Shown here one piece after another: positions 1 to 64,000 of a DNA stretch of 64,000 nt. The notes beneath the pieces are model-generated. The model had not been told where the DNA came from and made no database searches. It worked only from the letters and a program-made list of their open reading frames with translations. Location of the stretch: assembly GCF_002929825.1 (NCBI RefSeq), contig NZ_PJJN01000036.1:124001-188000 (forward strand), written 5' to 3'. How positions within the stretch are numbered: the stretch's first letter is position 1; the number at the start of each line of letters is the position of its first letter. The stretch is from Cryobacterium sp. Y29. Its GTDB lineage: Bacteria; Actinomycetota; Actinomycetes; Actinomycetales; Microbacteriaceae. A program made the position numbers and the translations under genes.

Positions 1-222
1 ATCGCGGGCGATGTGCTCATCGAACACCCGAAGTACGGTCTGGCTGGCGACCTCACCCCGGGCGTGGCCGCCCATACCGTCGGCCACGAGGAACACTGGA
101 GACTGCGCGAGCACGCTGTCCTCGTTGACCTTGCGCACGCTGCCGACATCGGTGCGCTCGCTGAAAGAGAAGCGGGCGACAGCGCTGGAAAGCTCGATCA
201 TGCTCTGCCGGTGCACAGTCAT
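1..222 (-). CDS. PP2C-family serine/threonine protein phosphatase, N-terminal part (runs off the left edge)
   Basis: Only the first 74 codons are present; the gene reads leftward out of the window. They carry the PP2C opening signature: a segment SERTDVGSVRKVNEDS at about residues 18-33, then the metal-binding core VADGMGGHARGE. In the family these aspartates and glycines hold the two manganese/magnesium ions that activate water to remove phosphate from Ser/Thr, usually opposing PknB-type kinases. The ATG at 220-222 is chosen because the family starts close to this motif; a second Met lies seven codons in. The gene lies 38 bp downstream of the terC stop, same strand, so it may be co-transcribed. 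Confidence 0.88.
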   Translation of the reverse strand, partial: MTVHRQSMIELSSAVARFSFSERTDVGSVRKVNEDSVLAQSPVFLVADGMGGHARGEVASQTVLRVFDEHIARD

Positions 223-259
223 GAGAACCCCCCGTTCGCCGTCGCCCGGTCTCCAGCCG

Positions 260-1285
260 TCATTCGTTGGCGTTTACCGAAATCTCTTCGACCAGCGTGT
301 GGCCATGCTTTTTGGCATCGTGACCAGCCTTGATCAGGCTCGCCACGGTGGCCACGGCCATGCTGCCGATGATCACGCCGAGCGAGGTCCAGGTGCCGAT
401 CTCGGGCGCCCACAACATGGGATCGCCATTATTGATGAAGAAGACCTCGTTGGTGTGCATCGCGTGCAGCACGAGCTTGACGCCGATGAAGCCGAGGATG
501 ACCGCGATGCCGTACTTGAGGTATTCGAGACGTTCGAGCAGTCCGCCGAGGAGAAAGTACAGTTGGCGCAGGCCCATGAGGGCGAAGATATTGGCCGTGA
601 ACACGATGAACGGACTCGTCGTGATGCCGAAGATCGCTGGAATGGAGTCGAGGGCGAAGATGAGGTCGGTGGTGCCGATCGCGATGAACACGATCAGCAT
701 CGGCGTGAAGATCTTCTTGCCGTCGACCAGCGTGCGAACCTTGGAGCCGTCGAATTCTGATGAGATACGTATGCGGCGGCGGAGCAGACGGATGACGCCG
801 TTCTCTTTTTCTTCCGTTTCTGCTTCGGAGGAGAACGCTTGCTTCACGGCCGTATAGAACAGGAACGCGCCGAAGATGTAGAAGATCCAGGCATAGCTTT
901 CGATCAGCTGGGCGCCGAGCAGAATGAAGATCCCGCGCAGCACGAGAGCGATGATGATTCCCACCATCAGCACTTCCTGCTGGTATTTTCGCGGCACGGA
1001 GAACCGGGCCATGATGATTACGAAGACAAAGAGGTTATCGATCGACAGGCTGTACTCGGTCAGCCAGCCGGCGAGAAATTGACCGGCATGTTCCGCGTCA
1101 CCGAGAACCAGCATCAAGAGCGCAAAAATGAGCGCGAGCCCAACGTAGAACGCAACCCAGAGTCCAGCCTCGCGCATGCTCGGAACGTGCGGGCGCTTGT
1201 AGACGATGAGCAGGTCAGCGACCAGAATAAGGGTCAAAACGACCAATGATCCAGCTTCGAACCAGAGAGGGAGGGCGAGTTCCAC
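260..1285 (-). CDS. terC: TerC-family integral membrane protein, likely Mn2+/metal exporter
   Basis: A 341-residue protein with about nine hydrophobic segments and the two acidic TerC signatures inside membrane segments: SIDNLFVF near residue 81 and FALDSIPAIFG near 211. TerC/Alx proteins are linked to tellurite resistance and, more recently, to manganese export, including loading of exported metalloenzymes. Length is normal for the family. The 5' leader carries a yybP-ykoY-type riboswitch (1325-1465), which fits a manganese role. A paralogue starts at 63041. The metal specificity is inferred from the family and the riboswitch, not shown by the protein alone. Confidence 0.93.
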   Translation of the reverse strand: MELALPLWFEAGSLVVLTLILVADLLIVYKRPHVPSMREAGLWVAFYVGLALIFALLMLVLGDAEHAGQFLAGWLTEYSLSIDNLFVFVIIMARFSVPRKYQQEVLMVGIIIALVLRGIFILLGAQLIESYAWIFYIFGAFLFYTAVKQAFSSEAETEEKENGVIRLLRRRIRISSEFDGSKVRTLVDGKKIFTPMLIVFIAIGTTDLIFALDSIPAIFGITTSPFIVFTANIFALMGLRQLYFLLGGLLERLEYLKYGIAVILGFIGVKLVLHAMHTNEVFFINNGDPMLWAPEIGTWTSLGVIIGSMAVATVASLIKAGHDAKKHGHTLVEEISVNANE

Positions 1286-1324
1286 GGGGGCCTTTCAAGA
1301 AAATAACGGGAATCGGGGATGGCA

Positions 1325-1465
1325 GAACCCGAAAGTCTCTCCCGCACCGATAGCGCCCAAACGGAACCAATCGATACCACCGCGACCGGGGCCCCGCCAG
1401 TGCGGCCCGTATTGACGATCACGACATAGAACCCGATCGGGCCCAGAGGGATACTCCCCTTCGCT
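1325..1465 (-). promoter_or_regulatory. yybP-ykoY (Mn2+-sensing) riboswitch in the terC leader
   Basis: Read on the minus strand the leader contains GGGGAGTAT (complement of 1451-1459), the hallmark of the first conserved loop of this riboswitch. It then has GTCAATACGG, GC-rich arms able to form the variable stem, and GAGAGACTTTCGGG (complement of about 1327-1341), which resembles the conserved GAGACCUUU side. It ends about 40 bases before the terC start codon. Elements of this class bind Mn2+ and sit before mntP, alx/terC and P-type ATPase genes. The call rests on motif recognition and gene context; no covariance model was run. Confidence 0.75.
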
Positions 1466-1564
1466 CGCAAAATCCTATCAGTGTGGTGGCCCCACGCGCA
1501 CCTTCGCCCAGCGCCGGCCCTAACCCGGCCTATGCTTGCTGGCTATGACTATGCACCGGGTTCG

Positions 1565-2686
1565 ATGACGGCCGCCGACTACCTCAACTGGTCTGACGTT
1601 GGTCGACCGGTCACCGCTCTGTGGAGATCAGCTAACGGCGCACCGGCCCCGAAACGAGTCGAGCCGGTCGACGACACGATCACAGCGGATGCGGCCTACC
1701 GGCTGGCCTCGCAGGGCGTCGCAATGCTCTGGAACGGGGACTTTCAGAACGCCCGCCAAATTCTGACGGCTCTGGAACACCGCACCAGGCCTCGCCCGGA
1801 TCACACCGAGCGCAGCACCGCCGACCTGTTCTACCGCTATCGGCAGAACAGGTCGCACCGGGCCCGGATTCTCGGACTGCTTCTCGTTCCACTTGCTGTC
1901 GGCAACACGATCGGGCTGCGCCGCGCGCCGGACGTTCACGCTGCCACGGTCGCCGCCTACGGCAGCATCACCGAGGCATCCGTTGTGTCGCTGCACGAGG
2001 TGCTCGGTACGATCGGCGCCCATCAGTGGCGGACCAAAGGCATTCCCGTTGCCGCGTTGAACGCCAACATCTATCCGCATTACGGCACATTCTTCCCGGT
2101 GCGCAGCGAGTACGTCGATCTCGTGGCGAGCGCTCCCCTGGCCGCGCCACAGCTTGCCTTCGACATCGGTACCGGCACCGGGGTGCTGGCAGCGGTACTC
2201 GCGACCCGGGGCGTGCCGAATGTGGTCGCGACAGATATCGAGCCGCGTGCGGTCGCATCCGCTCGAGAAACGGTATCGCTTCTTAAACTCGACGGGCGGG
2301 TTGAGGTTCAACTGACCAGTCTCTTTCCTGAGGGGAAAGCCGATCTCATCGTCTGCAATCCACCGTGGATTCCTGCGACCGCACACTCACTGCTCGATGC
2401 GGCCGTCTACGACCCTGGATCTCGCATGCTCAAGGGATTTCTGGCCGGCGTGCTCGACCATCTGGAGCCGAACGGTGAGGTCTGGTTGGTACTGTCCGAT
2501 TTCGCTGAACTGGTGGGGCTGCGCTCCCGCGGCGACCTCCTGAACGTGATCGATGCGGCCGGCCTGCGCGTGATCGGTGCACTCGAAGCGCCCGCCAGAC
2601 ACTCGAGAGCGAGCGACACGAACGACCCGCTGCACGCGGTGCGAGCGAACGAGGTCACCTCTCTCTGGCGCCTCTGCGCCAGCTAA
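1565..2686 (+). CDS. Class I SAM-dependent methyltransferase, PrmC/RlmG-like (NPPW motif)
   Basis: The C-terminal half carries a Rossmann SAM-binding loop FDIGTGTGVLAAVLA, an acidic TDIEPRA following strand 2, and the catalytic motif IVCNPPWIPA. NPP(Y/W) is typical of enzymes that methylate an amide or amine nitrogen, such as the release-factor glutamine methyltransferase and rRNA guanine-N2 methyltransferases. The N-terminal 150 residues look like a substrate-recognition domain without a family I recognise. The frame is open from a GTG at 1481, but the first codons there lack the usual high third-position GC and overlap the divergent terC leader. The ATG at 1565 is therefore preferred. The substrate is unknown. 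Confidence 0.8.
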   Translation: MTAADYLNWSDVGRPVTALWRSANGAPAPKRVEPVDDTITADAAYRLASQGVAMLWNGDFQNARQILTALEHRTRPRPDHTERSTADLFYRYRQNRSHRARILGLLLVPLAVGNTIGLRRAPDVHAATVAAYGSITEASVVSLHEVLGTIGAHQWRTKGIPVAALNANIYPHYGTFFPVRSEYVDLVASAPLAAPQLAFDIGTGTGVLAAVLATRGVPNVVATDIEPRAVASARETVSLLKLDGRVEVQLTSLFPEGKADLIVCNPPWIPATAHSLLDAAVYDPGSRMLKGFLAGVLDHLEPNGEVWLVLSDFAELVGLRSRGDLLNVIDAAGLRVIGALEAPARHSRASDTNDPLHAVRANEVTSLWRLCAS

Positions 2687-2800
2687 ACCCCGCGCTCAAC
2701 GCTCGGGTCTGCGATTGTCGCTCCGCAGCACCACCTGGAAAGTACCGGAGCGGCCGGCGAGCTCGCACTGGGCACTAATCGAGGTCGAGCTCCATCGGAA

Positions 2801-3358
2801 TCAGCGGTCATCCGGCAGACTACAGACGTGTCCGTTTGCATCGATGGGCATACCGCACAAGGCACAAATGGGTCGACCGGCCCCCACGATCTCCCGGGTG
2901 CGCATCGCGAACGCTTGGGCGGTGCCCACCGGGATACGTACAAGCAGCGTTTCCGTCGACTCCAAGCTGGCCGTGTCGACGTCGTCCTCGTCGGTGACCC
3001 CGCTGTCTGTCAGCGAAAAAGCCTCGATCACGACCTGCGCACTGCGCGGATCCCAGCCGAGGGTCATCGTGCCGGTGCGGAACTGCTCACCAAACGGCTG
3101 CTCCAGGGGGTCGTTGTCGACCAGTTCGATAGGCGTTGCCGTTGGCACACTGAAGGGGTTTCCGTCGTGCGTCATGAGCTGCTCGAGCATTTCGTCGATC
3201 TTCTCCGCGAGCAGAGCGGATTGTTGTTTTTCCAGGGCAATGCTGACGATGTGAGCGCCGCTACGCACCTGCAGGTAAAACGTGCGTGATCCGGGCACGC
3301 CAACGGTGCCGATGACAACACGATCTGGCCAGTCGAATTCGTGAACGATTATGGGCAT
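2801..3358 (-). CDS. DUF3090 family protein with C-terminal zinc-ribbon-like tail
   Basis: A 185-residue protein matching the actinobacterial DUF3090 family in length and layout. It opens with VHEFDWPDRVVIGTVG, has a central beta-rich part, and ends with CALCGMPIDANGHVC, whose three cysteines and histidine look like a metal-binding finger. No function is established for the family. It follows the histidine phosphatase gene on the same strand with a 9-base gap, a pairing that is conserved across Actinobacteria near the mycothiol gene mshC. The third usual member of that cluster, the SCO1664-type protein, is not next to it here. Confidence 0.88.
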   Translation of the reverse strand: MPIIVHEFDWPDRVVIGTVGVPGSRTFYLQVRSGAHIVSIALEKQQSALLAEKIDEMLEQLMTHDGNPFSVPTATPIELVDNDPLEQPFGEQFRTGTMTLGWDPRSAQVVIEAFSLTDSGVTDEDDVDTASLESTETLLVRIPVGTAQAFAMRTREIVGAGRPICALCGMPIDANGHVCSLPDDR

Positions 3359-3367
3359 GGGAACATT

Positions 3368-4075
3368 TTATGAGCGCACGGCCTGTGGCGCAGCGTGACC
3401 GGACCCACCGCCCACCGGCGCGTCATCCCCCGGGGCACTTGAGCGCAGCCAGGACAGGTCTCCGGAGTCGGTATTGGTGGCAAACACGTTCGGACGATGG
3501 GGCCCGTAGCGCACGATCGACACCGAGGCCGGACCGACAGAAATGCGCTGGAACAGGTCCAGGTGCATGCCGAGCGCGTCGGCCAGAATCGACTTGATGA
3601 TATCGCCGTGGCTGACCGCCACCCACACGGCGTCCGGCCCGAATTCCGCCTCGATCCGTGCGTCGTGGCGCCGGATGGCGGCGACCGACCGGGCTTGCAT
3701 GGTCGCCATCGATTCTCCGCCGGGAAAGACGACGGCTGACGGTTGCGCTTGCACAACCGGCCACAGTTTCTCCAGGGCAAGCTCACTGAGCGATCGGCCC
3801 TGCCACTGCCCGTAATCGCACTCCGTGATGTCCGCATCCTCGGTCGTCGCCGGGGAACCCGCCTGATGCTGCAGGATCAGGGCCGAGGTCTGCTGGCATC
3901 GTTCCAGCGGGCTCGAGACTAAACCAACCAGTGGAACCGCAGCAAGCCGCTCCCCGGTGCGGGCGGCTTGGTCACGTCCCACTTGGTCGAGCCCGACCCC
4001 GGGGGTTCGTCCGGCTAACATACCGGTGGCATTTGCTGTAGTGCGACCGTGCCGCACAAGAATGACTGTGGCCAT
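3368..4075 (-). CDS. Histidine phosphatase (phosphomutase-like), MSMEG_4193 family
   Basis: The protein opens with VILVRHGRTTAN, the RHG motif whose histidine is phosphorylated during catalysis. It has a SSPLERCQQT segment, ECDYGQWQGRSL, and a later VSHGDIIKSILA carrying the second active-site histidine. This is the 2H phosphatase/phosphoglycerate mutase-like superfamily. The 235-residue length agrees with the actinobacterial MSMEG_4193 group, whose substrate is not known. The ATG at 4075 (MATVILVRHG) is preferred over an in-frame Met eight codons upstream, because the family begins directly before the first strand. It forms a two-gene operon with the DUF3090 gene. Confidence 0.88.
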   Translation of the reverse strand: MATVILVRHGRTTANATGMLAGRTPGVGLDQVGRDQAARTGERLAAVPLVGLVSSPLERCQQTSALILQHQAGSPATTEDADITECDYGQWQGRSLSELALEKLWPVVQAQPSAVVFPGGESMATMQARSVAAIRRHDARIEAEFGPDAVWVAVSHGDIIKSILADALGMHLDLFQRISVGPASVSIVRYGPHRPNVFATNTDSGDLSWLRSSAPGDDAPVGGGSGHAAPQAVRS

Positions 4076-4119
4076 GCCTACGAGCCTATACAGGAGCACT
4101 GACGCCGTGAACCAGAAAA

Positions 4120-4152
4120 GCCCGGCACCTTTGAAAGAGTAGGCGACCGGGC
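4120..4152 (-). terminator. Rho-independent terminator of tRNA-Glu
   Basis: On the minus strand, just after the tRNA 3' end, GCCCGG and CCGGGC pair around a loop with an inner CCT/AGG step. They are followed by TTTTC. It lies six bases past the tRNA. Confidence 0.6.
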
Positions 4153-4157
4153 AATGG

Positions 4158-4230
4158 TGACCCCAGCGGGATTCGAACCCGCGTTACCGCCGTGAGAGGG
4201 CGATGTCCTAGGCCGCTAAACGATGGGGCC
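4158..4230 (-). tRNA. tRNA-Glu (anticodon CUC)
   Basis: Folds as a complete 73-nt cloverleaf on the minus strand: acceptor GGCCCCA with TGGGGTC plus discriminator A, anticodon stem CGCC/GGCG around loop CUCUCAC (anticodon CTC), and a T arm GCGGG-TTCGAAT-CCCGC. CCA is not encoded. A terminator follows. Confidence 0.97.
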
Positions 4231-4369
4231 GTTTTTGCAACTTTCCGAGTATGCCACATGAAGGAGTGCTCTTCCAAACCGAGCGCATGCGGCGCGCCGT
4301 AGCGGCTGCCGATCAGTCAAGAAAGTGGATGCTGTTGCGCCACGACTCGAATCGGGGTTAGCTCAGGGC

Positions 4370-5020
4370 ATGAAATTGACCAAGCTGGAGCATGCTGCCC
4401 TGATCATCGAACTCGCCGGCAAGAAGCTCTATATCGACCCAGGTTCGTTCACCACTGCACTCGCGCGCACGGCCGACACCGTGGCCGTAGTCATCACCCA
4501 CGAACACGCCGACCACTGGACCCCGGAACAACTGGGCCGCATCATTGAAATGAACTCCGATCTGCGCATCTTCGCGCCGGCCGGCGTTACGCGCGCCATT
4601 GCCGCCTTCGACGCTGAACTCGACGTCACGACGGTGCAGGCCGGTGACGTGATCGAAGTCGCCCCGTTCACCCTGCGTTTCTTCGGCGCCACCCACGCGG
4701 TGATCCACGAATCGATCCCGGTCATCGACAACGTCGGAGTTCTCGTCAATGACGAGCTCTACTACGCCGGCGATGCTTTCACCATTCCCGAGGGGGTCGA
4801 GGTCGGCACGCTCGCCGTTCCGGCCGCGGCACCGTGGATGAAAATCAGCGAGGCGATGGACTACATTTTCGCGATCAAGCCCAAGCGCAGCTTTCCCACC
4901 CATGAGATGCTGCTCTCTCGCGCCGGGAAAGACCTGTCCAATGCGAGATTCCAGAATGTCACCCAACTCAGCGGTGGTGAGTTCTTTCCCCTCGAACCGG
5001 GCGACAGCCTTGACCTGTAA
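4370..5020 (+). CDS. MBL-fold metallo-hydrolase (UlaG/YcjY-like)
   Basis: A 216-residue protein with the metallo-beta-lactamase motif THEHADHW (residues about 44-51), which supplies the histidines and aspartate for the two-metal site. Downstream are GATHAVIHES, LYYAGDAFTIPE and FPTHEMLLS, giving the further His and Asp ligands. The compact single-domain form resembles UlaG-like and UPF0173 hydrolases rather than true beta-lactamases, so the substrate cannot be named. The start is the ATG at 4370, where the family sequence MKLTKLEHA begins; the open frame extends 15 codons further without coding character. It lies beside tRNA-Glu and before the ABC exporter operon. Confidence 0.88.
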   Translation: MKLTKLEHAALIIELAGKKLYIDPGSFTTALARTADTVAVVITHEHADHWTPEQLGRIIEMNSDLRIFAPAGVTRAIAAFDAELDVTTVQAGDVIEVAPFTLRFFGATHAVIHESIPVIDNVGVLVNDELYYAGDAFTIPEGVEVGTLAVPAAAPWMKISEAMDYIFAIKPKRSFPTHEMLLSRAGKDLSNARFQNVTQLSGGEFFPLEPGDSLDL

Positions 5021-5070
5021 ACCGACCAGGGGCGCAGCATCCTCTGGGAAACGGCCCGCTGTCAGTAAAC

Positions 5071-5106
5071 TTGCAGTCACTGCAATTTAGAGTGCAGTTA
5101 CTGCAC
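5071..5106. promoter_or_regulatory. Tandem palindromic operator upstream of the ABC exporter/TetR operon
   Basis: Two 15-bp perfect palindromes, TTGCAGTCACTGCAA (5071-5085) and GTGCAGTTACTGCAC (5092-5106), share the core TGCAGT-N-ACTGCA. Their centres are 21 bp apart, two helical turns, so two regulator dimers would bind the same face of DNA. They sit 40 bp before the first gene of an operon whose last gene is a TetR repressor (7216-7956), the likely ligand-controlled binder. Confidence 0.7.
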
Positions 5107-5144
5107 ATGTGGCCTGTGAGGTCACCAGGAGCAAGGGATGCGCG

Positions 5145-5900
5145 ATGGACTCCGAGTGGGTAATTGATGCACAAGGCCTGGAAAAATCCTATGGGTCGGG
5201 TACGAGCCGGTTCGACGCCCTGAAAGGCGTATCCGTTCAGATCGCGCCCGGGGAGACCGTGGCGATCGTCGGAAAAAGCGGGTCCGGCAAGTCGACCCTC
5301 ATGCACCTGCTCGCCCTGCTCGACGAGCCCGATAAAGGATCGCTGCAGGTTGCCGGCACAGACGCCAAGTCGCTCTCCAAGCGCGCGGTCAACGAGCTGC
5401 GCAACAAGGAGTTCGGCTTCGTCTTTCAGCAGTTCTTTCTCACCCCCAACAGAAGCGTGCTCGACAACGTCATTCTGCCGCTCAAGATCGCCGGCATAGG
5501 CGTCAAGGAACGTCGCGGCCGCGGGATGGAAGTTCTCGAACAGCTCGAACTGGCCGACAAAGCCGGTAACAAGGCCACGACCCTGTCTGGCGGCCAAAAG
5601 CAGCGCGTCGTGATCGGTCGCGCCCTGGTGAATGCACCACGGGTGATCTTCGCCGACGAACCCACCGGAAACCTTGACACCGCCACCGGCGCCGTGGTCG
5701 AAGACATCCTGTTCGAGCTCAATCGCAGCCAGGGCATCACGCTCGTCATCGTCACCCACGACGAGGAACTCGCCGCTCGCTGTGACCGCCAGATCTTTAT
5801 TCGCGACGGACTGGTCGTGTCTCACGCCGGTCCGACGCACACCGGGGCGCACGCGCTGCACACCCCCGAAGCACTGACCACCGCCGGAGGCGCAGCATGA
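5145..5900 (+). CDS. ABC transporter ATP-binding protein, MacB/LolD type
   Basis: A 251-residue ATPase with Walker A GKSGSGKST, Q-loop FVFQQFF, signature LSGGQKQRV, Walker B VIFADEPTG and the H-loop VTHDEE. The glycine-rich start and the DEPTGNLD stretch are typical of the MacB/LolD/FtsE family that energises FtsX-like permeases. It overlaps the permease gene by four bases (ATGA), so translation is coupled. The ATG at 5145 is chosen because a GGAG-like site precedes it and family similarity starts right after it. The tandem operator upstream indicates repression by the operon's own TetR protein; exported compound unknown. Confidence 0.93.
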   Translation: MDSEWVIDAQGLEKSYGSGTSRFDALKGVSVQIAPGETVAIVGKSGSGKSTLMHLLALLDEPDKGSLQVAGTDAKSLSKRAVNELRNKEFGFVFQQFFLTPNRSVLDNVILPLKIAGIGVKERRGRGMEVLEQLELADKAGNKATTLSGGQKQRVVIGRALVNAPRVIFADEPTGNLDTATGAVVEDILFELNRSQGITLVIVTHDEELAARCDRQIFIRDGLVVSHAGPTHTGAHALHTPEALTTAGGAA

Positions 5901-7189
5901 GAGCCAAAGACCTCGTCACCACCGCGATCTCCAACACTTTTCGCAGCAAGCTTCGCACGACGCTGACCGTTCTGGCCATCTTCGTCGGAGCTTTCACTCT
6001 CACACTCACCAACGCCGTCGGCGCCGGCGTCAGCCAGTATGTCGACGCTCAGGTGGGCGCCCTTGGCTCCCCCGACGTGTTCATCATCACGCAGGCGAGT
6101 GACGCCACGACAGCCGGCGACGGCCCGGTCACGTACGACCCGAAGAGTTCAGCATCTGTCTCCAGTCAACAGGGTCCGCCCGGCACGACAACCAAGGCGC
6201 TGACAGACTCCGACCTCACCAAAATTGGCGAGACTGCAGGCATTGTGTCGGTCGATCCGGTTCGCGCTGTTCAGCCCGATTACATCGAGTACGGCACCGG
6301 TTCGCAGTACGAGTTCAGCATCAACGCCACCTCCGCCGTCACCACGGCCGACCTTACTGCTGGTGCGCAACTCGACGGCGGCGCCAGTGACGCTCAACTC
6401 GTGCTGCCTGACACCTTCGTGACCCCGCTCGGGTTCGCGTCGGCGGACGACGCGGTGGGGGCATCCGTTTCGATTGGCATCACCGACATTCTCGGAGCGA
6501 AGCACACCGTGCAGGCCACCATCGTCGGCGTCTCCCTCGAGAGCCTGCTGGCCGCGGGCGCCGGGGCCAACGACGCGCTGATCGCCGAGCTGGCCGACGC
6601 GCAGTCCGGCGGCATCGCCACCGCCGTCACGAGTTACGGTGTGGCCGTGGCTCACTTCGACACAACCCTGTCAGCGGATGCTGTCACCGCCCTCAAGGCT
6701 GACCTCGCCACCCAGAACTACACCGCGCGCACCATCGCAGACCAGTTGGGCGCCGTGCAAACGGTGATCAACGGCATCGTGGGGGTGCTCAACGCTTTCG
6801 CCGTCATTGCCTTGATCGCGGCGGCATTCGGCATTATCAACACCCTGCTGATGAGCGTGCAGGAGCGCACCCGTGAGATCGGCCTGATGAAGGCCATGGG
6901 CATGAGCAGCGGCAAGGTGTACACCCTGTTCAGCCTCGAAGCGGTCGTCATCGGGTTCCTCGGCAGCGCCATCGGTGCCGGTGTGGCGATCGGACTCGGC
7001 TCCGCCTTGAGCGCCGTCCTGTCGCAGGGGTTGCTCTCGGGGTTGCCGGGATTGAACATCCTCTTGTTTGAGCCGGCATCTGTGGCCTTCGTCATCCTGC
7101 TGGTCATGGCGATCGCCTTCCTCTCCGGCACCCTGCCGGCTCAGCGGGCGGCAAAGCAGAACCCGATCGAGTCGCTGCGGTACGAGTAG
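5897..7189 (+). CDS. ABC transporter permease, MacB/FtsX family
   Basis: A 430-residue protein with one N-terminal membrane segment (about residues 17-40), a roughly 230-residue extracytoplasmic MacB-like domain rich in Thr, Ala and Asp, and three C-terminal membrane segments. The linker VQERTREIGLMKAMGM is the FtsX-domain hallmark, and the tail ends AAKQNPIESLRYE. MacB-like pumps work by mechanotransmission to move peptides, lipids or drugs across the envelope. It is translationally coupled to the ATPase and followed 26 bp later by a TetR regulator, suggesting an inducible exporter, perhaps of an antimicrobial. The substrate is inference. Confidence 0.92.
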   Translation: MRAKDLVTTAISNTFRSKLRTTLTVLAIFVGAFTLTLTNAVGAGVSQYVDAQVGALGSPDVFIITQASDATTAGDGPVTYDPKSSASVSSQQGPPGTTTKALTDSDLTKIGETAGIVSVDPVRAVQPDYIEYGTGSQYEFSINATSAVTTADLTAGAQLDGGASDAQLVLPDTFVTPLGFASADDAVGASVSIGITDILGAKHTVQATIVGVSLESLLAAGAGANDALIAELADAQSGGIATAVTSYGVAVAHFDTTLSADAVTALKADLATQNYTARTIADQLGAVQTVINGIVGVLNAFAVIALIAAAFGIINTLLMSVQERTREIGLMKAMGMSSGKVYTLFSLEAVVIGFLGSAIGAGVAIGLGSALSAVLSQGLLSGLPGLNILLFEPASVAFVILLVMAIAFLSGTLPAQRAAKQNPIESLRYE

Positions 7190-7215
7190 CGCTGTACCGA
7201 GCAACAGGACGAGGA

Positions 7216-7956
7216 ATGACCGACACCCCGACGCCACGCACCCAGGCGCCCGTGCGCCCGCAAACTCGTGAAGACAAGCATCATGAGACGAAGCTGCGAG
7301 TGGAACAAAGTGCCGTCAGCCTCGTTTTGGAACACGGTTTCGACAACGTCACCGTGGATATGATCTGCAGCCGGAGTGGCATTTCCCAGCGCACCTTCTT
7401 CAACTATTTCAACACTAAGAACGCTGCCATCATCGGCACCGAATCGCCCACCATCGATGAAAGTCGGGCCCGGGCATTCATCGCCGCCCCCGGAGATGAT
7501 CTGCTGCCCGATGTGCTCATCCTGATGAGCGCGATCGGACCACGTGATGGCATCGACGAGCACCTCTTCACCGACCGACTGCGAATTTTCGGGCTGCATC
7601 CAGAGCTCATGCAGGAGCAGATGGAGCGGATGACCCGGATCATCTCCGAGGTCGCCGGGTTGGTCTACCTGCGCCTCGGTCGCGGGGCCACCGGCGACGC
7701 CGAGAATGATGTTGCCCGGGCTTTTCGACACGGGCAGGCCGAACTGCTCACGCATGCCATGGTGGGCGTTGCACGTTTTATGGCCATGCAATCGATTCCC
7801 GCTCAGGCGTGCCGGACAGCATCTGCCGCCGACGGTGAAGCTGGGTCCAACGCCAGCCCGAGCACGGCTGACCAACAAGTGAGTCTTACCCTGGCCGAGT
7901 CCCTAAACCGAACCGTCGAGCTGCTCCGGCGCACGCTGGTCCTCCCCAGCCCATAG
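7216..7956 (+). CDS. TetR/AcrR family transcriptional regulator
   Basis: A 246-residue protein with an N-terminal TetR helix-turn-helix: ALV-like EHGFDNVTVDMICSRSGIS followed by QRTFFNYFNTKN, the family-typical recognition helix plus FFxYFxxK. The C-terminal 150 residues are the ligand-binding and dimer part and are not recognisable. It is the third gene of the exporter operon and is the natural candidate for binding the two TGCAGT palindromes at 5071-5106, giving autoregulation. It is convergent with the response regulator gene that ends at 7976. Confidence 0.9.
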   Translation: MTDTPTPRTQAPVRPQTREDKHHETKLRVEQSAVSLVLEHGFDNVTVDMICSRSGISQRTFFNYFNTKNAAIIGTESPTIDESRARAFIAAPGDDLLPDVLILMSAIGPRDGIDEHLFTDRLRIFGLHPELMQEQMERMTRIISEVAGLVYLRLGRGATGDAENDVARAFRHGQAELLTHAMVGVARFMAMQSIPAQACRTASAADGEAGSNASPSTADQQVSLTLAESLNRTVELLRRTLVLPSP

Positions 7957-7975
7957 GTGCGGCCCGATGCAGGGG

Positions 7976-8878
7976 TCACTGCTCGTGGTCGGATTCCCGG
8001 GGCAACCACTTCAATAGAGCCGCCCGCAGCTTGGCTAGGTGCAGCGGGCGTATGAGGTACTCGTTCATGCCGACCGCGCGGGTGTGGTCGGCATCGCCGC
8101 GCACCGCGCTGGCTGTCATGGCCAGGATCGGCACATGTACACCCGTTCCCTCTGCCGCTCGAATGGCCGTGGCCAATTCGAAGCCGTTCATCTGTGGCAT
8201 TTGGAGGTCAGTGATCACCAGGTGGTAATCGCCCGTTGTCCACAGTGCGAGGGCTAGAGCGCCGTTGTCCCTGAGGTCGGCCTCGTATCCGAGTAGGTTC
8301 AGCTGCCATAAAATGAGCTTTTGATTAGTCGGATTACCTCCAGCCACAAGAATACGAGTGGCATCCGGGGCGCGAAGTGCCGTCGATCGTGTCCCTGCGG
8401 GAGAATCCTCAAGTATTGACCAGTCTCGCGCCCAGAAGCTGGAAGACGACTCGTTCGACCTCGAAACGTTGCCTCTTATTGAAGTCGTTTCCTCCGAAGC
8501 GTCCTCATCATCAGCCCGTGGTAGAAGCCATTTGATCGCGTCCTGAAGCTCCTGATAGTGCAGCGGCTTGGTGATGTAAGCATCACAAGCAGCCTGACGC
8601 GCCCGGTCCTGATCCCGAGACATGGCCATCGCTGTCAGGGCGATCACCGGTATTTCGGCAGTGGCGGGATCGCTCTTCAGCAAAGCGGTAGCGGCGAACC
8701 CGTCCATTCCCGGCAGCTGGATATCCATCAGAATCAGATCTGGCAGTTCAACCCGAGCGAGCAACAAACCACTCTCAGCATCGACGGCCTCAAACGTCGA
8801 GTGGCCCGCCCGGCGCACCAGCAGCGCCGCGAGCTTCATGTTGATGTGGTTGTCTTCAATGATGAGAATTCTGGCCAC
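7976..8878 (-). CDS. Response regulator with two receiver domains and no output domain
   Basis: A 300-residue protein made of two receivers joined by a polar Ser/Glu-rich linker (about residues 121-170). Receiver 1 is intact: acidic pair E8-D9, phospho-acceptor D52 in LILMDIQLPGMDG, and K104 in YITKPL. Receiver 2 keeps its aspartate (D224, VITDLQMPQMNG) but the acidic pair is replaced by Gly-Gly (ILVAGGNPTN), and the conserved lysine is Arg (LIRPLH). It should bind Mg2+ poorly and may not be phosphorylated. The GTG at 8878 is used because VARILIIEDN is the true receiver start and it follows the kinase stop by only a few bases. There is no DNA-binding domain, so signalling must go through a partner. 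Confidence 0.9.
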   Translation of the reverse strand: MARILIIEDNHINMKLAALLVRRAGHSTFEAVDAESGLLLARVELPDLILMDIQLPGMDGFAATALLKSDPATAEIPVIALTAMAMSRDQDRARQAACDAYITKPLHYQELQDAIKWLLPRADDEDASEETTSIRGNVSRSNESSSSFWARDWSILEDSPAGTRSTALRAPDATRILVAGGNPTNQKLILWQLNLLGYEADLRDNGALALALWTTGDYHLVITDLQMPQMNGFELATAIRAAEGTGVHVPILAMTASAVRGDADHTRAVGMNEYLIRPLHLAKLRAALLKWLPRESDHEQ

Positions 8879-8882
8879 ATCG

Positions 8883-11762
8883 CTACCTACCTGCCGGATC
8901 GTCGCGAAGTTCGCCCGACTGCAAAGCGCGCTTGACCTCGGCAATGAAGGACGTTCGGTTGAAGTTCTCCGTACCGAGCACGCGCACCGGCTGGCTCGGA
9001 TCGCTGTCGACCGCCGCTGATTCGCGCTTGGTGAGTGGCTTGCCAGACACGATCAACACGGGGATATGTTCGGTTCTCTCATCGTTCTGCAACGCCAACA
9101 CAACCTCGTAGCCGCTGAATCCTTCCATCATGAGATTGAGCAACACCAGGTCAGGATGCAAACGTTGCGCCATCTCGATGGCCGCCTCTTTTGTGAACGC
9201 GCGCTCGACTACATAATCCGGGCGGGTCAAAAAGCGTGCGATCACGTCAACAGTTTCGGGATCATCGTCGGCAACCAGAACGCATCGGGTGCGCCGGGCG
9301 TCAGGGCTGAGGCCGAGCGCGTGCAACGACTGCTGCAGCGCATGTCGGCCGATCGGCTTCTCCAGTACGGCGGCCGCGCCGTGCGTCAAGGCCAGGCTCA
9401 CATCGGTGTCGCCCGCAATGATCACAATCGGAACGGCGGCAAGATCCGAGAACTCGTGCAGGCGAATCAAAAAACCCCAACCGTCCATTCCCGGCAGACG
9501 GATGTCGAGGGTTACGAGACTCAGACGCTGTTTCGGGGCAAGGTTCAACCCTTCTTCACCGCTGCGCGCGATGATGACCCGAAACCCTTCAGCCTCCAAC
9601 AAAAGCCGAAGAACTTCGGCTCCTTTGGCGTCGTCCTCAATAACGAGAACGACGTGCTTGTCGGTGTGCTCGTCACCCGCGGGCACTTGCTGAAGGCTCT
9701 CGCCCACATCGGAGCGGGTCTCTGTCGGCGTATCTGGGGATTCGACCGCAGAGTCGCTTGTGAGCCGCCCCGTGGACGCAACCTCGTCGTTCTCGTTTTC
9801 GCCGTTTTCACCGTTGAGGGCCTCTTCCGGCGCCGCTCCCATGAATCCGCCGACAGCGGGCAACCTGTGGTTTCCCCCCGCACCTGCCGCCCTCCCGGGG
9901 TCGCGGTGTGCCGAGGCTATGGACTGGACGTCCGGGCCGGGAGCCGGCTCCAACGTTTCCGGCATTCCGTTGGAACTCGATTTTTTTTGCTTCCTGCCAG
10001 GCCAAGCTGGCGCTTGGTCATCGGTTGCGCCCAGGGGAAGCCAAATGGCAAAACTAGATCCCTCACCGGTCTCGCTGGCAACAGCAACGGTACCTCCCTG
10101 CAACTCCACCATCTGCTTGACCGTGGCGAGACCAAGTCCGGTCCCTTCGAACTTGCGCGCCAAAGTGCCGTCGATCTGACTGAAAGCGAGAAAGAGCTTG
10201 GACAGATTGTCACGTGAGATGCCCATGCCCGTATCGTCGACGCGAATTTCTAGAAAATCATCGACGTCACTCTTGGGAAGCGGAAAATCATGTACCGGTC
10301 GGGTCCCGGTAATTTTACCCGCTGCACTGCGCGGCACTCTTCTCGCTGTGAGTGTGACCGCACCAAGGTCAGGCGTGAACTTGACGGCATTGGACAACAG
10401 GTTGTAGACGATTTGCTTGGTTTTGCGTCGGTCAAGCAGTGGCATCCCTAGATCCTCCGCCCCGTCGAATACCAGGTGCAGTCCATGAGCCAGGGCGTCT
10501 TCTCGCACGATCAACAAGCTTTGCTTCAGCAGCAACTGCAGATCGACCGATTCCAGCTCGATGTCCATCATGCCCGCCTCGACTTTGGACAAGTCGAGGA
10601 TGTCATTGATCAGCGACAGAAGGTGGTGCCCGCTGGAATAAATGTCTCCGATGTACTCGCGCTGCGTTGCGCTGATCTCCCCGATGAGTCCGTCCTTGAG
10701 AGCCTCCGAAAAGCCGATGATGGCGTTCAAGGGAGTGCGCAGTTCGTGAGACATCGTTGCCAGGAACTCCGTTTTCATGCGGCTGGCGTGTTCCAACTCG
10801 ATGTTTGTCTTCTGGAGTGCCCGTTCGAAGCGCTTGCGCTCGGTCACATCACGGGCCGATGCAAAAACACCCTGCACCACTCGATCTCGATCGTAAAACG
10901 TCGCGGCGTTGTACGACACATCAGTCTCATCGCCATCTATGGAGCACACCGTCAGTTCGTAATCACTCACCTTGCTCTCGGTCAGAGCATGTTGGATAGC
11001 CTTGTCCGCCCGGACCGGATCGGTGAAGAAATTGCGGCACGGGGCGCCTATGAGCTCGTCCCTGGTGCGCCCAGTGAGCTTGATCATCTGCTGGTTCACG
11101 TCAGAGATAACCCCCCTGGTGTCGGTCATCATAAGCGCATCGATATTCGATTCGATGAGCGATCGGGTGTAGAACTGTTGGTCGCGCAGTCGCTGGTCAA
11201 GGAGAGATTGGGCCATCGATGCCTGATTGCGCGCTGTGTTGTCGGTGCTGATCAAGAGATATCCGATAATCTCCGCGTTGCCGTCACATAACGCCGTGAC
11301 CGACACCGTGGTCGGAAAGCGACTGCCATCCTTCCGAATCGTTGTCAGCTCATAGATATCTTCGATTCGCCGACTTGCCTTGTAAACCAAGGCTTCAAAG
11401 CCGGGTTGAATTGTGGTGTCGAATTCGACGCTCAACTGCGCAGCACGAGCGATGATTTCGTCTGGGTCGTGCATGTCTCCCGGCACACCCTTGTTGATTA
11501 CGTCTTCGGGCGTGTAACCGATCATGCGTTGCGCGCCCACGCTAAAAATTTGTATGAACCCTTTGGCGTCGGTAGCGACGCACGCAAAATTAGCGCTGTT
11601 GAAGATGGCATGCTGCAAGCTCACCGTCTGTTCCAGCATGTTCTTGTCGGCGACATCCTTTTGCGCACTCGAATACTCGTCGCTGGTCAGAGTCGGCTCT
11701 TCAGCGCTCATTCCGTCGTGACTTGACGTCCAGGAGTCGTCCTCACCGCGGGGTTTTGTCAT
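8883..11762 (-). CDS. Soluble hybrid sensor histidine kinase: PAS-PAS-HisKA-HATPase-REC-REC
   Basis: A 959-residue protein with no membrane segment. Two PAS domains (about 45-175 and 200-315) precede a HisKA dimerisation domain with the phospho-histidine in ATMSHELRTPLNA. The ATPase follows, with the N box NLLSNAVKF, DTGMGIS and GTGLGLA. A 100-residue disordered Pro/Glu/Asn-rich linker leads to receiver 1 (intact: IEDD, LDIRLPGMDG, LEKPI). Receiver 2 keeps the acidic triplet (VADDDPE) but has Asn where the phospho-acceptor Asp belongs (LVLLNLMMEG) and no clear lysine. The ATG at 11762 has GGAGGG 11 bases upstream. Directly upstream of the two-receiver protein, its presumed phosphotransfer partner. 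Confidence 0.92.
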   Translation of the reverse strand: MTKPRGEDDSWTSSHDGMSAEEPTLTSDEYSSAQKDVADKNMLEQTVSLQHAIFNSANFACVATDAKGFIQIFSVGAQRMIGYTPEDVINKGVPGDMHDPDEIIARAAQLSVEFDTTIQPGFEALVYKASRRIEDIYELTTIRKDGSRFPTTVSVTALCDGNAEIIGYLLISTDNTARNQASMAQSLLDQRLRDQQFYTRSLIESNIDALMMTDTRGVISDVNQQMIKLTGRTRDELIGAPCRNFFTDPVRADKAIQHALTESKVSDYELTVCSIDGDETDVSYNAATFYDRDRVVQGVFASARDVTERKRFERALQKTNIELEHASRMKTEFLATMSHELRTPLNAIIGFSEALKDGLIGEISATQREYIGDIYSSGHHLLSLINDILDLSKVEAGMMDIELESVDLQLLLKQSLLIVREDALAHGLHLVFDGAEDLGMPLLDRRKTKQIVYNLLSNAVKFTPDLGAVTLTARRVPRSAAGKITGTRPVHDFPLPKSDVDDFLEIRVDDTGMGISRDNLSKLFLAFSQIDGTLARKFEGTGLGLATVKQMVELQGGTVAVASETGEGSSFAIWLPLGATDDQAPAWPGRKQKKSSSNGMPETLEPAPGPDVQSIASAHRDPGRAAGAGGNHRLPAVGGFMGAAPEEALNGENGENENDEVASTGRLTSDSAVESPDTPTETRSDVGESLQQVPAGDEHTDKHVVLVIEDDAKGAEVLRLLLEAEGFRVIIARSGEEGLNLAPKQRLSLVTLDIRLPGMDGWGFLIRLHEFSDLAAVPIVIIAGDTDVSLALTHGAAAVLEKPIGRHALQQSLHALGLSPDARRTRCVLVADDDPETVDVIARFLTRPDYVVERAFTKEAAIEMAQRLHPDLVLLNLMMEGFSGYEVVLALQNDERTEHIPVLIVSGKPLTKRESAAVDSDPSQPVRVLGTENFNRTSFIAEVKRALQSGELRDDPAGR

Positions 11763-11902
11763 GCCGGTCACACCCTCCGTGATCTATCGCTCCGCCAGAT
11801 GCGATTAGTGCAGTCAAGCAGCTTGCAGTTCGGTCTAGCGACACGCGGTCGACGCGGTCGCCGAGCCTGATTGTCGGGAGCCACCCGGGAATTCGCCTGA
11901 CT

Positions 11903-12121
11903 TCAATCTATATCATGAGACACCCTCATATGCCCCTGTTTGGGGGGTGGTCGCGAATACCCGCCCCGGGTACAAAAGGTCGGGTTCGGCGCGAGCCGAA
12001 CCCGACCTTCGACTGCCCTGCTGCCCGGTAAGTAGATCGAGGTCACGACGACCTCGCCGTCAACGACGACGGCTTCAGCGCTGATCGTGGGGTCGGGCGC
12101 TGTAACGAGGGTGTAAACCAC
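11903..12121 (-). pseudogene. Small open frame, probably the remnant of a truncated gene
   Basis: Codons from the GTG at 12121 for about 40 residues (VVYTLVTAPDPTISAEAVVV and on) have strong G/C third positions and read like a beta-rich protein. The frame then runs straight through a perfect 15-bp terminator hairpin (11976-12009) and out to a stop at 11903 with no coding character. A real gene would normally stop before its terminator, so this looks like a piece of a gene cut off on both sides. I recognise no family. Confidence 0.3.
11976..12009 (-). terminator. Rho-independent terminator (15-bp stem, four-base loop)
   Basis: A perfect 15-bp inverted repeat (AAGGTCGGGTTCGGC and its complement) encloses a 4-base loop. 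On the minus strand it continues into TTTTGTA. The plus-strand loop is GCGA, a stable tetraloop type. Confidence 0.65.
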
Positions 12122-12232
12122 GGTGGAGTAGTACGAAGAGATGTATCCATGTTCGGGCAGTCGTCAGATGCGGCACGGTGTCGAGTCTGCGCTGTCTCAC
12201 GACGCTGCGAGGTTGACTCCTATGATGGGGTC

Positions 12233-12994
12233 ATGAAGACGGTCGCGGTGTACAGCACCAAGGGTGGGGTCGGCAAGACAACGACTGCGGTCAATCTCGC
12301 CTGGGAGGCGTCCCACGAGTGCCGGGTGCTGCTGTGGGACCTGGACCCGCAGGGCGCTGCGACGTATCTCCTCAACGTCAAAGGAAAGGTCAAAGGCGGC
12401 GTGGATTCTCTCATTCGGGGCAAAAGCCACGTGGATGCTGTCATCCGGCCGACCGCGTACAAAAACCTCGATGTGCTCCCGGCGGATGACACCTACCGAA
12501 ATCTGGACCTGTTCCTTGACTCAGCGAAAAAGTCGACGCAGCGTATCGCCAAGGTACTGGAGTCGGTCTCGAACCAATACGATGTCGTGATCCTCGATTG
12601 CCCGCCCGGGGCGTCCCTCGTGGCGGAAAACGCACTCCACGCGGCCGATCTTGCCGTGGTCCCCCTTGTACCGTCGCCGCTTTCGCTTCGTTCACTGGCC
12701 CAGGTCAACGAGATCATCGCGGCATCGGACCGGCCGCCCAAAGTGTTCGCATTTCTTTCGATGGTGGACCGCCGCAAGCTTGTGCACCGCTCTACCGCAG
12801 AGGTGTTGCCGCGCGAACACCCGGAGGTGATCGACCTCGTCGTTCCCGCGACCGTCGTGATCGAACGGATGGGCACCGAACGCGCTCCGATCGGAACATA
12901 CGCACCGAGCACTGAGGCCGCGCAGGTATTCGCTCAGCTCTGGGGGTACGTTCGTGCCTCGTCGAAAATCAAGGTGAGCTCGCGACGTGGCTAA
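12233..12994 (+). CDS. ParA/MinD-family ATPase (orphan ParA)
   Basis: A 253-residue protein starting MKTVAVYSTKGGVGKTTTAV, the deviant Walker A of ParA/Soj/MinD, followed by WDLDPQGAA (Walker A') and VVILDCPPG (Walker B). These ATPases dimerise on DNA or membrane to position cargo such as plasmids, chromosome origins or protein clusters. No ParB gene or cluster of parS-like sites is visible beside it, unlike a partition cassette. It may be an accessory ParA serving an unknown cargo, or the survivor of an integrated element. The ATG at 12233 directly precedes the P-loop strand as in the family. Confidence 0.9.
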   Translation: MKTVAVYSTKGGVGKTTTAVNLAWEASHECRVLLWDLDPQGAATYLLNVKGKVKGGVDSLIRGKSHVDAVIRPTAYKNLDVLPADDTYRNLDLFLDSAKKSTQRIAKVLESVSNQYDVVILDCPPGASLVAENALHAADLAVVPLVPSPLSLRSLAQVNEIIAASDRPPKVFAFLSMVDRRKLVHRSTAEVLPREHPEVIDLVVPATVVIERMGTERAPIGTYAPSTEAAQVFAQLWGYVRASSKIKVSSRRG

Positions 12995-13019
12995 AACGTT
13001 GCGCTAGAGCGAGTCGACG

Positions 13020-13238
13020 CTATACCACTCGTGGAGGTGTGTTCCGCTCCGCGCGCAGCTGCGACCGGGCTGCGTGTTCGACCCGCACCGGGATGAAGTC
13101 CCGGATGGGTTTGTCAGAGAGGGAAGCGTGGCACGCCGTCACGACCGCTTGCACCCGATCCGGTGGTAGATCCGCGTACCTGACCTCAAGCCGGCGAACC
13201 ATATTGTCGACCGCATTCTTTTCCTGCTTTGAGTCCAT
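13020..13238 (-). CDS. Small protein with a three-helix bundle dimerisation-type domain
   Basis: A 72-residue helical protein. The pattern VRRLEVRYADLPPDRVQAVV, then HASLSDKPIRDFIPVRVEHAA, matches a short actinobacterial family described as three-helix bundle dimerisation domain proteins, in which a conserved IRDF(I/V)P-VEH-A block ends the last helix. The role is unknown; members are often near stress or accessory genes. No partner gene is evident here: the ParA gene is convergent and a haloacid dehalogenase lies upstream. Identification is by recall of the motif, without a search. Confidence 0.7.
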   Translation of the reverse strand: MDSKQEKNAVDNMVRRLEVRYADLPPDRVQAVVTACHASLSDKPIRDFIPVRVEHAARSQLRAERNTPPRVV

Positions 13239-13522
13239 GGTTCATTGTGCCTACATTCCGTGCTGTTCGTAACCAGATTCTCCACCCTGGTTTGAGTGCG
13301 ATCACGACGTCGAGGGTGCGTACGACGACGACTTTTTCTACCCGACCGGGGCAGGGCACGCCCCGGAGGTGAAAAAAATCACGGCGTAACTGACCCGTCC
13401 TCGATCGATGTGCGCCGTGTGTACATCCACGTCGATACCCTGCTCTCCCGCTCGGTGAGGCTGCGGAGGCTGTGCGTCGTCGTGTCCAGACACAGTCAGA
13501 GTCGCCCACCGAGCGCAGAATC
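13239..13522. other. Intergenic stretch, no supported gene
   Basis: About 280 bases between the start of the small helical-protein gene and the end of the dehalogenase gene. Short open frames on both strands here have no family features. The promoter of the small protein gene should lie at the left end. Confidence 0.5.
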
Positions 13523-14197
13523 CTAAGCCTGAAGGCGCTCGGCGAGCTCGCTGAGATTTGGAACGGTGTAATCCGGTGTCGCAAAGTAGTTCGGATAGGG
13601 TGCATCGGTTCGGTTCAGCCAGGCGGTGCGCAGGCCCGCCTGAGCTGCCCCGTGGATGTCCCAGGGGTGCACCGCGACCAGGAGCATGTCGGCCGGTCGA
13701 ACTCCGAGAACCTCCGCCGCGTACCGGTAGGCGGAACCGACTGGTTTCCATTGCGGGGCATCCTCGACAGTGAGAAGCGCCTCGAAGTCAGTGCGAATCG
13801 CCGCCGTGGTCAGCATGTTCTGGGCCAGCTGCGCGGACCCGTTGGAGAGGGTTGCGAGGCGACATCCGGCATCCTTGAGCGCCCGCACGCCGTCTGCGAC
13901 GTCCGGGTGCAGCTTCAATGCCCCGAGGCCTTCCAGGACGTGGTTTATTGCCTCGTCGATGGTGCTGGTCAGGGCAACGTCGCGGAACAGAGTTCGCAGG
14001 ATCTCCGCGCCCGCCACGGAAAATTTCACGCTGCCCCCAGACGCGGCCAGGGCGAACCCATCCCGCAGCACGGATGCGAACCAAATGCGGGCCAGGTACC
14101 CCGGCGCACCGACCTCTACGAAGCGATCCTCCATCGGAGACATGTCGGAGAGGGTTTCATTGACATCAAAAACTATCACCGGCATGGCTGCATTCAT
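13523..14197 (-). CDS. Haloacid dehalogenase type II (L-2-haloacid dehalogenase-like)
   Basis: A 224-residue HAD protein with the nucleophile motif VFDVNETLSD, a long helical cap, the Ser/Asn motif LATLSNGSAQL, the lysine QWKPVGSAY and the final acidic-loop block HPWDIHGAAQAGLRTAW. The last block is highly typical of type II haloacid dehalogenases, which hydrolyse 2-halo acids through an aspartyl ester. Many actinobacterial members have untested substrates. The ATG at 14197 has GGAG nine bases upstream. The longer open frame upstream has no similarity. It stands alone on this strand. Confidence 0.9.
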   Translation of the reverse strand: MNAAMPVIVFDVNETLSDMSPMEDRFVEVGAPGYLARIWFASVLRDGFALAASGGSVKFSVAGAEILRTLFRDVALTSTIDEAINHVLEGLGALKLHPDVADGVRALKDAGCRLATLSNGSAQLAQNMLTTAAIRTDFEALLTVEDAPQWKPVGSAYRYAAEVLGVRPADMLLVAVHPWDIHGAAQAGLRTAWLNRTDAPYPNYFATPDYTVPNLSELAERLQA

Positions 14198-14809
14198 GGT
14201 GGACTCCTCAAGGTTGATCAATGTACCAGCTGCTGTGAACCGACTAGTCCTGTTTCGGCCCCAGCACGACGACGGACGAGCGTTGTGTTGTGTTCGCGAT
14301 CTTACCGAACGCTCCCAGTCCGCAGTCACGGACACGATGATGAACACTGTGCGTTCAACCATTTCACGGTGCTCCAGTTTGCGCAAAGCCTCGTTGCGGA
14401 TGCACGTCGGGCGCGATTGTTGCGGGATGGACCGGGTCGCCTACTCGTGGGATATCCCAGACGGTCCGATCGAACCCGAGATCAGGCTTGGCTCCATTCA
14501 GATCACACGTCGTTGCTACGCTCGTGGTTTTCCAGTGCCGCTGCACGGTCGACTGTTAACGCCGACCCCGAGAAACCGCCCCGATCATCGGGCACTATAT
14601 CGGGCCGGGGCAAACGCGACACTCAGCATCGTTGACAGCGACGAAGTCCGTAACGGCGCGGGAATGCCCGTGGAAGGTTCCTCTTTCGGGCGCTCGCGTG
14701 GCCGATAACGTCCGGCATTTCCGCTCACTCAAGCAACCTTCGGTTGCGTGTAGCGGGTGCGCGGGGTTATGGTGACGTGCAACCAAACATTGCAGAAGGT
14801 CGGACGAAA
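14198..14809. other. Long intergenic region with one doubtful small open frame
   Basis: About 600 bases between the divergent dehalogenase and SRPBCC genes. On the plus strand, 14428-14708 could encode a 93-residue peptide (MDRVAYSWDIPDGPIEPEIR...) whose codons are G/C-rich at the third position for the first 50 residues, but it matches no family I know and has no ribosome site. It may be a remnant. The rest looks non-coding and should hold both divergent promoters. Confidence 0.35.
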
Positions 14810-15274
14810 ATGGAGTACGGACGCATCGAACGCGAGTTCCGCATCGACGCCTCGCCCGAGGTGGTTTACAAAGTCATCAGCAGTCCCGCGCACATCCGGG
14901 AATGGTGGCATGCTGAGGCGCTCCTGGAGCCTGTCCCAGGTGCTGTCGGTGAACTTGTTTGGGGAGACAAAGCCAAAGCTGAGGTGGAGGTCGTTTCCAT
15001 CACCGTGGTTGGTGCTGAACAGCCTCGTTTGTTTTCCTTCCGTTGGGTTTATCCCCTCGGTGACGTCGCGACCCCTGCTAACTCGTTACTGGTGACCTTC
15101 GAACTCGTGCCGTCTGGCACTGGCACCGTGGTTCGTCTTACCGAGGTGGGATTCCGCGAAATGGGTTGGGAGGCTGCCGTTCTTGAGAAACAATACAAGG
15201 AGCACTCCGTCGGCTGGACTATGCACTTGGCCAGCCTTCGCGACTATCTCGGGCAACTGGTTGCCGCCCAATGA
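14810..15274 (+). CDS. SRPBCC (AHSA1-like) domain protein
   Basis: A 154-residue START-like domain: IEREFRIDASPEVVYKVISS, then HIREWW, a central LFSFRWVY and a final HSVGWTMHLASLRDYL helix. This is the activator-of-Hsp90-ATPase-1-like branch of SRPBCC proteins, which bind hydrophobic ligands; bacterial members have no fixed function. Its stop overlaps the ATG of an ArsR regulator (ATGA), the standard pair SRPBCC-ArsR in Actinobacteria. Here the SRPBCC gene comes first. The start is ATG 14810, where the family begins; the frame stays open upstream. Confidence 0.88.
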   Translation: MEYGRIEREFRIDASPEVVYKVISSPAHIREWWHAEALLEPVPGAVGELVWGDKAKAEVEVVSITVVGAEQPRLFSFRWVYPLGDVATPANSLLVTFELVPSGTGTVVRLTEVGFREMGWEAAVLEKQYKEHSVGWTMHLASLRDYLGQLVAAQ

Positions 15275-15633
15275 CTGCGGTAATCGACGATGACCTGTGG
15301 TCTGCGATCGGCGACCCGACCCGGCGGCGCATGCTCGACATGCTCTTGGCTGCTGGCGGTGGCACGGCAACCAGCCTCAGCCACGAACTTCCCGTGACGC
15401 GTCAGGCCGTTGCCAAGCACCTTGGGGTACTGCACCGTGTTGGCTTGGTGCATGCCGCGCCCATCGGACGGGAGATGTGCTACCGATTGGACGATGCACA
15501 GTTCGCTCGCGCGGTAGCGCAGCTCTCCACCGTCGGGGCATCGTGGGACGCACGGTTACAGCGGATCACCCAGATCGCCGAAGCAATCCAGCGTCGCCAA
15601 GACGCTGATCCCGGCCGACAAAACAAGACGTAG
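15271..15633 (+). CDS. ArsR-family winged-helix regulator
   Basis: A 120-residue regulator: LWSAIGDPTRRRMLDML, then TATSLSHELPVTRQAVAKHLGVLHRVGLV, the classical ArsR helix-turn-helix, followed by a wing GREMCYRLDD. It has no cysteine pair in the recognition helix of the metal-sensing ArsR/SmtB type, so it is unlikely to be a metal sensor. Such regulators usually control the adjoining SRPBCC gene. It overlaps that gene by four bases and is followed 12 bases later by an unknown gene (15646) in the same operon. Confidence 0.9.
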   Translation: MTAVIDDDLWSAIGDPTRRRMLDMLLAAGGGTATSLSHELPVTRQAVAKHLGVLHRVGLVHAAPIGREMCYRLDDAQFARAVAQLSTVGASWDARLQRITQIAEAIQRRQDADPGRQNKT

Positions 15634-15645
15634 AGGAAGAACCTC

Positions 15646-16131
15646 ATGATCACAACAGCCCTTCGAAGCGCCTATGAAAAGTTGTTCGAAACGGCATCCA
15701 TTCCAGATCTCGGCGAAGATCGTGACGGGGGTTGGAACGCCGATCAGATATTGGCTCATCTCCTCAGTGTGGATGCCGCCATCGCGGCGGTTGCGCTCGG
15801 AGTCGTTTCGGGCTCGCGTCCCAGCTTCGACAACCGGATCTCTCTCGATTCCTGGAACCTGGACCGGATCATCGCCGCTCACTCAGGTAGATCCGACTTG
15901 CTAGACCATGTTCGAAATCAAGCCACGATACTGTGCGACATCGCCGATCAACTCAGCGACCAAATTTCCTCCGCGCTGGTCCCGGCGCTCCTGCTGTCTA
16001 ACGACGCGCTCATATCAGACCAGCCCATCCCCCTTGCAAGCCTCATCGACGGGCTCGCTGAGGACCACGTTCCCGTACACACTCAACAGCTCCTCGACCT
16101 TCGCGTCGCCGTGCGCGAGCACATCTCATAG
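15646..16131 (+). CDS. Conserved hypothetical helical protein, third gene of the SRPBCC-ArsR operon
   Basis: A 161-residue, largely helical protein with no cysteine-histidine metal site beyond DQILAHLLSVDAAI near residue 45. It superficially resembles DinB/maleylpyruvate isomerase-like four-helix proteins (a W-AHLL start helix) but lacks the later histidines. AAGAGGAAG-like purines precede the ATG. Its position directly behind the ArsR gene suggests the same transcript and a role linked to whatever the SRPBCC protein binds. Family not recognised with certainty. Confidence 0.72.
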   Translation: MITTALRSAYEKLFETASIPDLGEDRDGGWNADQILAHLLSVDAAIAAVALGVVSGSRPSFDNRISLDSWNLDRIIAAHSGRSDLLDHVRNQATILCDIADQLSDQISSALVPALLLSNDALISDQPIPLASLIDGLAEDHVPVHTQQLLDLRVAVREHIS

Positions 16132-16222
16132 CGGCACTCTCGGCCGGAGTCGACACAAGTCAGGCGCCAGCTAATTTCGCGAACAAAAATTTGTGCAGGA
16201 TTTCCGATTCGCTCGATGTGCA

Positions 16223-16894
16223 TCAGCGTCCGCTCACCCTTCCCAAGCGGGACCGGAACTCGTCTGCACCGGCGCCCGCCAAGTCAGCCGCGGCCGCACG
16301 ACGGCGGTTGAGTGCGCTGAGAAGAGTAGTGACATCGCCACTGACTTCGGGTCCTCCACCCAGCGACCAGTCGGTATCGGTGGCTTGGAAGCGCAGTCCA
16401 CGCAGGAGATCGTCACCGACCGAGTGCCTGCCGCTCGTCAGATCATTGAGCACCATCCAGCCCGCTTCAGGAGAAATCCGATTAGCAAGGCCGAGCGGCC
16501 GACGAACGTCTCCGGAGTGAATGGCCAGGTGTGCCAGTGGGGCGAGTTCTCCCGCGCCGGGGACCGCGAAGCCGGCAACACTGGTCTTCGTGATCAAGCG
16601 CGTCAGCTCGGCGCCAGTTCGTCGGTCAGTTCTGGCCCAGCGATAAGCGAACTTGTCGAAGTTGAAGCGCGCTTGCGCGAGACCGACAATGAAGCTGCCA
16701 AATCCTAGCTCGTAGGGCATGAGCAGGTGCGCACACAAGTCGCGCACTGTCCACCCTCGGCACAGGCTCGGCGTCTGCCAGGCTGCGTTATCGAGACCGG
16801 CGAGATCCTCCGCGAATCGGTCGCGCTCAGCGGCGTACAGCGCCTCTACGTCTGTCGTTGTCACGGCTAATTGGCCTCCGAAACGGGTGGTCAT
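16223..16894 (-). CDS. Maleylpyruvate isomerase-family mycothiol-dependent enzyme (DinB-like fold)
   Basis: A 223-residue protein with the family start AERDRFAEDLAGL, then SLCRGWTVRDLCAHLL with the first metal-binding histidine, and later PLAHLAIHSGDVRRPLG with the second histidine pair. The family uses mycothiol, the actinobacterial thiol, as cofactor for isomerisation or conjugation, and supports an actinobacterial host. Specific substrate unknown. The ATG at 16894 is used; codons upstream to 16957 have weak coding character. It is convergent with the SRPBCC operon and stands alone. Confidence 0.85.
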   Translation of the reverse strand: MTTRFGGQLAVTTTDVEALYAAERDRFAEDLAGLDNAAWQTPSLCRGWTVRDLCAHLLMPYELGFGSFIVGLAQARFNFDKFAYRWARTDRRTGAELTRLITKTSVAGFAVPGAGELAPLAHLAIHSGDVRRPLGLANRISPEAGWMVLNDLTSGRHSVGDDLLRGLRFQATDTDWSLGGGPEVSGDVTTLLSALNRRRAAAADLAGAGADEFRSRLGRVSGR

Positions 16895-17218
16895 CAAGAG
16901 GTCACCTGTCGGGGGTTCCCTTGCAAGCATTTGCCGCAATAAGACTACCGATTTCAACTATTCGATTTTGTCGCGGCGACCAGCAAACTCCTTTGGACAC
17001 GTGCGGGTGTTGCGCCCAGTGACTCCCTGAAAGCCCCATTCCACGCTCTTCATACAGGACGGCAGCAAGGGTCGACGTCGACGTGGATGATTTGTGCAGG
17101 CAAGTATGGAAAATGACCCTGGTGCTAAACGATCACTTCCGGAGAAGCTTCAAATGCGAGACACGTTCCTGCCGTGAGCCGGTTGACGAATCCCTGCCCT
17201 TCAAAAATAATTAGGTAT
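16895..17218. other. Intergenic region, no gene seen
   Basis: About 320 bases between divergent genes, with lower GC than the flanks near 16940-16980 and 17200-17220. It should contain the promoters of the mycothiol-dependent enzyme and of the broken ArsR/reductase operon. No structured element was recognised. Confidence 0.5.
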
Positions 17219-17561
17219 GTGCCTAAGTATCACGACGAGCTCGATGCCGTGCTCCGCGCTCTCGCGGATCCGACGCGCCGGGCCGTCGTGGAACGGTTGG
17301 CGAAGTCCCCCCAGCAGTCGTGTCCAAACTCGCGGCATCGTTCTCGATGGCGTTTCCGTCGCTCATGCAGCACCTGTGTGTCCTCGAGAACGCGGGACTG
17401 GTCACGTCACAGAAGCATATGGGCGCGTCCGCACCGTGAGCCTGCGACCGGGCGCCCTCGCCGTCCTACACCTGTGGCTCGGCGAGCAACGAACCCCCGC
17501 CGAACACCAAGCCGACCGGCTCGGCATCCACATGACCCGTACCACTCCGAAGGAAACCTGA
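17219..17561 (+). pseudogene. ArsR-family regulator broken by two frameshifts
   Basis: Three frames together rebuild one ArsR protein. VPKYHDELDAVLRALADPTR and VVERLAKSP come in frame one. After a run of six C's (about 17307-17312), AVVSKLAASFSMAFPSLMQH and LCVLENAGLVTSQK continue in a second frame. YGRVRTVSLRPGALAVLHLW and LGEQRTPAEHQ come in the third. The first break fits loss of one C from a run of seven; the second lies near 17417. The final frame stops one base before the reductase gene, so they were an operon. No single intact protein of useful length can be made, unless these are sequencing errors. Confidence 0.8.
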
Positions 17562-17562
17562 C

Positions 17563-18210
17563 GTGACCCGCGTTCGCATCGATCTGTTCATCTCGCTGGA
17601 CGGCTGTACCTCGACGACCGACCACGCCCCCGAAAATCCGATGGGTGAGGACTGGGGACGCCTCACTGCGGCCTACGCCGCGACCCGTACGTTCCACGAG
17701 CGCGTCTTCGACGACACCAGCGGCAACGGCACGACCGGCATCGACGACTCCTACGCCGCCGCGTTCTTCGAGGGCGTCGGCGCCGAGATCATGGGCGCGA
17801 CCATGTTCGGCCTGCACTCGTTTCCCGATGATCCGGACTGGAAGGGCTGGTGGGGTGGCCAGCCGCCGTTCGGCACGCCGGTCTACGTCCTCACCCACAC
17901 AGCACCGCGTCCGTCGATCCCGATGGAGGGCGGAACAACATTCCACTTCCGCAACGCCGCAATCGAGGACGTGCTCGCGGAGGCGACCGAGGCTGCCGGC
18001 GGCCTGGACGTGCGCGTCGGCGGTGGAGTCGGCACCGCGCGCGACTTCCTGCGCGCCGGCGTGGTCGATCACTTGCATCTCATGGTCGCCCCGATCCTCC
18101 TTGGCCGGGGCACTCGACTGTGGGACGACCTGCCCAGCCTCGACCTCACCCACGAGGTGACAACGGAAGTGGCCGAGAGTGGCACGATCCACGTTAACTT
18201 CGCACGATAG
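17563..18210 (+). CDS. RibD C-terminal/dihydrofolate reductase-like protein
   Basis: A 215-residue protein of the DHFR-like RibD_C family: RIDLFISLDGCTST, GAEIMGATMFG, PVYVLTHT, then DVRVGGGVGTARDFLRAG and VDHLHLMVAPILLGRG. These form the NADPH-binding fold used by riboflavin reductases, but stand-alone members have unknown substrates. It begins with GTG two bases after the broken ArsR gene that presumably regulated it. The protein itself is full length and shows no damage. Confidence 0.9.
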   Translation: MTRVRIDLFISLDGCTSTTDHAPENPMGEDWGRLTAAYAATRTFHERVFDDTSGNGTTGIDDSYAAAFFEGVGAEIMGATMFGLHSFPDDPDWKGWWGGQPPFGTPVYVLTHTAPRPSIPMEGGTTFHFRNAAIEDVLAEATEAAGGLDVRVGGGVGTARDFLRAGVVDHLHLMVAPILLGRGTRLWDDLPSLDLTHEVTTEVAESGTIHVNFAR

Positions 18211-18599
18211 GGACGGCGTCTTCTTCGACCAGTTCTGGGCCGATGGGCCGGGCCGAAAGGAAGGCACCCGGGGCCTGCTCGAGGCTCTGGGCAACTACCT
18301 CGCGTGACGCACTTCCCGGGTTCCGCGCCCTTCACCCTTGGTTTCATCGACAAGGTTCCTCATGACATTTCATTCGACGACCTAACGAGCTGTCCCCGAT
18401 CGCAAGGACCGCTACAGCGCGCGTGGGACCTGATGAAAGCTCTTAATAGATTGCTTTATACACGGAGGCTTCCCACTTCCAGATGAGAAATCAAAGGGTC
18501 TCTCCACAGGCGATGACCATCACCTCCGCCGACATGTTCGCCAACGTCCGCACGCTGGCCGGCTGATTTGATGACTTCCTACTGAACGATTTCAAGTCG
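18211..18599. other. Intergenic region with probable gene remnants
   Basis: Immediately after the reductase, codons at 18213-18307 (DGVFFDQFWADGPGRKEG then TRGLLEALGNYLA and a stop) read like the last 32 residues of a protein whose front is gone. No start precedes them. The remaining 290 bases have mixed composition; a short frame at 18304-18486 and another at 18483-18566 show no family features. This stretch fits decay or deletion between the reductase and the DGPF gene. Confidence 0.4.
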
Positions 18600-18947
18600 C
18601 TACAGCGGCGGCAAAGCGAAGGCGCGCACTTCGACCGCCGCGTAGCGGGCTTCAACGAAACGTGCAGCAATCTCGATCGCGCGATCTTCGCTTGCGACGT
18701 CGACGATGTAGTACCCGCCCACCCATTCGGTGGTTTCCGCGAATGGTCCATCGGTTATAGAAAGACCGCCGTTAGTGCGAACTACTTTCGCGCCGGGGAC
18801 TGCCAGCTCGTGCGTGTCGATCAACTCGCCGGTGGTGGAGAGCTCGCCGATAACGGCGCCGTGGGCGGCTTCGAACTCAGCGAGGGCTTCGCTTCGGATC
18901 GCAAGGTCGCTGGCTGCACTCGTGTGGATCAAAATCATGTACTTCAA
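18600..18947 (-). CDS. YCII/DGPF-domain protein (first of a pair)
   Basis: A 115-residue ferredoxin-like alpha/beta protein with the diagnostic motif ITDGPFAETTEWVGGYYIVD and an ending VEVRAFA. YCII-related proteins of this DGPF type are genetically tied to ECF42 sigma factors; their biochemical role is unknown. The start is most likely TTG at 18947 (LKYMILIH): family members begin MKYMLLI, and AGGAG lies six bases before this TTG. The usual ATG would drop three conserved residues. It is divergent from the second DGPF gene. Confidence 0.88.
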   Translation of the reverse strand: MKYMILIHTSAASDLAIRSEALAEFEAAHGAVIGELSTTGELIDTHELAVPGAKVVRTNGGLSITDGPFAETTEWVGGYYIVDVASEDRAIEIAARFVEARYAAVEVRAFALPPL

Positions 18948-19083
18948 GAAGAACTCCTTCCGTGATGTATTTCTTACTTCGACGTATAGCGAAAGACTAT
19001 GAGGACACCGCGTTTTGACGCGCTGTCCTGAGGTGCTCATCCCGTACGTCGAATTCACACAACGACAAGCAAAGGACCAACTT

Positions 19084-19416
19084 ATGGAATACATGCTATT
19101 CATCTGCACAGACTCGACGGCGCCGACGACCGAACCACCTGTCCACACCATCGAAGAATGGGTAGCCGAAACCACTGATGGGGGCACCAGACGCCACGGC
19201 GACCGTCTGCGCCCGGCGAACGATGCGACCACGGTAAAACTGCGTGGTGGACGGCTCAGCGTCACTGCTGGGCCGTTCGCTGAAACGACGGAGTGGATCG
19301 CTGGATACGACGTGATCGAGTGCGGCGACCTCGACGCGGCGATTGAGATCGCAGCGAGGCATCCAATGGCCCAGTTCGGTCAGATCGAGATCAGGCCGAT
19401 GTGGCCGATCGAGTAG
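19084..19416 (+). CDS. YCII/DGPF-domain protein (second of a pair)
   Basis: A 110-residue protein starting MEYMLFICTD with AAGGA upstream. The key motif here reads VTAGPFAETTEWIAGYDVIE, so the aspartate of DGPF is alanine, and the tail is QIEIRPMWPIE as in the family. The end overlaps the start of the adjacent ECF42-type sigma factor gene by 16 bases in another frame, the usual DGPF-sigma arrangement. That sigma gene is now broken, so this protein may have lost its partner. Confidence 0.88.
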   Translation: MEYMLFICTDSTAPTTEPPVHTIEEWVAETTDGGTRRHGDRLRPANDATTVKLRGGRLSVTAGPFAETTEWIAGYDVIECGDLDAAIEIAARHPMAQFGQIEIRPMWPIE

Positions 19417-20297
19417 CGGATGCTATCGTTCGTGCCTCTTCTGAGGAAACTGCGCGCATCATCTCCACTGTGATTCGAATGACCGGCGACTTCGCCCTTG
19501 CCGAGGATTGTGCACAGGATGCGCTTGTGAGGGCGCTTTCTGACTGGCGCAAAGGTGGCATTCCGCACAATCCTGACGCGTGGCTGACCACGGTGGCCAA
19601 GAGGCGGGCGATCGACCTGCTTCGGCATGCTGGCGCCGAAGACCGCGCGCTTCGGCGGGTTGCCGTCGAAGCAGACGAACCGGTCGAGCCCGATCCGGAC
19701 ATTAAAGCAGATATCGACGATCGTCTCCGTCTCATTTTCACCTGCTGCCACCCCGCACTTCCGATCGATGCCCGCGTTGCCCTGACGCTGCGAACGGTAG
19801 CGGGTCTCACTCCCGCACAGATCGCGCGTGCCTTTCTCGTGACCGAACCGGCGATGGATAAAAGACTCGTGCGTGCCAGGGCAAAGATCAGGCACGCCGG
19901 TATCCCTTACCGTGTGCCACCGCCCGGCCTCATGCCGGAACGGTGTGCTGGCGGTGCTGTACTTGTTGTTCACCGAGGGGTACTCCGCTACCGGCGGGGA
20001 GGATCTCATCCGAATTTCTCTCCTTCGTGAAGCAATCCGGCTCACCCGGCTGCTCGTTGAGCTGATGCAGTGGCCAGGTCCCAAGGACCAGAAGCCGGCC
20101 TACGCCTTATCGACGCGCTCGTGACCTTTCGGGGTATGGAGGACTATTACCTACTCCCGGCGACACGCGCCGACCTACTGCGCAGGATGGGTCGAGGGAC
20201 CGAAGCCGCTACCGAATACGAGAAAGCACTTCAACTGGCCCCATCAGAGGCCGATAAACGTTACCTGGGCAAACGCCTGGCAGAAACGGGACGCTGA
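19401..20297 (+). pseudogene. ECF42-type RNA polymerase sigma factor, frameshifted and internally deleted
   Basis: The first 178 codons give an intact sigma-2/sigma-4 core: FALAEDCAQDALVRAL, NPDAWLTTVAKRRAIDLLR and RTVAGLTPAQIARAFLV. At about 19945 the frame jumps: GLMPER continues as NGVLAVLYLLFTEGYSATG in another frame. At about 20075 the reading returns to the first frame at GPEAGLRLIDAL and ends with the TPR-like tail ATRADLLRRMGRGTEAATEY. Compared with the family, roughly 100 residues between ELM and GPEAG are missing. The first break fits loss of eight bases between two GAACGG repeats. This was the partner of the DGPF genes; it should no longer make a working sigma factor. Confidence 0.85.
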
Positions 20298-21127
20298 TGC
20301 ATATCACCCTGACCGACGGGCGAACACTGGACGTTCACGACAGCACCAACGGAGTTCACGCTCCCCTAACCGTTGTCTGGCACCACGGCTCGCCGCAAAC
20401 CGGAGCAGCCCTCGAACCGCACCTGCGAGCCGCGGCGCTGCGCGGCATCCGCTGGATCTCATACGCACGACCAAGCTACGGAGACTCGTCAGCTCAACCC
20501 GGTCGCACCGTCACAAACGCCGCAGCCGACGTCGAGCAGCTCATCAATGCCATGGGCATCGACCAGATCGCGGTCATGGGCGCTTCCGGGGGCGGGCCAC
20601 ACGCCCTCGCTTGCGCAGCGATTCTGGGTGGCAGGGTGCGGGCTGTAGCAACGTTCGCGAGTCTCGCGCCCTTCACGACAGACTTCAACTGGTTCGCCGG
20701 AATGGCAGGCGGTGGGCTGTCTTTGCGTGCGGCGCAACACGGAAAGGATGCCCGCGTAATCTTCGAACGAACCTCCAACTTCGATGAAGACAGTTTCAAT
20801 TCGCGAGACTACGCCGCGTTGAAATCGGAGTGGACATCGCTCAACGCAGACGCAAGGGCTGCGACAGCAGCTGGCCCCGAGGGGCTCATCGCTGACGATC
20901 TTGCCTTCGTGAAACCATGGGGCGTTGATCTGTCAGGCGTCCGGATACCCGTATTCCTCGCACACGGTGGCGATGACCGCATCGTCCCCCTCTCCCACTC
21001 CCAGTGGCTCCTCGAGCACCTCCCCAACGCCGAACTCTGGACCCGGCCACGAGACGGCCATGTTTCAATTCTGAACGCAAGCACTTTGGCCATGGACTGG
21101 TTGCGGCAACGGGCCGAAATGCACTGA
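20297..21127 (+). CDS. Alpha/beta-fold hydrolase
   Basis: A 276-residue hydrolase with the oxyanion-region HHGSPQTGA, nucleophile elbow GASGGGPHALA (Ser), acid GGDDRIVP (Asp) and catalytic histidine in PRDGHVSIL. All triad residues are present and the length is standard. It starts at the last base of the broken sigma factor gene (TGATGC overlap), so it was probably the last gene of the DGPF/ECF42 operon. The substrate cannot be told from the sequence. Confidence 0.9.
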   Translation: MHITLTDGRTLDVHDSTNGVHAPLTVVWHHGSPQTGAALEPHLRAAALRGIRWISYARPSYGDSSAQPGRTVTNAAADVEQLINAMGIDQIAVMGASGGGPHALACAAILGGRVRAVATFASLAPFTTDFNWFAGMAGGGLSLRAAQHGKDARVIFERTSNFDEDSFNSRDYAALKSEWTSLNADARAATAAGPEGLIADDLAFVKPWGVDLSGVRIPVFLAHGGDDRIVPLSHSQWLLEHLPNAELWTRPRDGHVSILNASTLAMDWLRQRAEMH

Positions 21128-21313
21128 GGTGCCCCCTTGCGCCCCCGTACACGCGCGGGACTGACCGGCGCATACGAGTGCGCGGATAAGACCGGTGCAG
21201 GAAGTTATGGCATCGCCAACGACGCCAGCATCCTCGGGTAAGTCGACGCTGACCCCATCATTCTGTGCATCCTTACTCGAATCAACAACCAGCATGCGGA
21301 AGGTAACAACGAA

Positions 21314-21646
21314 GTGATAGCCGAGAAACCGCGACTCACACGCACTATCCAATTCGTGCTCGCGTGGGCGGTCGGAGTAATCGGAACCATCACCACAGCC
21401 ATTTCCGTGATCCCTGCGGTGGCCGTCATCGCCTCAGTGAGTGGCGTATCTTCCCTTGGATTCGCCGCTCCCCTACTGGTCGTGTCCGTGATGTATCTCT
21501 CCGTTCCCATCCTCATCGCGTTGGCCATCGCGAATACCGGCCACCGATGGTGGCTCTGGCTGACCATTGCAATAGCGGTCATCGTCTTGCTCCTCGTCGC
21601 CCGCTTCGCAGTGGGTTCGCTCGGTGTCTATTGGATTTCGTTTTGA
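21314..21646 (+). CDS. Small membrane protein, unknown function
   Basis: A 110-residue protein with three hydrophobic segments: VLAWAVGVIGTITTAISVI (about 14-32), FAAPLLVVSVMYLSVPILIA (about 50-70) and WWLWLTIAIAVIVLLLVARF (about 79-98). GTG start with GGAAGG upstream. Its 3' end runs close against the broken epimerase gene on the other strand. It is not a family I recognise, but the codon use is normal, so it is probably a real gene. Confidence 0.65.
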   Translation: MIAEKPRLTRTIQFVLAWAVGVIGTITTAISVIPAVAVIASVSGVSSLGFAAPLLVVSVMYLSVPILIALAIANTGHRWWLWLTIAIAVIVLLLVARFAVGSLGVYWISF

Positions 21647-21673
21647 GTCGCGGAGAGCCGTATGCCGAGGGAC

Positions 21674-22111
21674 GTAGTCGCTAGCGCGCACCTCGACGGC
21701 GCGGATGTACCGGCGTCGTGGGCGGTGCTTATCTTCGCCCATCCGGCCCGGCGAATCAGTCCCTTGGCTTCGGTGGTCGTCTCGGGAGAAGGTTTGGACA
21801 TTGCGCCGGTCGGCGACTCATACGGGTACAGGTCGCCCATCACGACGATCCGGGTGCCCGTGGCGGATGCGACGGCGATAGCCGCATCGAAGAGGGGCGG
21901 CCATTGTGCGGCCCAGTCAGTGTATGGCGGATTCGTGCAGACAAAGATGGTCGAGTCATCCGTTGCAGCTTGCGCACAGGTGGCCGGATCACAGGCATCC
22001 AGTACCAGGGTGGTAGCGCCTGAGTGGGTCGCGATGGTCACCGCGCACCGCGAGGCGTTTGTCGAGCGGACGGCTGATCAGGCCCGCTCCAACAACGAAG
22101 TGCTTGTTCAT
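21674..22111 (-). pseudogene. NAD-dependent epimerase/dehydratase (SDR), frameshifted and truncated
   Basis: The pieces lie in three frames: MNKHFVVGAGLISRPLDKRL, then VTIATHSGATTLVLDACDP with TIFVCTNPPYTDWAAQWPP and RIVVMGDLYPYESP through LIRRAGWAKI, then IRAVEVRASDY. Together they give the first half of an atypical short-chain dehydrogenase of the epimerase group. The reading stops being similar after ASDY, so the C-terminal half (substrate part) is absent. The breaks are near 22040 and 21725. The initial glycine-rich loop is also altered (GAGLISRP). It is a decayed gene. Confidence 0.78.
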
Positions 22112-22378
22112 GGGTCCATTCGCTTCGTCGTCCCTGGCTTCACCTTGGGAGATTCGTCTATAAAATCCGATCGGATTGGCGGCGAGACTTTCGCGCACGT
22201 CGCCCAGGCGCTTGCGGACCTCTGGCGACAAATCACGCATCCCGTAGTGGGTTCGGCGGCACTACTGGCCCTGTTTTGGGTCGGCGGTAACAGCTGCCGC
22301 CAAAATAATTCTGGGAATCATTTTTGGCACCCAAAGTGGCACTTTGGGCCGTGAACGTTGTGTCTGGAAACAAGAAAT
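22112..22378. other. Intergenic region between the epimerase remnant and the tRNA-Gln terminator
   Basis: On the minus strand GGATTTTATAGACG near 22155-22170 could be a -10 region for the broken epimerase. A short inverted repeat CCCAAAGTG/CACTTTGGG lies near 22330-22348. No gene is supported. Confidence 0.4.
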
Positions 22379-22408
22379 GCCCCTGGTTTCCGCGGAAACT
22401 CAGGGGCT
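22379..22408 (-). terminator. Rho-independent terminator of tRNA-Gln
   Basis: On the minus strand GCCCCTGAGTTTCC pairs with GGAAACCAGGGGC around GCGG, followed by the T-rich ATTTCTTGTTT. It begins five bases after the tRNA 3' end. Confidence 0.7.
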
Positions 22409-22412
22409 AAAG

Positions 22413-22484
22413 CTGGGGTACCTGGACTCGAACCAAGAACAAATGAACCAGAATCATCCGTGTTGCCAATTACACCATACCCCA
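22413..22484 (-). tRNA. tRNA-Gln (anticodon CUG)
   Basis: Folds as a 72-nt cloverleaf on the minus strand: acceptor TGGGGTA/TACCCCA with discriminator G, as in other bacterial tRNA-Gln; anticodon loop TTCTGGT (CTG) on stem GATGA/TCATT; T arm CTTGG-TTCGAGT-CCAGG. CCA is not encoded. It lies just downstream of gltX. Confidence 0.96.
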
Positions 22485-22587
22485 ATGCCTAATCCGAAGA
22501 CCGGGCCGAGTATTAGCCTAGCCCACTCGGGCTGGTGTGGCCAAACCGGGTTATCCCCCGGCGAGTCGAAGCCTCACCAGCCCAGCA

Positions 22588-24111
22588 TCAGGCCGTTGTC
22601 GTCACAGTGAGGGCCCGATCAAGGCGGCCGAGGGTTTCCGCCTGACCGAGAATTTCCATCGACTCAAACAGCGGCGGCGAGATCTTACGGCCCGATAGCG
22701 CGACGCGCAGCGGTCCGAAGGCCACGCGCGGCTTGAGGCCCAGCCCCTCGATAAGAGTTTCGGCGAGCAGTTCATGCACCCGATCGGTGGTCCATTCCGC
22801 TGAAGGAATACTTTCGAGGGCGGTGCGAGACGCGCCGAGAATGTCGGCGGCGTTCTGCGGGAGCGAGGCGAGGGCATCCGCTTCGAGGATCAGGTCGGCG
22901 CCGGTCACAAACAGAAAACCGAGCATGGCTGGCGCTTCGCCGAGAAGTGCGATGCGCTCCTGAATAAGGGGCGCTCCCTGGGCAAGCAGGGCCAGGTCTG
23001 CTTCGGTCGGGGTCTGACCGAGCACTCCGGCAGTCACCAGGTACGGCACTAGCCGGGCGGCGAAGTCTGACGCCTCGAGCTGGCGAATGTGGTCGCCGTT
23101 GATCGACTCAGCTTTCTTCAAGTCGAAGCGGGCCGGGTTGGGGTTGACGTTCACGACATCGAACGCGGCCGTGAACTCATCGATCGAGAACACATCGCGG
23201 TCGTGGGTGAGTGACCAGCCAAGAAGCGCGAGGTAGTTGAGCAGTCCTTCGGGAATGAACCCGTGGTCGCGGTGCAGAAACAGGTTCGCTTCGGCATCGC
23301 GTTTGGAGAGCTTCTTGTTCTTGTCTCCCATGACGTAGGGCAGGTGGCCGAAACGGGGCACGAAGGTGGTCACGCCAATGTCGATGAGCGCATGGTAAAG
23401 CGCGATCTGACGCGGCGTCGACGAGAGCAGGTCTTCGCCGCGCAGCACGTGGGTGACGCCCATGAGCGCGTCATCGACCGGGTTCACGAAGGGGTAGAGC
23501 GGATGCCCGTTGGGGCGCACCACAACAAAGTCGCTGAATGAGCCGGCCGGGAACGTGATCTCGCCGCGCACGAGGTCGTCAAAGGAGAGCTCGGTGTCTG
23601 GCACGCGCAGGCGCAGCGCCGGGGACCGACCCTCGGCACGATAGGCGGCCTTCTGCTCCGAGGTCAAGTCACGCTCGAAGTTGTCGTAGCCCATTTTCGG
23701 GTCGCGGCCGAGGTCGCGGTTACGCGCCTCGATCTCTTCGCCGGTGACGAAGCTCTCGTAGATATGACCGCTGGTTTTGAGCTGCTCGATGACTCCGCGG
23801 TAGATGTCGTAGCGCTCGCTTTGACGATACGGCGCCTGGGGCCCACCGACATCGACGCCTTCGTCCCAGTCCAGCTTGAGCCAGCGCATGGCCTCGACGA
23901 GCTGCAGAAAGCTCTCTTCACTGTCGCGGGCAGCGTCGGTGTCTTCGATGCGGAAGATCATTTTTCCGCCGGTGTGCCGCGCGTAGGCCCAGTTGAACAT
24001 GGCGGTGCGCACCAGACCCACGTGGGGCGTTCCGGTTGGCGAGGGGCAGAACCGCACGCGAACGTCGGTTCCGGTTGCGGTAGAAAACGGGTGTGCAGTG
24101 GTGTCAGACAT
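22588..24111 (-). CDS. gltX: Glutamate--tRNA ligase
   Basis: A 507-residue class I aminoacyl-tRNA synthetase. The HIGH-type site reads [17 protein letters not shown] at about residues 22-38 and the KMSKS-type site is [10 protein letters not shown] near 268. FRIEDTD and the GYDNFERD region are also typical. It charges tRNA-Glu, and in Actinobacteria also tRNA-Gln, which is then amidated by GatCAB. Fittingly tRNA-Gln lies immediately downstream on the same strand. Length is normal and no damage is seen. It follows the leuB-ilvE-FAH genes at a distance, as in other Microbacteriaceae. Confidence 0.97.
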
Positions 24112-24199
24112 TACTCATGATTCTAGTTGCGCGAGCCCTGCTGCCTCACGTCGAGCCCACGCCCGAGAAATCGGCCCAGTTTCTTGAGCGGGCCTGCGT

Positions 24200-25150
24200 T
24201 CATAAGGTAGGCCCGGGCGATGCAATGGCAACGAGGGCGTGCAGCGCGGCAGCCAGGGCAGGCACGCCTTCGGCGCCGGCCGCCGTCACGGCGTGCAGGG
24301 TGCGATGGTCACGCCCGGTCGTGGCCCGAATCGAAACACCCGAGCGCCGTCCGACGGACTCGATCGCGAGGGCCGGAAGCAATGCCACGCCGATACCGGC
24401 CTCGACCAGACCGAACACGGCGGCGACATTATCGGTTTCATAGGAGATGCGCGGGGCGAATCCGCGGCGATCGCAGAGGTCGAGCAGGTGGCCGCGACAG
24501 CGCGGGCAGCCGGCCACCCAGTTCTCGTCGGCGAGGGCGCGCAGATCAACCGGTGCGACGCCGTCGCCGAGCGGATGCCCGACCGGCAGCACGAGCATCA
24601 TCTCGTCCCGTTGCATGGTCGCCACTCGCAGCCCCTGCGCACTCTCCCGGTGCGGATCCACCCGATCCCCCGGGTAACTGAACGTGATGGCCAGGTCTGC
24701 CCGGTTGTCGCGCACGGCGGCGACAGCTTCGGGCGGTTCGGCCTCCAGATAGGTGATGCTGATCTGGGAGTACCGTTCCTTCATCTGCGCGAGCAGGCTC
24801 GGCACGAGGGTAGCGGATGCCGACGGGAACGCCACGAGCCGCACCAGTCCGGCGCGCAGACCCTGCAACTCGGCGATCTCCCCCTCTGCTGCATCGAGCG
24901 CGGTCGCCACGGTCAGGGCGTGCCGTGAAAGCACAAGGCCAGCCTCAGTAAGCCGAACGCCACGTCCGACTCGCTCGATCACGGCGAGCCCGAGTCGCTG
25001 CTCGAGCCGTTTGAGGTGCTGGCTCACGGCCGGCTGGCTGTAGCCGAGGGCGGCCGCTGCGGCAGTGATGGACCCACTCTCGTGCACTGCACGCACGACG
25101 CGCAGGGAGTGGGCGTCAAGGTCTGGGCTCTGCCCGGGCAGATGAATCAT
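24200..25150 (-). CDS. LysR-family transcriptional regulator
   Basis: A 316-residue regulator with an N-terminal LysR helix-turn-helix (VVRAVHESGSITAAAAALGY and SQPAVSQHLKRLEQRLGL) and a periplasmic-binding-protein-like effector domain (LVRLVAFPSASATLVPSLL, DLAITFSYPGD). It is divergent from an aminotransferase gene with 82 bp between starts, and a palindrome of the T-N11-A type lies in that gap. The regulator therefore probably controls the aminotransferase and itself. Inducer unknown. Confidence 0.92.
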   Translation of the reverse strand: MIHLPGQSPDLDAHSLRVVRAVHESGSITAAAAALGYSQPAVSQHLKRLEQRLGLAVIERVGRGVRLTEAGLVLSRHALTVATALDAAEGEIAELQGLRAGLVRLVAFPSASATLVPSLLAQMKERYSQISITYLEAEPPEAVAAVRDNRADLAITFSYPGDRVDPHRESAQGLRVATMQRDEMMLVLPVGHPLGDGVAPVDLRALADENWVAGCPRCRGHLLDLCDRRGFAPRISYETDNVAAVFGLVEAGIGVALLPALAIESVGRRSGVSIRATTGRDHRTLHAVTAAGAEGVPALAAALHALVAIASPGPTL

Positions 25151-25160
25151 GGACTAAATC

Positions 25161-25175
25161 ATAACTTTAAATTAT
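25161..25175. promoter_or_regulatory. Putative LysR binding site between divergent genes
   Basis: ATAACTTTAAATTAT is an imperfect AT-rich palindrome (ATAA...TTAT) with T-N11-A spacing, standing out in a GC-rich context between the LysR and aminotransferase starts. It lies 11 bp before the regulator's ATG. Confidence 0.5.
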
Positions 25176-25232
25176 GACTTACATCGGATACTGGCTGTTG
25201 TCCTATGAATCCCCCCTCGGCACACTGGAACC

Positions 25233-26306
25233 ATGACCCCCGCACCAAAACAAATGAGCACCGTCAGCCTCGCCGACGCCCGCACCCGGTATACCTCCGG
25301 CCGCGGCTACCTGGCCGCCTGCACCCTCGGACTACCGACGCACGCCACGATCGCCGCGATGCGCGCCGACACCGACACCTGGGCCCGCGGTGAGGCCAGC
25401 GCCTCGCGTTACGTCGAGGTCGTCGAGCGCGTGCGCGCCGGCTACGCCGACCTCGTCGACGTCACGCTCGACCGCGTGGCAATCGGCTCACAGACCTCGG
25501 TCATGGCCGGGGTGATCGCCGCAAGCATCCCCGACGGCGGCGAAGTCGTGCTGCCGATTGGCGACTTCAGCTCGATGGTGTTTCCTTTTCTGGCCCAGGC
25601 GCATCGCGACGTGACCGTGCGGCAGGTGCAACTGGCCGACCTGGCCGCGAACCTGACCGCGAAGACCTGGATCGTGGCGTTTTCGCTCGTGCAGTCCGCC
25701 ACAGGAACCGTGGCCGACAGCGTCGCCATCCGGGCCGCAGCGCAGGCCACGGGAACCTTCACCCTCTGCGACACGACCCAGGCGACTGGGTGGATGCCGG
25801 TCGACGCCGCGGCATTTGACGCGACAATCTGCCACAGCTACAAATGGCTCGGTGCACCGCGCGGCGTAGCCTTCTTCACGGTCTCCGAAGCCTTCGCGGC
25901 GCAACTGCACCCCATCAACGCCGGTTGGTACGCCGGAGACGACCCGTGGGCATCCTGTTATGGGCCGGCAATGACGCTCGCCCCAGGCGCCCGCCGCTTC
26001 GACGTGTCGCCGGCCTGGCCGGCCTGGGCCGGTGCCGAGCCCGCCATCGATCTGTTCCGCAGCCTCGACCTGGCCGAGGTGCGCGCCCATAACGTGGCCC
26101 TGGGCAATGCCCTCTGTGACGGTTTGGGGGTGCCCCGGCTCGATCAGGCCATCATCAGCTGGCCGGATGCCGATGGCCGCGACCTCGCGCGCCTGACCGA
26201 TGCGGGCCTCACCGCTTCGGGTCGGGCCGGTCGCGCCCGCGTCGCCTTTCACCTCTTCAATGACGAAGAGGATGTGGCACTGGCCCTAGCCGCCCTGCGC
26301 CCGTGA
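25233..26306 (+). CDS. PLP-dependent aminotransferase class V (cysteine desulfurase/kynureninase-like)
   Basis: A 357-residue fold-type I PLP enzyme. The cofactor lysine is in CHSYKWLGAPRGVAFF near residue 205, with the aspartate that supports the pyridine nitrogen in CDTTQATGWMPV before it. The protein is shorter than SufS/IscS and lacks the mobile cysteine loop, so a true cysteine desulfurase is doubtful. Stand-alone members of this class act on varied amino acids. It is controlled most likely by the divergent LysR protein. Its 3' end runs into the double palindrome at 26324-26380. Confidence 0.88.
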   Translation: MTPAPKQMSTVSLADARTRYTSGRGYLAACTLGLPTHATIAAMRADTDTWARGEASASRYVEVVERVRAGYADLVDVTLDRVAIGSQTSVMAGVIAASIPDGGEVVLPIGDFSSMVFPFLAQAHRDVTVRQVQLADLAANLTAKTWIVAFSLVQSATGTVADSVAIRAAAQATGTFTLCDTTQATGWMPVDAAAFDATICHSYKWLGAPRGVAFFTVSEAFAAQLHPINAGWYAGDDPWASCYGPAMTLAPGARRFDVSPAWPAWAGAEPAIDLFRSLDLAEVRAHNVALGNALCDGLGVPRLDQAIISWPDADGRDLARLTDAGLTASGRAGRARVAFHLFNDEEDVALALAALRP

Positions 26307-26323
26307 CACCCTGACCCCGTGAC

Positions 26324-26380
26324 CCCCTGGACGGGGCCCGGGCCCCGTCCAGGGGCCCAGTTTATAAACTGGGCCCCTGG
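26324..26380. terminator. Overlapping perfect palindromes between convergent genes
   Basis: Two perfect 32-bp palindromes overlap: 26324-26355 (CCCCTGGACGGGGCCC and its complement) and 26349-26380 (CCAGGGGCCCAGTTTA and its complement). They share CCAGGGG, so only one can form at a time, in RNA or as a DNA cruciform. The site lies between convergent genes and probably terminates both, though no long T-run follows. Confidence 0.6.
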
Positions 26381-26435
26381 CCATAAGGTGGGCCCGGGAA
26401 CGGGGCAGGCAGGTACCGGAGCCGAGCGCCAAGCG

Positions 26436-27164
26436 TCAGGCCGGGCGCACCACGGGGTTCACGAGCGCTCCGATGCCAGCGATCGACATCGTGACCGTGT
26501 CGCCGTCGACGACAGCCGCCGGCGTGTCGAGCGGTCCGGCCAGAATCACGTCGCCGGGCAGCAGCGTGAACACGCTCGAGGCGAATGCCACGAGCGCAGA
26601 AACGGTCTCCTCGGTGGTCCGATCGTCGTCGCCGAGGTCGACCGCCTGAAACTCCTCATCATTGATCAATCCGCGCAGCGGTGTGGCTGCCTCGTCGAAC
26701 TCCGTCTCAATGATCGGTCCGAGCGGGAGGAACGTGTCGAAAGCCCCGGCGCGGGTGGCCGACGCCTCTGCAAGGTCAGCCGCGGTGACGACCGTCGCTA
26801 CGGTGTAGCCGAAAACGCGGCCGGGGGCATCCGCCACTGAGACGTTCTTGGCGATCTTGCCGATCATGATGGCGAGCTGGCCGTCGACCTCAACCCGATC
26901 GGAGGCGGCGGGCAGCACGATAGCGTCGCCGGGGCCGACGACAGCGGTGTTCGGCCGCAGCACGAACGCCTCAGAAGACACCACCGCGACGATCTTCGAG
27001 CGCGGAATCACCGGCGCGAGCAGCTTCACGTCGGCCAAGGCCACCCGGTCGCCGGTCGTGTCGAATCCGGCGAACATCGGGTCGCTTGTGAGCACGACCA
27101 GTTCGTCGTCGTCAACGATACCGAACGCGATGGCGCCCTGGTAGCTGTAGCGTGCGATCTTCAC
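26436..27164 (-). CDS. Fumarylacetoacetate hydrolase-family protein, metal site lost
   Basis: A 242-residue protein with the clear FAH fold: KIVAVVSSEAFVLRPNT, DRVEVDGQLAIMIGK, RVFGYTVATVVTAAD and FDTFLPLGPIIETEFD. In active members the three metal ligands are two Glu in an ExE motif and the Asp of NDVTARD. Here they are D94, Q96 and V125, and the GTPxGVG loop is also altered. The fold is kept but the hydrolase/decarboxylase chemistry is unlikely. It follows ilvE by 29 bp on the same strand, as in relatives. GTG start. Confidence 0.85.
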   Translation of the reverse strand: MKIARYSYQGAIAFGIVDDDELVVLTSDPMFAGFDTTGDRVALADVKLLAPVIPRSKIVAVVSSEAFVLRPNTAVVGPGDAIVLPAASDRVEVDGQLAIMIGKIAKNVSVADAPGRVFGYTVATVVTAADLAEASATRAGAFDTFLPLGPIIETEFDEAATPLRGLINDEEFQAVDLGDDDRTTEETVSALVAFASSVFTLLPGDVILAGPLDTPAAVVDGDTVTMSIAGIGALVNPVVRPA

Positions 27165-27193
27165 GTGTCTCGTTTCCGCTCAAAAGGTTCAGT

Positions 27194-28297
27194 TTAGTCG
27201 AGGCGGGTGAGCCAGCCGTGACGGTCAGGCACGCGCCCATACTGAATGTCGGTGAGTTCCTGGCGCAGCGACAGGGTGACCTCGCCAGCCGGGGCATCCG
27301 CTTCGCCGATCGTGAAGTCCTTGCCTTTGAGCTGGCCGATCGGGGTGACGACGGCGGCGGTTCCACAGGCGAAAACCTCGGTGATGGCACCGGATGCGAC
27401 GCCGTCGCGCCATTCCGCCAGCGTCACCTCGCGCTCTTCCACGGTCATACCGCGGTCGCGGGCCAGCTGCATGATGCTGTCGCGGGTGACGCCCTCGAGA
27501 ATGGATCCGGTCAGGCGAGGCGTGATAATCGTGTCAGTGCCGTGCACGAAGAACACGTTCATGCCGCCGAGTTCATCGACGTTCGTCCCGGTCTCACCGT
27601 CGAGAAAGAGCACCTGGGCGCAGCCATTCTCGTACGCCTCCATCTGGGGCAGCAGCGACGCGGCATAGTTGCCGCCGCACTTGGCGGCGCCGGTACCGCC
27701 GCGACCGGCGCGGGAGTACTCGGTCGACAGCCAGATCTTCACCGGGGCCACGCCATCGGCGAAGTAGGCACCGGCCGGGCTCGCGATCACGTAAAAACTT
27801 ACCTTGTGGGCGGCGCGCACCCCGAGAAAGCTCTCGTTGGCGATCATGAACGGGCGCAGGTACAGGCTGGTCTCGGGCGCGGACGGCACCCAGTCGCCGT
27901 CGATCGCGATCATCTGCCTGACCGACTCGATGAAGTCCGGCGTCGAGAGTTCGGGCAGCGCGAGCCGCTGCGCCGAGCGTTGCAGCCGCTCGGCGTTCTT
28001 CTCGGGCCGGAAGGTCCAGATCGAGTTGTCGGCGTGGCGGTAGGCCTTGAGGCCCTCGAAGATCTCCTGGCCGTAGTGCAGCACCGACGAGGCAGGATCG
28101 AGCATCAACGGTCCATAGGGTGTGACGCGGGCGTCGTGCCAGCCGGCCTCGATCGACCAATCGATGGTGACCATGTGGTCGGTGAAGTGTTTGCCGAAGC
28201 CCGGATCGGCAAGTACCTCTTCGCGTTCGGCCTCGGCGCGTGCGTTCGTCGACGACGTGAGGGCGAAACTCATGGGAAGGATTGTGGTCTTGCTCAT
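27194..28297 (-). CDS. ilvE: Branched-chain amino acid aminotransferase
   Basis: A 367-residue fold-type IV PLP enzyme. [41 protein letters not shown] with the PLP lysine, and [15 protein letters not shown] are characteristic of bacterial BcaT/IlvE. It transfers the amino group between glutamate and the 2-oxo acids of leucine, isoleucine and valine, the last step of their synthesis and first of breakdown. Its ATG overlaps the leuB stop (ATGA), so the two are translated together. Full length. Confidence 0.96.
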
Positions 28298-29364
28298 TTA
28301 AGTACCTTGTCTGTCAAGAGGGTCACGATGGCATCTCCCACCTCAGCGGTGCTGCGTCGCTCCAGCGTGTTGCGCCGCCATAGGTCGTCGGCCACCGCCT
28401 CGTTCACGCGAGCCGCGGCATCCGGTAGACCAAGGTGGTCGAGCAGAAGCGCTACCGACAGGATGGCTGCGGTCGGGTCGGCGAGTTGTTGGCCGGCGAT
28501 ATCGGGAGCCGAACCGTGGACCGGCTCGAACATGCTGGGAAAGCGGCCCGTCGGGTTGATATTGCCGGAGGCCGCCAGGCCGATGCCGCCGCTGATTGCC
28601 GCTGCCAGGTCGGTGAGAATGTCGCCAAAGAGGTTGTCGGTGACGAGTACATCAAATCTACTCGGATTCGTGACGAAGAAGATCGTCGCCGCGTCGACGT
28701 GCAGATAATCGACCGCAACGCGGGGGTACTCGACGGCCACCTCGTTCACGATGCGCTGCCATAGGCTGCCGGCGAAGACGAGCACGTTGGTCTTGTGCAC
28801 GAGGGTGAGGCGTTTGCGCTCGCGGCTCTCGGCCACTTCGAAGGCGTACCGCACGACGCGTTCGACCCCGTAGGCGGTGTTCACGGAGACCTCGTTGGCG
28901 ACCTCCTGGGCTGTGCCGCGGCGGATCGCTCCGCCGTTGCCGACATAGGGGCCCTCGGTGCCCTCGCGCACAACGACGAAGTCGACCACGCCGGGGGCGG
29001 CGAGCGGGCTCGCGACGCCGGGGTAGATCGTGCAGGGCCGCAGGTTGACGTAGTGGTCGAGGGCAAAGCGCAGGCCGAGCAGCAGTCCGCGCTCGATATT
29101 GGCGTTTTTCAGGCGCGGGTCACCGGGAACGCCGCCGACCGCGCCGAGAAGAATAGCGTCGTGCTCCTGGATGGACGCGAGGTCGGCGTCGGTGAGCACA
29201 TCACCGGTTTCGAGGAACCGCGCTGCGCCCAGGTGGAACATGCTCGTGTCAATCGTGACGTCGTCGCGGGCGGTGACAGCGCCGAGCACCTTGACGGCCT
29301 CGGCGACAACTTCCGGCCCAATCCCGTCTCCAGGAATGACAGCGAGTTTGATAGTACGAGACAT
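28294..29364 (-). CDS. leuB: 3-isopropylmalate dehydrogenase
   Basis: A 356-residue decarboxylating dehydrogenase: [16 protein letters not shown] at the start, the substrate loop [44 protein letters not shown] and the NAD region [12 protein letters not shown]. It oxidises 3-isopropylmalate to 2-oxoisocaproate in leucine synthesis. It is the first gene of a leuB-ilvE-FAH transcript and overlaps ilvE by four bases. The upstream gap to the divergent DUF6458 gene (112 bp) must hold its promoter. Confidence 0.96.
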
Positions 29365-29476
29365 GCGGCTCCGAACCGGTCAACGATCACCTGAATTGCT
29401 TCTAGTCAAACCTTACCTTTCTCGCCGAAGTGCCTAGGCTGGAGCGAAGCGCACTACCAACTGAAAGTGGGCAATC

Positions 29477-29728
29477 ATGAGTATCGGACTAGGAATTTTT
29501 CTGCTGGTCGTCGGCGCCATACTGGTGTGGGCTCTCGACCTGACCGTCACCGGAATCGACCTGCAGCTTGTCGGCTACATTTTGCTCGCGGCCGGCGCGC
29601 TCGTGACCATCCTCGGCATCGTGCTGATGACGCGTCGCCGCAACAGCGTGAGCACCACCCGAACCATCGCCGACCCGGCGAACGGCGAGCAGGTCACACG
29701 CCGCGAGAACTCGATCGACGACCTGTAG
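29477..29728 (+). CDS. DUF6458 small membrane protein
   Basis: An 83-residue protein: a first membrane segment (FLLVVGAILVWALDL), the segment TGIDLQLVGYILLAAGALVTI, then a basic cytoplasmic tail RRRNSVSTTRTI. The IxL-x-GxILL-AGA pattern identifies the DUF6458 family, common in Microbacteriaceae, function unknown. The start has GAAAGTGGG upstream. It abuts the end of the convergent transporter gene exactly. Confidence 0.85.
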   Translation: MSIGLGIFLLVVGAILVWALDLTVTGIDLQLVGYILLAAGALVTILGIVLMTRRRNSVSTTRTIADPANGEQVTRRENSIDDL

Positions 29729-31423
29729 CTAGCGTGCCCTGCGCAGCGCGACAAGCGCGACGACGGCCGCACCGAGCACGAGCGCAACACCGATCCAGGC
29801 GGTGAGGCCGACACCACTGTCGAAAGCGTGCCGAGCTGAATCGAGCAGCTGCTGCGCCACCCCGGCGGGTAGCTGCCCGGCCACGGCCACGGCTCCGCCA
29901 AGCGTTTCGCCGGCGGCAACCCGTTCAGCCGCACTCAGGCCTTCGGGCAGCAGCACTGCCGCGCGATACGACACGGTCAGAATGGTGCCGAGCACCGCTG
30001 TGCCGAGCACCGCTCCCAGCTCGTAGGCGGTTTCGGACACGGCGGATGCCGCCCCCGCCTTATCGGCCGGCGCCGTTGCCACGATCAGCTCGTTCGACAC
30101 GGTCTCGGCCGCTCCGATTCCGATTCCGAGCAGCACGAAGGCCACGCCGATGGAGAAGGCATCAATCTGCCCGGCACGCAACGCGATCGACGCGAACCCG
30201 GCGACCGACACCAGCAGTGCCACCGGCACTACTCGCGACGGGCGTACCCGGCGGGCGATCGGCACGATCAGCAGTCCAGCCACGATCATCGCGGCCAAGC
30301 CGGGCACGAGCACAAGGCCGGCCGAGAGCGGTGAGAGTCCGAGCACGAGTTGCAGGTGCTGCGAGATGAAGAACAGGCAGCCGACGAGCGCTGTGACGCT
30401 GAGCAGGTTGACGCCGACGGCGCCGCTGAACGCGCCACGCCGAAACAGGCCCATGTCGAGCATGGGGTTCGGCAGGCGCAGCTGGCGACGCACGAACCAC
30501 ACGCCGAGCGCCAGTCCGAGCGCAATCGGAGCGAACGTGAACCAGGTCGCCCCGTGCTCGGCGATGGTTTTGATGCCGTAGACGATCGGCAGCATGGTGC
30601 CAAGCGACAGGGTGATGCTGAGAAAATCGATGCGCCCGGGGTTCGGGTCGCGCGATTCGGTCACCAGGATCGGTGCCAGCACGAACAGCGGTAGCAGCAC
30701 GGGAACGGCGATCAAGAACACTGAGCCCCAAGCGAAGTGCTCGAGCAGGATGCCACCGATGACCGGACCGAGCGCGCTGCCGGCCGCGAAGCCTGTAGCC
30801 CAGATGGCGATGGCGAGGCGGCGTTGGTCACGGTCCACAAAGGTGGTTCGCAGCAGGGACAGGGTTGAAGGCATGAGCATCGCGCCGAAGAATCCGAGCG
30901 CTGCCCGGGCAATGATCAGGCCTTCGATGCTCGGAGCGAACGCCGCGAACACCGAGACCACGCCAAACCCGGCGGAGCCGATGAGCAGCAAGCGACGTCG
31001 CCCGATGCGGTCGCCCAGGCTCCCCATGGCCACGAGCAGCCCGGCGAGCACGAGCGGGTAGATATCGACCATCCAGAGCAGCTGTACACCGGTCGGCAGC
31101 GTGGCCGTGGAGATCGCCGGCAACGCAAAATTAAGCACGGTGTTGTCGATCGACACGAGCAGCACCGGCAACATCAGCACGGCCAGCGCCCACCAGCGGC
31201 GACGGTCGTGCCGCACGGGCAGAGCGGATGCCGCTCCCCCGTGGGCCCCGGCGCTGGCTGTAAGAGCTGCGTCATCGGCGTCACGGGCTTGGGACACGCT
31301 GGCCTCAACAGTGCTGGCCTTAGTAGCGCTGCCCTCAACAGCACGAGTCTCGGCGACGCGGGCCTCGGTGGGCAGCACTGTGGGATTGGTGGGACCAGCG
31401 GGGGCAGACACGATCTCTTTCAC
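29729..31423 (-). CDS. MFS drug exporter, DHA2 (14-segment, EmrB/QacA) family
   Basis: A 564-residue major facilitator with about 14 membrane segments. Segment 1 carries VSIDNTVLNFALPAI, the DHA2 motif, followed by LLWMVDIYPLVLAGLLVAMG, the loop GDRIGRRRLLLIG (motif A) and AIWATGFAAGSALGPVIGG (motif C). The first 75 residues are an unusual Ala/Thr/Val/Ser-rich low-complexity tail before the first segment. Such pumps export cationic drugs, dyes or antibiotics using the proton gradient. A TetR regulator is divergent, and an inverted repeat lies between them, so expression is likely induced by its substrate. Confidence 0.93.
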   Translation of the reverse strand: MKEIVSAPAGPTNPTVLPTEARVAETRAVEGSATKASTVEASVSQARDADDAALTASAGAHGGAASALPVRHDRRRWWALAVLMLPVLLVSIDNTVLNFALPAISTATLPTGVQLLWMVDIYPLVLAGLLVAMGSLGDRIGRRRLLLIGSAGFGVVSVFAAFAPSIEGLIIARAALGFFGAMLMPSTLSLLRTTFVDRDQRRLAIAIWATGFAAGSALGPVIGGILLEHFAWGSVFLIAVPVLLPLFVLAPILVTESRDPNPGRIDFLSITLSLGTMLPIVYGIKTIAEHGATWFTFAPIALGLALGVWFVRRQLRLPNPMLDMGLFRRGAFSGAVGVNLLSVTALVGCLFFISQHLQLVLGLSPLSAGLVLVPGLAAMIVAGLLIVPIARRVRPSRVVPVALLVSVAGFASIALRAGQIDAFSIGVAFVLLGIGIGAAETVSNELIVATAPADKAGAASAVSETAYELGAVLGTAVLGTILTVSYRAAVLLPEGLSAAERVAAGETLGGAVAVAGQLPAGVAQQLLDSARHAFDSGVGLTAWIGVALVLGAAVVALVALRRAR

Positions 31424-31479
31424 TTTCTGGGTACTTTTTTCGACCGTTATCGGCGGAACATCACCTTTGACTGTACCGG

Positions 31480-31500
31480 CTAGACGGTATAGTTGTCTAG
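31480..31500. promoter_or_regulatory. Putative TetR operator between the exporter and its regulator
   Basis: CTAGAC-N9-GTCTAG is a 21-bp interrupted perfect inverted repeat located 57 bp upstream of the exporter start and about 40 bp before the regulator start. Placement and symmetry fit a TetR operator covering both promoters. Confidence 0.6.
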
Positions 31501-31542
31501 TCCGTTACTTGTGTCCAACCGACAGTCTGCGTGTTCCTTACC

Positions 31543-32118
31543 ATGGCCCCTATGTCGAAAAATGCCCCCGCGCCGTCCGTTTCCACGCGGGATCGACTGC
31601 TCGACGCCTTTGAAGAGCTACTGGTCGAGGGCGGCGAACGCTCCGCCACACTCGACTCTGTGGCGGCGGCAGCCGCGGTGTCCAAGGGTGGCTTGCTCTA
31701 TCACTTCGCCTCGAAGGACGCCCTCGTCGACGGCCTGTTGGCCCGCCTCGACGCGCTCGCGCGCGAGGACGCCGATAATATCCGCACCGCCCCGGCCGGA
31801 CCCGTCGACTACCTCATTCGCACCTCGATGCACACCGGCAGTGCGCTTGACCGCGCGTACATCGCCGGTTCCCGGCTCGCCCAAGGCCGGGATCCCCGGG
31901 CCATGCAGGTGCTCAGCGAGATTCGTCGACGTTGGCTCTCGGTCATTGAAGACGCCGTACATGATCCGGATACAGCCCAGGCGATCATGCTGATCAGCGA
32001 CGGACTCTACGTCAACTCGTCGCTCGCCGCGTACGAACTCACACCACCGAGCCCCACCGACGAATCCATGACACGGCTGATCAACCTAATCGGCCGGCTA
32101 CTGCCGCACGCCACGTAG
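31543..32118 (+). CDS. TetR/AcrR family regulator of the divergent exporter
   Basis: About 190 residues. STRDRLLDAFEELLVEGG, SATLDSVAAAAAVSKGGLLY and HFASKDALVDGLLARLD form a textbook TetR DNA-binding domain with the K-G-LLYHF recognition region. The C-terminal domain is short, typical of multidrug-efflux repressors. There is no strong ribosome site; GTG 31531, ATG 31543 and ATG 31552 are all possible starts, and the middle one is used. It is divergent from the DHA2 exporter, with the CTAGAC repeat between. Confidence 0.9.
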   Translation: MAPMSKNAPAPSVSTRDRLLDAFEELLVEGGERSATLDSVAAAAAVSKGGLLYHFASKDALVDGLLARLDALAREDADNIRTAPAGPVDYLIRTSMHTGSALDRAYIAGSRLAQGRDPRAMQVLSEIRRRWLSVIEDAVHDPDTAQAIMLISDGLYVNSSLAAYELTPPSPTDESMTRLINLIGRLLPHAT

Positions 32119-32162
32119 TCATCCAGGCCGGATACCTCCGAGCCGAACCTCGGGACAGAAAA

Positions 32163-32187
32163 TGGGCGCCCACCGGGCAGGCGCCCA
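32163..32187 (-). terminator. Terminator between convergent TetR and serA genes
   Basis: TGGGCGCC and GGCGCCCA pair around a 9-base loop. On the minus strand the stem is followed by TTTTC, ending the serA transcript. It can also stop the TetR transcript from the other side. Confidence 0.65.
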
Positions 32188-32228
32188 CTCGTATCCGTTC
32201 TACCGCCCCCATTTACAGGCGAAGGGCG

Positions 32229-33821
32229 CTATTCGGTGAGGTCGATCTCCACCATGATCTCGGCGTCGATCGCCGTTCGCACCGCGGTAAGCAGCCCGGC
32301 CGGAACCTCGGAGTCGACGGTCAGTACGCTCAGCGCCTTGCCGCCGGCCACGTGGCGGGCGATCTGCATGCCCGCGATGTTGATGTTGGCCTCGCCGAAT
32401 TCGCGTCCGTAGACAGCGACGATTCCGGGGCGGTCGGCGTAGAGCATCACAATGAGGTTCTTGGCGAACGGAACCTCAACGTCGTAGCCGTTGATTTCGA
32501 CGATCTTCTCGATCTGCTTGGTGCCGGTGAGGGTGCCAGAGACGGAGACCTGCGAACCGTCGGCGAGGGCGCCGCGCAGGGTGATGACGTTGCGGTACTC
32601 GGGCGATTCGGCGTCGGTGAGCAGGCGCACGGTGACACCGCGCTGCTCGGCCAACAGCGGCGCGTTGACGTAGGACACGGTTTCACTGACCACGTTGGTG
32701 AAGATGCCCTTGAGTGCGGCGAGTTTGAGCACGCTGACGTCGTATTCGACGAGTTCACCACGCACCTCGATGTCCACGCTGGTGAGCGGGCTGTGCGCGG
32801 CCAGGCCGGAGAATACCTGGCCGAGCTTTTCAACCAGAGGGATGCCGGGGCGCACGTAGGGATCGATGACACCGCCGGCCACGTTGACCGCGTCGGGCAC
32901 GAGCTCGCCAGAAAGCGCGAGGCGCACGGACTTGGCAACGGAGACGCCCGCCTTCTCCTGGGCTTCGTCGGTCGAGGCACCGAGGTGCGGGGTGGTGATG
33001 ATGTTGTCGAGTCCGAGCAACGGGGAGCCGGTGGGCGGTTCGCTGACGAACACGTCGAGGCCGGCGCCGGCGATAGTGCCGGCGAGGAGGGCCTCGTGGA
33101 GCGCCTCTTCGTCAATGAGTCCGCCGCGGGCGACATTTACGACGAACGCGGTCGGCTTCATCAGCTTGAGCTGGGCTGCACCGATCATGCCGGTAGTCTC
33201 GGGGGTCTTCGGCATGTGAATAGTGACGAAGTCGGACTGCGCGAGCAGTTCGTCGAGGGTGACCGGGGTCACGCCGAGCTGCTGTGCGCGCGCCGACGTG
33301 ATGTAGGGGTCGTATGCGATGACGTTGGTGCCGAACGCCTGCAGGCGGGCGGTGATGAGCGCGCCGATCCGGCCGAGGCCGATAATGCCGATGGTCTTTT
33401 CGTAGAGCTCGACACCGGTGTACTTGGAGCGCTTCCACTGCCCGTCGGCGAGGGCGCCGGAGGCGGCCGGAATGTGACGGGCCAGGCTCAGGATGTGCCC
33501 AACGGTCAGCTCGGCGGCCGAGATGATGTTGGAAGTGGGGGCGTTGACGACCATGACTCCGGCCGCGGTGGCGGCCTTGATGTCGACGTTGTCGAGGCCG
33601 ACGCCCGCACGGGCGATGACCTTCAACAGCGGCGCGGCCTTGATGGCTTCGGCATCCATTTTGGTGGCGGACCGCACCAAGACGGCCTGCGCCGTGGCGA
33701 GCTCAGCGAACAGGGCGGAGCGATCCGTGCCGTCGACGTGGTGAATGTCAAAGTCGGGCCCGAGGGCATCGACGGTGGCGGGGGAAAGTTCTTCGGCGAT
33801 CAGGACGACGGGCTTCGACAC
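32229..33821 (-). CDS. serA: D-3-phosphoglycerate dehydrogenase
   Basis: A 530-residue long-form enzyme, with catalytic domain, NAD domain, allosteric substrate-binding domain and C-terminal ACT domain in order. ARAGVGLDNVDI, GIIGLGRIGALI, NVARGGLIDEEAL and TTPHLGASTDEAQ supply the substrate, NAD and catalytic histidine sites. It commits glycolytic 3-phosphoglycerate to serine. The ACT domain (residues about 455-530) suggests serine inhibition. The GTG at 33821 is chosen because relatives begin MSKPVVLIAEELSP and AAGGA lies ten bases before it. The longer frame adds 14 codons of no similarity. Confidence 0.95.
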   Translation of the reverse strand: MSKPVVLIAEELSPATVDALGPDFDIHHVDGTDRSALFAELATAQAVLVRSATKMDAEAIKAAPLLKVIARAGVGLDNVDIKAATAAGVMVVNAPTSNIISAAELTVGHILSLARHIPAASGALADGQWKRSKYTGVELYEKTIGIIGLGRIGALITARLQAFGTNVIAYDPYITSARAQQLGVTPVTLDELLAQSDFVTIHMPKTPETTGMIGAAQLKLMKPTAFVVNVARGGLIDEEALHEALLAGTIAGAGLDVFVSEPPTGSPLLGLDNIITTPHLGASTDEAQEKAGVSVAKSVRLALSGELVPDAVNVAGGVIDPYVRPGIPLVEKLGQVFSGLAAHSPLTSVDIEVRGELVEYDVSVLKLAALKGIFTNVVSETVSYVNAPLLAEQRGVTVRLLTDAESPEYRNVITLRGALADGSQVSVSGTLTGTKQIEKIVEINGYDVEVPFAKNLIVMLYADRPGIVAVYGREFGEANINIAGMQIARHVAGGKALSVLTVDSEVPAGLLTAVRTAIDAEIMVEIDLTE

Positions 33822-33908
33822 TAAAATCGGATCCTTAGATTGCATTTGTCGGTGGCGCGACAAGGGGCGCTACTCGGATTCCAACCCTACCGGCTGCACA
33901 ATAGACGA

Positions 33909-34304
33909 ATGAGCAGCGACGTAATAGACGGTCTCCAACTGGTTCTGCGCGTGCTTCTGGCCCTGGTTTTCATTGGCGCCGGGATCACTCATTTTCAGCC
34001 GGCAGTGCAGCGCACGATGGCGGCGATGATTCCGCCGCGGCTGCGGCGGAGCGGTCTGGCCAACCCGGTCAACCTGGTGTTGTTCACCGGGGTGTGCGAG
34101 ATTGCTGGCGGGCTGGGATTGCTTCATCCACCGACCATGGTGGTTGCAGCCGCCGCGCTCGCGGTGTTTCTGGCGGCGGTATTTCCGGCCAATGCCTATG
34201 CTGCGCTGCACCCGAAGCGGTTCGGGCGAGTGGCGATCCCCTTGGTTCCCCGGCTCATCGCGCAGCTCGTCTTGATGGCCCTCATTATTGTCGCGGTGCT
34301 CTAG
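33909..34304 (+). CDS. DoxX-like membrane protein
   Basis: A 131-residue protein with four hydrophobic helices: LQLVLRVLLALVFIGAGITH, VNLVLFTGVCEIAGGLGLL, VVAAAALAVFLAAVFPANAY and LIAQLVLMALIIVAVL. The GAGITHF start and FPANAYAAL are typical of DoxX-family small redox-linked membrane proteins; the specific role is unknown. ATG start without an obvious ribosome site. Its stop meets the end of the convergent gene with no gap. Confidence 0.85.
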   Translation: MSSDVIDGLQLVLRVLLALVFIGAGITHFQPAVQRTMAAMIPPRLRRSGLANPVNLVLFTGVCEIAGGLGLLHPPTMVVAAAALAVFLAAVFPANAYAALHPKRFGRVAIPLVPRLIAQLVLMALIIVAVL

Positions 34305-34676
34305 CTAGACGATCAATCGACCCAGGCTGAACACAGCGGCAATGTCAAGCGATACGGCGGCCACCGCACACAGCCCCACGAGAAGGGTCAGGCCCTGCAC
34401 TCCGAATGCCCGGTTGCGTCCCAGCCAGTAGGCCAGGGCGTAGACCAACACCGGCAGGAGCACCCCGAAGATGAGCACGGCCCAGCCGAAGCCGCTCAGC
34501 TCGGTCGCGAGTGACTGCGCCTGCAGGTTCAGCCCGACCAGGTTGCCGACGGCTTCCCACACGTCATAGGCGTAGAACAACCCGAAGAATATTGCAATGC
34601 TCAACAACGCCCACCGTGGTGGACGTCGACGGGTGGCAGTTGTGTCGTCCGAGACATTGCCACCGGCGACGCTCAT
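34305..34676 (-). CDS. Hypothetical membrane protein (second of a coupled pair)
   Basis: A 123-residue protein with three or four hydrophobic segments (WALLSIAIFFGLFYAYDV, FGWAVLIFGVLLPVLVYALA, LTLLVGLCAVAAVSLDIAAV). I recognise no family, though similar membrane pairs are found beside serA in Microbacteriaceae. Its ATG overlaps the stop of the upstream gene (ATGA), so it is co-translated with it and the two may form one complex. Confidence 0.7.
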   Translation of the reverse strand: MSVAGGNVSDDTTATRRRPPRWALLSIAIFFGLFYAYDVWEAVGNLVGLNLQAQSLATELSGFGWAVLIFGVLLPVLVYALAYWLGRNRAFGVQGLTLLVGLCAVAAVSLDIAAVFSLGRLIV

Positions 34677-35197
34677 GAGCCCGCTCCCGAGCCGATAATG
34701 AAGGGCAAGGGGGCGAGTACGACGACGCCGATCAGCAGCCAGATCAGTCGGGCACGCGGTCGACTCATGGTGAGCCAATAGGTCACACCGAACCACGCGA
34801 GTGGCGCGGCTACCGCCAGCCAGACGCCGAGCGAGAACATGAATTCGGTGACCGGGTCGCTGACGGATTTTTCGATGCGCGCGACACCGATGAACCAGCC
34901 GATCGTGTACAGCAGGTACATGCCGGCCAGGATGCCCATGCCGATCAGGGCAACAGAGCTCGGCGCTGAGGCGGAAGGCTGGGTGTTGTCGGGTGTCTGG
35001 GCACCGCCCGGTTCAGGGTTATCGGCATCCGTCGTAGCGTCGGTAGCGACCTCAAAGTCCGCTGAAACCCGAGGGATGCTCCACCCTTCGGGCACACCAC
35101 CAGATGCCGGCCTCGCCCGATCGGTGCTCCCGCCTTGTAGCGTTGGGTCGTCGTCACCGGCCCAGTTCAGTGCGTCGTCGTCACGTCTCGGGTTCAT
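34673..35197 (-). CDS. Hypothetical membrane protein with long disordered N-terminus
   Basis: A 174-residue protein. The first 80 residues are hydrophilic and rich in Asp, Pro, Ser and Thr, likely disordered and cytoplasmic. Then come three membrane segments (ALIGMGILAGMYLLYTIGWF, MFSLGVWLAVAAPLAWFGV, LIWLLIGVVVLAPLPFIIG). It is translationally coupled to the following small membrane protein. No known domain; function unknown. Confidence 0.7.
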   Translation of the reverse strand: MNPRRDDDALNWAGDDDPTLQGGSTDRARPASGGVPEGWSIPRVSADFEVATDATTDADNPEPGGAQTPDNTQPSASAPSSVALIGMGILAGMYLLYTIGWFIGVARIEKSVSDPVTEFMFSLGVWLAVAAPLAWFGVTYWLTMSRPRARLIWLLIGVVVLAPLPFIIGSGAGS

Positions 35198-35415
35198 TTT
35201 TATAGAGTATCCGGTTGCCGCCGACGCTGCCGGTTAGAGCGCGGGTGCAGCACTCCGCCCTCGGGAATAACCGGCACGAGGCCGCGCACCATGGCGGGAA
35301 CGTTGGGGACGGCAATGACGGCGAGACCAGAGCCGACGACTTTCCATTTGGGCGCTGACGTGTCAGGGCACGAAGAAGGACATGATCAAGGTGAGCGCAT
35401 CGGGCAGGTCGCGGG

Positions 35416-36708
35416 CTAAGTGGTGAACGCCGCGCTTCTCGCCGTGCCGTCGTAGCCGCCGGCTGGCACCGGCAGGCCCAACAGGGCGCCGATCGTGGGC
35501 GCTACGTCCACCGTTCGGGCGGGGTCCGACAGGGTGATTTCCCGGCGCACGCGCGGGCTGCCGCCGGAAATGAAAAAGGGAATCGGTTCGGTCGTCGGAT
35601 GCCCGTGGTTGCCGGGAATCGGATTGGACGCGATCGTCGGGTCGGAAAAGCGCCAGCCGGCCCGGCAGAAGGCGACGAGGTCGCCGGCCTCGGCGCCGAG
35701 GCGCAGTGCGGCCGGTACGGACACCGAGAGCACGCCCTCATGGGCGGCCACGAGCGCGCGTATCTCGGCGAGTCCGGCGGTGCGACCGGCGACACTGCCC
35801 ACCCAGTAGAGCAGGTCGGCGCCGCCGTTTTGGCCGATGACGATCTGCTCGCGCAGCGCCGGGTGGTCACGGAGGATCAGGTCCACCGAGATGACGTTGG
35901 AGGGGATCGACCAGTCCATCGAGTGGTCGGCCAGCACCACGAGCACGCTGTTTTCCCAGAGTGCGGCCGAGACGAGGTGGTCGACGAAACGGCCGATCTG
36001 GAAGTCGCTCGACCCGAGCGCTGCCGCGCGAGCAGCTTTGATCGAGGTACCGGTCTCGTCGGAGTGCCCGACCCGGTCAATGTCCCCGAAATTGGCGAAG
36101 ATCAGGTCAGGGTCGGCGGTCGTGACCATGGCGATGAGCGCGTCCATGGTGAACCGGTCCGGCGCGTGGTTAGTGAGGGGTACCAGTGGCCCCGGCTCCC
36201 ACCGGTAGGTCGCCCGCTCACCGAAGATTCCGAACAGGTACTCCTTGCTCAGCACCGAGCCGGTGGTCAGATTTTTCTCCTGCAGCCGCTCGAGCAGGGT
36301 TGGAAAGCGCAGGTCACTCGGTCGGTCGAGGTCGCGGACCACGGCTTCGGCCCGGTCGTAGATCGAATTCGCGGGAACGCCGGAGCGGTCGGGCCGCACG
36401 CCGGTCATCATCATCACGTGGTTGGGGATGGTTTCCATGACCGGAAGCGACCGGGCCGTCGGAAAGTTGACGCCCTGGCGGCGCAGGGCGTGCAGCCGGG
36501 GGGTGAGCTGCGCGGTGATTTCGTCGGGGCGGCATCCGTCGACCACGAGCACGTAGACGCGGGTGCGGGCGGCGGACGGCACCGCGATGCTCGGGGGCTT
36601 GGCCCACGCGGTTCCGGGAGCGGCCGAGAGCACGACGGTGGCGCTGGCGCCGACGGCGATCTTCAGGAACTGGCGGCGGTCTGCGGCGATCGAGGCGGGG
36701 CCGTTCAT
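35416..36708 (-). CDS. Secreted alkaline phosphatase-superfamily phosphodiesterase (Tat signal)
   Basis: A 430-residue protein that starts with a twin-arginine signal (DRRQFLKIAVGASATVVLS, then Ala-x-Ala). It belongs to the nucleotide pyrophosphatase/phosphodiesterase branch of the alkaline phosphatase superfamily: VLVVDGCRPDEIT, TARSLPVMETIPNHVMMMTG with the nucleophile Thr, LIFANFGDIDRVGHS and VVLADHSMDWS provide the metal ligands. It probably cleaves phosphodiesters outside the cell. The ATG overlaps the stop of the upstream phoD by four bases. Two secreted phosphatases in one operon suggest phosphate scavenging. Confidence 0.88.
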   Translation of the reverse strand: MNGPASIAADRRQFLKIAVGASATVVLSAAPGTAWAKPPSIAVPSAARTRVYVLVVDGCRPDEITAQLTPRLHALRRQGVNFPTARSLPVMETIPNHVMMMTGVRPDRSGVPANSIYDRAEAVVRDLDRPSDLRFPTLLERLQEKNLTTGSVLSKEYLFGIFGERATYRWEPGPLVPLTNHAPDRFTMDALIAMVTTADPDLIFANFGDIDRVGHSDETGTSIKAARAAALGSSDFQIGRFVDHLVSAALWENSVLVVLADHSMDWSIPSNVISVDLILRDHPALREQIVIGQNGGADLLYWVGSVAGRTAGLAEIRALVAAHEGVLSVSVPAALRLGAEAGDLVAFCRAGWRFSDPTIASNPIPGNHGHPTTEPIPFFISGGSPRVRREITLSDPARTVDVAPTIGALLGLPVPAGGYDGTARSAAFTT

Positions 36709-38351
36709 GCGAGGGCCGTGACCTTATGGGTGCCGGCGGCGACTTGGTAGGACACCGACCGTGAGCTCGTGGAGGTGGGGCTGGTGCGGTCGGAGAGCAC
36801 ATACCAGTCCATCCGCACCGCCGCGGGGGTCACGTCGAGCACCGAGAAGCCGTGTGAGTCGAAGTCGAGGTATTTCACGTGCGGGTTCGCCGCCTTGAAG
36901 GCGTCTTCGACGGCGATCGAACCGCTGCGCGGCGGCACCCCGAGAATGTCGTCGAGGTTGTCGCTCGTGATCGAGGTGCAGACGAGTTCCGCGGCAACGG
37001 ATGTCCCGGTGCTTGGGTAGGTGAGCGGATCGGCCGGCACGTCGCAGGCCCAACCGGAGTGGATGTCGCCGGTGAGGAAGACGGCATCCGTGATCGCATT
37101 GTCGCGCAGATGACTGATCACGCGGCTGCGATCGGCGGTGTAGCCGTCCCACTGGTCGACGTTGTAGGGCACGCCGTCGATCGTCGTGGACCCGAGCAGG
37201 GTCTGCACTCCCCCGATCTCGGCGGTGGAGAGGGTGGAAGGGAACCGTACCGGGGCGATCATCACCGGGTTGCCGATGAGTTTCCACTGGGTGTCGGCCT
37301 GCGTCAAGCCGTCGAGCAGCCAGTTCATCTGCGCGGCGCCGGTGAGGGTGCGCTCGGGGCTGGAGATCTGCGGGCTGACGATGGTGGACGCCTGCTGGCT
37401 GCGGTAGCTGCGCAGGTCGAGCATCGACACGCTCGCGAGGTCGCCGAAGCTGAAGCGGCGGTAGAGCTGACCGCCCGCGTCGTACCGCACCGGCATCCAC
37501 TCGGCGTACGCCTGCTTGGAGGCGGCCTTGCGCACGTTCCACGTGCCCTCGGAGCCCTCGGTGTGGTTCTCGGCGCCGCCGGACCAGGCATCGTTGGCGG
37601 ATTCATGGTCGTCCCAGGTGACGATAAAGGGCACGACCGCGTGCAGGGCCTGCAGGTCGACGTCGGTCTTGTATTGGGCGTGCCGGCGGCGGTAGTGCTC
37701 GAGGGTGGTCATTTCCGTGGTGGGGTCGTGCGGACGCACGACCACATCGCGGGCCTGGTACTCGCCGACACCGTATTCGTAGAGGTAGTCGCCAAGGTGC
37801 AGTACGACGTCGAGATCACCGCGGTCGGCGAGGTGGCGATAGGCGGTGAAATAGCCGGCCTGCAGGTTCGCGCAGGACACCACCCCGAGGCGCAGCCGGT
37901 CGAGGGCTTTTCCGGCCGCCGGGGCCGTTTTCGTTCGCCCGACAGGCGAGGTGACGCCGCCGGAACTGAAGCGGTACCAATAGGACGTGCCCGCGCGCAG
38001 CCCGCCGGGGGCGGCCTTGACCGTGTGGTCGCGGGCGGCCCCGGTGACGACGGTACCCTTCGCGGCCACCCGCCGGAAGCCGGAGTCTTCGGCGAGCTCC
38101 CAGGTCACGGTTACGTCTGCGCCGAGGCCGGAGCCGGGCACGGCGGTTTTCACGGGGGTGACCCGGGTCCAGAGCAGGATGCCGTCGGGCAGCGGGTCGC
38201 CCGAGGCTACGCCGTGTGCGAAGGTCGTGCCCAGGAGGGCTGCCTGGGGGGCGGCTGCCTCGGCGGATTCGCCGCCGACGGTCGCGGCGGCGGCACCGGC
38301 GACCACAAAGACGCCGGCGGAGAACAATTCACGTCGAGAGAGGGATGTCAT
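36705..38351 (-). CDS. phoD: Alkaline phosphatase D (PhoD-like), Tat-exported
   Basis: A 548-residue PhoD: a Tat signal SLSRRELFSAGVFVVAGAAA, an N-terminal Ig-like domain (FAHGVASGDPLPDGILLWTR), and a catalytic domain with LHLGDYLYEYG, VTWDDHESANDAW and FLTGDIHSGW giving the Fe/Ca ligands. PhoD enzymes release phosphate from mono- and diesters outside the cell under phosphate limitation. The ATG at 38351 is taken because the Tat motif follows at once; a longer frame adds 20 codons. The downstream phosphodiesterase gene overlaps it (ATGA), making a two-gene phosphate-scavenging operon. Confidence 0.93.
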   Translation of the reverse strand: MTSLSRRELFSAGVFVVAGAAAATVGGESAEAAAPQAALLGTTFAHGVASGDPLPDGILLWTRVTPVKTAVPGSGLGADVTVTWELAEDSGFRRVAAKGTVVTGAARDHTVKAAPGGLRAGTSYWYRFSSGGVTSPVGRTKTAPAAGKALDRLRLGVVSCANLQAGYFTAYRHLADRGDLDVVLHLGDYLYEYGVGEYQARDVVVRPHDPTTEMTTLEHYRRRHAQYKTDVDLQALHAVVPFIVTWDDHESANDAWSGGAENHTEGSEGTWNVRKAASKQAYAEWMPVRYDAGGQLYRRFSFGDLASVSMLDLRSYRSQQASTIVSPQISSPERTLTGAAQMNWLLDGLTQADTQWKLIGNPVMIAPVRFPSTLSTAEIGGVQTLLGSTTIDGVPYNVDQWDGYTADRSRVISHLRDNAITDAVFLTGDIHSGWACDVPADPLTYPSTGTSVAAELVCTSITSDNLDDILGVPPRSGSIAVEDAFKAANPHVKYLDFDSHGFSVLDVTPAAVRMDWYVLSDRTSPTSTSSRSVSYQVAAGTHKVTALA

Positions 38352-38414
38352 CCCTCCAGCTTGCGGCGCGGGCGAACCGACGCCACGACCGAGAGCGGGA
38401 TGTTCACACACTGT

Positions 38415-39080
38415 TCAGGGCGCGCCAGAGGCGGGGACGCGCGCGTCCAGCCGGAGCAGGCCGGCGCAGACGAAGAAGACCCAGCCGAGGATGCCGAGCA
38501 GGCACATCCGTTCGGCAAGGCCCAGCAGGCCGGGAGCCACGGTCACGGTGAGCAGCAGAAACAGCAACCCCGCCATGGCGATGGCGGTGAAAATCAGGGC
38601 GGCTCGGTGACTGTCCGGCAGTAGCGCGTTTCGGTGCAGGCTGCGGGTCAGGAGCACGATCGCAGCGAAGGCCGTGAGAAAGCCGAGGGTTGCACAGACC
38701 AGGTGCACGAGTCCCGCGGCGGTTTCGGCAACGAGCCCGGCTCCCGCAGCGGGGATATCGGTCGGAAAGAACGCGAGCACCCCCGAGCAGAGCCCGGCGA
38801 ACCCGAGCAGGAGCAGGCCGATTCGGTGCAGAGCAGATACCGTGCCCAGCTGACCGATGGCGACCAGCGCACACAGTGTGGTGACAGCCCGGCCGAGGAA
38901 GTTGACGCTCATGACCCAGCCGAAGGGACCGACGGCGAGGTTGCTTTCGGCCTCGCTGATCGGGCTGTAGTGCGGCGGTAGCAGCTGCAGCACGACGTCG
39001 ACGGCGACATAGCCGAGCACGCCGAGCATCGCCGCGGACGCGCTCACGCGTCGAAGGCCCACGGTCCCCCTTCCGGTCAC
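38415..39080 (-). CDS. DUF998 family membrane protein
   Basis: A 221-residue protein with about six membrane segments and the typical DUF998 opening: ISEAESNLAVGPFGWVMSVN after the first helix, then FFPTDIP in the middle. The family has no known function. The GTG at 39080 is preferred, since GGAGGG lies four bases upstream; the open frame continues far upstream into the inverted repeat at 39098-39160 without coding character. It lies 63 bp ahead of phoD on the same strand and might be co-transcribed. Confidence 0.82.
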   Translation of the reverse strand: MTGRGTVGLRRVSASAAMLGVLGYVAVDVVLQLLPPHYSPISEAESNLAVGPFGWVMSVNFLGRAVTTLCALVAIGQLGTVSALHRIGLLLLGFAGLCSGVLAFFPTDIPAAGAGLVAETAAGLVHLVCATLGFLTAFAAIVLLTRSLHRNALLPDSHRAALIFTAIAMAGLLFLLLTVTVAPGLLGLAERMCLLGILGWVFFVCAGLLRLDARVPASGAP

Positions 39081-39097
39081 GCACCCTCCCCCACTCC

Positions 39098-39160
39098 CCG
39101 CGAAACTGCAGTTGTCGGGTTTGAACCGCGTTCTGCAGCCCCGCAATTGCAGTTTCGCGG
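39098..39160. repeat. Inverted repeat with 17-bp arms (REP-like element)
   Basis: Arms CCGCGAAACTGCAGTTG (39098-39114) and CAATTGCAGTTTCGCGG (39144-39160) pair with one mismatch around a 29-base centre that contains CTGCAG. It lies between ilvC's stop and the DUF998 start, both on the minus strand. No T-run follows, so it is not an ordinary terminator. Confidence 0.65.
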
Positions 39161-39195
39161 AGGGGAAGGGCAGGGTGAGTGGGGCGAGCGGGGAC

Positions 39196-40778
<1,583 letters not shown>

Positions 40779-40780
40779 GG

Positions 40781-42574
40781 TTATTCGTCTCCCCAGGTTG
40801 GTGCGTGGTCTTTGGCGTATTGAACGAAACTGTTGCTGACTCCCTGCGGAACCATCGGCCAGACCATGGCGCCGGGGCTCACGATGAAGTCGATCACGAC
40901 CGGGCGGTCGTTGGTGGCGAGGGCCAGTTTGATGGCGTCATCTACCTGGTCCTTGCTGGTTACCCGAATTCCGAGCGCGCCATAGGCATCCGCCATCTTG
41001 ACGAAGTCGGGCACCATGGCGGTACCGTGACCGGTGTTGAGGTCTGTGAACGAGTGGCGCCCGTCGTAGAACAGCGACTGCCACTGGCGCACCATGCCGA
41101 GCGAGGAGTTGTTGATGATCGCGACCTTGATCGGGATCTTGTTGATCGTGCAGGTGGCGAGTTCCTGATTGGTCATCTGGAAGCAGCCGTCGCCGTCGAT
41201 CGACCAGACGACCCGGTCAGGTTCGGCCACCTTGGCTCCCATGGCGGCCGGAACGGAGTAGCCCATGGTGCCGGCGCCCCCGGAGTTGAGCCACGAGTTG
41301 GGGCGTTCGTACTTGATGAACTGCGCCGCCCACATTTGGTGCTGGCCGACGCCGGCCGCGTAGACCGCTTCGGGTCCGGTGAGCTCACCGATGCGCTGGA
41401 TCACATACTGCGGAGCGAGCAGTCCATCGGTCGGCTCGGTGAAACCGAGCGGAAACTCCTCCTTCAGTCCGTGCAGGTAGGTCCACCACTCGGCGGTGTC
41501 GGACGCGCCAGCCTGGGCGACTTCCGTCCAGGCGATGATCAGGTCGGCAATGACGTCCTTGGCGTCACCGACGATGGGTACATCGGCGAAGCGAATCTTG
41601 GAAATCTCAGCCGGGTCGACGTCAACGTGCACGATCTTCGCACTAGGGGCGAATTCGCTGATTTTTCCGGTTACCCGGTCGTCGAAACGGGCCCCGAGCG
41701 AAATGATGAGGTCGCTCTCCTGCAGCGCGAGAACGGCCGAAACCGTGCCGTGCATGCCCGGCATACCGAGGTGCTGGGGGTGCGAGTCGGGAAAGGCTCC
41801 GCGGGCCATGAGCGTGGTCACGACGGGCGCACCGGTCGCCTCGGCCAGGGCAAGCAGTTCAGCGGATGCGTGGGCGCGAATGACACCGCCGCCCACATAC
41901 AGTACGGGCTTCTTCGCGGCCAGCAGCAGCTGCGCTGCCGCCTGCACCTGCTTGCCGTGGGCCTTGACGATCGGCCGGTAGCCGGGCAGGTCGAGTTTGG
42001 GCGGCCAGATGAACGGTGCCAGGTTCTGCTGGGCATCCTTGGTGATGTCAACGAGCACCGGGCCTGGCCGGCCGGTGGAGGCGATGTGGTACGCCGACGC
42101 GATCGCAGCCGGAATCTCCTCGGCGCGGCGAGCAAGAAAGGAATGCTTGGTGATCGGCATGGTGATACCGATAATGTCGGCTTCCTGGAAGGCGTCCGTT
42201 CCCATCGAAGTGGAGAACACCTGGCCGGTGATCGCGAGCAACGGAACCGAGTCCATGTAGGCGTCCGCTATGGCGGTGACGAGGTTGGTGGCACCCGGGC
42301 CGCTGGTGGCAATTGCGACGCCGACGCGACCGGTGGCGGAGGCGTAGCCCTCGGCCGCGTGGCCGGCGCCCTGTTCGTGGCGTACCAGAATGTGGCGAAT
42401 CTTGGTTTGGGTCATGAGCTCGTCGTACAGCGGAATGACGGCGCCGCCGGGGATGCCGAAGACGTCGGTGACGCCGAGGAGTTCGAGAGTGCGAATGATT
42501 GCACCCGAGCCGGTGAGCATCTCCGGCTCGGCAGACGCCGGAGCTGAAGGCACGGGAGTGGTTTCCGTGGTCAT
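40781..42574 (-). CDS. ilvB: Acetolactate synthase large (catalytic) subunit
   Basis: A 597-residue thiamine-diphosphate enzyme: [19 protein letters not shown], the activating glutamate in [28 protein letters not shown] for FAD, and the ThDP-Mg motif [18 protein letters not shown]. It condenses two pyruvates, or pyruvate and 2-oxobutyrate, as the first step of valine/leucine and isoleucine synthesis. It is 54 bp downstream of ilvD. No leader peptide or attenuator was recognised in that gap. Confidence 0.97.
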
Positions 42575-42628
42575 GGTCGTTGAGTCCCTACTTCGAATCG
42601 ATGGGTTTGGGCTTACCCGTGCGCGGGA

Positions 42629-44323
42629 TCACCCAGTGATGGCACCTTCGGCGGCTGAGTGCACGAGCTTGGCGTATTTGGCGAGGACGCCACGGGTATA
42701 ACGCGGGGGAAGCGGCGCCCAGCCTTCTCGGCGGGCGGCGAACTCAGCAGGTGCGACCAGTAGGTCAAGCGTGCGAGCTGCGATATCGACCCGTATCAGA
42801 TCCCCATCGCGCACGAAGGCAATTGGACCTGCGTCCACCGCTTCGGGTGCTATGTGGCCGATGCACAGTCCGGTTGTGCCGCCTGAGAATCGACCGTCCG
42901 TTAATAGTAGTACATCGGAGCCGAGCCCTGCGCCCTTGATCGCGGCGGTGATCGAGAGCATCTCGCGCATTCCCGGCCCGCCCTTTGGGCCTTCATAGCG
43001 GATGATGACAACGTCACCCTTATAGATCTTGCCTTCGGTCAGGGCATCCATCGCCGCACGTTCTCGCTCGAAGACCCGTGCCGGTCCCTCGAAGACGGCG
43101 GCGTCGAATCCAGCGGTCTTCACGACGGCACCCTCTGGCGCAAAGGTGCCCTTGAGGATGGTGATGCCACCGCTTTTGTGAATGGGGTTGTCGAGCGTTC
43201 GCAACACCTCCCCGTCGAGGTCGGGCGGGTCGATTTCGGCGAGGTTCTCGGCCACGGTCTTGCCGGTCACGGTGAGGGCATCGCCGTGAATGAGGCCGGC
43301 CTCGAGCAGCGCGCGCATGACGACGGGAACGCCGCCCTGACGGTCGACGTCGTTCATGACGTACTTGCCGAAGGGCTTGAGGTCGCCAATGTGCGGAACC
43401 TGGTCGCCGATGCGGTTGAAGTCGTCGAGGGTGAGTTCGACCTCGGCCTCGCGGGCGATCGCGAGCAGGTGCAGCACGACGTTGGTCGAGCCACCGAAGG
43501 CCATGGCCACGGCGATGGCGTTCTCAAACGCCTTGCGGGTGAGAATGTCGCGGGCGGTGATGCCGAGGCGCAACATGTTGACGACGGCTTCGCCCGAGCG
43601 GCGGGCGAAATAGTCGCGGCGACGATCAGCGGATGCCGGGCTCGCCGAGCCGGGCAGGCTCATCCCGAGGGCTTCCGCGACGCTGGCCATGGTGTTCGCC
43701 GTGTACATGCCACCACAGGCACCCTCGCCGGGAGCAAACGCACACTCGATGCGCTTGGCATCCGCTTCACTCATGCGTCCCGCTTTCACCGCGCCGACCG
43801 CTTCGAACGAGTCGATGATGGTGATGTCTTTTTCGGTGCCGTCGGAGAGTTTGACCCAGCCCGGCGCGATCGATCCGGCGTAGAGGAACACGCTCGCGAG
43901 GTCGAGTCGAGCGGCGGCCATGAGCATGCCCGGCAGCGACTTGTCGCAGCCGGCGAGCAGCACGCTGCCATCGAGACGTTCGGCCTGCATGACGACCTCG
44001 ACCGAGTCAGCGATGACTTCCCGGGAGACGAGGGAGAAGTGCATGCCTTCGTGACCCATCGATATTCCGTCGGAGACCGAGATGGTACCGAACTGCAGCG
44101 GGTAGCCGCCGCCGGAGTGCACGCCCTCCTTCGCCGCCTGCGCCAGGCGGTCGAGCGATAGGTTGCACGGTGTGATCTCGTTCCACGAGCTCGCAATACC
44201 GATCTGGGGCTTGTCCCAGTCCGCATCGCCCATACCGACTGCACGCAGCATTCCACGAGATGTGGTGGCCTCGATCCCATCGGTGACGTCGCGGCTACGG
44301 GGTTTCACATCGATCTCAGACAT
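42629..44323 (-). CDS. ilvD: Dihydroxy-acid dehydratase
   Basis: A 564-residue Fe-S enzyme: [13 protein letters not shown] and [17 protein letters not shown] carry the cluster cysteines, and [19 protein letters not shown] the C-terminal substrate region. It dehydrates dihydroxy acids to the 2-oxo acids that IlvE aminates. The ATG at 44323 ([10 protein letters not shown]) is used; the open frame runs on for 59 codons that have no similarity and overlap the otsA-otsB gene. The gap to the upstream trehalose gene is only 31 bp, so the ilv promoter may lie inside that gene. Confidence 0.96.
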
Positions 44324-44354
44324 GCTTCCGAGTCTAGAACCTTGCCGAGCCGGG

Positions 44355-46577
44355 TTAACCCGCCGGGGCAGCGCGGAGCTCCGCGATACGCACCAGCACT
44401 TGGATAACCTCGTGCGGGCTGCGCACCCGGTAACTCGCGAGAGTGGCACCCTGCCCAATTTTGAGCCCAAGGTCGTCGTCACGCAAAGCGCCGAAGGCAT
44501 CCTCGTCGGTCACGTCGTCACCGGCGTAGAACACGCGGTCGGCGCCGGTGTAGTCGCGCAGCTTCTTCAGGGCGTCGCCCTTGGTGCTCGACCGCACCGA
44601 GAATTCGAGCACGTTCTTACCTTCTCGAACGGTCAGCCCGGGCAGCTGATCGCCCAGTTGCTCGCGGGCCTGACGTTCGGCTCTCTCGCCGTCTTCCTCG
44701 GTTGCGAGGCGAGTGTGCAGGGCCATGCCCGCGGGCTTGCGCTCGATTGTGGTGCCGGCGATCCCGCCGGAGATGCTCTCGAGCACCCGGGCGAGGGTAT
44801 CGAGTTGCTCGAGCTCGGTGGAAAGCAGGTTGAGTTCAATCTCGGGGGTGTCCAGCTGCACCTCGATGCCGTGCGAGCCGGTAAGCAGCACCGAACTCTG
44901 CGGCTGGGCAACGTGTTGCAGGCTGACCAGGGCCCGTCCGGAGACGAGGGCGACTCGCACGCCGGGCAGATCGAGCAGGGCCTGCACGGCTTCCCGGTTG
45001 CCGGCGATGGCGCGGGCGTCTTCGGGATGGTCGACGTGGGGCGCCAGGGTGCCGTCGAAGTCGAGGGCGATGAGCAGGTTCTCGGCGCCGGCAAGGCTCT
45101 GCAGGGCTAGGTCGAGGTCGTCGGAAATTCCGGCGGGCACAGCGGCACCGCCGGTCAGCGCTCGTAGGAAGGAAGCCGACCAGACGGCGACATCGTTTTC
45201 GGCGACTTTGCGTCGCAGCGACCGCATGCGGCGCGTACGCTCCCGTTTGGGCATCTCGACCGCCCGCACGATGGCATCCTTAGTACCGTCGATGTCGTGC
45301 GGATTAATAAGAATCGCCTGTTTGAGTTCATCGGCGGCGCCGGCGAACTCGCTCAACACAAGCACTCCGTCAACGTCGAAACGCGCAGCCACATATTCTT
45401 TGGCGACCAGGTTCATGCCGTCGCGCAAGGCCGTGACGAGCATGACATCGGCGGCGAGATACATCGCGACCATCTCTTCGCGCGGATAACTGTGGTGGTG
45501 GTAGCTGATGGCAGTGTGACTGATAGTCGAGAAATCGCCGTTGAGCCGGCCGACAGCGAGCTCGATCTCGTCACGCAGGGCCATATAGGTACTGACGCGT
45601 TCGCGTGACGGGCTGGCAACCTGCACCAGGGTGACGTCTTCAACGCTCAACCGGCCGTCGGCGAGCAGCTCACCAAAGGCCTTGATGCGGTGACCGATAC
45701 CCTTGGTGTAGTCGAGCCGGTCGACACCGAGCATCAGTGTTTTGGGATTGCCAAGGTCTTCGCGAATTTGGCGAGCCCTGGCTTGAATGTCGGGGCGCCG
45801 GGCGAGATCTTCATAGCCGGCCGAGTCGATCGAGATGGGAAAGTGTTTGGCGATGACGCGGCGGGAGTCCCCATTCTGGCCGCTCTCACTGGTCGGCACG
45901 TCGATGACGACGCCGCGGGTGGGGTAGCCGTAGAGACGACGTACCGCTTGGGAGAAGTTACCGGCGTCGGCACTGCGCTGAAAGCCGATCACGTCAGCAC
46001 CAAGCAACCCGTGCAGAATCTGTTTGCGCCAGGGCAGCTGCGCATAGATTCCATATGGCGGAAAGGGAATGTGATTGAAGAAACCGATGACGAGGTCGGG
46101 GCGGGCTTCGCGCAACATGCGCGGCACAAGCTGCAGCTGGTAGTCGTGCACCCAAACCGTTGCGCCCGGGGCAGCGACTGCAGCAGCCGCCGCCGCGAAT
46201 CGGCGGTTGACCGTAATGTACGCTTCCCACGTTTCGCGGTGAAAGCTCGGCGGAGCGATAACGTCGTGATACAGCGGCCAGAGCGTGTCGTTGGAAAAGC
46301 CCTCGTAGTAATCTTCGATGTCGGCTTCATCGAGCCTCACCGGCACGAGCGAGATCCCGTCATTTTCGAACGGTTCGAAATCGCGGGCGGCGACACCCGG
46401 CCAGCCGACCCAGGCCCCATGCGAGGAACGCATCAGCGGTTCAAGTGCGGTGACCAGCCCGCCGGGCGACGTGCGCCAGGTGACGGCGCCATCCTTGGCC
46501 TCTTCGTAATCTACCGGTAGCCGGTTGGAGACGACGACGAAAGTGTACGTGCCGGCGGGGGTAGGCGCCGGCGCCAC
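44355..46577 (-). CDS. otsAB: Bifunctional trehalose-6-phosphate synthase/phosphatase (OtsA-OtsB fusion)
   Basis: A 740-residue two-domain protein. Residues about 10-470 are a GT20 synthase: [54 protein letters not shown] and [12 protein letters not shown]. Residues about 495-740 are a HAD phosphatase with [24 protein letters not shown] and [12 protein letters not shown]. Together they turn UDP-glucose (or ADP-glucose) and glucose-6-phosphate into trehalose without releasing the phosphate intermediate, a cold, salt and drought protectant. A GTG start fits. A trehalase-like enzyme lies 1 kb away on the other strand. Confidence 0.95.
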
Positions 46578-46730
46578 GGGGGGCGGGTCGACCAGGGACC
46601 GTGTGGGCTCGGCTGAAGTTGTGATGGATCATCCGTTCCGGGCACACCCGAGGTGCACACCTCTGTTGCAGCCCTAAGGTTACCAGTCGGACCACGCCTA
46701 TTCTCGGGTAACCTGATGCCGGAGGAACAC

Positions 46731-46919
46731 ATGCGAAAATTCTTGTTCAGCACCGCAATGATCGGCGTTATCGCCGGTGGTTGGAACACCGTGCAGGCCA
46801 CGCGGCACGGCCCGCGGGACTGGCGTCTCGTGATGCTGTGGCTCGGCTGGGGCCTGAGCGCCGCCGTCGCCATCGGCACGGTCATCGAAGACGCAAATAA
46901 ACGTCAGGTCGAGAGCTGA
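46731..46919 (+). CDS. Small conserved membrane-associated protein, unknown
   Basis: A 62-residue protein (MRKFLFSTAMIGVIAGGW...) with two weak hydrophobic stretches: FLFSTAMIGVIAGGW and LVMLWLGWGLSAAVAIGTVI. GGAGG lies five bases before the ATG at 46731, which fixes the start. It is divergent from the trehalose synthase gene. Too short to assign; similar tiny proteins are common in Microbacteriaceae. Confidence 0.62.
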   Translation: MRKFLFSTAMIGVIAGGWNTVQATRHGPRDWRLVMLWLGWGLSAAVAIGTVIEDANKRQVES

Positions 46920-47035
46920 ATTCAGCTCCCAATCGGCTAGTTCGGCGGCGTGTCCCCCGGTAAGTCGACGACTTTTCACCCAAAATATAGAGCGGCTCAT
47001 TTCAGCTGCACACGCGCACCGGAAAGGGGCTTGTC

Positions 47036-47545
47036 ATGTTTGGTCGTCGACGCCGACGTTTGGCCGCGAGTGCGGCGCTGAGCGTGGCCTCCACCCCGGT
47101 GCTGCGCGACGAACAGATTTTCGAACTGCTGCACGACAAGCTCACGGCGTTGGTCGGTGAGCACGGCGCCTGGACGCTAGTGGCCCGCAGCGCGGACGAC
47201 ACCGAGGTCATTTTTCACGGGTTGAAGGCCAGAGAGATCGCGACCGAATTGACCGACGCGATCACCACCCAACAAGCCGCTCTGCGCGGCGAGACCAGCG
47301 GTGAGCCGACGGCTCTGACCTGGTCTCCCGCGCCAATCACGACCTGGAGCGAACCAGCCGCGAGCCAGGCCCCGGCACGGGACGCTGCACCAATCACCGC
47401 TGCATTAGCCGACACTGCCTCGATGCACGCCCTGCTCGCCGAGGCCACGTCGGTTGAACCGAACGACGACGACCCGGCTGCGGCCTCCGCTGCCTGGATT
47501 GACAAGGCCTCCGCAACGCTCGCATCGGCCCGCCTCGTCGTCTAA
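47036..47545 (+). CDS. Hypothetical protein, possibly lineage-specific
   Basis: A 169-residue soluble protein. It opens with a strongly basic MFGRRRRRLAASAALSV, then a mixed region EQIFELLHDKLTALVGEHGA and TEVIFHGLKAREIATELTD, and a long Ala/Pro/Thr-rich half that is probably disordered. GGAAAGGGG precedes the ATG. Codon use is normal, so it is likely expressed. No family recognised; it lies between the trehalose-making and trehalase-like genes. Confidence 0.65.
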   Translation: MFGRRRRRLAASAALSVASTPVLRDEQIFELLHDKLTALVGEHGAWTLVARSADDTEVIFHGLKAREIATELTDAITTQQAALRGETSGEPTALTWSPAPITTWSEPAASQAPARDAAPITAALADTASMHALLAEATSVEPNDDDPAAASAAWIDKASATLASARLVV

Positions 47546-47615
47546 CCGCATCAGCAACAATCGACGATGCCCGATCGTCGGCGAATTCTCACCCTGTTGC
47601 TGACAGGATGGCCTG

Positions 47616-49391
47616 ATGGCACTCAATATCGAGGACTACGCGCTCATCAGCGATTGCCATTCGGCGGCTCTCGTAGGTCGAGACGGCAGCATTGACTGGC
47701 TCTGCCTGCCACGCTATGATTCCGCTTCCATGTTTGGAGCCCTCCTCGGCAGCGAGAACCACGGCCGTTGGCTGCTGGCACCGGCCGACGAGGAAGCCAC
47801 CGCCACCCGCAGCTATCAGGGTGATACCTTCGTGTTGTCGACGGTGTGGACCACGAAAACAGGCCAGGTCGAGGTACTCGACTTCATGCCGCACGGCAAC
47901 GGCCGGGCCGATCTGGTGCGCCGGGTGCGCGGCATCAGCGGCACGGTGCACATGACTCAGGATCTGCGCATCCGCTTTGGCTATGCCACAACGATCCCGT
48001 GGGTGCGCCAGCTCAAGGGCGAGTCGGTGCACGGCCTCGTGGCGATCGCCGGGCCCGACGCCATCGTGGTGCGCGGCCCTGCCCTGCGCGCCTCAGACCA
48101 CCGCCACGTGTCCCATTTCGACGTCACCGCTGGCGACACGGTCGACGCCCATCTGACCTGGTATCCCTCGCACCGCGATACTCCAGCCGCCATCGACATC
48201 GATGCCGTCCACGCCGCAACCTGCGCCTGGTGGCAGAAATGGGCGTCGAATTGCAGCCACGAGGGCCCCTTACGCGCCCAGGTGGTTCGTTCCCTGCTCG
48301 TGCTGCGGGCGCTGACGCATGAGCGAACCGGCGGCATTGTGGCGGCCGCGACTACCTCGCTGCCCGAGCAGATCGGGGGCACCCGCAACTGGGACTATCG
48401 CTATGTCTGGCTCCGCGATGCCTCGCTCACGCTCGAGGTTTTACTCAGCCACGGCTACGAGGTGGAGGCCGGCGGCTGGCGGGCCTGGCTGCTTCGCGCC
48501 ATTGCCGGCGACCCGAGCGACGTGCAGATCATGTACGGGCTCTCCGGCGAGCGCTACCTGCCCGAACACGAACTGACCGCCCTGCCCGGCTACCAGGGCT
48601 CCTCCCCCGCGCGCGTGGGTAACAGCGCGGTCGACCAGTTCCAATCCGACGTGATCGGCGAGGTCATGGTAGCCCTGCATGCAGCCCGCGCCGCGGGCGT
48701 GCGCGAGAACGAGTTCTCCTGGCCGCTGCAGCGCGCCCTCATGAGCTTTCTCGAGAAGAACTGGCGCCGCGCCGACCAGGGCATCTGGGAAGTACGCGGC
48801 CAAGCCCGCGAATTCACCCACTCGCGGGTGATGGTCTGGGCCGCCTTCGACCGCGCCGTGCGCGGCATCGAAGAGTGCGGCCTCGACGGTCCGCTCGACC
48901 GTTGGAGGACCCTGCGCGACGAGGTGCGCACCGACATCGAGACTCGCGCTTTTGACGCGAATCGAAATAGCTATGTGCAGTACTGCGGCAGCACCGAAGT
49001 GGATGCCTCGCTCCTCGTACTCCCACAGGTCGGCTTCTGCGCACCCACCGATCCACGCATGCTCGGCACGGTGGCTGCGATCGAGGCAGACCTCATGCGA
49101 GATGGGCTGTTGCTGCGTTACCGCACCCACGCCGCGGTGGACGGATTGCCGCCGGGTGAGCATCCGTTTCTAGCCTGTTCCTTCTGGCTGGTCGAGCAAT
49201 ACGCCAAGTCGGGAAGACGTGATGACGCCAATGCGCTCATGAATCGACTGCTCGGCTTCGTGAACGATGTCGGGCTGCTCTCCGAGGAGTACGACGTGAC
49301 CAGCGGGCACCAGATGGGCAACACCCCGCAAGCGCTCTCACACCTGGCCCTGGTGCGGGCAGCGGATGCGATTGAAGCTGCTGGCTCGTGA
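47616..49391 (+). CDS. Glycoside hydrolase family 15 (trehalase/glucoamylase-like)
   Basis: A 591-residue cytosolic enzyme with no signal peptide. The N-terminal beta domain (YALISDCHSAALVGRDGSID then WLCLPRYDS) and the (alpha/alpha)6 catalytic domain (GGTRNWDYRYVWLRDASLTL) are typical of GH15. The C-terminal block LLSEEYDVTSGHQMGNTPQA contains the catalytic-base region. In Mycobacterium this family includes the true trehalase, and the OtsA-OtsB fusion lies just upstream on the other strand. Trehalose breakdown is therefore the best guess. Glucoamylase activity cannot be excluded. Confidence 0.88.
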   Translation: MALNIEDYALISDCHSAALVGRDGSIDWLCLPRYDSASMFGALLGSENHGRWLLAPADEEATATRSYQGDTFVLSTVWTTKTGQVEVLDFMPHGNGRADLVRRVRGISGTVHMTQDLRIRFGYATTIPWVRQLKGESVHGLVAIAGPDAIVVRGPALRASDHRHVSHFDVTAGDTVDAHLTWYPSHRDTPAAIDIDAVHAATCAWWQKWASNCSHEGPLRAQVVRSLLVLRALTHERTGGIVAAATTSLPEQIGGTRNWDYRYVWLRDASLTLEVLLSHGYEVEAGGWRAWLLRAIAGDPSDVQIMYGLSGERYLPEHELTALPGYQGSSPARVGNSAVDQFQSDVIGEVMVALHAARAAGVRENEFSWPLQRALMSFLEKNWRRADQGIWEVRGQAREFTHSRVMVWAAFDRAVRGIEECGLDGPLDRWRTLRDEVRTDIETRAFDANRNSYVQYCGSTEVDASLLVLPQVGFCAPTDPRMLGTVAAIEADLMRDGLLLRYRTHAAVDGLPPGEHPFLACSFWLVEQYAKSGRRDDANALMNRLLGFVNDVGLLSEEYDVTSGHQMGNTPQALSHLALVRAADAIEAAGS

Positions 49392-49477
49392 TCCCGATCA
49401 CGACCTCTACAGTTCGCGGTGTTTTGTTGTAGATATTCTTCAGCGGCGGGTAGGCGCCGAATTCTAGATTTAAAACC

Positions 49478-50080
49478 ATGACCGACACCGCACGTTCGAG
49501 CGCCCCGACAAGGCGCATTATGCCCGCCCGTGATCTTGCCCAGATCGCTATCTTCGCCGCCCTCATCGCGGCGCTCGGCCTGCCGGGACCCCTCAACATC
49601 GGGCCGGTGCCGATCACCATGCAGACCCTCGGCGTGATGCTCGCCGGGGCGATTCTCGGCCCGCGCAAGGGAACCCTCGCCGTGCTGCTGTTTCTCGTTC
49701 TGACAGCGGTGGGTCTCCCCCTGCTCGCCGGCGCTCGCGGCGGCATCGGCGTCTTCACAGTCAGTCCGGCCGCAGGATACCTGTACGGCTGGCTGCTCGG
49801 TGCCTTCGTCACCGGATACCTCACCGCCCGCCTGCTGCCGAAATACCCGTTTTGGCCCGCTCTCGGCGCCACGATTCTCGGCGGCATCGTCGCCGTCTAC
49901 CTGGTTGGTATTCCCGTCATGGCCCTCAACCTCGGACTGCCGCTCGTGACCACGATCGGCCTGAACCTCGCGTTCATACCCGGCGACCTGATCAAGGTCA
50001 TCGTGACCGTGCTGGTCGCCCGCCAGGTGCACAAGGCCTATCCTGGCCTGATCGCGAAGGGTCGCCGGCCGGTAGCGTGA
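49478..50080 (+). CDS. bioY: Biotin ECF transporter S-component
   Basis: A 200-residue membrane protein with six segments: IAIFAALIAALGLPGPLNI, VPITMQTLGVMLAGAILGP, FTVSPAAGYLYGWLLGAFV and PGDLIKVIVTVLVARQVHKA. The GP(V)PITMQTL motif and the D/K near the C-terminus identify BioY, which binds biotin. Its stop overlaps the GTG of the ATPase (GTGA), so bioY-bioM-bioN are one operon. The usual Microbacteriaceae biotin auxotrophy would fit a dedicated importer, but no biotin synthesis genes could be judged from this window. Confidence 0.94.
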   Translation: MTDTARSSAPTRRIMPARDLAQIAIFAALIAALGLPGPLNIGPVPITMQTLGVMLAGAILGPRKGTLAVLLFLVLTAVGLPLLAGARGGIGVFTVSPAAGYLYGWLLGAFVTGYLTARLLPKYPFWPALGATILGGIVAVYLVGIPVMALNLGLPLVTTIGLNLAFIPGDLIKVIVTVLVARQVHKAYPGLIAKGRRPVA

Positions 50081-50757
50081 GCGTCATACGCTTCGACCAG
50101 GTCGGGCAGTCATTCGGTGAGCGCAGGGTGCTGCGCAACGTGAACCTCAGCCTGACCGAGCACCGCATCGGTATCGTCGGCGCGAACGGCTCGGGTAAAT
50201 CCACGCTCGTGCGCATGATCAATGGGCTCGTCACTCCAACGAGCGGCACCGTGACGGTGGACGGGCTCGACGTGGCCCGCCATGCTCGCGACGTGCGCCG
50301 CAAGGTGGGGTTCATTTTCACGAATCCCGACAACCAGATCGTGATGCCCACCGTGCAGGAAGACGTGGCGTTCACCCTGCGTCGACGCGGTCTCTCCCCC
50401 GCCGAGATCGCCGAGCGCACGGCGGCCGCCCTGGAACAGTTCGGTTTGAGCGAGCACGCCGAGCAACCAGCGCACCGCCTCTCCGGCGGGCAGAAGCAAC
50501 TGCTCGCCCTCGCCGCCGTTTTGGTGGCACGTCCGGCCACGGTCGTTGCCGACGAACCGACGACGCTGCTCGATGCCCGAAATGCCCGGCGCATCGGAGA
50601 GCTACTGCACACGCTTCCCCAGCAGGTCATCGTCGTCACCCACCACCTGCACCTGGTCGAAGAATTCGATCGCGTGATCGTGATCGAAGACGGTACGGTC
50701 GTCGCTGACGGCGCACCCGAGCAGTCCCTGGCGGCGTACCGCGCCCTGCTGCAGTGA
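50077..50757 (+). CDS. bioM: Biotin ECF transporter ATPase (BioM/CbiO type)
   Basis: A 226-residue ATPase: Walker A GANGSGKST, a Q-loop region FIFTNPDNQIVM of the ECF type, signature LSGGQKQLLALA, Walker B VVADEPTT and H-loop VVTHHLH. The FTNPDNQ sequence is characteristic of CbiO/EcfA. It sits between bioY and bioN and energises biotin import. GTG start overlapping the bioY stop. Confidence 0.93.
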   Translation: MSVIRFDQVGQSFGERRVLRNVNLSLTEHRIGIVGANGSGKSTLVRMINGLVTPTSGTVTVDGLDVARHARDVRRKVGFIFTNPDNQIVMPTVQEDVAFTLRRRGLSPAEIAERTAAALEQFGLSEHAEQPAHRLSGGQKQLLALAAVLVARPATVVADEPTTLLDARNARRIGELLHTLPQQVIVVTHHLHLVEEFDRVIVIEDGTVVADGAPEQSLAAYRALLQ

Positions 50758-50767
50758 GCAGCGGCAC

Positions 50768-51361
50768 ATGATCGGCCTGTACAGCCCCGGCACCTCGCTC
50801 ATTCACCGGGCGCCCACCCTGCTCAAGCTGTTTCTGCTCTCACTCTGCGTCGTTCTGATCGGAATCTCGCCCAATCCGTGGGTCGTCGGCGGCGCGGCGG
50901 CCGGCGTCGTGCTTTTGTTTTTATTGGCGCAGGTTCCGGTGCGAGCGGCCGCAGCCCAGATCGCCCCGATTCTGCTGATCCTGCTGGTCGCGGTACCAAT
51001 CCAGGGATTGCTCTCCGGCTGGATGGTCGCCGCTCTGATGGCTGGCCGTCTGCTCGTGGCAGTGGCCCTCGCCGCCCTGTTCACGATGACCACGACGGTC
51101 ACTGCCGTGCTCGAAGCGTTCCAAGCCCTGCTGCGACCGTTCCGCCGGTTCATCGACGCCGACCGGGTGGGGTTGCTCGTCGCGCTCACCATTCGCTGCA
51201 TTCCGTTGGTGAGCGACATCGTGCGCGAGGTGCTCGAGGCCCGCACGGCCCGCGGTACGCGGGGCTCGCTCCTGTCGATCGCCGTTCCGGTGGTGGTGCG
51301 CTCGCTCTACGCAGCGGATGCCCTGGGTGAGGCCCTGATCGCCCGCGGTCTCGACGACTGA
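50768..51361 (+). CDS. bioN: Biotin ECF transporter transmembrane T-component
   Basis: A 197-residue EcfT protein: early GTSLIHRAPTLLKLFLLSLC, hydrophobic helices, and the coupling helices with VREVLEARTARGTRGSLLSI (the Ala-Arg-Gly box) that contact the ATPases. Together with BioY and BioM it makes a complete energy-coupling-factor biotin importer. It begins ten bases after bioM. A weak inverted repeat (GCCACGC/GCGTGGC, about 51379-51423) follows it. Confidence 0.92.
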   Translation: MIGLYSPGTSLIHRAPTLLKLFLLSLCVVLIGISPNPWVVGGAAAGVVLLFLLAQVPVRAAAAQIAPILLILLVAVPIQGLLSGWMVAALMAGRLLVAVALAALFTMTTTVTAVLEAFQALLRPFRRFIDADRVGLLVALTIRCIPLVSDIVREVLEARTARGTRGSLLSIAVPVVVRSLYAADALGEALIARGLDD

Positions 51362-51511
51362 CTCTCGCCTGCCCGGTCGCCACGCCGAGGCATCCACTCA
51401 GCCCGTTCTGAGGCGAAGCGTGGCAGAGTAGGGATTTGGGCGTTCGCGCCACCCAGACATTCACCCGATCCGTGCCTGCCTGTCTGCAGCTACGTTCTCG
51501 AAAGAGGCCCC

Positions 51512-52513
51512 GTGTCGAAGATTCCCGCCCTGCTCGCCATCGTTGGCCTGACGCTCGCGCTGACCGCTTGCGGAAGCAGCGATACTCCCCAGCCAACGGA
51601 TACCGCTCCCGCGGCCGATGCTGCCTTTGCCGAATGCACCTCCCCGGGCAAGATCTCGGACGCCGTCGATGTGACCGGCGACTTCGGCGGCGTTCCCGCC
51701 GTGGACTTCGCCGAGCCGCTTGACCCCTCGTCTACCCAGCGCACGGTGGCCATCAAGGGAACCGGCACCACCGAGGCAGGCGGCGGTTCCTTGGTAGCTG
51801 CCTCACTCTCGGTGTATAACGGAACCACCGGCGCCGTGGTGCAGGAAACGAAATACCCGACCGACGGGTCCAGCGAGACCGTCACCGTCGGCGATACGTT
51901 CCTGCCGGGACTCGTGCGGGCCGTCAACTGTGCCGTTGAAGGCGACCGCATCGTGACGGTCAGTACGAGCGACGATGCCTTTGGCACCACGGGCGCCTCC
52001 GAAATCGGAATCGCAGCGGGTGACTCGGTTGTCTTCGTCATCGACGTCATCTCTGTGACCAACCTCGCCGACCGTGCCGACGGTGTCGACCAGCCCGCCG
52101 TCGACGGCCTTCCCACCGTCACACTCGCCAAGGATGGTGCTCCGACCATCACCATCCCCGACACAGACGCGCCGACCGAACTCAAGATCGCACCCTTGAA
52201 GCTGGGTGACGGAGCCGTGGTCGCCGATGGCGACACCGTGTCGGTTGAATACACCGGTGTGATCTGGGCCAGCGGCAAAACCTTCGACTCCTCATGGACC
52301 ACGGTCGGACCGGCGACCTTTGCCACCAACCGGGTCGTTCCGGGCTTCGGCGCCGCGCTCGTCGGCCAGACCGTCGGATCCCAGGTACTAGCGGTCTTGC
52401 CACCGGCCGAAGGCTATGGCGAAGCGGGCAATGATCAGGCTGGTATCAGCGGAACGGATACCCTCGTGTTCGTCGTCGACATTGTGGGCACTGCAGCGAC
52501 TCCCGCCGCCTAA
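51512..52513 (+). CDS. FKBP-type peptidyl-prolyl isomerase lipoprotein with two FKBP-like domains
   Basis: A 333-residue lipoprotein: signal ALLAIVGLTLALTAC with the lipobox cysteine, then a linker. Residues about 75-190 resemble a degenerate FKBP domain (TVTVGDTFLPGLVRAVNCAV, then SVVFVIDVISV), and residues about 225-330 a fuller one (VSVEYTGVIWASGKTFDSSW, VVPGFGAALVGQTVG, VLAVLPPAEGYGE, TLVFVVDIVG). The second carries the rapamycin/proline pocket residues. It probably folds exported proteins at the cell envelope. GTG start; a strong terminator follows. Confidence 0.9.
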   Translation: MSKIPALLAIVGLTLALTACGSSDTPQPTDTAPAADAAFAECTSPGKISDAVDVTGDFGGVPAVDFAEPLDPSSTQRTVAIKGTGTTEAGGGSLVAASLSVYNGTTGAVVQETKYPTDGSSETVTVGDTFLPGLVRAVNCAVEGDRIVTVSTSDDAFGTTGASEIGIAAGDSVVFVIDVISVTNLADRADGVDQPAVDGLPTVTLAKDGAPTITIPDTDAPTELKIAPLKLGDGAVVADGDTVSVEYTGVIWASGKTFDSSWTTVGPATFATNRVVPGFGAALVGQTVGSQVLAVLPPAEGYGEAGNDQAGISGTDTLVFVVDIVGTAATPAA

Positions 52514-52528
52514 CGCGGACGCCCGGCA

Positions 52529-52568
52529 CGCCGCCCATCGACCCTTCGGTTGGTGGGCGGCGTTTTTT
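52529..52568 (+). terminator. Rho-independent terminator after the FKBP gene
   Basis: CGCCGCCCA pairs with TGGGCGGCG, with an inner ACC/GGT extension and a CTTC-type loop, followed by TTTTTT. It ends the transcript of the FKBP gene 15 bases past its stop. Confidence 0.8.
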
Positions 52569-52698
52569 CGTCTACTGACGAGCCGTTCCTGAGTGTCTAC
52601 CCAGCCGCGCCGGGGGTTGACGTGAGAGTGTGGAGTTCTGAACCAAATGCCCGGCAGCGTGTCGGGCGTGATCTCTCCCATCGAAAGAGGCTATCCAC

Positions 52699-53094
52699 CT
52701 GACATCCACACCCGCCCCCATTGCCCCGATCAAGCCAACGGCCAAGCCGTCGAATATTGACGAGTACGTTGCCGTTCCCGCCGAGCCGCTCGCCAGCGTT
52801 GTTGACCTGCTCCGGTCCACGTTCGATCTAGGGCTGCCGGAGACCGCAACGGAACTGTGGCACGGACATCCGGTCTGGCTCAACGACGATGTGCCGGTAG
52901 CCGGCTTCAAGGCCTACCCTACCTTCGTGACCGTGTTGTTCTGGCGTGGCCAGGCCATCACCGATGACTCGGGCAAACTTAATGCGAGCGGGTCGGCCGA
53001 AATGAGCGAGCTCAAGCTGAAAAGCGTCGACGACTTCGACAGCGACCTGTTCGACGGCTGGCTGCAGCAGGTGCGCGAGCTCGAAGCCGCCTAA
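52699..53094 (+). CDS. DUF1801-domain protein, apparently starting at CTG
   Basis: A protein of about 131 residues with the DUF1801 (YdhG-like) pattern: NIDEYVAVPAEPLASVVDLL, ELWHGHPVWLN, VPVAGFKAYPTFVTVLFWRG and MSELKLKSVDDFD. The frame contains no ATG, GTG or TTG before the conserved part; the first GTG (52891) would remove half the domain. A purine-rich AAAGAGG lies eight bases before an in-frame CTG at 52699, which is the most plausible start. The frame is open upstream only to 52672. Function unknown. If the CTG is not used the gene may be broken at the front. Confidence 0.72.
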   Translation: MTSTPAPIAPIKPTAKPSNIDEYVAVPAEPLASVVDLLRSTFDLGLPETATELWHGHPVWLNDDVPVAGFKAYPTFVTVLFWRGQAITDDSGKLNASGSAEMSELKLKSVDDFDSDLFDGWLQQVRELEAA

Positions 53095-53110
53095 CTCTGC
53101 GCCGCGCACA

Positions 53111-53161
53111 GCACAACAGAACGGCCCGCGTCCGAAGAGGACGCGGGCCGTTCTGTTGTGC
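53111..53161. terminator. Strong bidirectional terminator between convergent genes
   Basis: A perfect 23-bp stem (53111-53133 with 53139-53161) encloses the 5-base loop GAAGA. The arm begins GCACAACAGAACGGCCC. It lies between the DUF1801 gene and proX, which converge. Confidence 0.85.
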
Positions 53162-53172
53162 AGAAAGCGTGA

Positions 53173-54069
53173 CTAGCTGGTGAGGCCGTCCACGTACTCC
53201 TGATTGTCTTCCATCCACTGGGCGACGATCGGGGCGTAGTCCTGGCCGTCGTAGTCGACGAACATGGCGTTCTCGAGCGAGTAAAGCATGTCCAGGTCCA
53301 TCTCGAAGTTCTCAACCCAGCCGGCAGCCGTCGGGAACTCGGTCTTGAAGTCACCCTTGGCGTAAGAGTGGATGCTCTCGACGCCGCCCAGGGCACCCTG
53401 CGGGTCCTCAAGGTTCTTGAGCGGGAACACGCCATAGGCCCAGTGCGGTTCCCACAGGGTGACGACGATGTTCTCGCCGTTGTCGGTGGCCGTCTGCAGT
53501 TCGGTGAGCATGGCCGCCGTCGACGAGGTGAGGTATTCCATGCCTTCGAGGCCGTAGCCCGGAATAACGTTGTTCGTGGTCGCGAGGGTCAAGCCGGCGC
53601 CGGGCTCGATGCCGACGATGCGGTTGCCGAACAGGTCGGCGTTGGCCGCGAGTTCCTCGAGCGAGTCGATCGGGGCATCCGCGTTGACGGCGATCGCGTT
53701 GCGAGACTCCTCGTTCCAGGCTCCGAGGTCAACGATTTTGTCGCCATACTCGTCGAGGTACTCGGCGTGGGTGACCGGCAGCCAGACGTCCATGCTGAGG
53801 TCATAATCGCCCTCGGACAAGCCGAGGTAGACCGGCGCGACATCTGCGTATTCGAGCTCGACGTTGTAGCCCTTGTCATCGAGGATGGACTTCCACAGGT
53901 GGGAAGCCGCAATACCTTCGTCCCACCCGTTAAACACGGCGATCGACATGTCTTTGTTGTCGTCGTTGCCGTTTCCGACGGTTTCGGTCTCACCGGAGGC
54001 GGCGCAGCCGGCGAGGGCAAACATGCTGACTGCTCCGAAGGCAAGGATGGATTTAGAACGGTACTTCAT
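53173..54069 (-). CDS. proX: Glycine betaine/proline ABC transporter substrate-binding lipoprotein
   Basis: A 298-residue OpuAC-type protein with lipobox FALAGCAASGE. ISVF-like IAVFNGWDEGIAASHLW, LSMDVWLPVTHAEYLDEYG and VVTLWEPHWAYGVFPLKNLE contain the tryptophans that form the aromatic cage around the quaternary amine. It delivers glycine betaine or proline betaine to the ProW/ProV importer for osmoprotection. The ATG at 54069 is preceded by AAGGAAG. The last gene of proV-proW-proX, on the minus strand. Confidence 0.94.
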   Translation of the reverse strand: MKYRSKSILAFGAVSMFALAGCAASGETETVGNGNDDNKDMSIAVFNGWDEGIAASHLWKSILDDKGYNVELEYADVAPVYLGLSEGDYDLSMDVWLPVTHAEYLDEYGDKIVDLGAWNEESRNAIAVNADAPIDSLEELAANADLFGNRIVGIEPGAGLTLATTNNVIPGYGLEGMEYLTSSTAAMLTELQTATDNGENIVVTLWEPHWAYGVFPLKNLEDPQGALGGVESIHSYAKGDFKTEFPTAAGWVENFEMDLDMLYSLENAMFVDYDGQDYAPIVAQWMEDNQEYVDGLTS

Positions 54070-54183
54070 AGGTCTTCCTTTCGTGCCACCTGCTGTGGGT
54101 GACTGGGGTTGACTCGTGGTGCATATGGCGGGAGCCATACTGTGAACGGTTGCGGATGCAGCCGTAGATCTGTTGGGCTCGCG

Positions 54184-55119
54184 TTAGACGCGAGCAGGAT
54201 GCGGGGCCAGATTCGTGTCGGCAACGGACGCCGCGGCATCCGTTCCCCGGCGCGACCGCAGAACGCGACGGATGCTGCCGAAGAGGCCACCCGAATCGGA
54301 ACTGCCGAGCGACGCCGTGATGCGGTCGAGGAAGATTGCGAGGATCACCACGGCCAGGCCGGCTTCGAAGCCGAGCGCAATGTCGATTCGGTTGAGGCTC
54401 GCGATGACCTGCGCTCCGAGTCCGCCTGCTCCGACCAAGCCAGAGATGACGACCATGGAGAGCGAGAGCATGATGACCTGGTTAATGCCGGCCATGATGC
54501 TCGGGGTGGCCAGGGGCAGCTGAATCTGACGCAGGATGCGCCACGGGGAAGCACCGAAGGCCTGTCCGGCCTCGACGACTTCCTGGTCAACACTGCGGAT
54601 GCCGAGCTCGGTCAGGCGCACTCCGGGGGCCATCGCGAAGATGATCGTCGCGACGATTCCGGGTACCACACCGATCCGAAACAGGATGAGCGCCGGGATA
54701 AGGTAAACGAACGCTGGCATGGTCTGCATGAAGTCGAGTACCGGGCGAATGATGTTCGACGCGAGCGTCGACTTGGCCGCCAGGATGCCGAGCGGAACGC
54801 TGATCACAATGGCCAACACACTCGCGACGAGCACGAGGGCGAGGGTGTCCATTGCGTTGTCCCACTGGTCGACTCCGAGAATGACGAGCAATCCGACAAC
54901 GGTGCCCACGGCGAACTTCCAACCACGGATGCCGAGAGCGAGGACGCCCAGCACGAGCATGATCGCCCAAAACGGCGGTGCTCCGAGCAAGAATTCGACG
55001 CCCTCGTACGCGCCGTCGAAACCCGCGCGAACGAAGTCGAAGATAAAGCCGAAGGTGTCGGTGATGAAGTCGACGAAGGACTCGACCCATGAGCCGAGAG
55101 GAATGCGAAAGTCGTTCAT
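54184..55119 (-). CDS. proW: Glycine betaine/proline ABC transporter permease
   Basis: A 311-residue permease with about six membrane segments. The EAA loop reads VEAGQAFGASPWRILRQIQL, and PLGILAAKS and VLDFMQTMPAFVYLIPA are characteristic of OpuAB/ProW. It overlaps the proV stop by four bases (ATGA). A 114-bp gap separates it from proX. Confidence 0.95.
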   Translation of the reverse strand: MNDFRIPLGSWVESFVDFITDTFGFIFDFVRAGFDGAYEGVEFLLGAPPFWAIMLVLGVLALGIRGWKFAVGTVVGLLVILGVDQWDNAMDTLALVLVASVLAIVISVPLGILAAKSTLASNIIRPVLDFMQTMPAFVYLIPALILFRIGVVPGIVATIIFAMAPGVRLTELGIRSVDQEVVEAGQAFGASPWRILRQIQLPLATPSIMAGINQVIMLSLSMVVISGLVGAGGLGAQVIASLNRIDIALGFEAGLAVVILAIFLDRITASLGSSDSGGLFGSIRRVLRSRRGTDAAASVADTNLAPHPARV

Positions 55120-56429
55120 GCGTGTACTCCTTCGGTATCGATCTGTGTATCATCGGCGGTTTCTCCGAGAATTTCGGTGATCTGGCTGATCGAGATGGTG
55201 GCCGGCGGCAATACCACCGGCAGTGGACCGGTATTCGACGTGACGTTCCCGATGGCGGCGAGCAGGGTCACGCGAGGAATCACGCCGAGCAGGCGGTTCT
55301 TCTCATCGACGACGGCGATCGGCAATTCGCTCTCGACCGAGGGCTCGACGAGATCGACCAGGGCGGTTTCGGGCAGCACCGCTTTAGCGTCATCACGAAT
55401 GATGCCGCCCAGATCGGTCTCGCCGGCTTTGACCAATTTCAATACATCACGGTCGCGCACGATACCGGCGAAGCTGCGGTCGCGGTTGAGCACAAAAGTG
55501 ACGGATGTCTGCAGGTCACGCATGGTCCGCAGCGCCGCTCGGGGGCCCGCGGTCTTCGTGATGACCGAACGCACCGGTTCCATCACGCTCGCGGCGGTGA
55601 GAACGCGCGCCCGGTCGACATCCTGCACGAACTGAGCGACGTAGTCGTTGGCCGGGTCGGTGAGAATCTCCTCGGGCGTGCCGATCTGCACGATGCGACC
55701 ATCGCGCATAACGGCGATACGATCACCGAGAAACATGGCCTCGTTCAGGTCGTGGGTGATGAAGATGATCGTCTTGCCGAGGGCGGCCTGCAGCTCGATG
55801 AGCTGCTCCTGCATTTCGCGGCGAATGAGCGGGTCGAGGGCCGAGAAGGCCTCGTCCATGAGCAGCACGTCGGTGTCGGCCGCGAGGGCACGACCGAGGC
55901 CCACCCGCTGCTGCATTCCACCGGACAACTCGGAGGGCAGGTTGTCGGCCCAGCCAGCCAGGCCGACCAGATCGATGATGATCTGGGCCTTCGCGAGGCG
56001 TTCCGTGCGACCCATACCCTGGATTTCAAGGCCGTAGGCGACGTTGTCGATCACGGTGCGATGCGGCAACAAGGCGAAGTGCTGGAACACCATGGAGATG
56101 TTCTTGCGGCGCACGTCGCGCAGTTCCCTGGCGGACACGCGCGTGATATCGGTGCCACCGACGGTCACAGTGCCGGAGGTGGTGTCCCAGAGGCCGTTGA
56201 GCATGCGAATGAGGGTCGACTTGCCCGAGCCCGACAGGCCCATGACGACGAAGATCTCGCCCTTCTTGACCTCGAAGGAGGCGTCGATGACGGCGGCAAC
56301 TCCGAGGGAGGAGATTTCAGCGCGGCTCTTGCCGGCCTTGAGCTTCTTGACGATCTCATGCGGGCGGCGCCCGAAGGCTTTGTAGAGGTTATCTGCCTTG
56401 ACGGCTATGGTTTCTGGACTCTCGGTCAC
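55116..56429 (-). CDS. proV: Glycine betaine/proline ABC transporter ATP-binding protein with CBS domains
   Basis: A 437-residue ATPase: Walker A GLSGSGKST, Q-loop VFQHFALLPHRT, signature ELSGGMQQRVGLGRAL, Walker B LLMDEAFSALD and ITHDLNEA. The C-terminal 150 residues contain two CBS domains (RTMRDLQTSVTFVLNRDRSF and DDAKAVLPETALVDLV, LPIAVVDEKNRLLGVI) that in OpuA sense ionic strength. The import is thus gated by salt. GTG 56429 is chosen because GGAG precedes it; the frame extends 12 codons further. Confidence 0.95.
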   Translation of the reverse strand: MTESPETIAVKADNLYKAFGRRPHEIVKKLKAGKSRAEISSLGVAAVIDASFEVKKGEIFVVMGLSGSGKSTLIRMLNGLWDTTSGTVTVGGTDITRVSARELRDVRRKNISMVFQHFALLPHRTVIDNVAYGLEIQGMGRTERLAKAQIIIDLVGLAGWADNLPSELSGGMQQRVGLGRALAADTDVLLMDEAFSALDPLIRREMQEQLIELQAALGKTIIFITHDLNEAMFLGDRIAVMRDGRIVQIGTPEEILTDPANDYVAQFVQDVDRARVLTAASVMEPVRSVITKTAGPRAALRTMRDLQTSVTFVLNRDRSFAGIVRDRDVLKLVKAGETDLGGIIRDDAKAVLPETALVDLVEPSVESELPIAVVDEKNRLLGVIPRVTLLAAIGNVTSNTGPLPVVLPPATISISQITEILGETADDTQIDTEGVHA

Positions 56430-56689
56430 GCGTTCTCCGGTGCACGCCCCCGTAGCCGATCTCACGGTCTACGCAGCGCTGTGCTCTCGTGTCGGACGGG
56501 TGGGCACCAAGCGGCCCGGGCGCGAGAATCAGCGTGGGCTGGAGCGATCATGGGATCACGTCCGTCGGCGCCTCACCATACGCATGCGACCGTTCCATCT
56601 CAAATGGTGGCTACGCGTGCGCGTCCTGGTGAAGGGTTGTAAGACCGTGCATGAGCCTAACATACCGACTTTTCGGTACACCGAAAGAA
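56430..56689. other. Leader region of the proVWX operon, no gene
   Basis: About 260 bases between the proV start and the terminator of the symporter gene. It should hold the osmoregulated promoter; AT-rich stretches on either side of AACATACC near 56655-56700 are candidate places. No small gene or structured element was recognised. Confidence 0.45.
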
Positions 56690-56736
56690 TGCATAAAAGA
56701 AAGGTGTCGCCCGGGAAGACTTCTCCGGACGACACC
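56690..56736 (-). terminator. Rho-independent terminator of the dicarboxylate symporter gene
   Basis: On the minus strand GGTGTCG and CGACACC pair, with an interrupted inner stem around GAAGTCTTC. They are followed by TTTCTTTT. It lies about 30 bases after the symporter stop. Confidence 0.75.
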
Positions 56737-56768
56737 CGTAGCGCGAGTCGAATACTCGCGATTTGTAC

Positions 56769-58166
56769 TTAAGCGCGTTCCAAAACCTTGGACTGCGCGG
56801 CCTGCTCGGCGGTGCGCTGGCTCTCCGCCGCGCTCACGTGACCGTGTGTGAGCATGGTGCGCTCGTCGAACGGTTCGAGCTTGTCGAGCACACGGTCAAC
56901 CTGCACCCGGTCGAGTTCCTTGGTCCAGGAGCCGATCATGACGGTCGCCACAGCGTTGCCGGTGAAGTTGGTCAGCGCGCGAGCTTCAGACATGAAGCGG
57001 TCGATGCCGACGATGAAGCCGACACCACCGACGAGTTGCGGGGCGTGGGCCTGCAGGCCCGCGGCCAGGGTGGCGAGGCCGGCGCCGGAGACTCCGGCGG
57101 CGCCCTTGCTGGCGATGATCATGAAGACGAGCAGCCCAATCTGTTCGCCGAGGGCGAGCGGCTGACCGAGCGCGTTGGCGATGAACAGCGAGGCCATGGT
57201 GAGGTAGATCGCGGTGCCGTCGAGGTTGAATGAGTAGCCGGTAGGCACGGTGACTCCAACGACGGGCTTGGAGACGCCGAGGTGTTCCATCTTGGCGATC
57301 AGTCGCGGCAGCGCGGCTTCGGACGACGACGTCGACACGATCAGCAGGTATTCCCGGCCGAGGTAGCGCATGAGCTTGAACAGGTTCACACCCGTGACCA
57401 GCTTGAGGAGGCCGCCCAGGATGACCACGATGAAGAGGATGCAGGTGATGTAGAAGGCGGCCATGAGCGTGAACAAACTGATCACGGCCTGGATGCCGGT
57501 GGCACCGACGACCGCGGCGATCGCACCGAACGCACCGATCGGGGCAAGCCACATGACCATGATCAGAATGCGAAAGACCAGGGCCTGCACGTGGGCTAGC
57601 CCATCGAGGATCGGCTTGCCGGCCGGGCCCATGCGCTGCAGCGCGAAGCCGGCGATGAGTGCCACGAGCAGCGTCTGCAAAATGTTACCGCTGGTCAGCG
57701 ACGAGAACAAGGTGGTGGGAACGATCCCGAGCAGGAACGATTTGGTGTCGGCTGATTCGGTGGCCTCGAAGGTGGCATCCGACAGGTTGATGCCCTCACC
57801 CGGGTGAATCATGTTTCCCACGACCAGTCCGATGCCAAGTGCAAAGGTCGACATGATCAGGAAGTAGCCGAGGGCCAGGCCACCGATCTTGCCGACGGTG
57901 GCAGCCTTGGCGATCGAGCCGATGCCGAGAATGATCGTGCAGAAAATGATCGGGGCGATCATCATCTTGATCAGGGCGATGAACAGGTCACCAAGCGGCT
58001 TGAGCGAGACCGCGAAACCCTCGGGCCCGCCCCAGACCAAGCCGACGACGATACCCAGAATAACCGCGACGATGACGGCCATGTACAGGTAGTGGGATGA
58101 GTCGATTCGCTTCTTCGGCTTGCCGGATTTGTTAAGTTTGGTTCGGGTTGATGGCGTCGATGCCAT
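56769..58166 (-). CDS. dctA: Dicarboxylate/amino acid:cation symporter (DctA/DAACS family)
   Basis: A 465-residue protein of eight membrane segments plus two re-entrant loops. TSSSEAALPRLIAKME is the first hairpin motif, GYSFNLDGTAIYLTMA the segment-7 motif and KGAAGVSGAGLATLA the second hairpin. ALTNFTGNAVATVMIGSW provides the substrate aspartate/asparagine region. This family takes up C4-dicarboxylates (succinate, malate, fumarate) or glutamate with cations. A CitA/DcuS-type sensor kinase and regulator lie divergently 137 bp away, which strongly favours a dicarboxylate or citrate-type role. Confidence 0.94.
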   Translation of the reverse strand: MASTPSTRTKLNKSGKPKKRIDSSHYLYMAVIVAVILGIVVGLVWGGPEGFAVSLKPLGDLFIALIKMMIAPIIFCTIILGIGSIAKAATVGKIGGLALGYFLIMSTFALGIGLVVGNMIHPGEGINLSDATFEATESADTKSFLLGIVPTTLFSSLTSGNILQTLLVALIAGFALQRMGPAGKPILDGLAHVQALVFRILIMVMWLAPIGAFGAIAAVVGATGIQAVISLFTLMAAFYITCILFIVVILGGLLKLVTGVNLFKLMRYLGREYLLIVSTSSSEAALPRLIAKMEHLGVSKPVVGVTVPTGYSFNLDGTAIYLTMASLFIANALGQPLALGEQIGLLVFMIIASKGAAGVSGAGLATLAAGLQAHAPQLVGGVGFIVGIDRFMSEARALTNFTGNAVATVMIGSWTKELDRVQVDRVLDKLEPFDERTMLTHGHVSAAESQRTAEQAAQSKVLERA

Positions 58167-58302
58167 GTCAGACTCCTATGTCTAGGCTTAACCTGGTCCA
58201 CCAGGGGCTCCGGTCGGTGCAATTCGTTCCACACTGGTCGACGCAGCCCGCTCGCGCACGGTTGCGGTCATATTGTTCACGAGCTCACGAAAGAGGCAGG
58301 CA

Positions 58303-60018
58303 GTGCGTAAGGAATGGAGCATCGCTCGACGGCTCTTTTTCGCGCACGCACTGTTCATCGTCGTGCTCACGGTCTTCGTCGGAACGGCCTTCTTCGTCGA
58401 CACGCGCGATCGCGGCTACATCGAGACCGGCAACCGGATGCTCGCGGTCGCCACCGCCATCGCCGACAGTCCACTCGTGCTCGCGGCGAGTGAGTCGGCC
58501 GACCCGAGCGCGTCGTTGCAGCCCTACGCGCTCGAGCTGAGCGCCGACGCGGGGCTCGATTTCATCACGATCATGGCTCCAAACCGCACTCGTTGGACCC
58601 ACCCCACCGACACAGAGATCGGCCGGGACTACATCGGCGCCATCGAGCCGGCTCTGTCCGGAACCTCCTTCACCGAAATCAGCACGGGAACGCTCGGGCC
58701 ATCCGTTCGTGCCGTGGTGCCGGTAACGGATGCCGATGGCGCCGTGCGCTCGCTCGTAGCGGTGGGCACCACCACGAGCAACATCACGATCGCCCTGAAC
58801 GCCCGGTTGCCCTCTGTGCTCGGTCTGGCTCTCGGGCTGCTCGCGTCGGGGTCAGTGGTCACCTGGCTGCTCGGGCGCTACTTACGCCGGGTGACCCTGG
58901 GCTGGGGACCGGAACGTCTCGCGCAACTATTCGTCTATTACGATTCGGTACTGCACTCGGTTCGTGAGGGGCTTGTGCTGGTCGACCTGCGCGGCGATCT
59001 CGTTCTGTACAACGATCAGGCCGCGCGCCTGCTCGGCATTCCGCCGCGGCCGGCTGCGGGCAGCGACGAGCGGCCGCCAACCCTCACCGAATTGAGTCTG
59101 CCCCCGAGCCTCGGCGAGTTGCTGCGCAGCGGCCGCACCGCGCTCGATGAGATTCATGTCACCGACGCGCGGGTACTCGTGGTCAGCCAGGAGCCCGCGA
59201 TCGCCCCATCGACTTCGGCGACTGGGCCCCGGGCAACCCCGATGGGATTCGTGGCGACGATTCGCGACCACACCGACCTGCAAAACCTCGGCAGCGAATT
59301 GCAGTCAATGCACACACTCTCGGACGCGCTGCGGGCGCAGACCCACGAGCATTCCAATCGATTGCACACGATCGTCTCCCTGATGGAGCTCGGCCGCACC
59401 GATCAGGCCCTCGAATTCGCCACGAAAGATCTCGAGTTGAGCCAGCAGCTCGCCGATGAGATGGTCGGTTCGGTGGACGAACCGGTGATCAGCGCCCTGA
59501 TCATGGGCAAATCGGCGCAGGCCAATGAGTTGGGAATCGCCCTGACCGTCACGGCATCCGGCACCCTCACCCGGTCCGGGCTGTCGATTCAGGACCTGGT
59601 GACCGTGCTCGGCAATCTGGTCGATAATGCTCTGGACGCGGCGGCCGCCGGCCCGGACCCTCGTCGTGTCTCTGTCACGGTGTCATCTACCGAGCAGGCC
59701 GTCGTGATCGAGGTCGCCGACAGCGGCGATGGCGTGAGTCCCGACATTATCGACGACGTGCTTCGACTCGGCTTCAGCACCAAGAATTCCGGCCTCCCGC
59801 AAGCGGACCTCCTGGCTGCCGGCGGTCACGAAACAAACATCACGGTGCCGAGCCGATCGAGCGGCGGCCGTGGTCTCGGACTGGCTTTAGTGCGGCAGGC
59901 GGTGACCCGCCTCGGCGGCACGCTCACCATCGGGCGGCGCGAGGGCGCCGTCTTCACCGTGACGATTCCGGCCGAAACGCGTGTAGACCTGACCCGGGCG
60001 GAGGTCAATCATGGCTGA
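58303..60018 (+). CDS. Sensor histidine kinase, CitA/DcuS family
   Basis: A 571-residue kinase: a first membrane helix (LFFAHALFIVVLTVFVGTAF), a roughly 140-residue extracytoplasmic PDC-type sensor, a second helix (VLGLALGLLASGSVVTWLLG), a PAS domain (VREGLVLVDLRGDLVLYNDQ), and a phospho-histidine box LRAQTHEHSNRLHTIVSL of the CitA class. The ATPase has GNLVDNALDAA and GRGLGLALVRQAV. Such kinases sense C4-dicarboxylates or citrate. The GTG at 58303 has AAAGAGG upstream; similarity does not reach the longer frame's start. Its stop overlaps the regulator's start. Confidence 0.93.
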   Translation: MRKEWSIARRLFFAHALFIVVLTVFVGTAFFVDTRDRGYIETGNRMLAVATAIADSPLVLAASESADPSASLQPYALELSADAGLDFITIMAPNRTRWTHPTDTEIGRDYIGAIEPALSGTSFTEISTGTLGPSVRAVVPVTDADGAVRSLVAVGTTTSNITIALNARLPSVLGLALGLLASGSVVTWLLGRYLRRVTLGWGPERLAQLFVYYDSVLHSVREGLVLVDLRGDLVLYNDQAARLLGIPPRPAAGSDERPPTLTELSLPPSLGELLRSGRTALDEIHVTDARVLVVSQEPAIAPSTSATGPRATPMGFVATIRDHTDLQNLGSELQSMHTLSDALRAQTHEHSNRLHTIVSLMELGRTDQALEFATKDLELSQQLADEMVGSVDEPVISALIMGKSAQANELGIALTVTASGTLTRSGLSIQDLVTVLGNLVDNALDAAAAGPDPRRVSVTVSSTEQAVVIEVADSGDGVSPDIIDDVLRLGFSTKNSGLPQADLLAAGGHETNITVPSRSSGGRGLGLALVRQAVTRLGGTLTIGRREGAVFTVTIPAETRVDLTRAEVNHG

Positions 60019-60727
60019 GGCCGCGCTCCCGGTCATTCGCGTGCTCGTCGTCGAGGACGAGCCGCTCGCTGCCGAGGCTCACGCGGTCTATGTGGGTCGA
60101 TTGGCCGGCTTCGAGCTGGCTGGCACGGCCAGCACCGGGCAGGACGCATTTCGTCGCGTCGCAGCGGCTGCCTCGGCCGGAACCCCGATCGACCTCGTGC
60201 TCATGGACATGAACCTGCCCGACGGCCACGGGCTCGACGTGAGTCGGCGCATCCGTTCGGCCGGTCTCGCCACAGACATTATTGCCATCACCGCGGTGCG
60301 TGACCTCGACAACGTGCGCGGAGCCATCGCGGCCGGCCTCGTGCAGTACCTGATCAAGCCATTCACCTATTCGACCTTCGCTGCGAAATTGTCCAGCTAC
60401 CGGGACTTTCGTGCGGAACTGCACGGGCAGGCATCCGTCGTGACGCAGTCGGCAGTCGATCATGCCTTTGCGAGCCTGCGCGCGCCGACCGATATCCCTC
60501 GGCCCAAGGGGCTGGCGGAATCGACATTGAACCCGGTGGTCAGGTACCTGCAGTCGCAGGCCATGCCCGTGTCGGCGAGTGAGCTGATGGAGCCGCTCGG
60601 ACTCTCCCGGGTGACGGCACGGCGCTACCTGGAGTATCTCGCTGACACCGGCCTGGTGCTGCGCGCTCCCCGTTACGGCACGCCGGGACGACCCGAGAAC
60701 GAGTACAGCTGGAAGCCGGGTCGTTAG
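60011..60727 (+). CDS. Response regulator, CitB/DcuR family
   Basis: A 238-residue regulator. The receiver has acidic residues VVEDEPLAAE, phospho-acceptor Asp in DLVLMDMNLPDGHG and lysine in QYLIKPFTYSTF. The C-terminal part (AMPVSASELMEPLGLSRVTA, then RRYLEYLADTGLVLR) is the atypical HTH of the CitB group. It overlaps the kinase gene by eight bases. Its likely target is the divergent symporter gene, in the 58167-58302 intergenic region. Confidence 0.94.
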   Translation: MAEAALPVIRVLVVEDEPLAAEAHAVYVGRLAGFELAGTASTGQDAFRRVAAAASAGTPIDLVLMDMNLPDGHGLDVSRRIRSAGLATDIIAITAVRDLDNVRGAIAAGLVQYLIKPFTYSTFAAKLSSYRDFRAELHGQASVVTQSAVDHAFASLRAPTDIPRPKGLAESTLNPVVRYLQSQAMPVSASELMEPLGLSRVTARRYLEYLADTGLVLRAPRYGTPGRPENEYSWKPGR

Positions 60728-60734
60728 CGGGCGT

Positions 60735-61541
60735 TCAACGGTTCGTGAAGACCGCAGGCCGCTTCTCGACGAAGGCGGCCATGCCCTCGCTCTGGTCATC
60801 GGTGGCGAACACCGAGTGAAACAGGCGACGTTCCAAGTGGATGCCGCCGCTGAGCAGGGACTCGTATGCCGCGTTGACGACTTCCTTGGCGAGCATGGCG
60901 ATCGGCGCCGATTTCGCGGCGATGTCGGTGGCGGTGGCGAGTGCGTCGGTCATGAGGTCGGCAGCCGGCACGATGCGGGCCACGAGGCCGGCGCGTTCGG
61001 CTTCGACCGCGCCGATGGTGCGGCCGGTGAGGATCATCTCCATCGCCTTGGCCTTGCCGACCGCGCGGGTGAGTCGCTGGGACCCGCCCATGCCCGGGAT
61101 GACGCCGAGCTTGATCTCGGGTTGGCCGAAGGTGGCTGTGTCGGAGGCGATGATGAAATCGCAGATCAGAGCCAGTTCGCAGCCGCCGCCGAGGGCGTGG
61201 CCGGAGACGGCGGCGATAACCGGCGTGCGCACGGCCGCGAGTCGGTCCCAGCCGGCGAACCAGTCTGCGAGGTACATATCCATATAGGTCATCGTCGACA
61301 TCTCCTTGATGTCGGCGCCGGCTGCGAAGGCGCGTTCCGAACCGGTGATGATGATCGCACCGATCTCGGGGTCGGCGTCGAGCCGGGTGGCGGCACCGAC
61401 GACGTCCTGCATGGTGGCGAAGTCGAGGGCGTTGAGCGCCTTCGGGCGGTTCAGGGTGATGACGCCGACGCGGCCGTGGCGGTCGAGCAGGATGTTGTCG
61501 TAGGTATCCGATTGTGCAGCGGTTGGGGTGCTGTCGCTCAC
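60735..61541 (-). CDS. Enoyl-CoA hydratase (crotonase family)
   Basis: A 268-residue crotonase: oxyanion-hole loops [10 protein letters not shown] and [17 protein letters not shown], with the two catalytic glutamates in CELAL and [14 protein letters not shown]. It hydrates trans-2-enoyl-CoA in fatty acid or branched-chain amino acid breakdown. The ATG overlaps the stop of the adjacent hydrolase gene by four bases, so the two act in one pathway, probably valine catabolism. The gene ends seven bases after the convergent response regulator. Confidence 0.93.
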
Positions 61542-62722
61542 GTGGTGGCCTTTCGTTCGGTGGTCGGTGTGGGTTCGAAGTCGCTCGGGCGCGGCAAGCG
61601 CAGCGCGCGGGCACCTAGCGGCGCGAAGTGCGCGTGCACGTCAGTGTCACTGACAGCGTCCAGGGTGCTCGGCTGCCACCGGGGAGTGCGGTCCTTGTCG
61701 ATGACCTGCGCACGAATCCCCTCGATCACGTCGTGCCCGTCCACCATGCGCAGGGACACCCGGTATTCCTGTTCGAGCACCTCTTCAAGGGTGCCGAGGT
61801 TCCGGGCGCGGCGGAGCGACTCCAGAGTGACCGTGACGGCGGTCGGCGACTTGGCCAGAATCGCGGTGGCTGCTGCGCGGGCCGCCGCAACGGATGATTT
61901 CTGCAACCGGTCGATAATCACGGGCAGGTCGTCACCGGCGTAGCACTCGTCGATCCAAGGCCTCTCGGCCAGGAGCGGCCCCGGGGGCACGACCGTCGCG
62001 GCGTGCTCGGCGATAGCGTCGGCAGCGGGCATCCGTGTGAGGGCGTCGACCAGACTATCGAGCCGGGCCGAGTCGACGAAGCTGTCGGCGAGGCCAAGGG
62101 TGATCGCATCGGCGCCGGTCATGGTCGCGGCGGTGAGGGCGAGGTGGGTGCCGAGTTCGCCGGGTATGCGCGAGTAGAGGAAGGTTCCACCGACGTCGGG
62201 CACGAAGCCGATGGTGGTCTCGGGCATACCGAGCCTGGTGCGTCCGGTCACGACGCGGTAGGAGGCGTGACCGGAGAGCCCGACTCCCCCGCCGAGCACG
62301 ATGCGGTCCATCAGGGCGACGAATGGTTTGGGGTACCGCTTGATCTGCGCGTTGAGCGTGTATTCATCTGCCCAGAATTGAGCGTTCTCGTCAGGGTCGC
62401 CGCCGGTGTCCGTGCGGGCGTCCCGGTAGATCGAGACGATGTCGCCGCCGGCACAGAGGGCGCGATCTCCGCTTCCGGTAAGCAGAACGGTGCGCACGGC
62501 AGGATCGTCGGCCCACTCCGTGAGAGCTGTGGCGATAGCGCGGATCATGCCGTGCGTCAGCGCGTTCAGCGCCTTCGGCCGGTTCAAGATGATGCGGGCG
62601 AGCGGTCCATCGCGCTGCAGCAGCACTTCTCCGTCGCTATCAGGGGGTGCTGCCGCGCCAACACCCGGCTTCACTCGCGTGCTCTCGCCCGATGTGCTGT
62701 TGATCGAATCCGTGCGGGGCAT
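61538..62722 (-). CDS. 3-hydroxyisobutyryl-CoA hydrolase-like crotonase
   Basis: A 394-residue protein with an N-terminal crotonase core: [17 protein letters not shown]-type start, [35 protein letters not shown] and [20 protein letters not shown]. The last motif is diagnostic of 3-hydroxyisobutyryl-CoA hydrolases of valine breakdown. The extra C-terminal 120 residues also match that group. It is coupled to the downstream enoyl-CoA hydratase. Confidence 0.9.
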
Positions 62723-63040
62723 AGAAGACCTTTCCGCGTCGGTGCGGTTGAGTAGGAGTGAACGTGAGCCAGTCTATCGACGTGAATTTTCTGGTCTGCG
62801 AGCATTCGAGAAACTGATGCCGGGCTCCGTTCTTTCGCATAAGAACTACCAGTAAGCGAATCGCCCGTTAGGCAGCCCCCTCAAGAAACGGTCGATGACG
62901 CCCGGCATGATTCCCGACACGACCTCCCCGAACTGTCGCCCTGAGCGACCGGCTCACGTAGTCTCTGTACCACCGGTGGAGAAGAGACGTCTTTCGCCGG
63001 ACGTCCGAAAGCGGCCCGTTATTGACTGAAAGCAGCAAAA
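62723..63040. other. Divergent intergenic region before the second terC
   Basis: About 320 bases with no supported gene. Near the right end, GTCTCT pairs with AGAGAC (about 62961-62988), and CTTTCG pairs with CGAAAG (62991-63011); these hairpins lie in the leader of the second terC. The GGGGAGTA loop of the manganese riboswitch is absent, so I do not call it one. Confidence 0.45.
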
Positions 63041-64000
63041 ATGGATGTTTCGCCCCTCGCTTGGATCTTGACCGTCGCGGCTATCGTCGCGCTCCTTGCT
63101 TTCGACTATGTCTTTCACGTACGCAAGGCGCATGCGCCGACTCTGAAGGAAGCAGCGATCTGGTCCTCGCTTTACGTGGGGATTGCCATCCTCTTCGGGC
63201 TGGGCGTTCTCATCGTGGGCGGTGCCACCCCTAGTGCGGAGTATTTCGCTGGCTACATCACCGAAAAAGCGTTGTCGGTCGACAATCTCTTTGTCTTTCT
63301 CATCATCATGACGAGTTTTCGAGTCCCGCGTGAAGACCAACAAAAGGTGTTGCTGTTCGGCATCACTTTTTCGCTTATCGCCCGTACCGGATTCATCTTC
63401 CTGGGCGCAGCGCTGATCAATTCATTCGCCTGGGTGTTCTATTTCTTCGGCATCATCCTGTTGATGACTGCGGGCAACATGCTCAAACCGGAGAGTTCAG
63501 AGTCCCGATCGTCTGAAAACTTCATGGTGCGAATCGCACGCAAAATTTTTCACACCAGTCCGGACTACGACGGAGACAAGCTCTTCACCGTGCACGAGGG
63601 CAAACGAGCGCTGACCCCGATGCTCCTCGTTATGGTCGCGATCGCTGGTACCGACCTACTGTTCGCTCTCGATTCGATCCCCGCCATCTTCGGCCTGACT
63701 CAGAACGTCTATATCGTGTTCACGGCGACCGCGTTCTCGCTCCTCGGCCTTCGACAGCTGTACTTCCTGCTCGACGGGCTGCTGGACCGACTGATCTACC
63801 TCTCCTTCGGTCTTGCATCCATTCTCGCCTTCATCGGCGTGAAGCTCATCCTCCATGCCCTGCACGAGAACAACTTGCCATTCATCAACGGTGGTGAACC
63901 GGTACCGGTGTTCGAAATCAGTACAGCTCTCTCATTGACCGTCATCATCGGTGTGCTCGTGGTCACGGTGCTCGCGTCGCTGCTCAGCCCGGCCGGCCGG
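63041..64000 (+). CDS. terC: TerC-family integral membrane protein (3' end beyond the window)
   Basis: 320 codons are present. Signatures ALSVDNLFVFLIIM (about residues 82-95) and LLFALDSIPAIFGLTQ (about 206-221) match TerC, as in the paralogue at 260-1285, and the two proteins align along their length. The stop is not reached, though little is missing for this family. Unlike the first copy its leader lacks an evident yybP-ykoY riboswitch, so the two copies are probably controlled differently. ATG start, weak AAAGCAG ribosome site. Confidence 0.92.
   Translation, partial: MDVSPLAWILTVAAIVALLAFDYVFHVRKAHAPTLKEAAIWSSLYVGIAILFGLGVLIVGGATPSAEYFAGYITEKALSVDNLFVFLIIMTSFRVPREDQQKVLLFGITFSLIARTGFIFLGAALINSFAWVFYFFGIILLMTAGNMLKPESSESRSSENFMVRIARKIFHTSPDYDGDKLFTVHEGKRALTPMLLVMVAIAGTDLLFALDSIPAIFGLTQNVYIVFTATAFSLLGLRQLYFLLDGLLDRLIYLSFGLASILAFIGVKLILHALHENNLPFINGGEPVPVFEISTALSLTVIIGVLVVTVLASLLSPAGR

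Follow-up and report, generated by a model that had tools for sequence, protein, structure and literature searches.

Two convergent genes in a 64,000-nucleotide stretch of Cryobacterium sp. Y29 DNA (here the window, at its full length) are separated by a pair of palindromes that overlap in a shared arm. The locus poses the question of what such an arrangement does at the ends of two facing genes. It might be a switchable bidirectional terminator, a protein-binding array, or a cruciform-prone site, as the original prediction proposed, or it might belong to something that is not confined to this locus.

Two perfect palindromes share an arm between convergent genes

The upstream partner of the pair is a class-V aminotransferase gene (PF00266; positions 25233 to 26306, plus strand), and the facing partner is a fumarylacetoacetate-hydrolase family gene (fah, PF01557; 26436 to 27164, minus strand). 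Between them, CCCCTGGACGGGGCCCGGGCCCCGTCCAGGGG (hairpin 1, 26324 to 26355) and CCAGGGGCCCAGTTTATAAACTGGGCCCCTGG (hairpin 2, 26349 to 26380), neither assigned to a strand, each form a perfect 14-bp stem around a 4-nt center by both sequence and folding, and the heptamer CCAGGGG (26349 to 26355) is common to both 32-bp palindromes. As single-stranded RNA, hairpin 1 folds at −33.1 kcal/mol and hairpin 2 at −29.3 kcal/mol; for either one, 200 dinucleotide shuffles yielded no fold that was equally stable. Sequence and folding thus confirm the predicted palindromes and their common arm beyond chance. The accompanying claim that one palindrome forbids the other was too strong: in RNA folding of the stretch from 26330 to 26382, both hairpins form side by side at −44 kcal/mol, slightly shortened to 8 and 13 bp. 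Since they fold together, the palindromes are not mutually exclusive, and the border between them is movable. A search of the window with Rfam at gathering thresholds returned two tRNAs only, the phage and plasmid collections searched gave no match to the element described below, and no terminator-like site with a U-tract was detected at 26324 to 26397.

The palindrome pair is part of a dispersed repeat

The pair proved to be no unique switch; it belongs to a single copy of a repeat dispersed over the genome. Using a 141-base query around the site, we obtained at least 93 overlapping matches in the Y29 genome at an E value of ≤0.001 (from scoring 40 of the 51 candidates of the first look). The stretches fetched around these matches contain 41 nonoverlapping places, one of which (L062) is just 22 bp long. 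A search for the same pair elsewhere in the genome and in relatives, proposed as a check from the start, accordingly gives about 40 places in Y29 and more in related Cryobacterium.

The palindrome pair was taken at first for the whole feature; it falls within a larger one, which has an additional box and ends near 26397. Query positions 49 to 118, which correspond to a core at 26328 to 26397 (plus strand), recur across the Y29 genome and its congeners. This core consists of a beta half with its own hairpin (hairpin 1, recognized from sequence, folding, and pairing counts), a central hairpin (hairpin 2, the better supported stem of the repeat family), and an alpha half with CATAAGGTGGGCCCGG. 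The distribution of spacings between GGGCCC words in the loci has sharp peaks at 6, 13, 18, and 19, which gives four boxes in the fixed register B1-N13-B2-N12-B3-N13-B4. In the window, this array (GGGCCC-N13-GGGCCC-N12-GGGCCC-N13-GGGCCC, without strand) spans 26334 to 26395, with boxes at 26334, 26353, 26371, and 26390 and an extra GGGCCC at 26340 beside the four in register. In the lowest-energy RNA fold of the full element, the central 14-bp hairpin is kept and the outer boxes pair around it. The common form of hairpin 1 is its core, GGACGGGG...CCCCGTCC, found in 126 of 159 copies, and the CCCCT flank extension that completes the palindrome here is copy specific. The halves are modular, beta carrying its own hairpin GGACGGGGCCCGGGCCCCGTCC and alpha reading CATAAGGTGGGCCC, and they occur as beta-alpha, beta-beta, and alpha-alpha elements with AGTTTATAAACT-like or ATGATCTATCAT-like centers. 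Tandem copies about 150 bp apart also occur.

Eleven of the 60 genomes searched with the 141-base query, Y29 included, gave matches, and all 11 are of one genus. A pattern scan of public genomes returned at least 105 stretches, and among the matches listed, 80 of 80 are from Cryobacterium. The GGGCCC register, at two mismatches or fewer, is present in 18 of 57 Cryobacterium genomes. The Y29 genome has 39 such arrays in exact register, and twelve other rich genomes have 38 to 77; the poorer genomes are G072 (15), G028 (9), G077 (8), G074 (4), G027 (1), and G036 (none). The reversed pattern, used as a control, was found 0 times in Y29 and 0 to 4 times in the other genomes. Like REP and BIME sequences, then, the element is a short, palindromic extragenic repeat present in tens to hundreds of copies. 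The Y29 copies look unevenly spread, with several each on contigs C36, C26, and C20 (226 to 271 kb) and two on C34 (464 kb).

The window probably holds a second, decayed copy (24156 to 24215, plus strand) at the 3′ end of a LysR-type gene (24200 to 25150, minus strand), to which an nhmmer model built from 30 Y29 copies gave a score of 24.0. If so, the divergent LysR/aminotransferase pair is flanked by the repeat on either side.

The element lies almost exclusively at gene 3′ ends

Among the 41 copies in the Y29 genome, 19 lie between convergent genes, 21 between co-directional genes, none between divergent genes, and one at a contig end; two overlap a called gene (contexts were assigned with a simple codon-based gene caller). 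Across several species, we placed 201 copies distinct by flank and left out 20 of them, 13 because they were at the edge of a locus and 7 because they overlapped a called gene. The resulting 181 copies, whose counts are not independent because many of them are orthologous to each other, comprise 84 in convergent gaps, 64 in co-directional gaps on the same strand, 30 in co-directional gaps on the opposite strand, and 3 in divergent gaps. The gap thus contains at least one gene 3′ end for 178 of the 181 distinct nongenic copies, the other three lying between divergent genes. The background of all neighboring gene pairs in the same loci, element gaps included, is 713 co-directional, 209 convergent, and 182 divergent pairs.

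The copies also begin close to the stop codon, at a median distance of 22 nt in convergent gaps (measured from the upstream gene), 19 nt in co-directional gaps on the same strand, and 30 nt on the opposite strand, with outliers reaching 562 nt. The median length of co-directional gaps is 194 nt if they contain an element (n = 87), about 69 nt of this being the element itself, versus 34 nt if they do not (n = 626). Such long gaps fit the expectation for transcript boundaries. In the window, a C-rich spacer (26307 to 26327, plus strand; from the sequence and the flank profile) runs from the aminotransferase stop codon to the repeat, and the flank profile of 177 copies shows that the bases just before the repeat are T/C-rich and G-poor. 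In the loci of several genomes, TAG is the stop codon of 65 of 116 genes before elements and of 314 of 912 other called genes, and TAGCCCC followed by a T/C-rich run is present in 19 of 177 flanks before the element.

Hairpin arms vary with partial retention of symmetry

A further check suggested at the outset was whether the palindromes vary while their symmetry is kept. From 177 copies with readable flanks, we took 159 in-register copies and compared them with shuffled pairings, bearing in mind that such tests overstate significance because the copies are related. Both outer arm bases of hairpin 2 are complementary in 69 of the 159 copies versus 22.7 after shuffling (15 of 34 versus 5.4 in Y29 alone), and the flank that extends hairpin 1 is complementary in 33 of 159 versus 13.4 (9 of 34 versus 3.8 in Y29). 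The arms are therefore complementary above the shuffled level, with symmetry kept in part only. The dinucleotide matches at all three positions in 17 of 159 copies, and independence of the two pairings would predict 14.3; the shared arm thus reflects two tendencies that happen to overlap and no special switch.

In an alignment of 24 Y29 copies, the arms of the central hairpin covary: the covariation score is 0.104 versus 0.057 shuffled, with 1 of 500 shuffles as high, and 89.3% of cells are paired versus 86.1%. Pair changes on both sides show no excess (3 versus 2.6 shuffled). Hairpin 1 scores 0.090 versus 0.055 (14 of 500); sliding its partners by +2 or +3 columns gives a score of 0.091, yet only 45 to 49% of cells are then paired, versus 85% in register.

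We also compared pairing at the outer two positions by strand. Watson-Crick pairs number 81 in same-strand copies (51.2 shuffled) and 91 in convergent copies (57.4 shuffled), and the excess is absent from opposite-strand copies (21 versus 25.3; n = 33). G-U pairs in same-strand copies number 16 versus 25.6 shuffled, and their reverse-strand equivalents number 7 versus 18.7. With respect to RNA pairing, this wobble test is suggestive only.

Arrays are retained at orthologous sites and absent from one clade member

We compared four orthologous sites, and an array is kept at each by most of the clade relatives that could be read, with subtype and arm letters that differ between species. Sites 1 to 3 lie in one 9.4-kb region that we compared with 16 clade relatives; sites 2 and 3 are readable only in relatives that have the intervening gene. 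A recognizable array is found at site 1 in 11 of 13 readable relatives (decayed in G014, G074, and G077), with half an array in G034 and none in G036; at site 2 in 11 of 11; and at site 3 in 8 of 9, with half an array in G034. Doubled arrays are seen at site 1 in G078 and G035, at site 2 in G017, G063, G012, and in part G035, and at site 3 in G009 and G014.

The fourth site is that of the window, behind fah, where 11 of 17 clade genomes, Y29 included, carry the array. Eight of the other 16 have an intact-looking array and two (G028 and G031) a decayed one, which speaks against an artefact in the Y29 genome. The site has the spelling GGGCGC in G017 and no array in G013, G074, G036, G034, G012, and G077. 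Behind fah in G068 come an element and, directly after it, an apparent gltX start.

An ordinary single hairpin at this position in close relatives would have spoken against the original prediction. G036 does have one: its fah convergent pair is separated by a 43-bp gap whose GC hairpin is compact and of the ordinary kind (−30.1 kcal/mol for a 55-nt fold), so the array is dispensable there. Most readable relatives, on the other hand, keep arrays. Two other convergent sites in G036 have gaps of 41 and 42 bp with weak folds (−9.5 and −15.9 kcal/mol), versus −60 to −93 kcal/mol for the corresponding, but longer, Y29 gaps. At four further sites (c1 to c4 in L052/L036, read in part), copies are mostly decayed or partial in G028, G074, and G077, and G036 has none at c2 and c4. 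In a tree of 22 genomes built from up to four genes, G036 groups with G077 and G078 inside the clade (support, 0.99). This placement makes loss the likely explanation for the absence of the element from G036, likely rather than proven in view of support values of 0.06 and 0.09 at neighboring nodes.

At the DUF4032/SpoU site, where genomes of the Y29 clade have elements, inspection by eye of 12 other Cryobacterium genomes found ordinary palindromes with an A-tract, stem, and T-tract in seven (G032, G076, G062, G018, G008, G066, and G025). G020 has a T-run hairpin behind SpoU, no palindrome was recognized at the site in G026, G064, and G067, and G072 has arrays there. In Y29, the DUF4032/SpoU gap contains an AbiEi-like domain gene between two inverted elements (L039, 10056 to 11424, on C36). 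This gene is absent from G036, G077, and G074, whose gaps measure 92, 72, and 80 bp, and solo half hairpins are seen in G077 and G074. Inverted pairs about 1.2 kb apart had been considered as possible flanks of a transposase; the one Y29 pair examined encloses this AbiEi-like domain gene and not a transposase.

A sister family carries compensated boxes

Other Cryobacterium clades have arrays in the same 13-12-13 register with inner boxes GGGCGC/GCGCCC and outer boxes that are mostly CGGCGC/GCGCCG. Relative to GGGCCC, these spellings amount to an exchange on both sides of one base pair in the inner box pair and of two in the outer. At three mismatches or fewer, this sister family is found in 28 of 57 genomes, where counts of 1 to 3 equal the level of the reversed control; the highest counts are in G008 (27), G066 (26), G025 (21), G026 (17), G067 (16), G032 (14), G064 (13), and G076 (11), and G062, G075, G018, G020, and G036 have 5 to 9 each. 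The likeness of the sister half ACCCTGTGGAAGC to the alpha half ACCTTATG.AAC points to common descent of the two families. Twenty sister copies from three genomes are distributed as 9 convergent, 9 co-directional, and 2 divergent. Their covariation does not rise above shuffles (86.0% paired versus 87.2%; score, 0.072 versus 0.077), and pairs changed on both sides number 8 versus 5.2 shuffled. At site 1 in G036 (L228), there is a short tandem GTGGGCGCAGGTTCG repeat that resembles half of the sister family.

A proposed gene-end RNA hairpin and its alternatives

We think it rather likely that this is a REP/BIME-like dispersed element that sits behind stop codons and acts as a bidirectional 3′-end RNA hairpin. 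As polymerase runs past a stop codon on either strand, the transcript would fold the very stable central hairpin, and the outer boxes would pair around it or form a second hairpin. The transcript would then end at the element, either because polymerase is helped to stop or because 3′ exonucleases are blocked, so the predicted 3′-end function is that of a terminator or an exonuclease barrier. Since the element is nearly symmetric, it could serve both genes of a convergent pair. Copies may have spread or been homogenized, possibly via recombination between copies, and may decay or vanish in some lineages. The idea of a bidirectional terminator for convergent genes fits in part: the site is convergent, its sister copies are at 3′ ends in either orientation, and it has the stable GC-rich stem behind a stop codon that is typical of intrinsic terminators, but the U-tract is lacking. 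The ordinary T-tract palindromes at the DUF4032/SpoU site in other Cryobacterium and the TTT runs in arrays of a second genus, described below, also speak for such a role. At about 40 copies per genome, on the other hand, the element cannot serve most transcript ends, and G036 does without it.

Mobile DNA offers a different account, which we regard as doubtful but worth serious attention. The copies would be selfish REP- or MITE-like sequences moved by a transposase, with gene 3′ ends as harmless landing places and the hairpin as a means of mobilization. Dispersal, restriction to lineages, modular halves, tandem copies, absence from G036, and few or decayed copies in G074, G028, and G077 would all be expected of such DNA. 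PMC3733652 describes a similar preference for convergent and unidirectional gaps among the repeats of REP-rich genomes elsewhere, so that position alone is no proof of function. Against this account, none of the 57 Cryobacterium genomes has a Y1_Tnp (RAYT) domain, whereas 5 of 14 control genomes were positive, and the copies stay at orthologous positions across species. A less probable reading would make these a class of modular, RAYT-less 3′-end elements with a rigid register and compensated box words, spread over Cryobacterium and present in one or more further genera of the family. Some factor of the host or of a mobile element would copy or homogenize them and exchange the gene cassettes between them, and the lineages in which the elements were lost (G036 and, in part, G074, G077, and G028) would have lost this factor.

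Function at the level of DNA, as a nucleoid or gyrase binding array or as a cruciform where convergent transcription collides, appears unlikely to us. The stretch from 26324 to 26400 is palindromic as DNA (−33.6 kcal/mol as a single strand), many copies are at convergent ends, and G-U pairs fall below their shuffled numbers; co-directional gaps, however, hold about half of the copies, and arms that vary yet remain complementary, together with a changed box sequence, speak against a fixed protein recognition sequence. The suggested protein-binding array is thus not favored, as the arms covary instead of keeping one sequence, and the 18- to 19-bp box spacing, which does not equal whole helical turns, would also count against it. 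Even less probable is the switchable terminator, in which the shared arm would form hairpin 1 or hairpin 2 in alternation and so regulate the convergent pair. The shared dinucleotide does covary with both partners, in Y29 alone as well as overall; still, the two hairpins can coexist, copies with both matches occur at nearly the independent rate, the full-element fold pairs the outer boxes, and the annotated genes beside copies are of unrelated families (nine proteins), so that no common signal is evident. Very improbable indeed are attC-like recombination sites at 3′ ends through which gene cassettes would be gained and lost. The paired-box palindrome of 62 to 70 nt at gene 3′ ends recalls attC, and so does the AbiEi-like gene between inverted elements, with solo half hairpins or no element where the gene is missing. 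The attC R-box consensus is GTTRRRY, which by eye is not conserved in A1/A2, and the copies are scattered over many contigs.

Relation to known repeats

The family touches on how REP-like sequences persist without RAYT and on whether gene-end hairpins are maintained because they benefit the host. Its orthologous sites have arms that change and are compensated in part, its boxes have two spellings in a single genus, and one clade member is element-free, features by which terminator, mRNA-stabilizer, and selfish-DNA models could be separated. The element resembles REP/BIME sequences in being short, palindromic, extragenic, dispersed, modular, and mostly in convergent and unidirectional gaps. It differs from the RAYT-associated REPs of Enterobacteria, Pseudomonas, and others in the absence of RAYT, in its larger four-box register (about 70 bp), and in its retention at several orthologous sites across species. 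Neither 24 aligned Y29 copies, inspected by eye, nor the flanks profiled for 177 copies show an invariant unpaired GTAG or CGTC tag beside the stem. The Rickettsia RPE and those CGTC-tagged REPs that apparently lack a transposase of their own belong to other phyla, and CGTC in the Cryobacterium element is inside a paired arm and not an unpaired tag. The likeness to these two, as described in PMC3733652, is that of palindromic dispersed repeats with apparently no dedicated transposase.

Bidirectional intrinsic terminators, among them those made of inverted DNA uptake sequences (PMC1852404), share with the element a GC-rich palindrome between convergent genes and a repeated short word in inverted pairs. 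The Cryobacterium copy differs in having no U-tract or A-tract at 26324 to 26397, and the family differs in its copy number, in the tens where those terminators have hundreds or thousands, and in a box word that changes between sister clades. The element would thus work like REP/BIME sequences or bidirectional terminators, and we file it as neither, given that it comes without RAYT and without a U-tract. The passages found in a study of Cryobacterium genomes (PMC7381226) mention palindromic repeats for CRISPR only, and we found no description of the repeat in the literature searched, mostly outside subscription journals, by title, opening lines of abstracts, and selected passages.

The register recurs in a second genus

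The four-box register is not confined to Cryobacterium. In a sample of 398 members of the family, 8 match it: G142 and G259, four of the ten Cryobacterium sampled (Y29 among them), and chance-like single matches in G370 and G401. G142 and G259, from a second genus, have 28 and 6 arrays, respectively, with GGGCCC boxes in the same register, and three other sampled genomes of that genus have none. Of 14 copies placed relative to genes, 8 are convergent and 6 co-directional. Nine of these 14 copies have a run of TTT or longer after the stem, in the interval from box 3 to box 4, and 7 have AAA before it.
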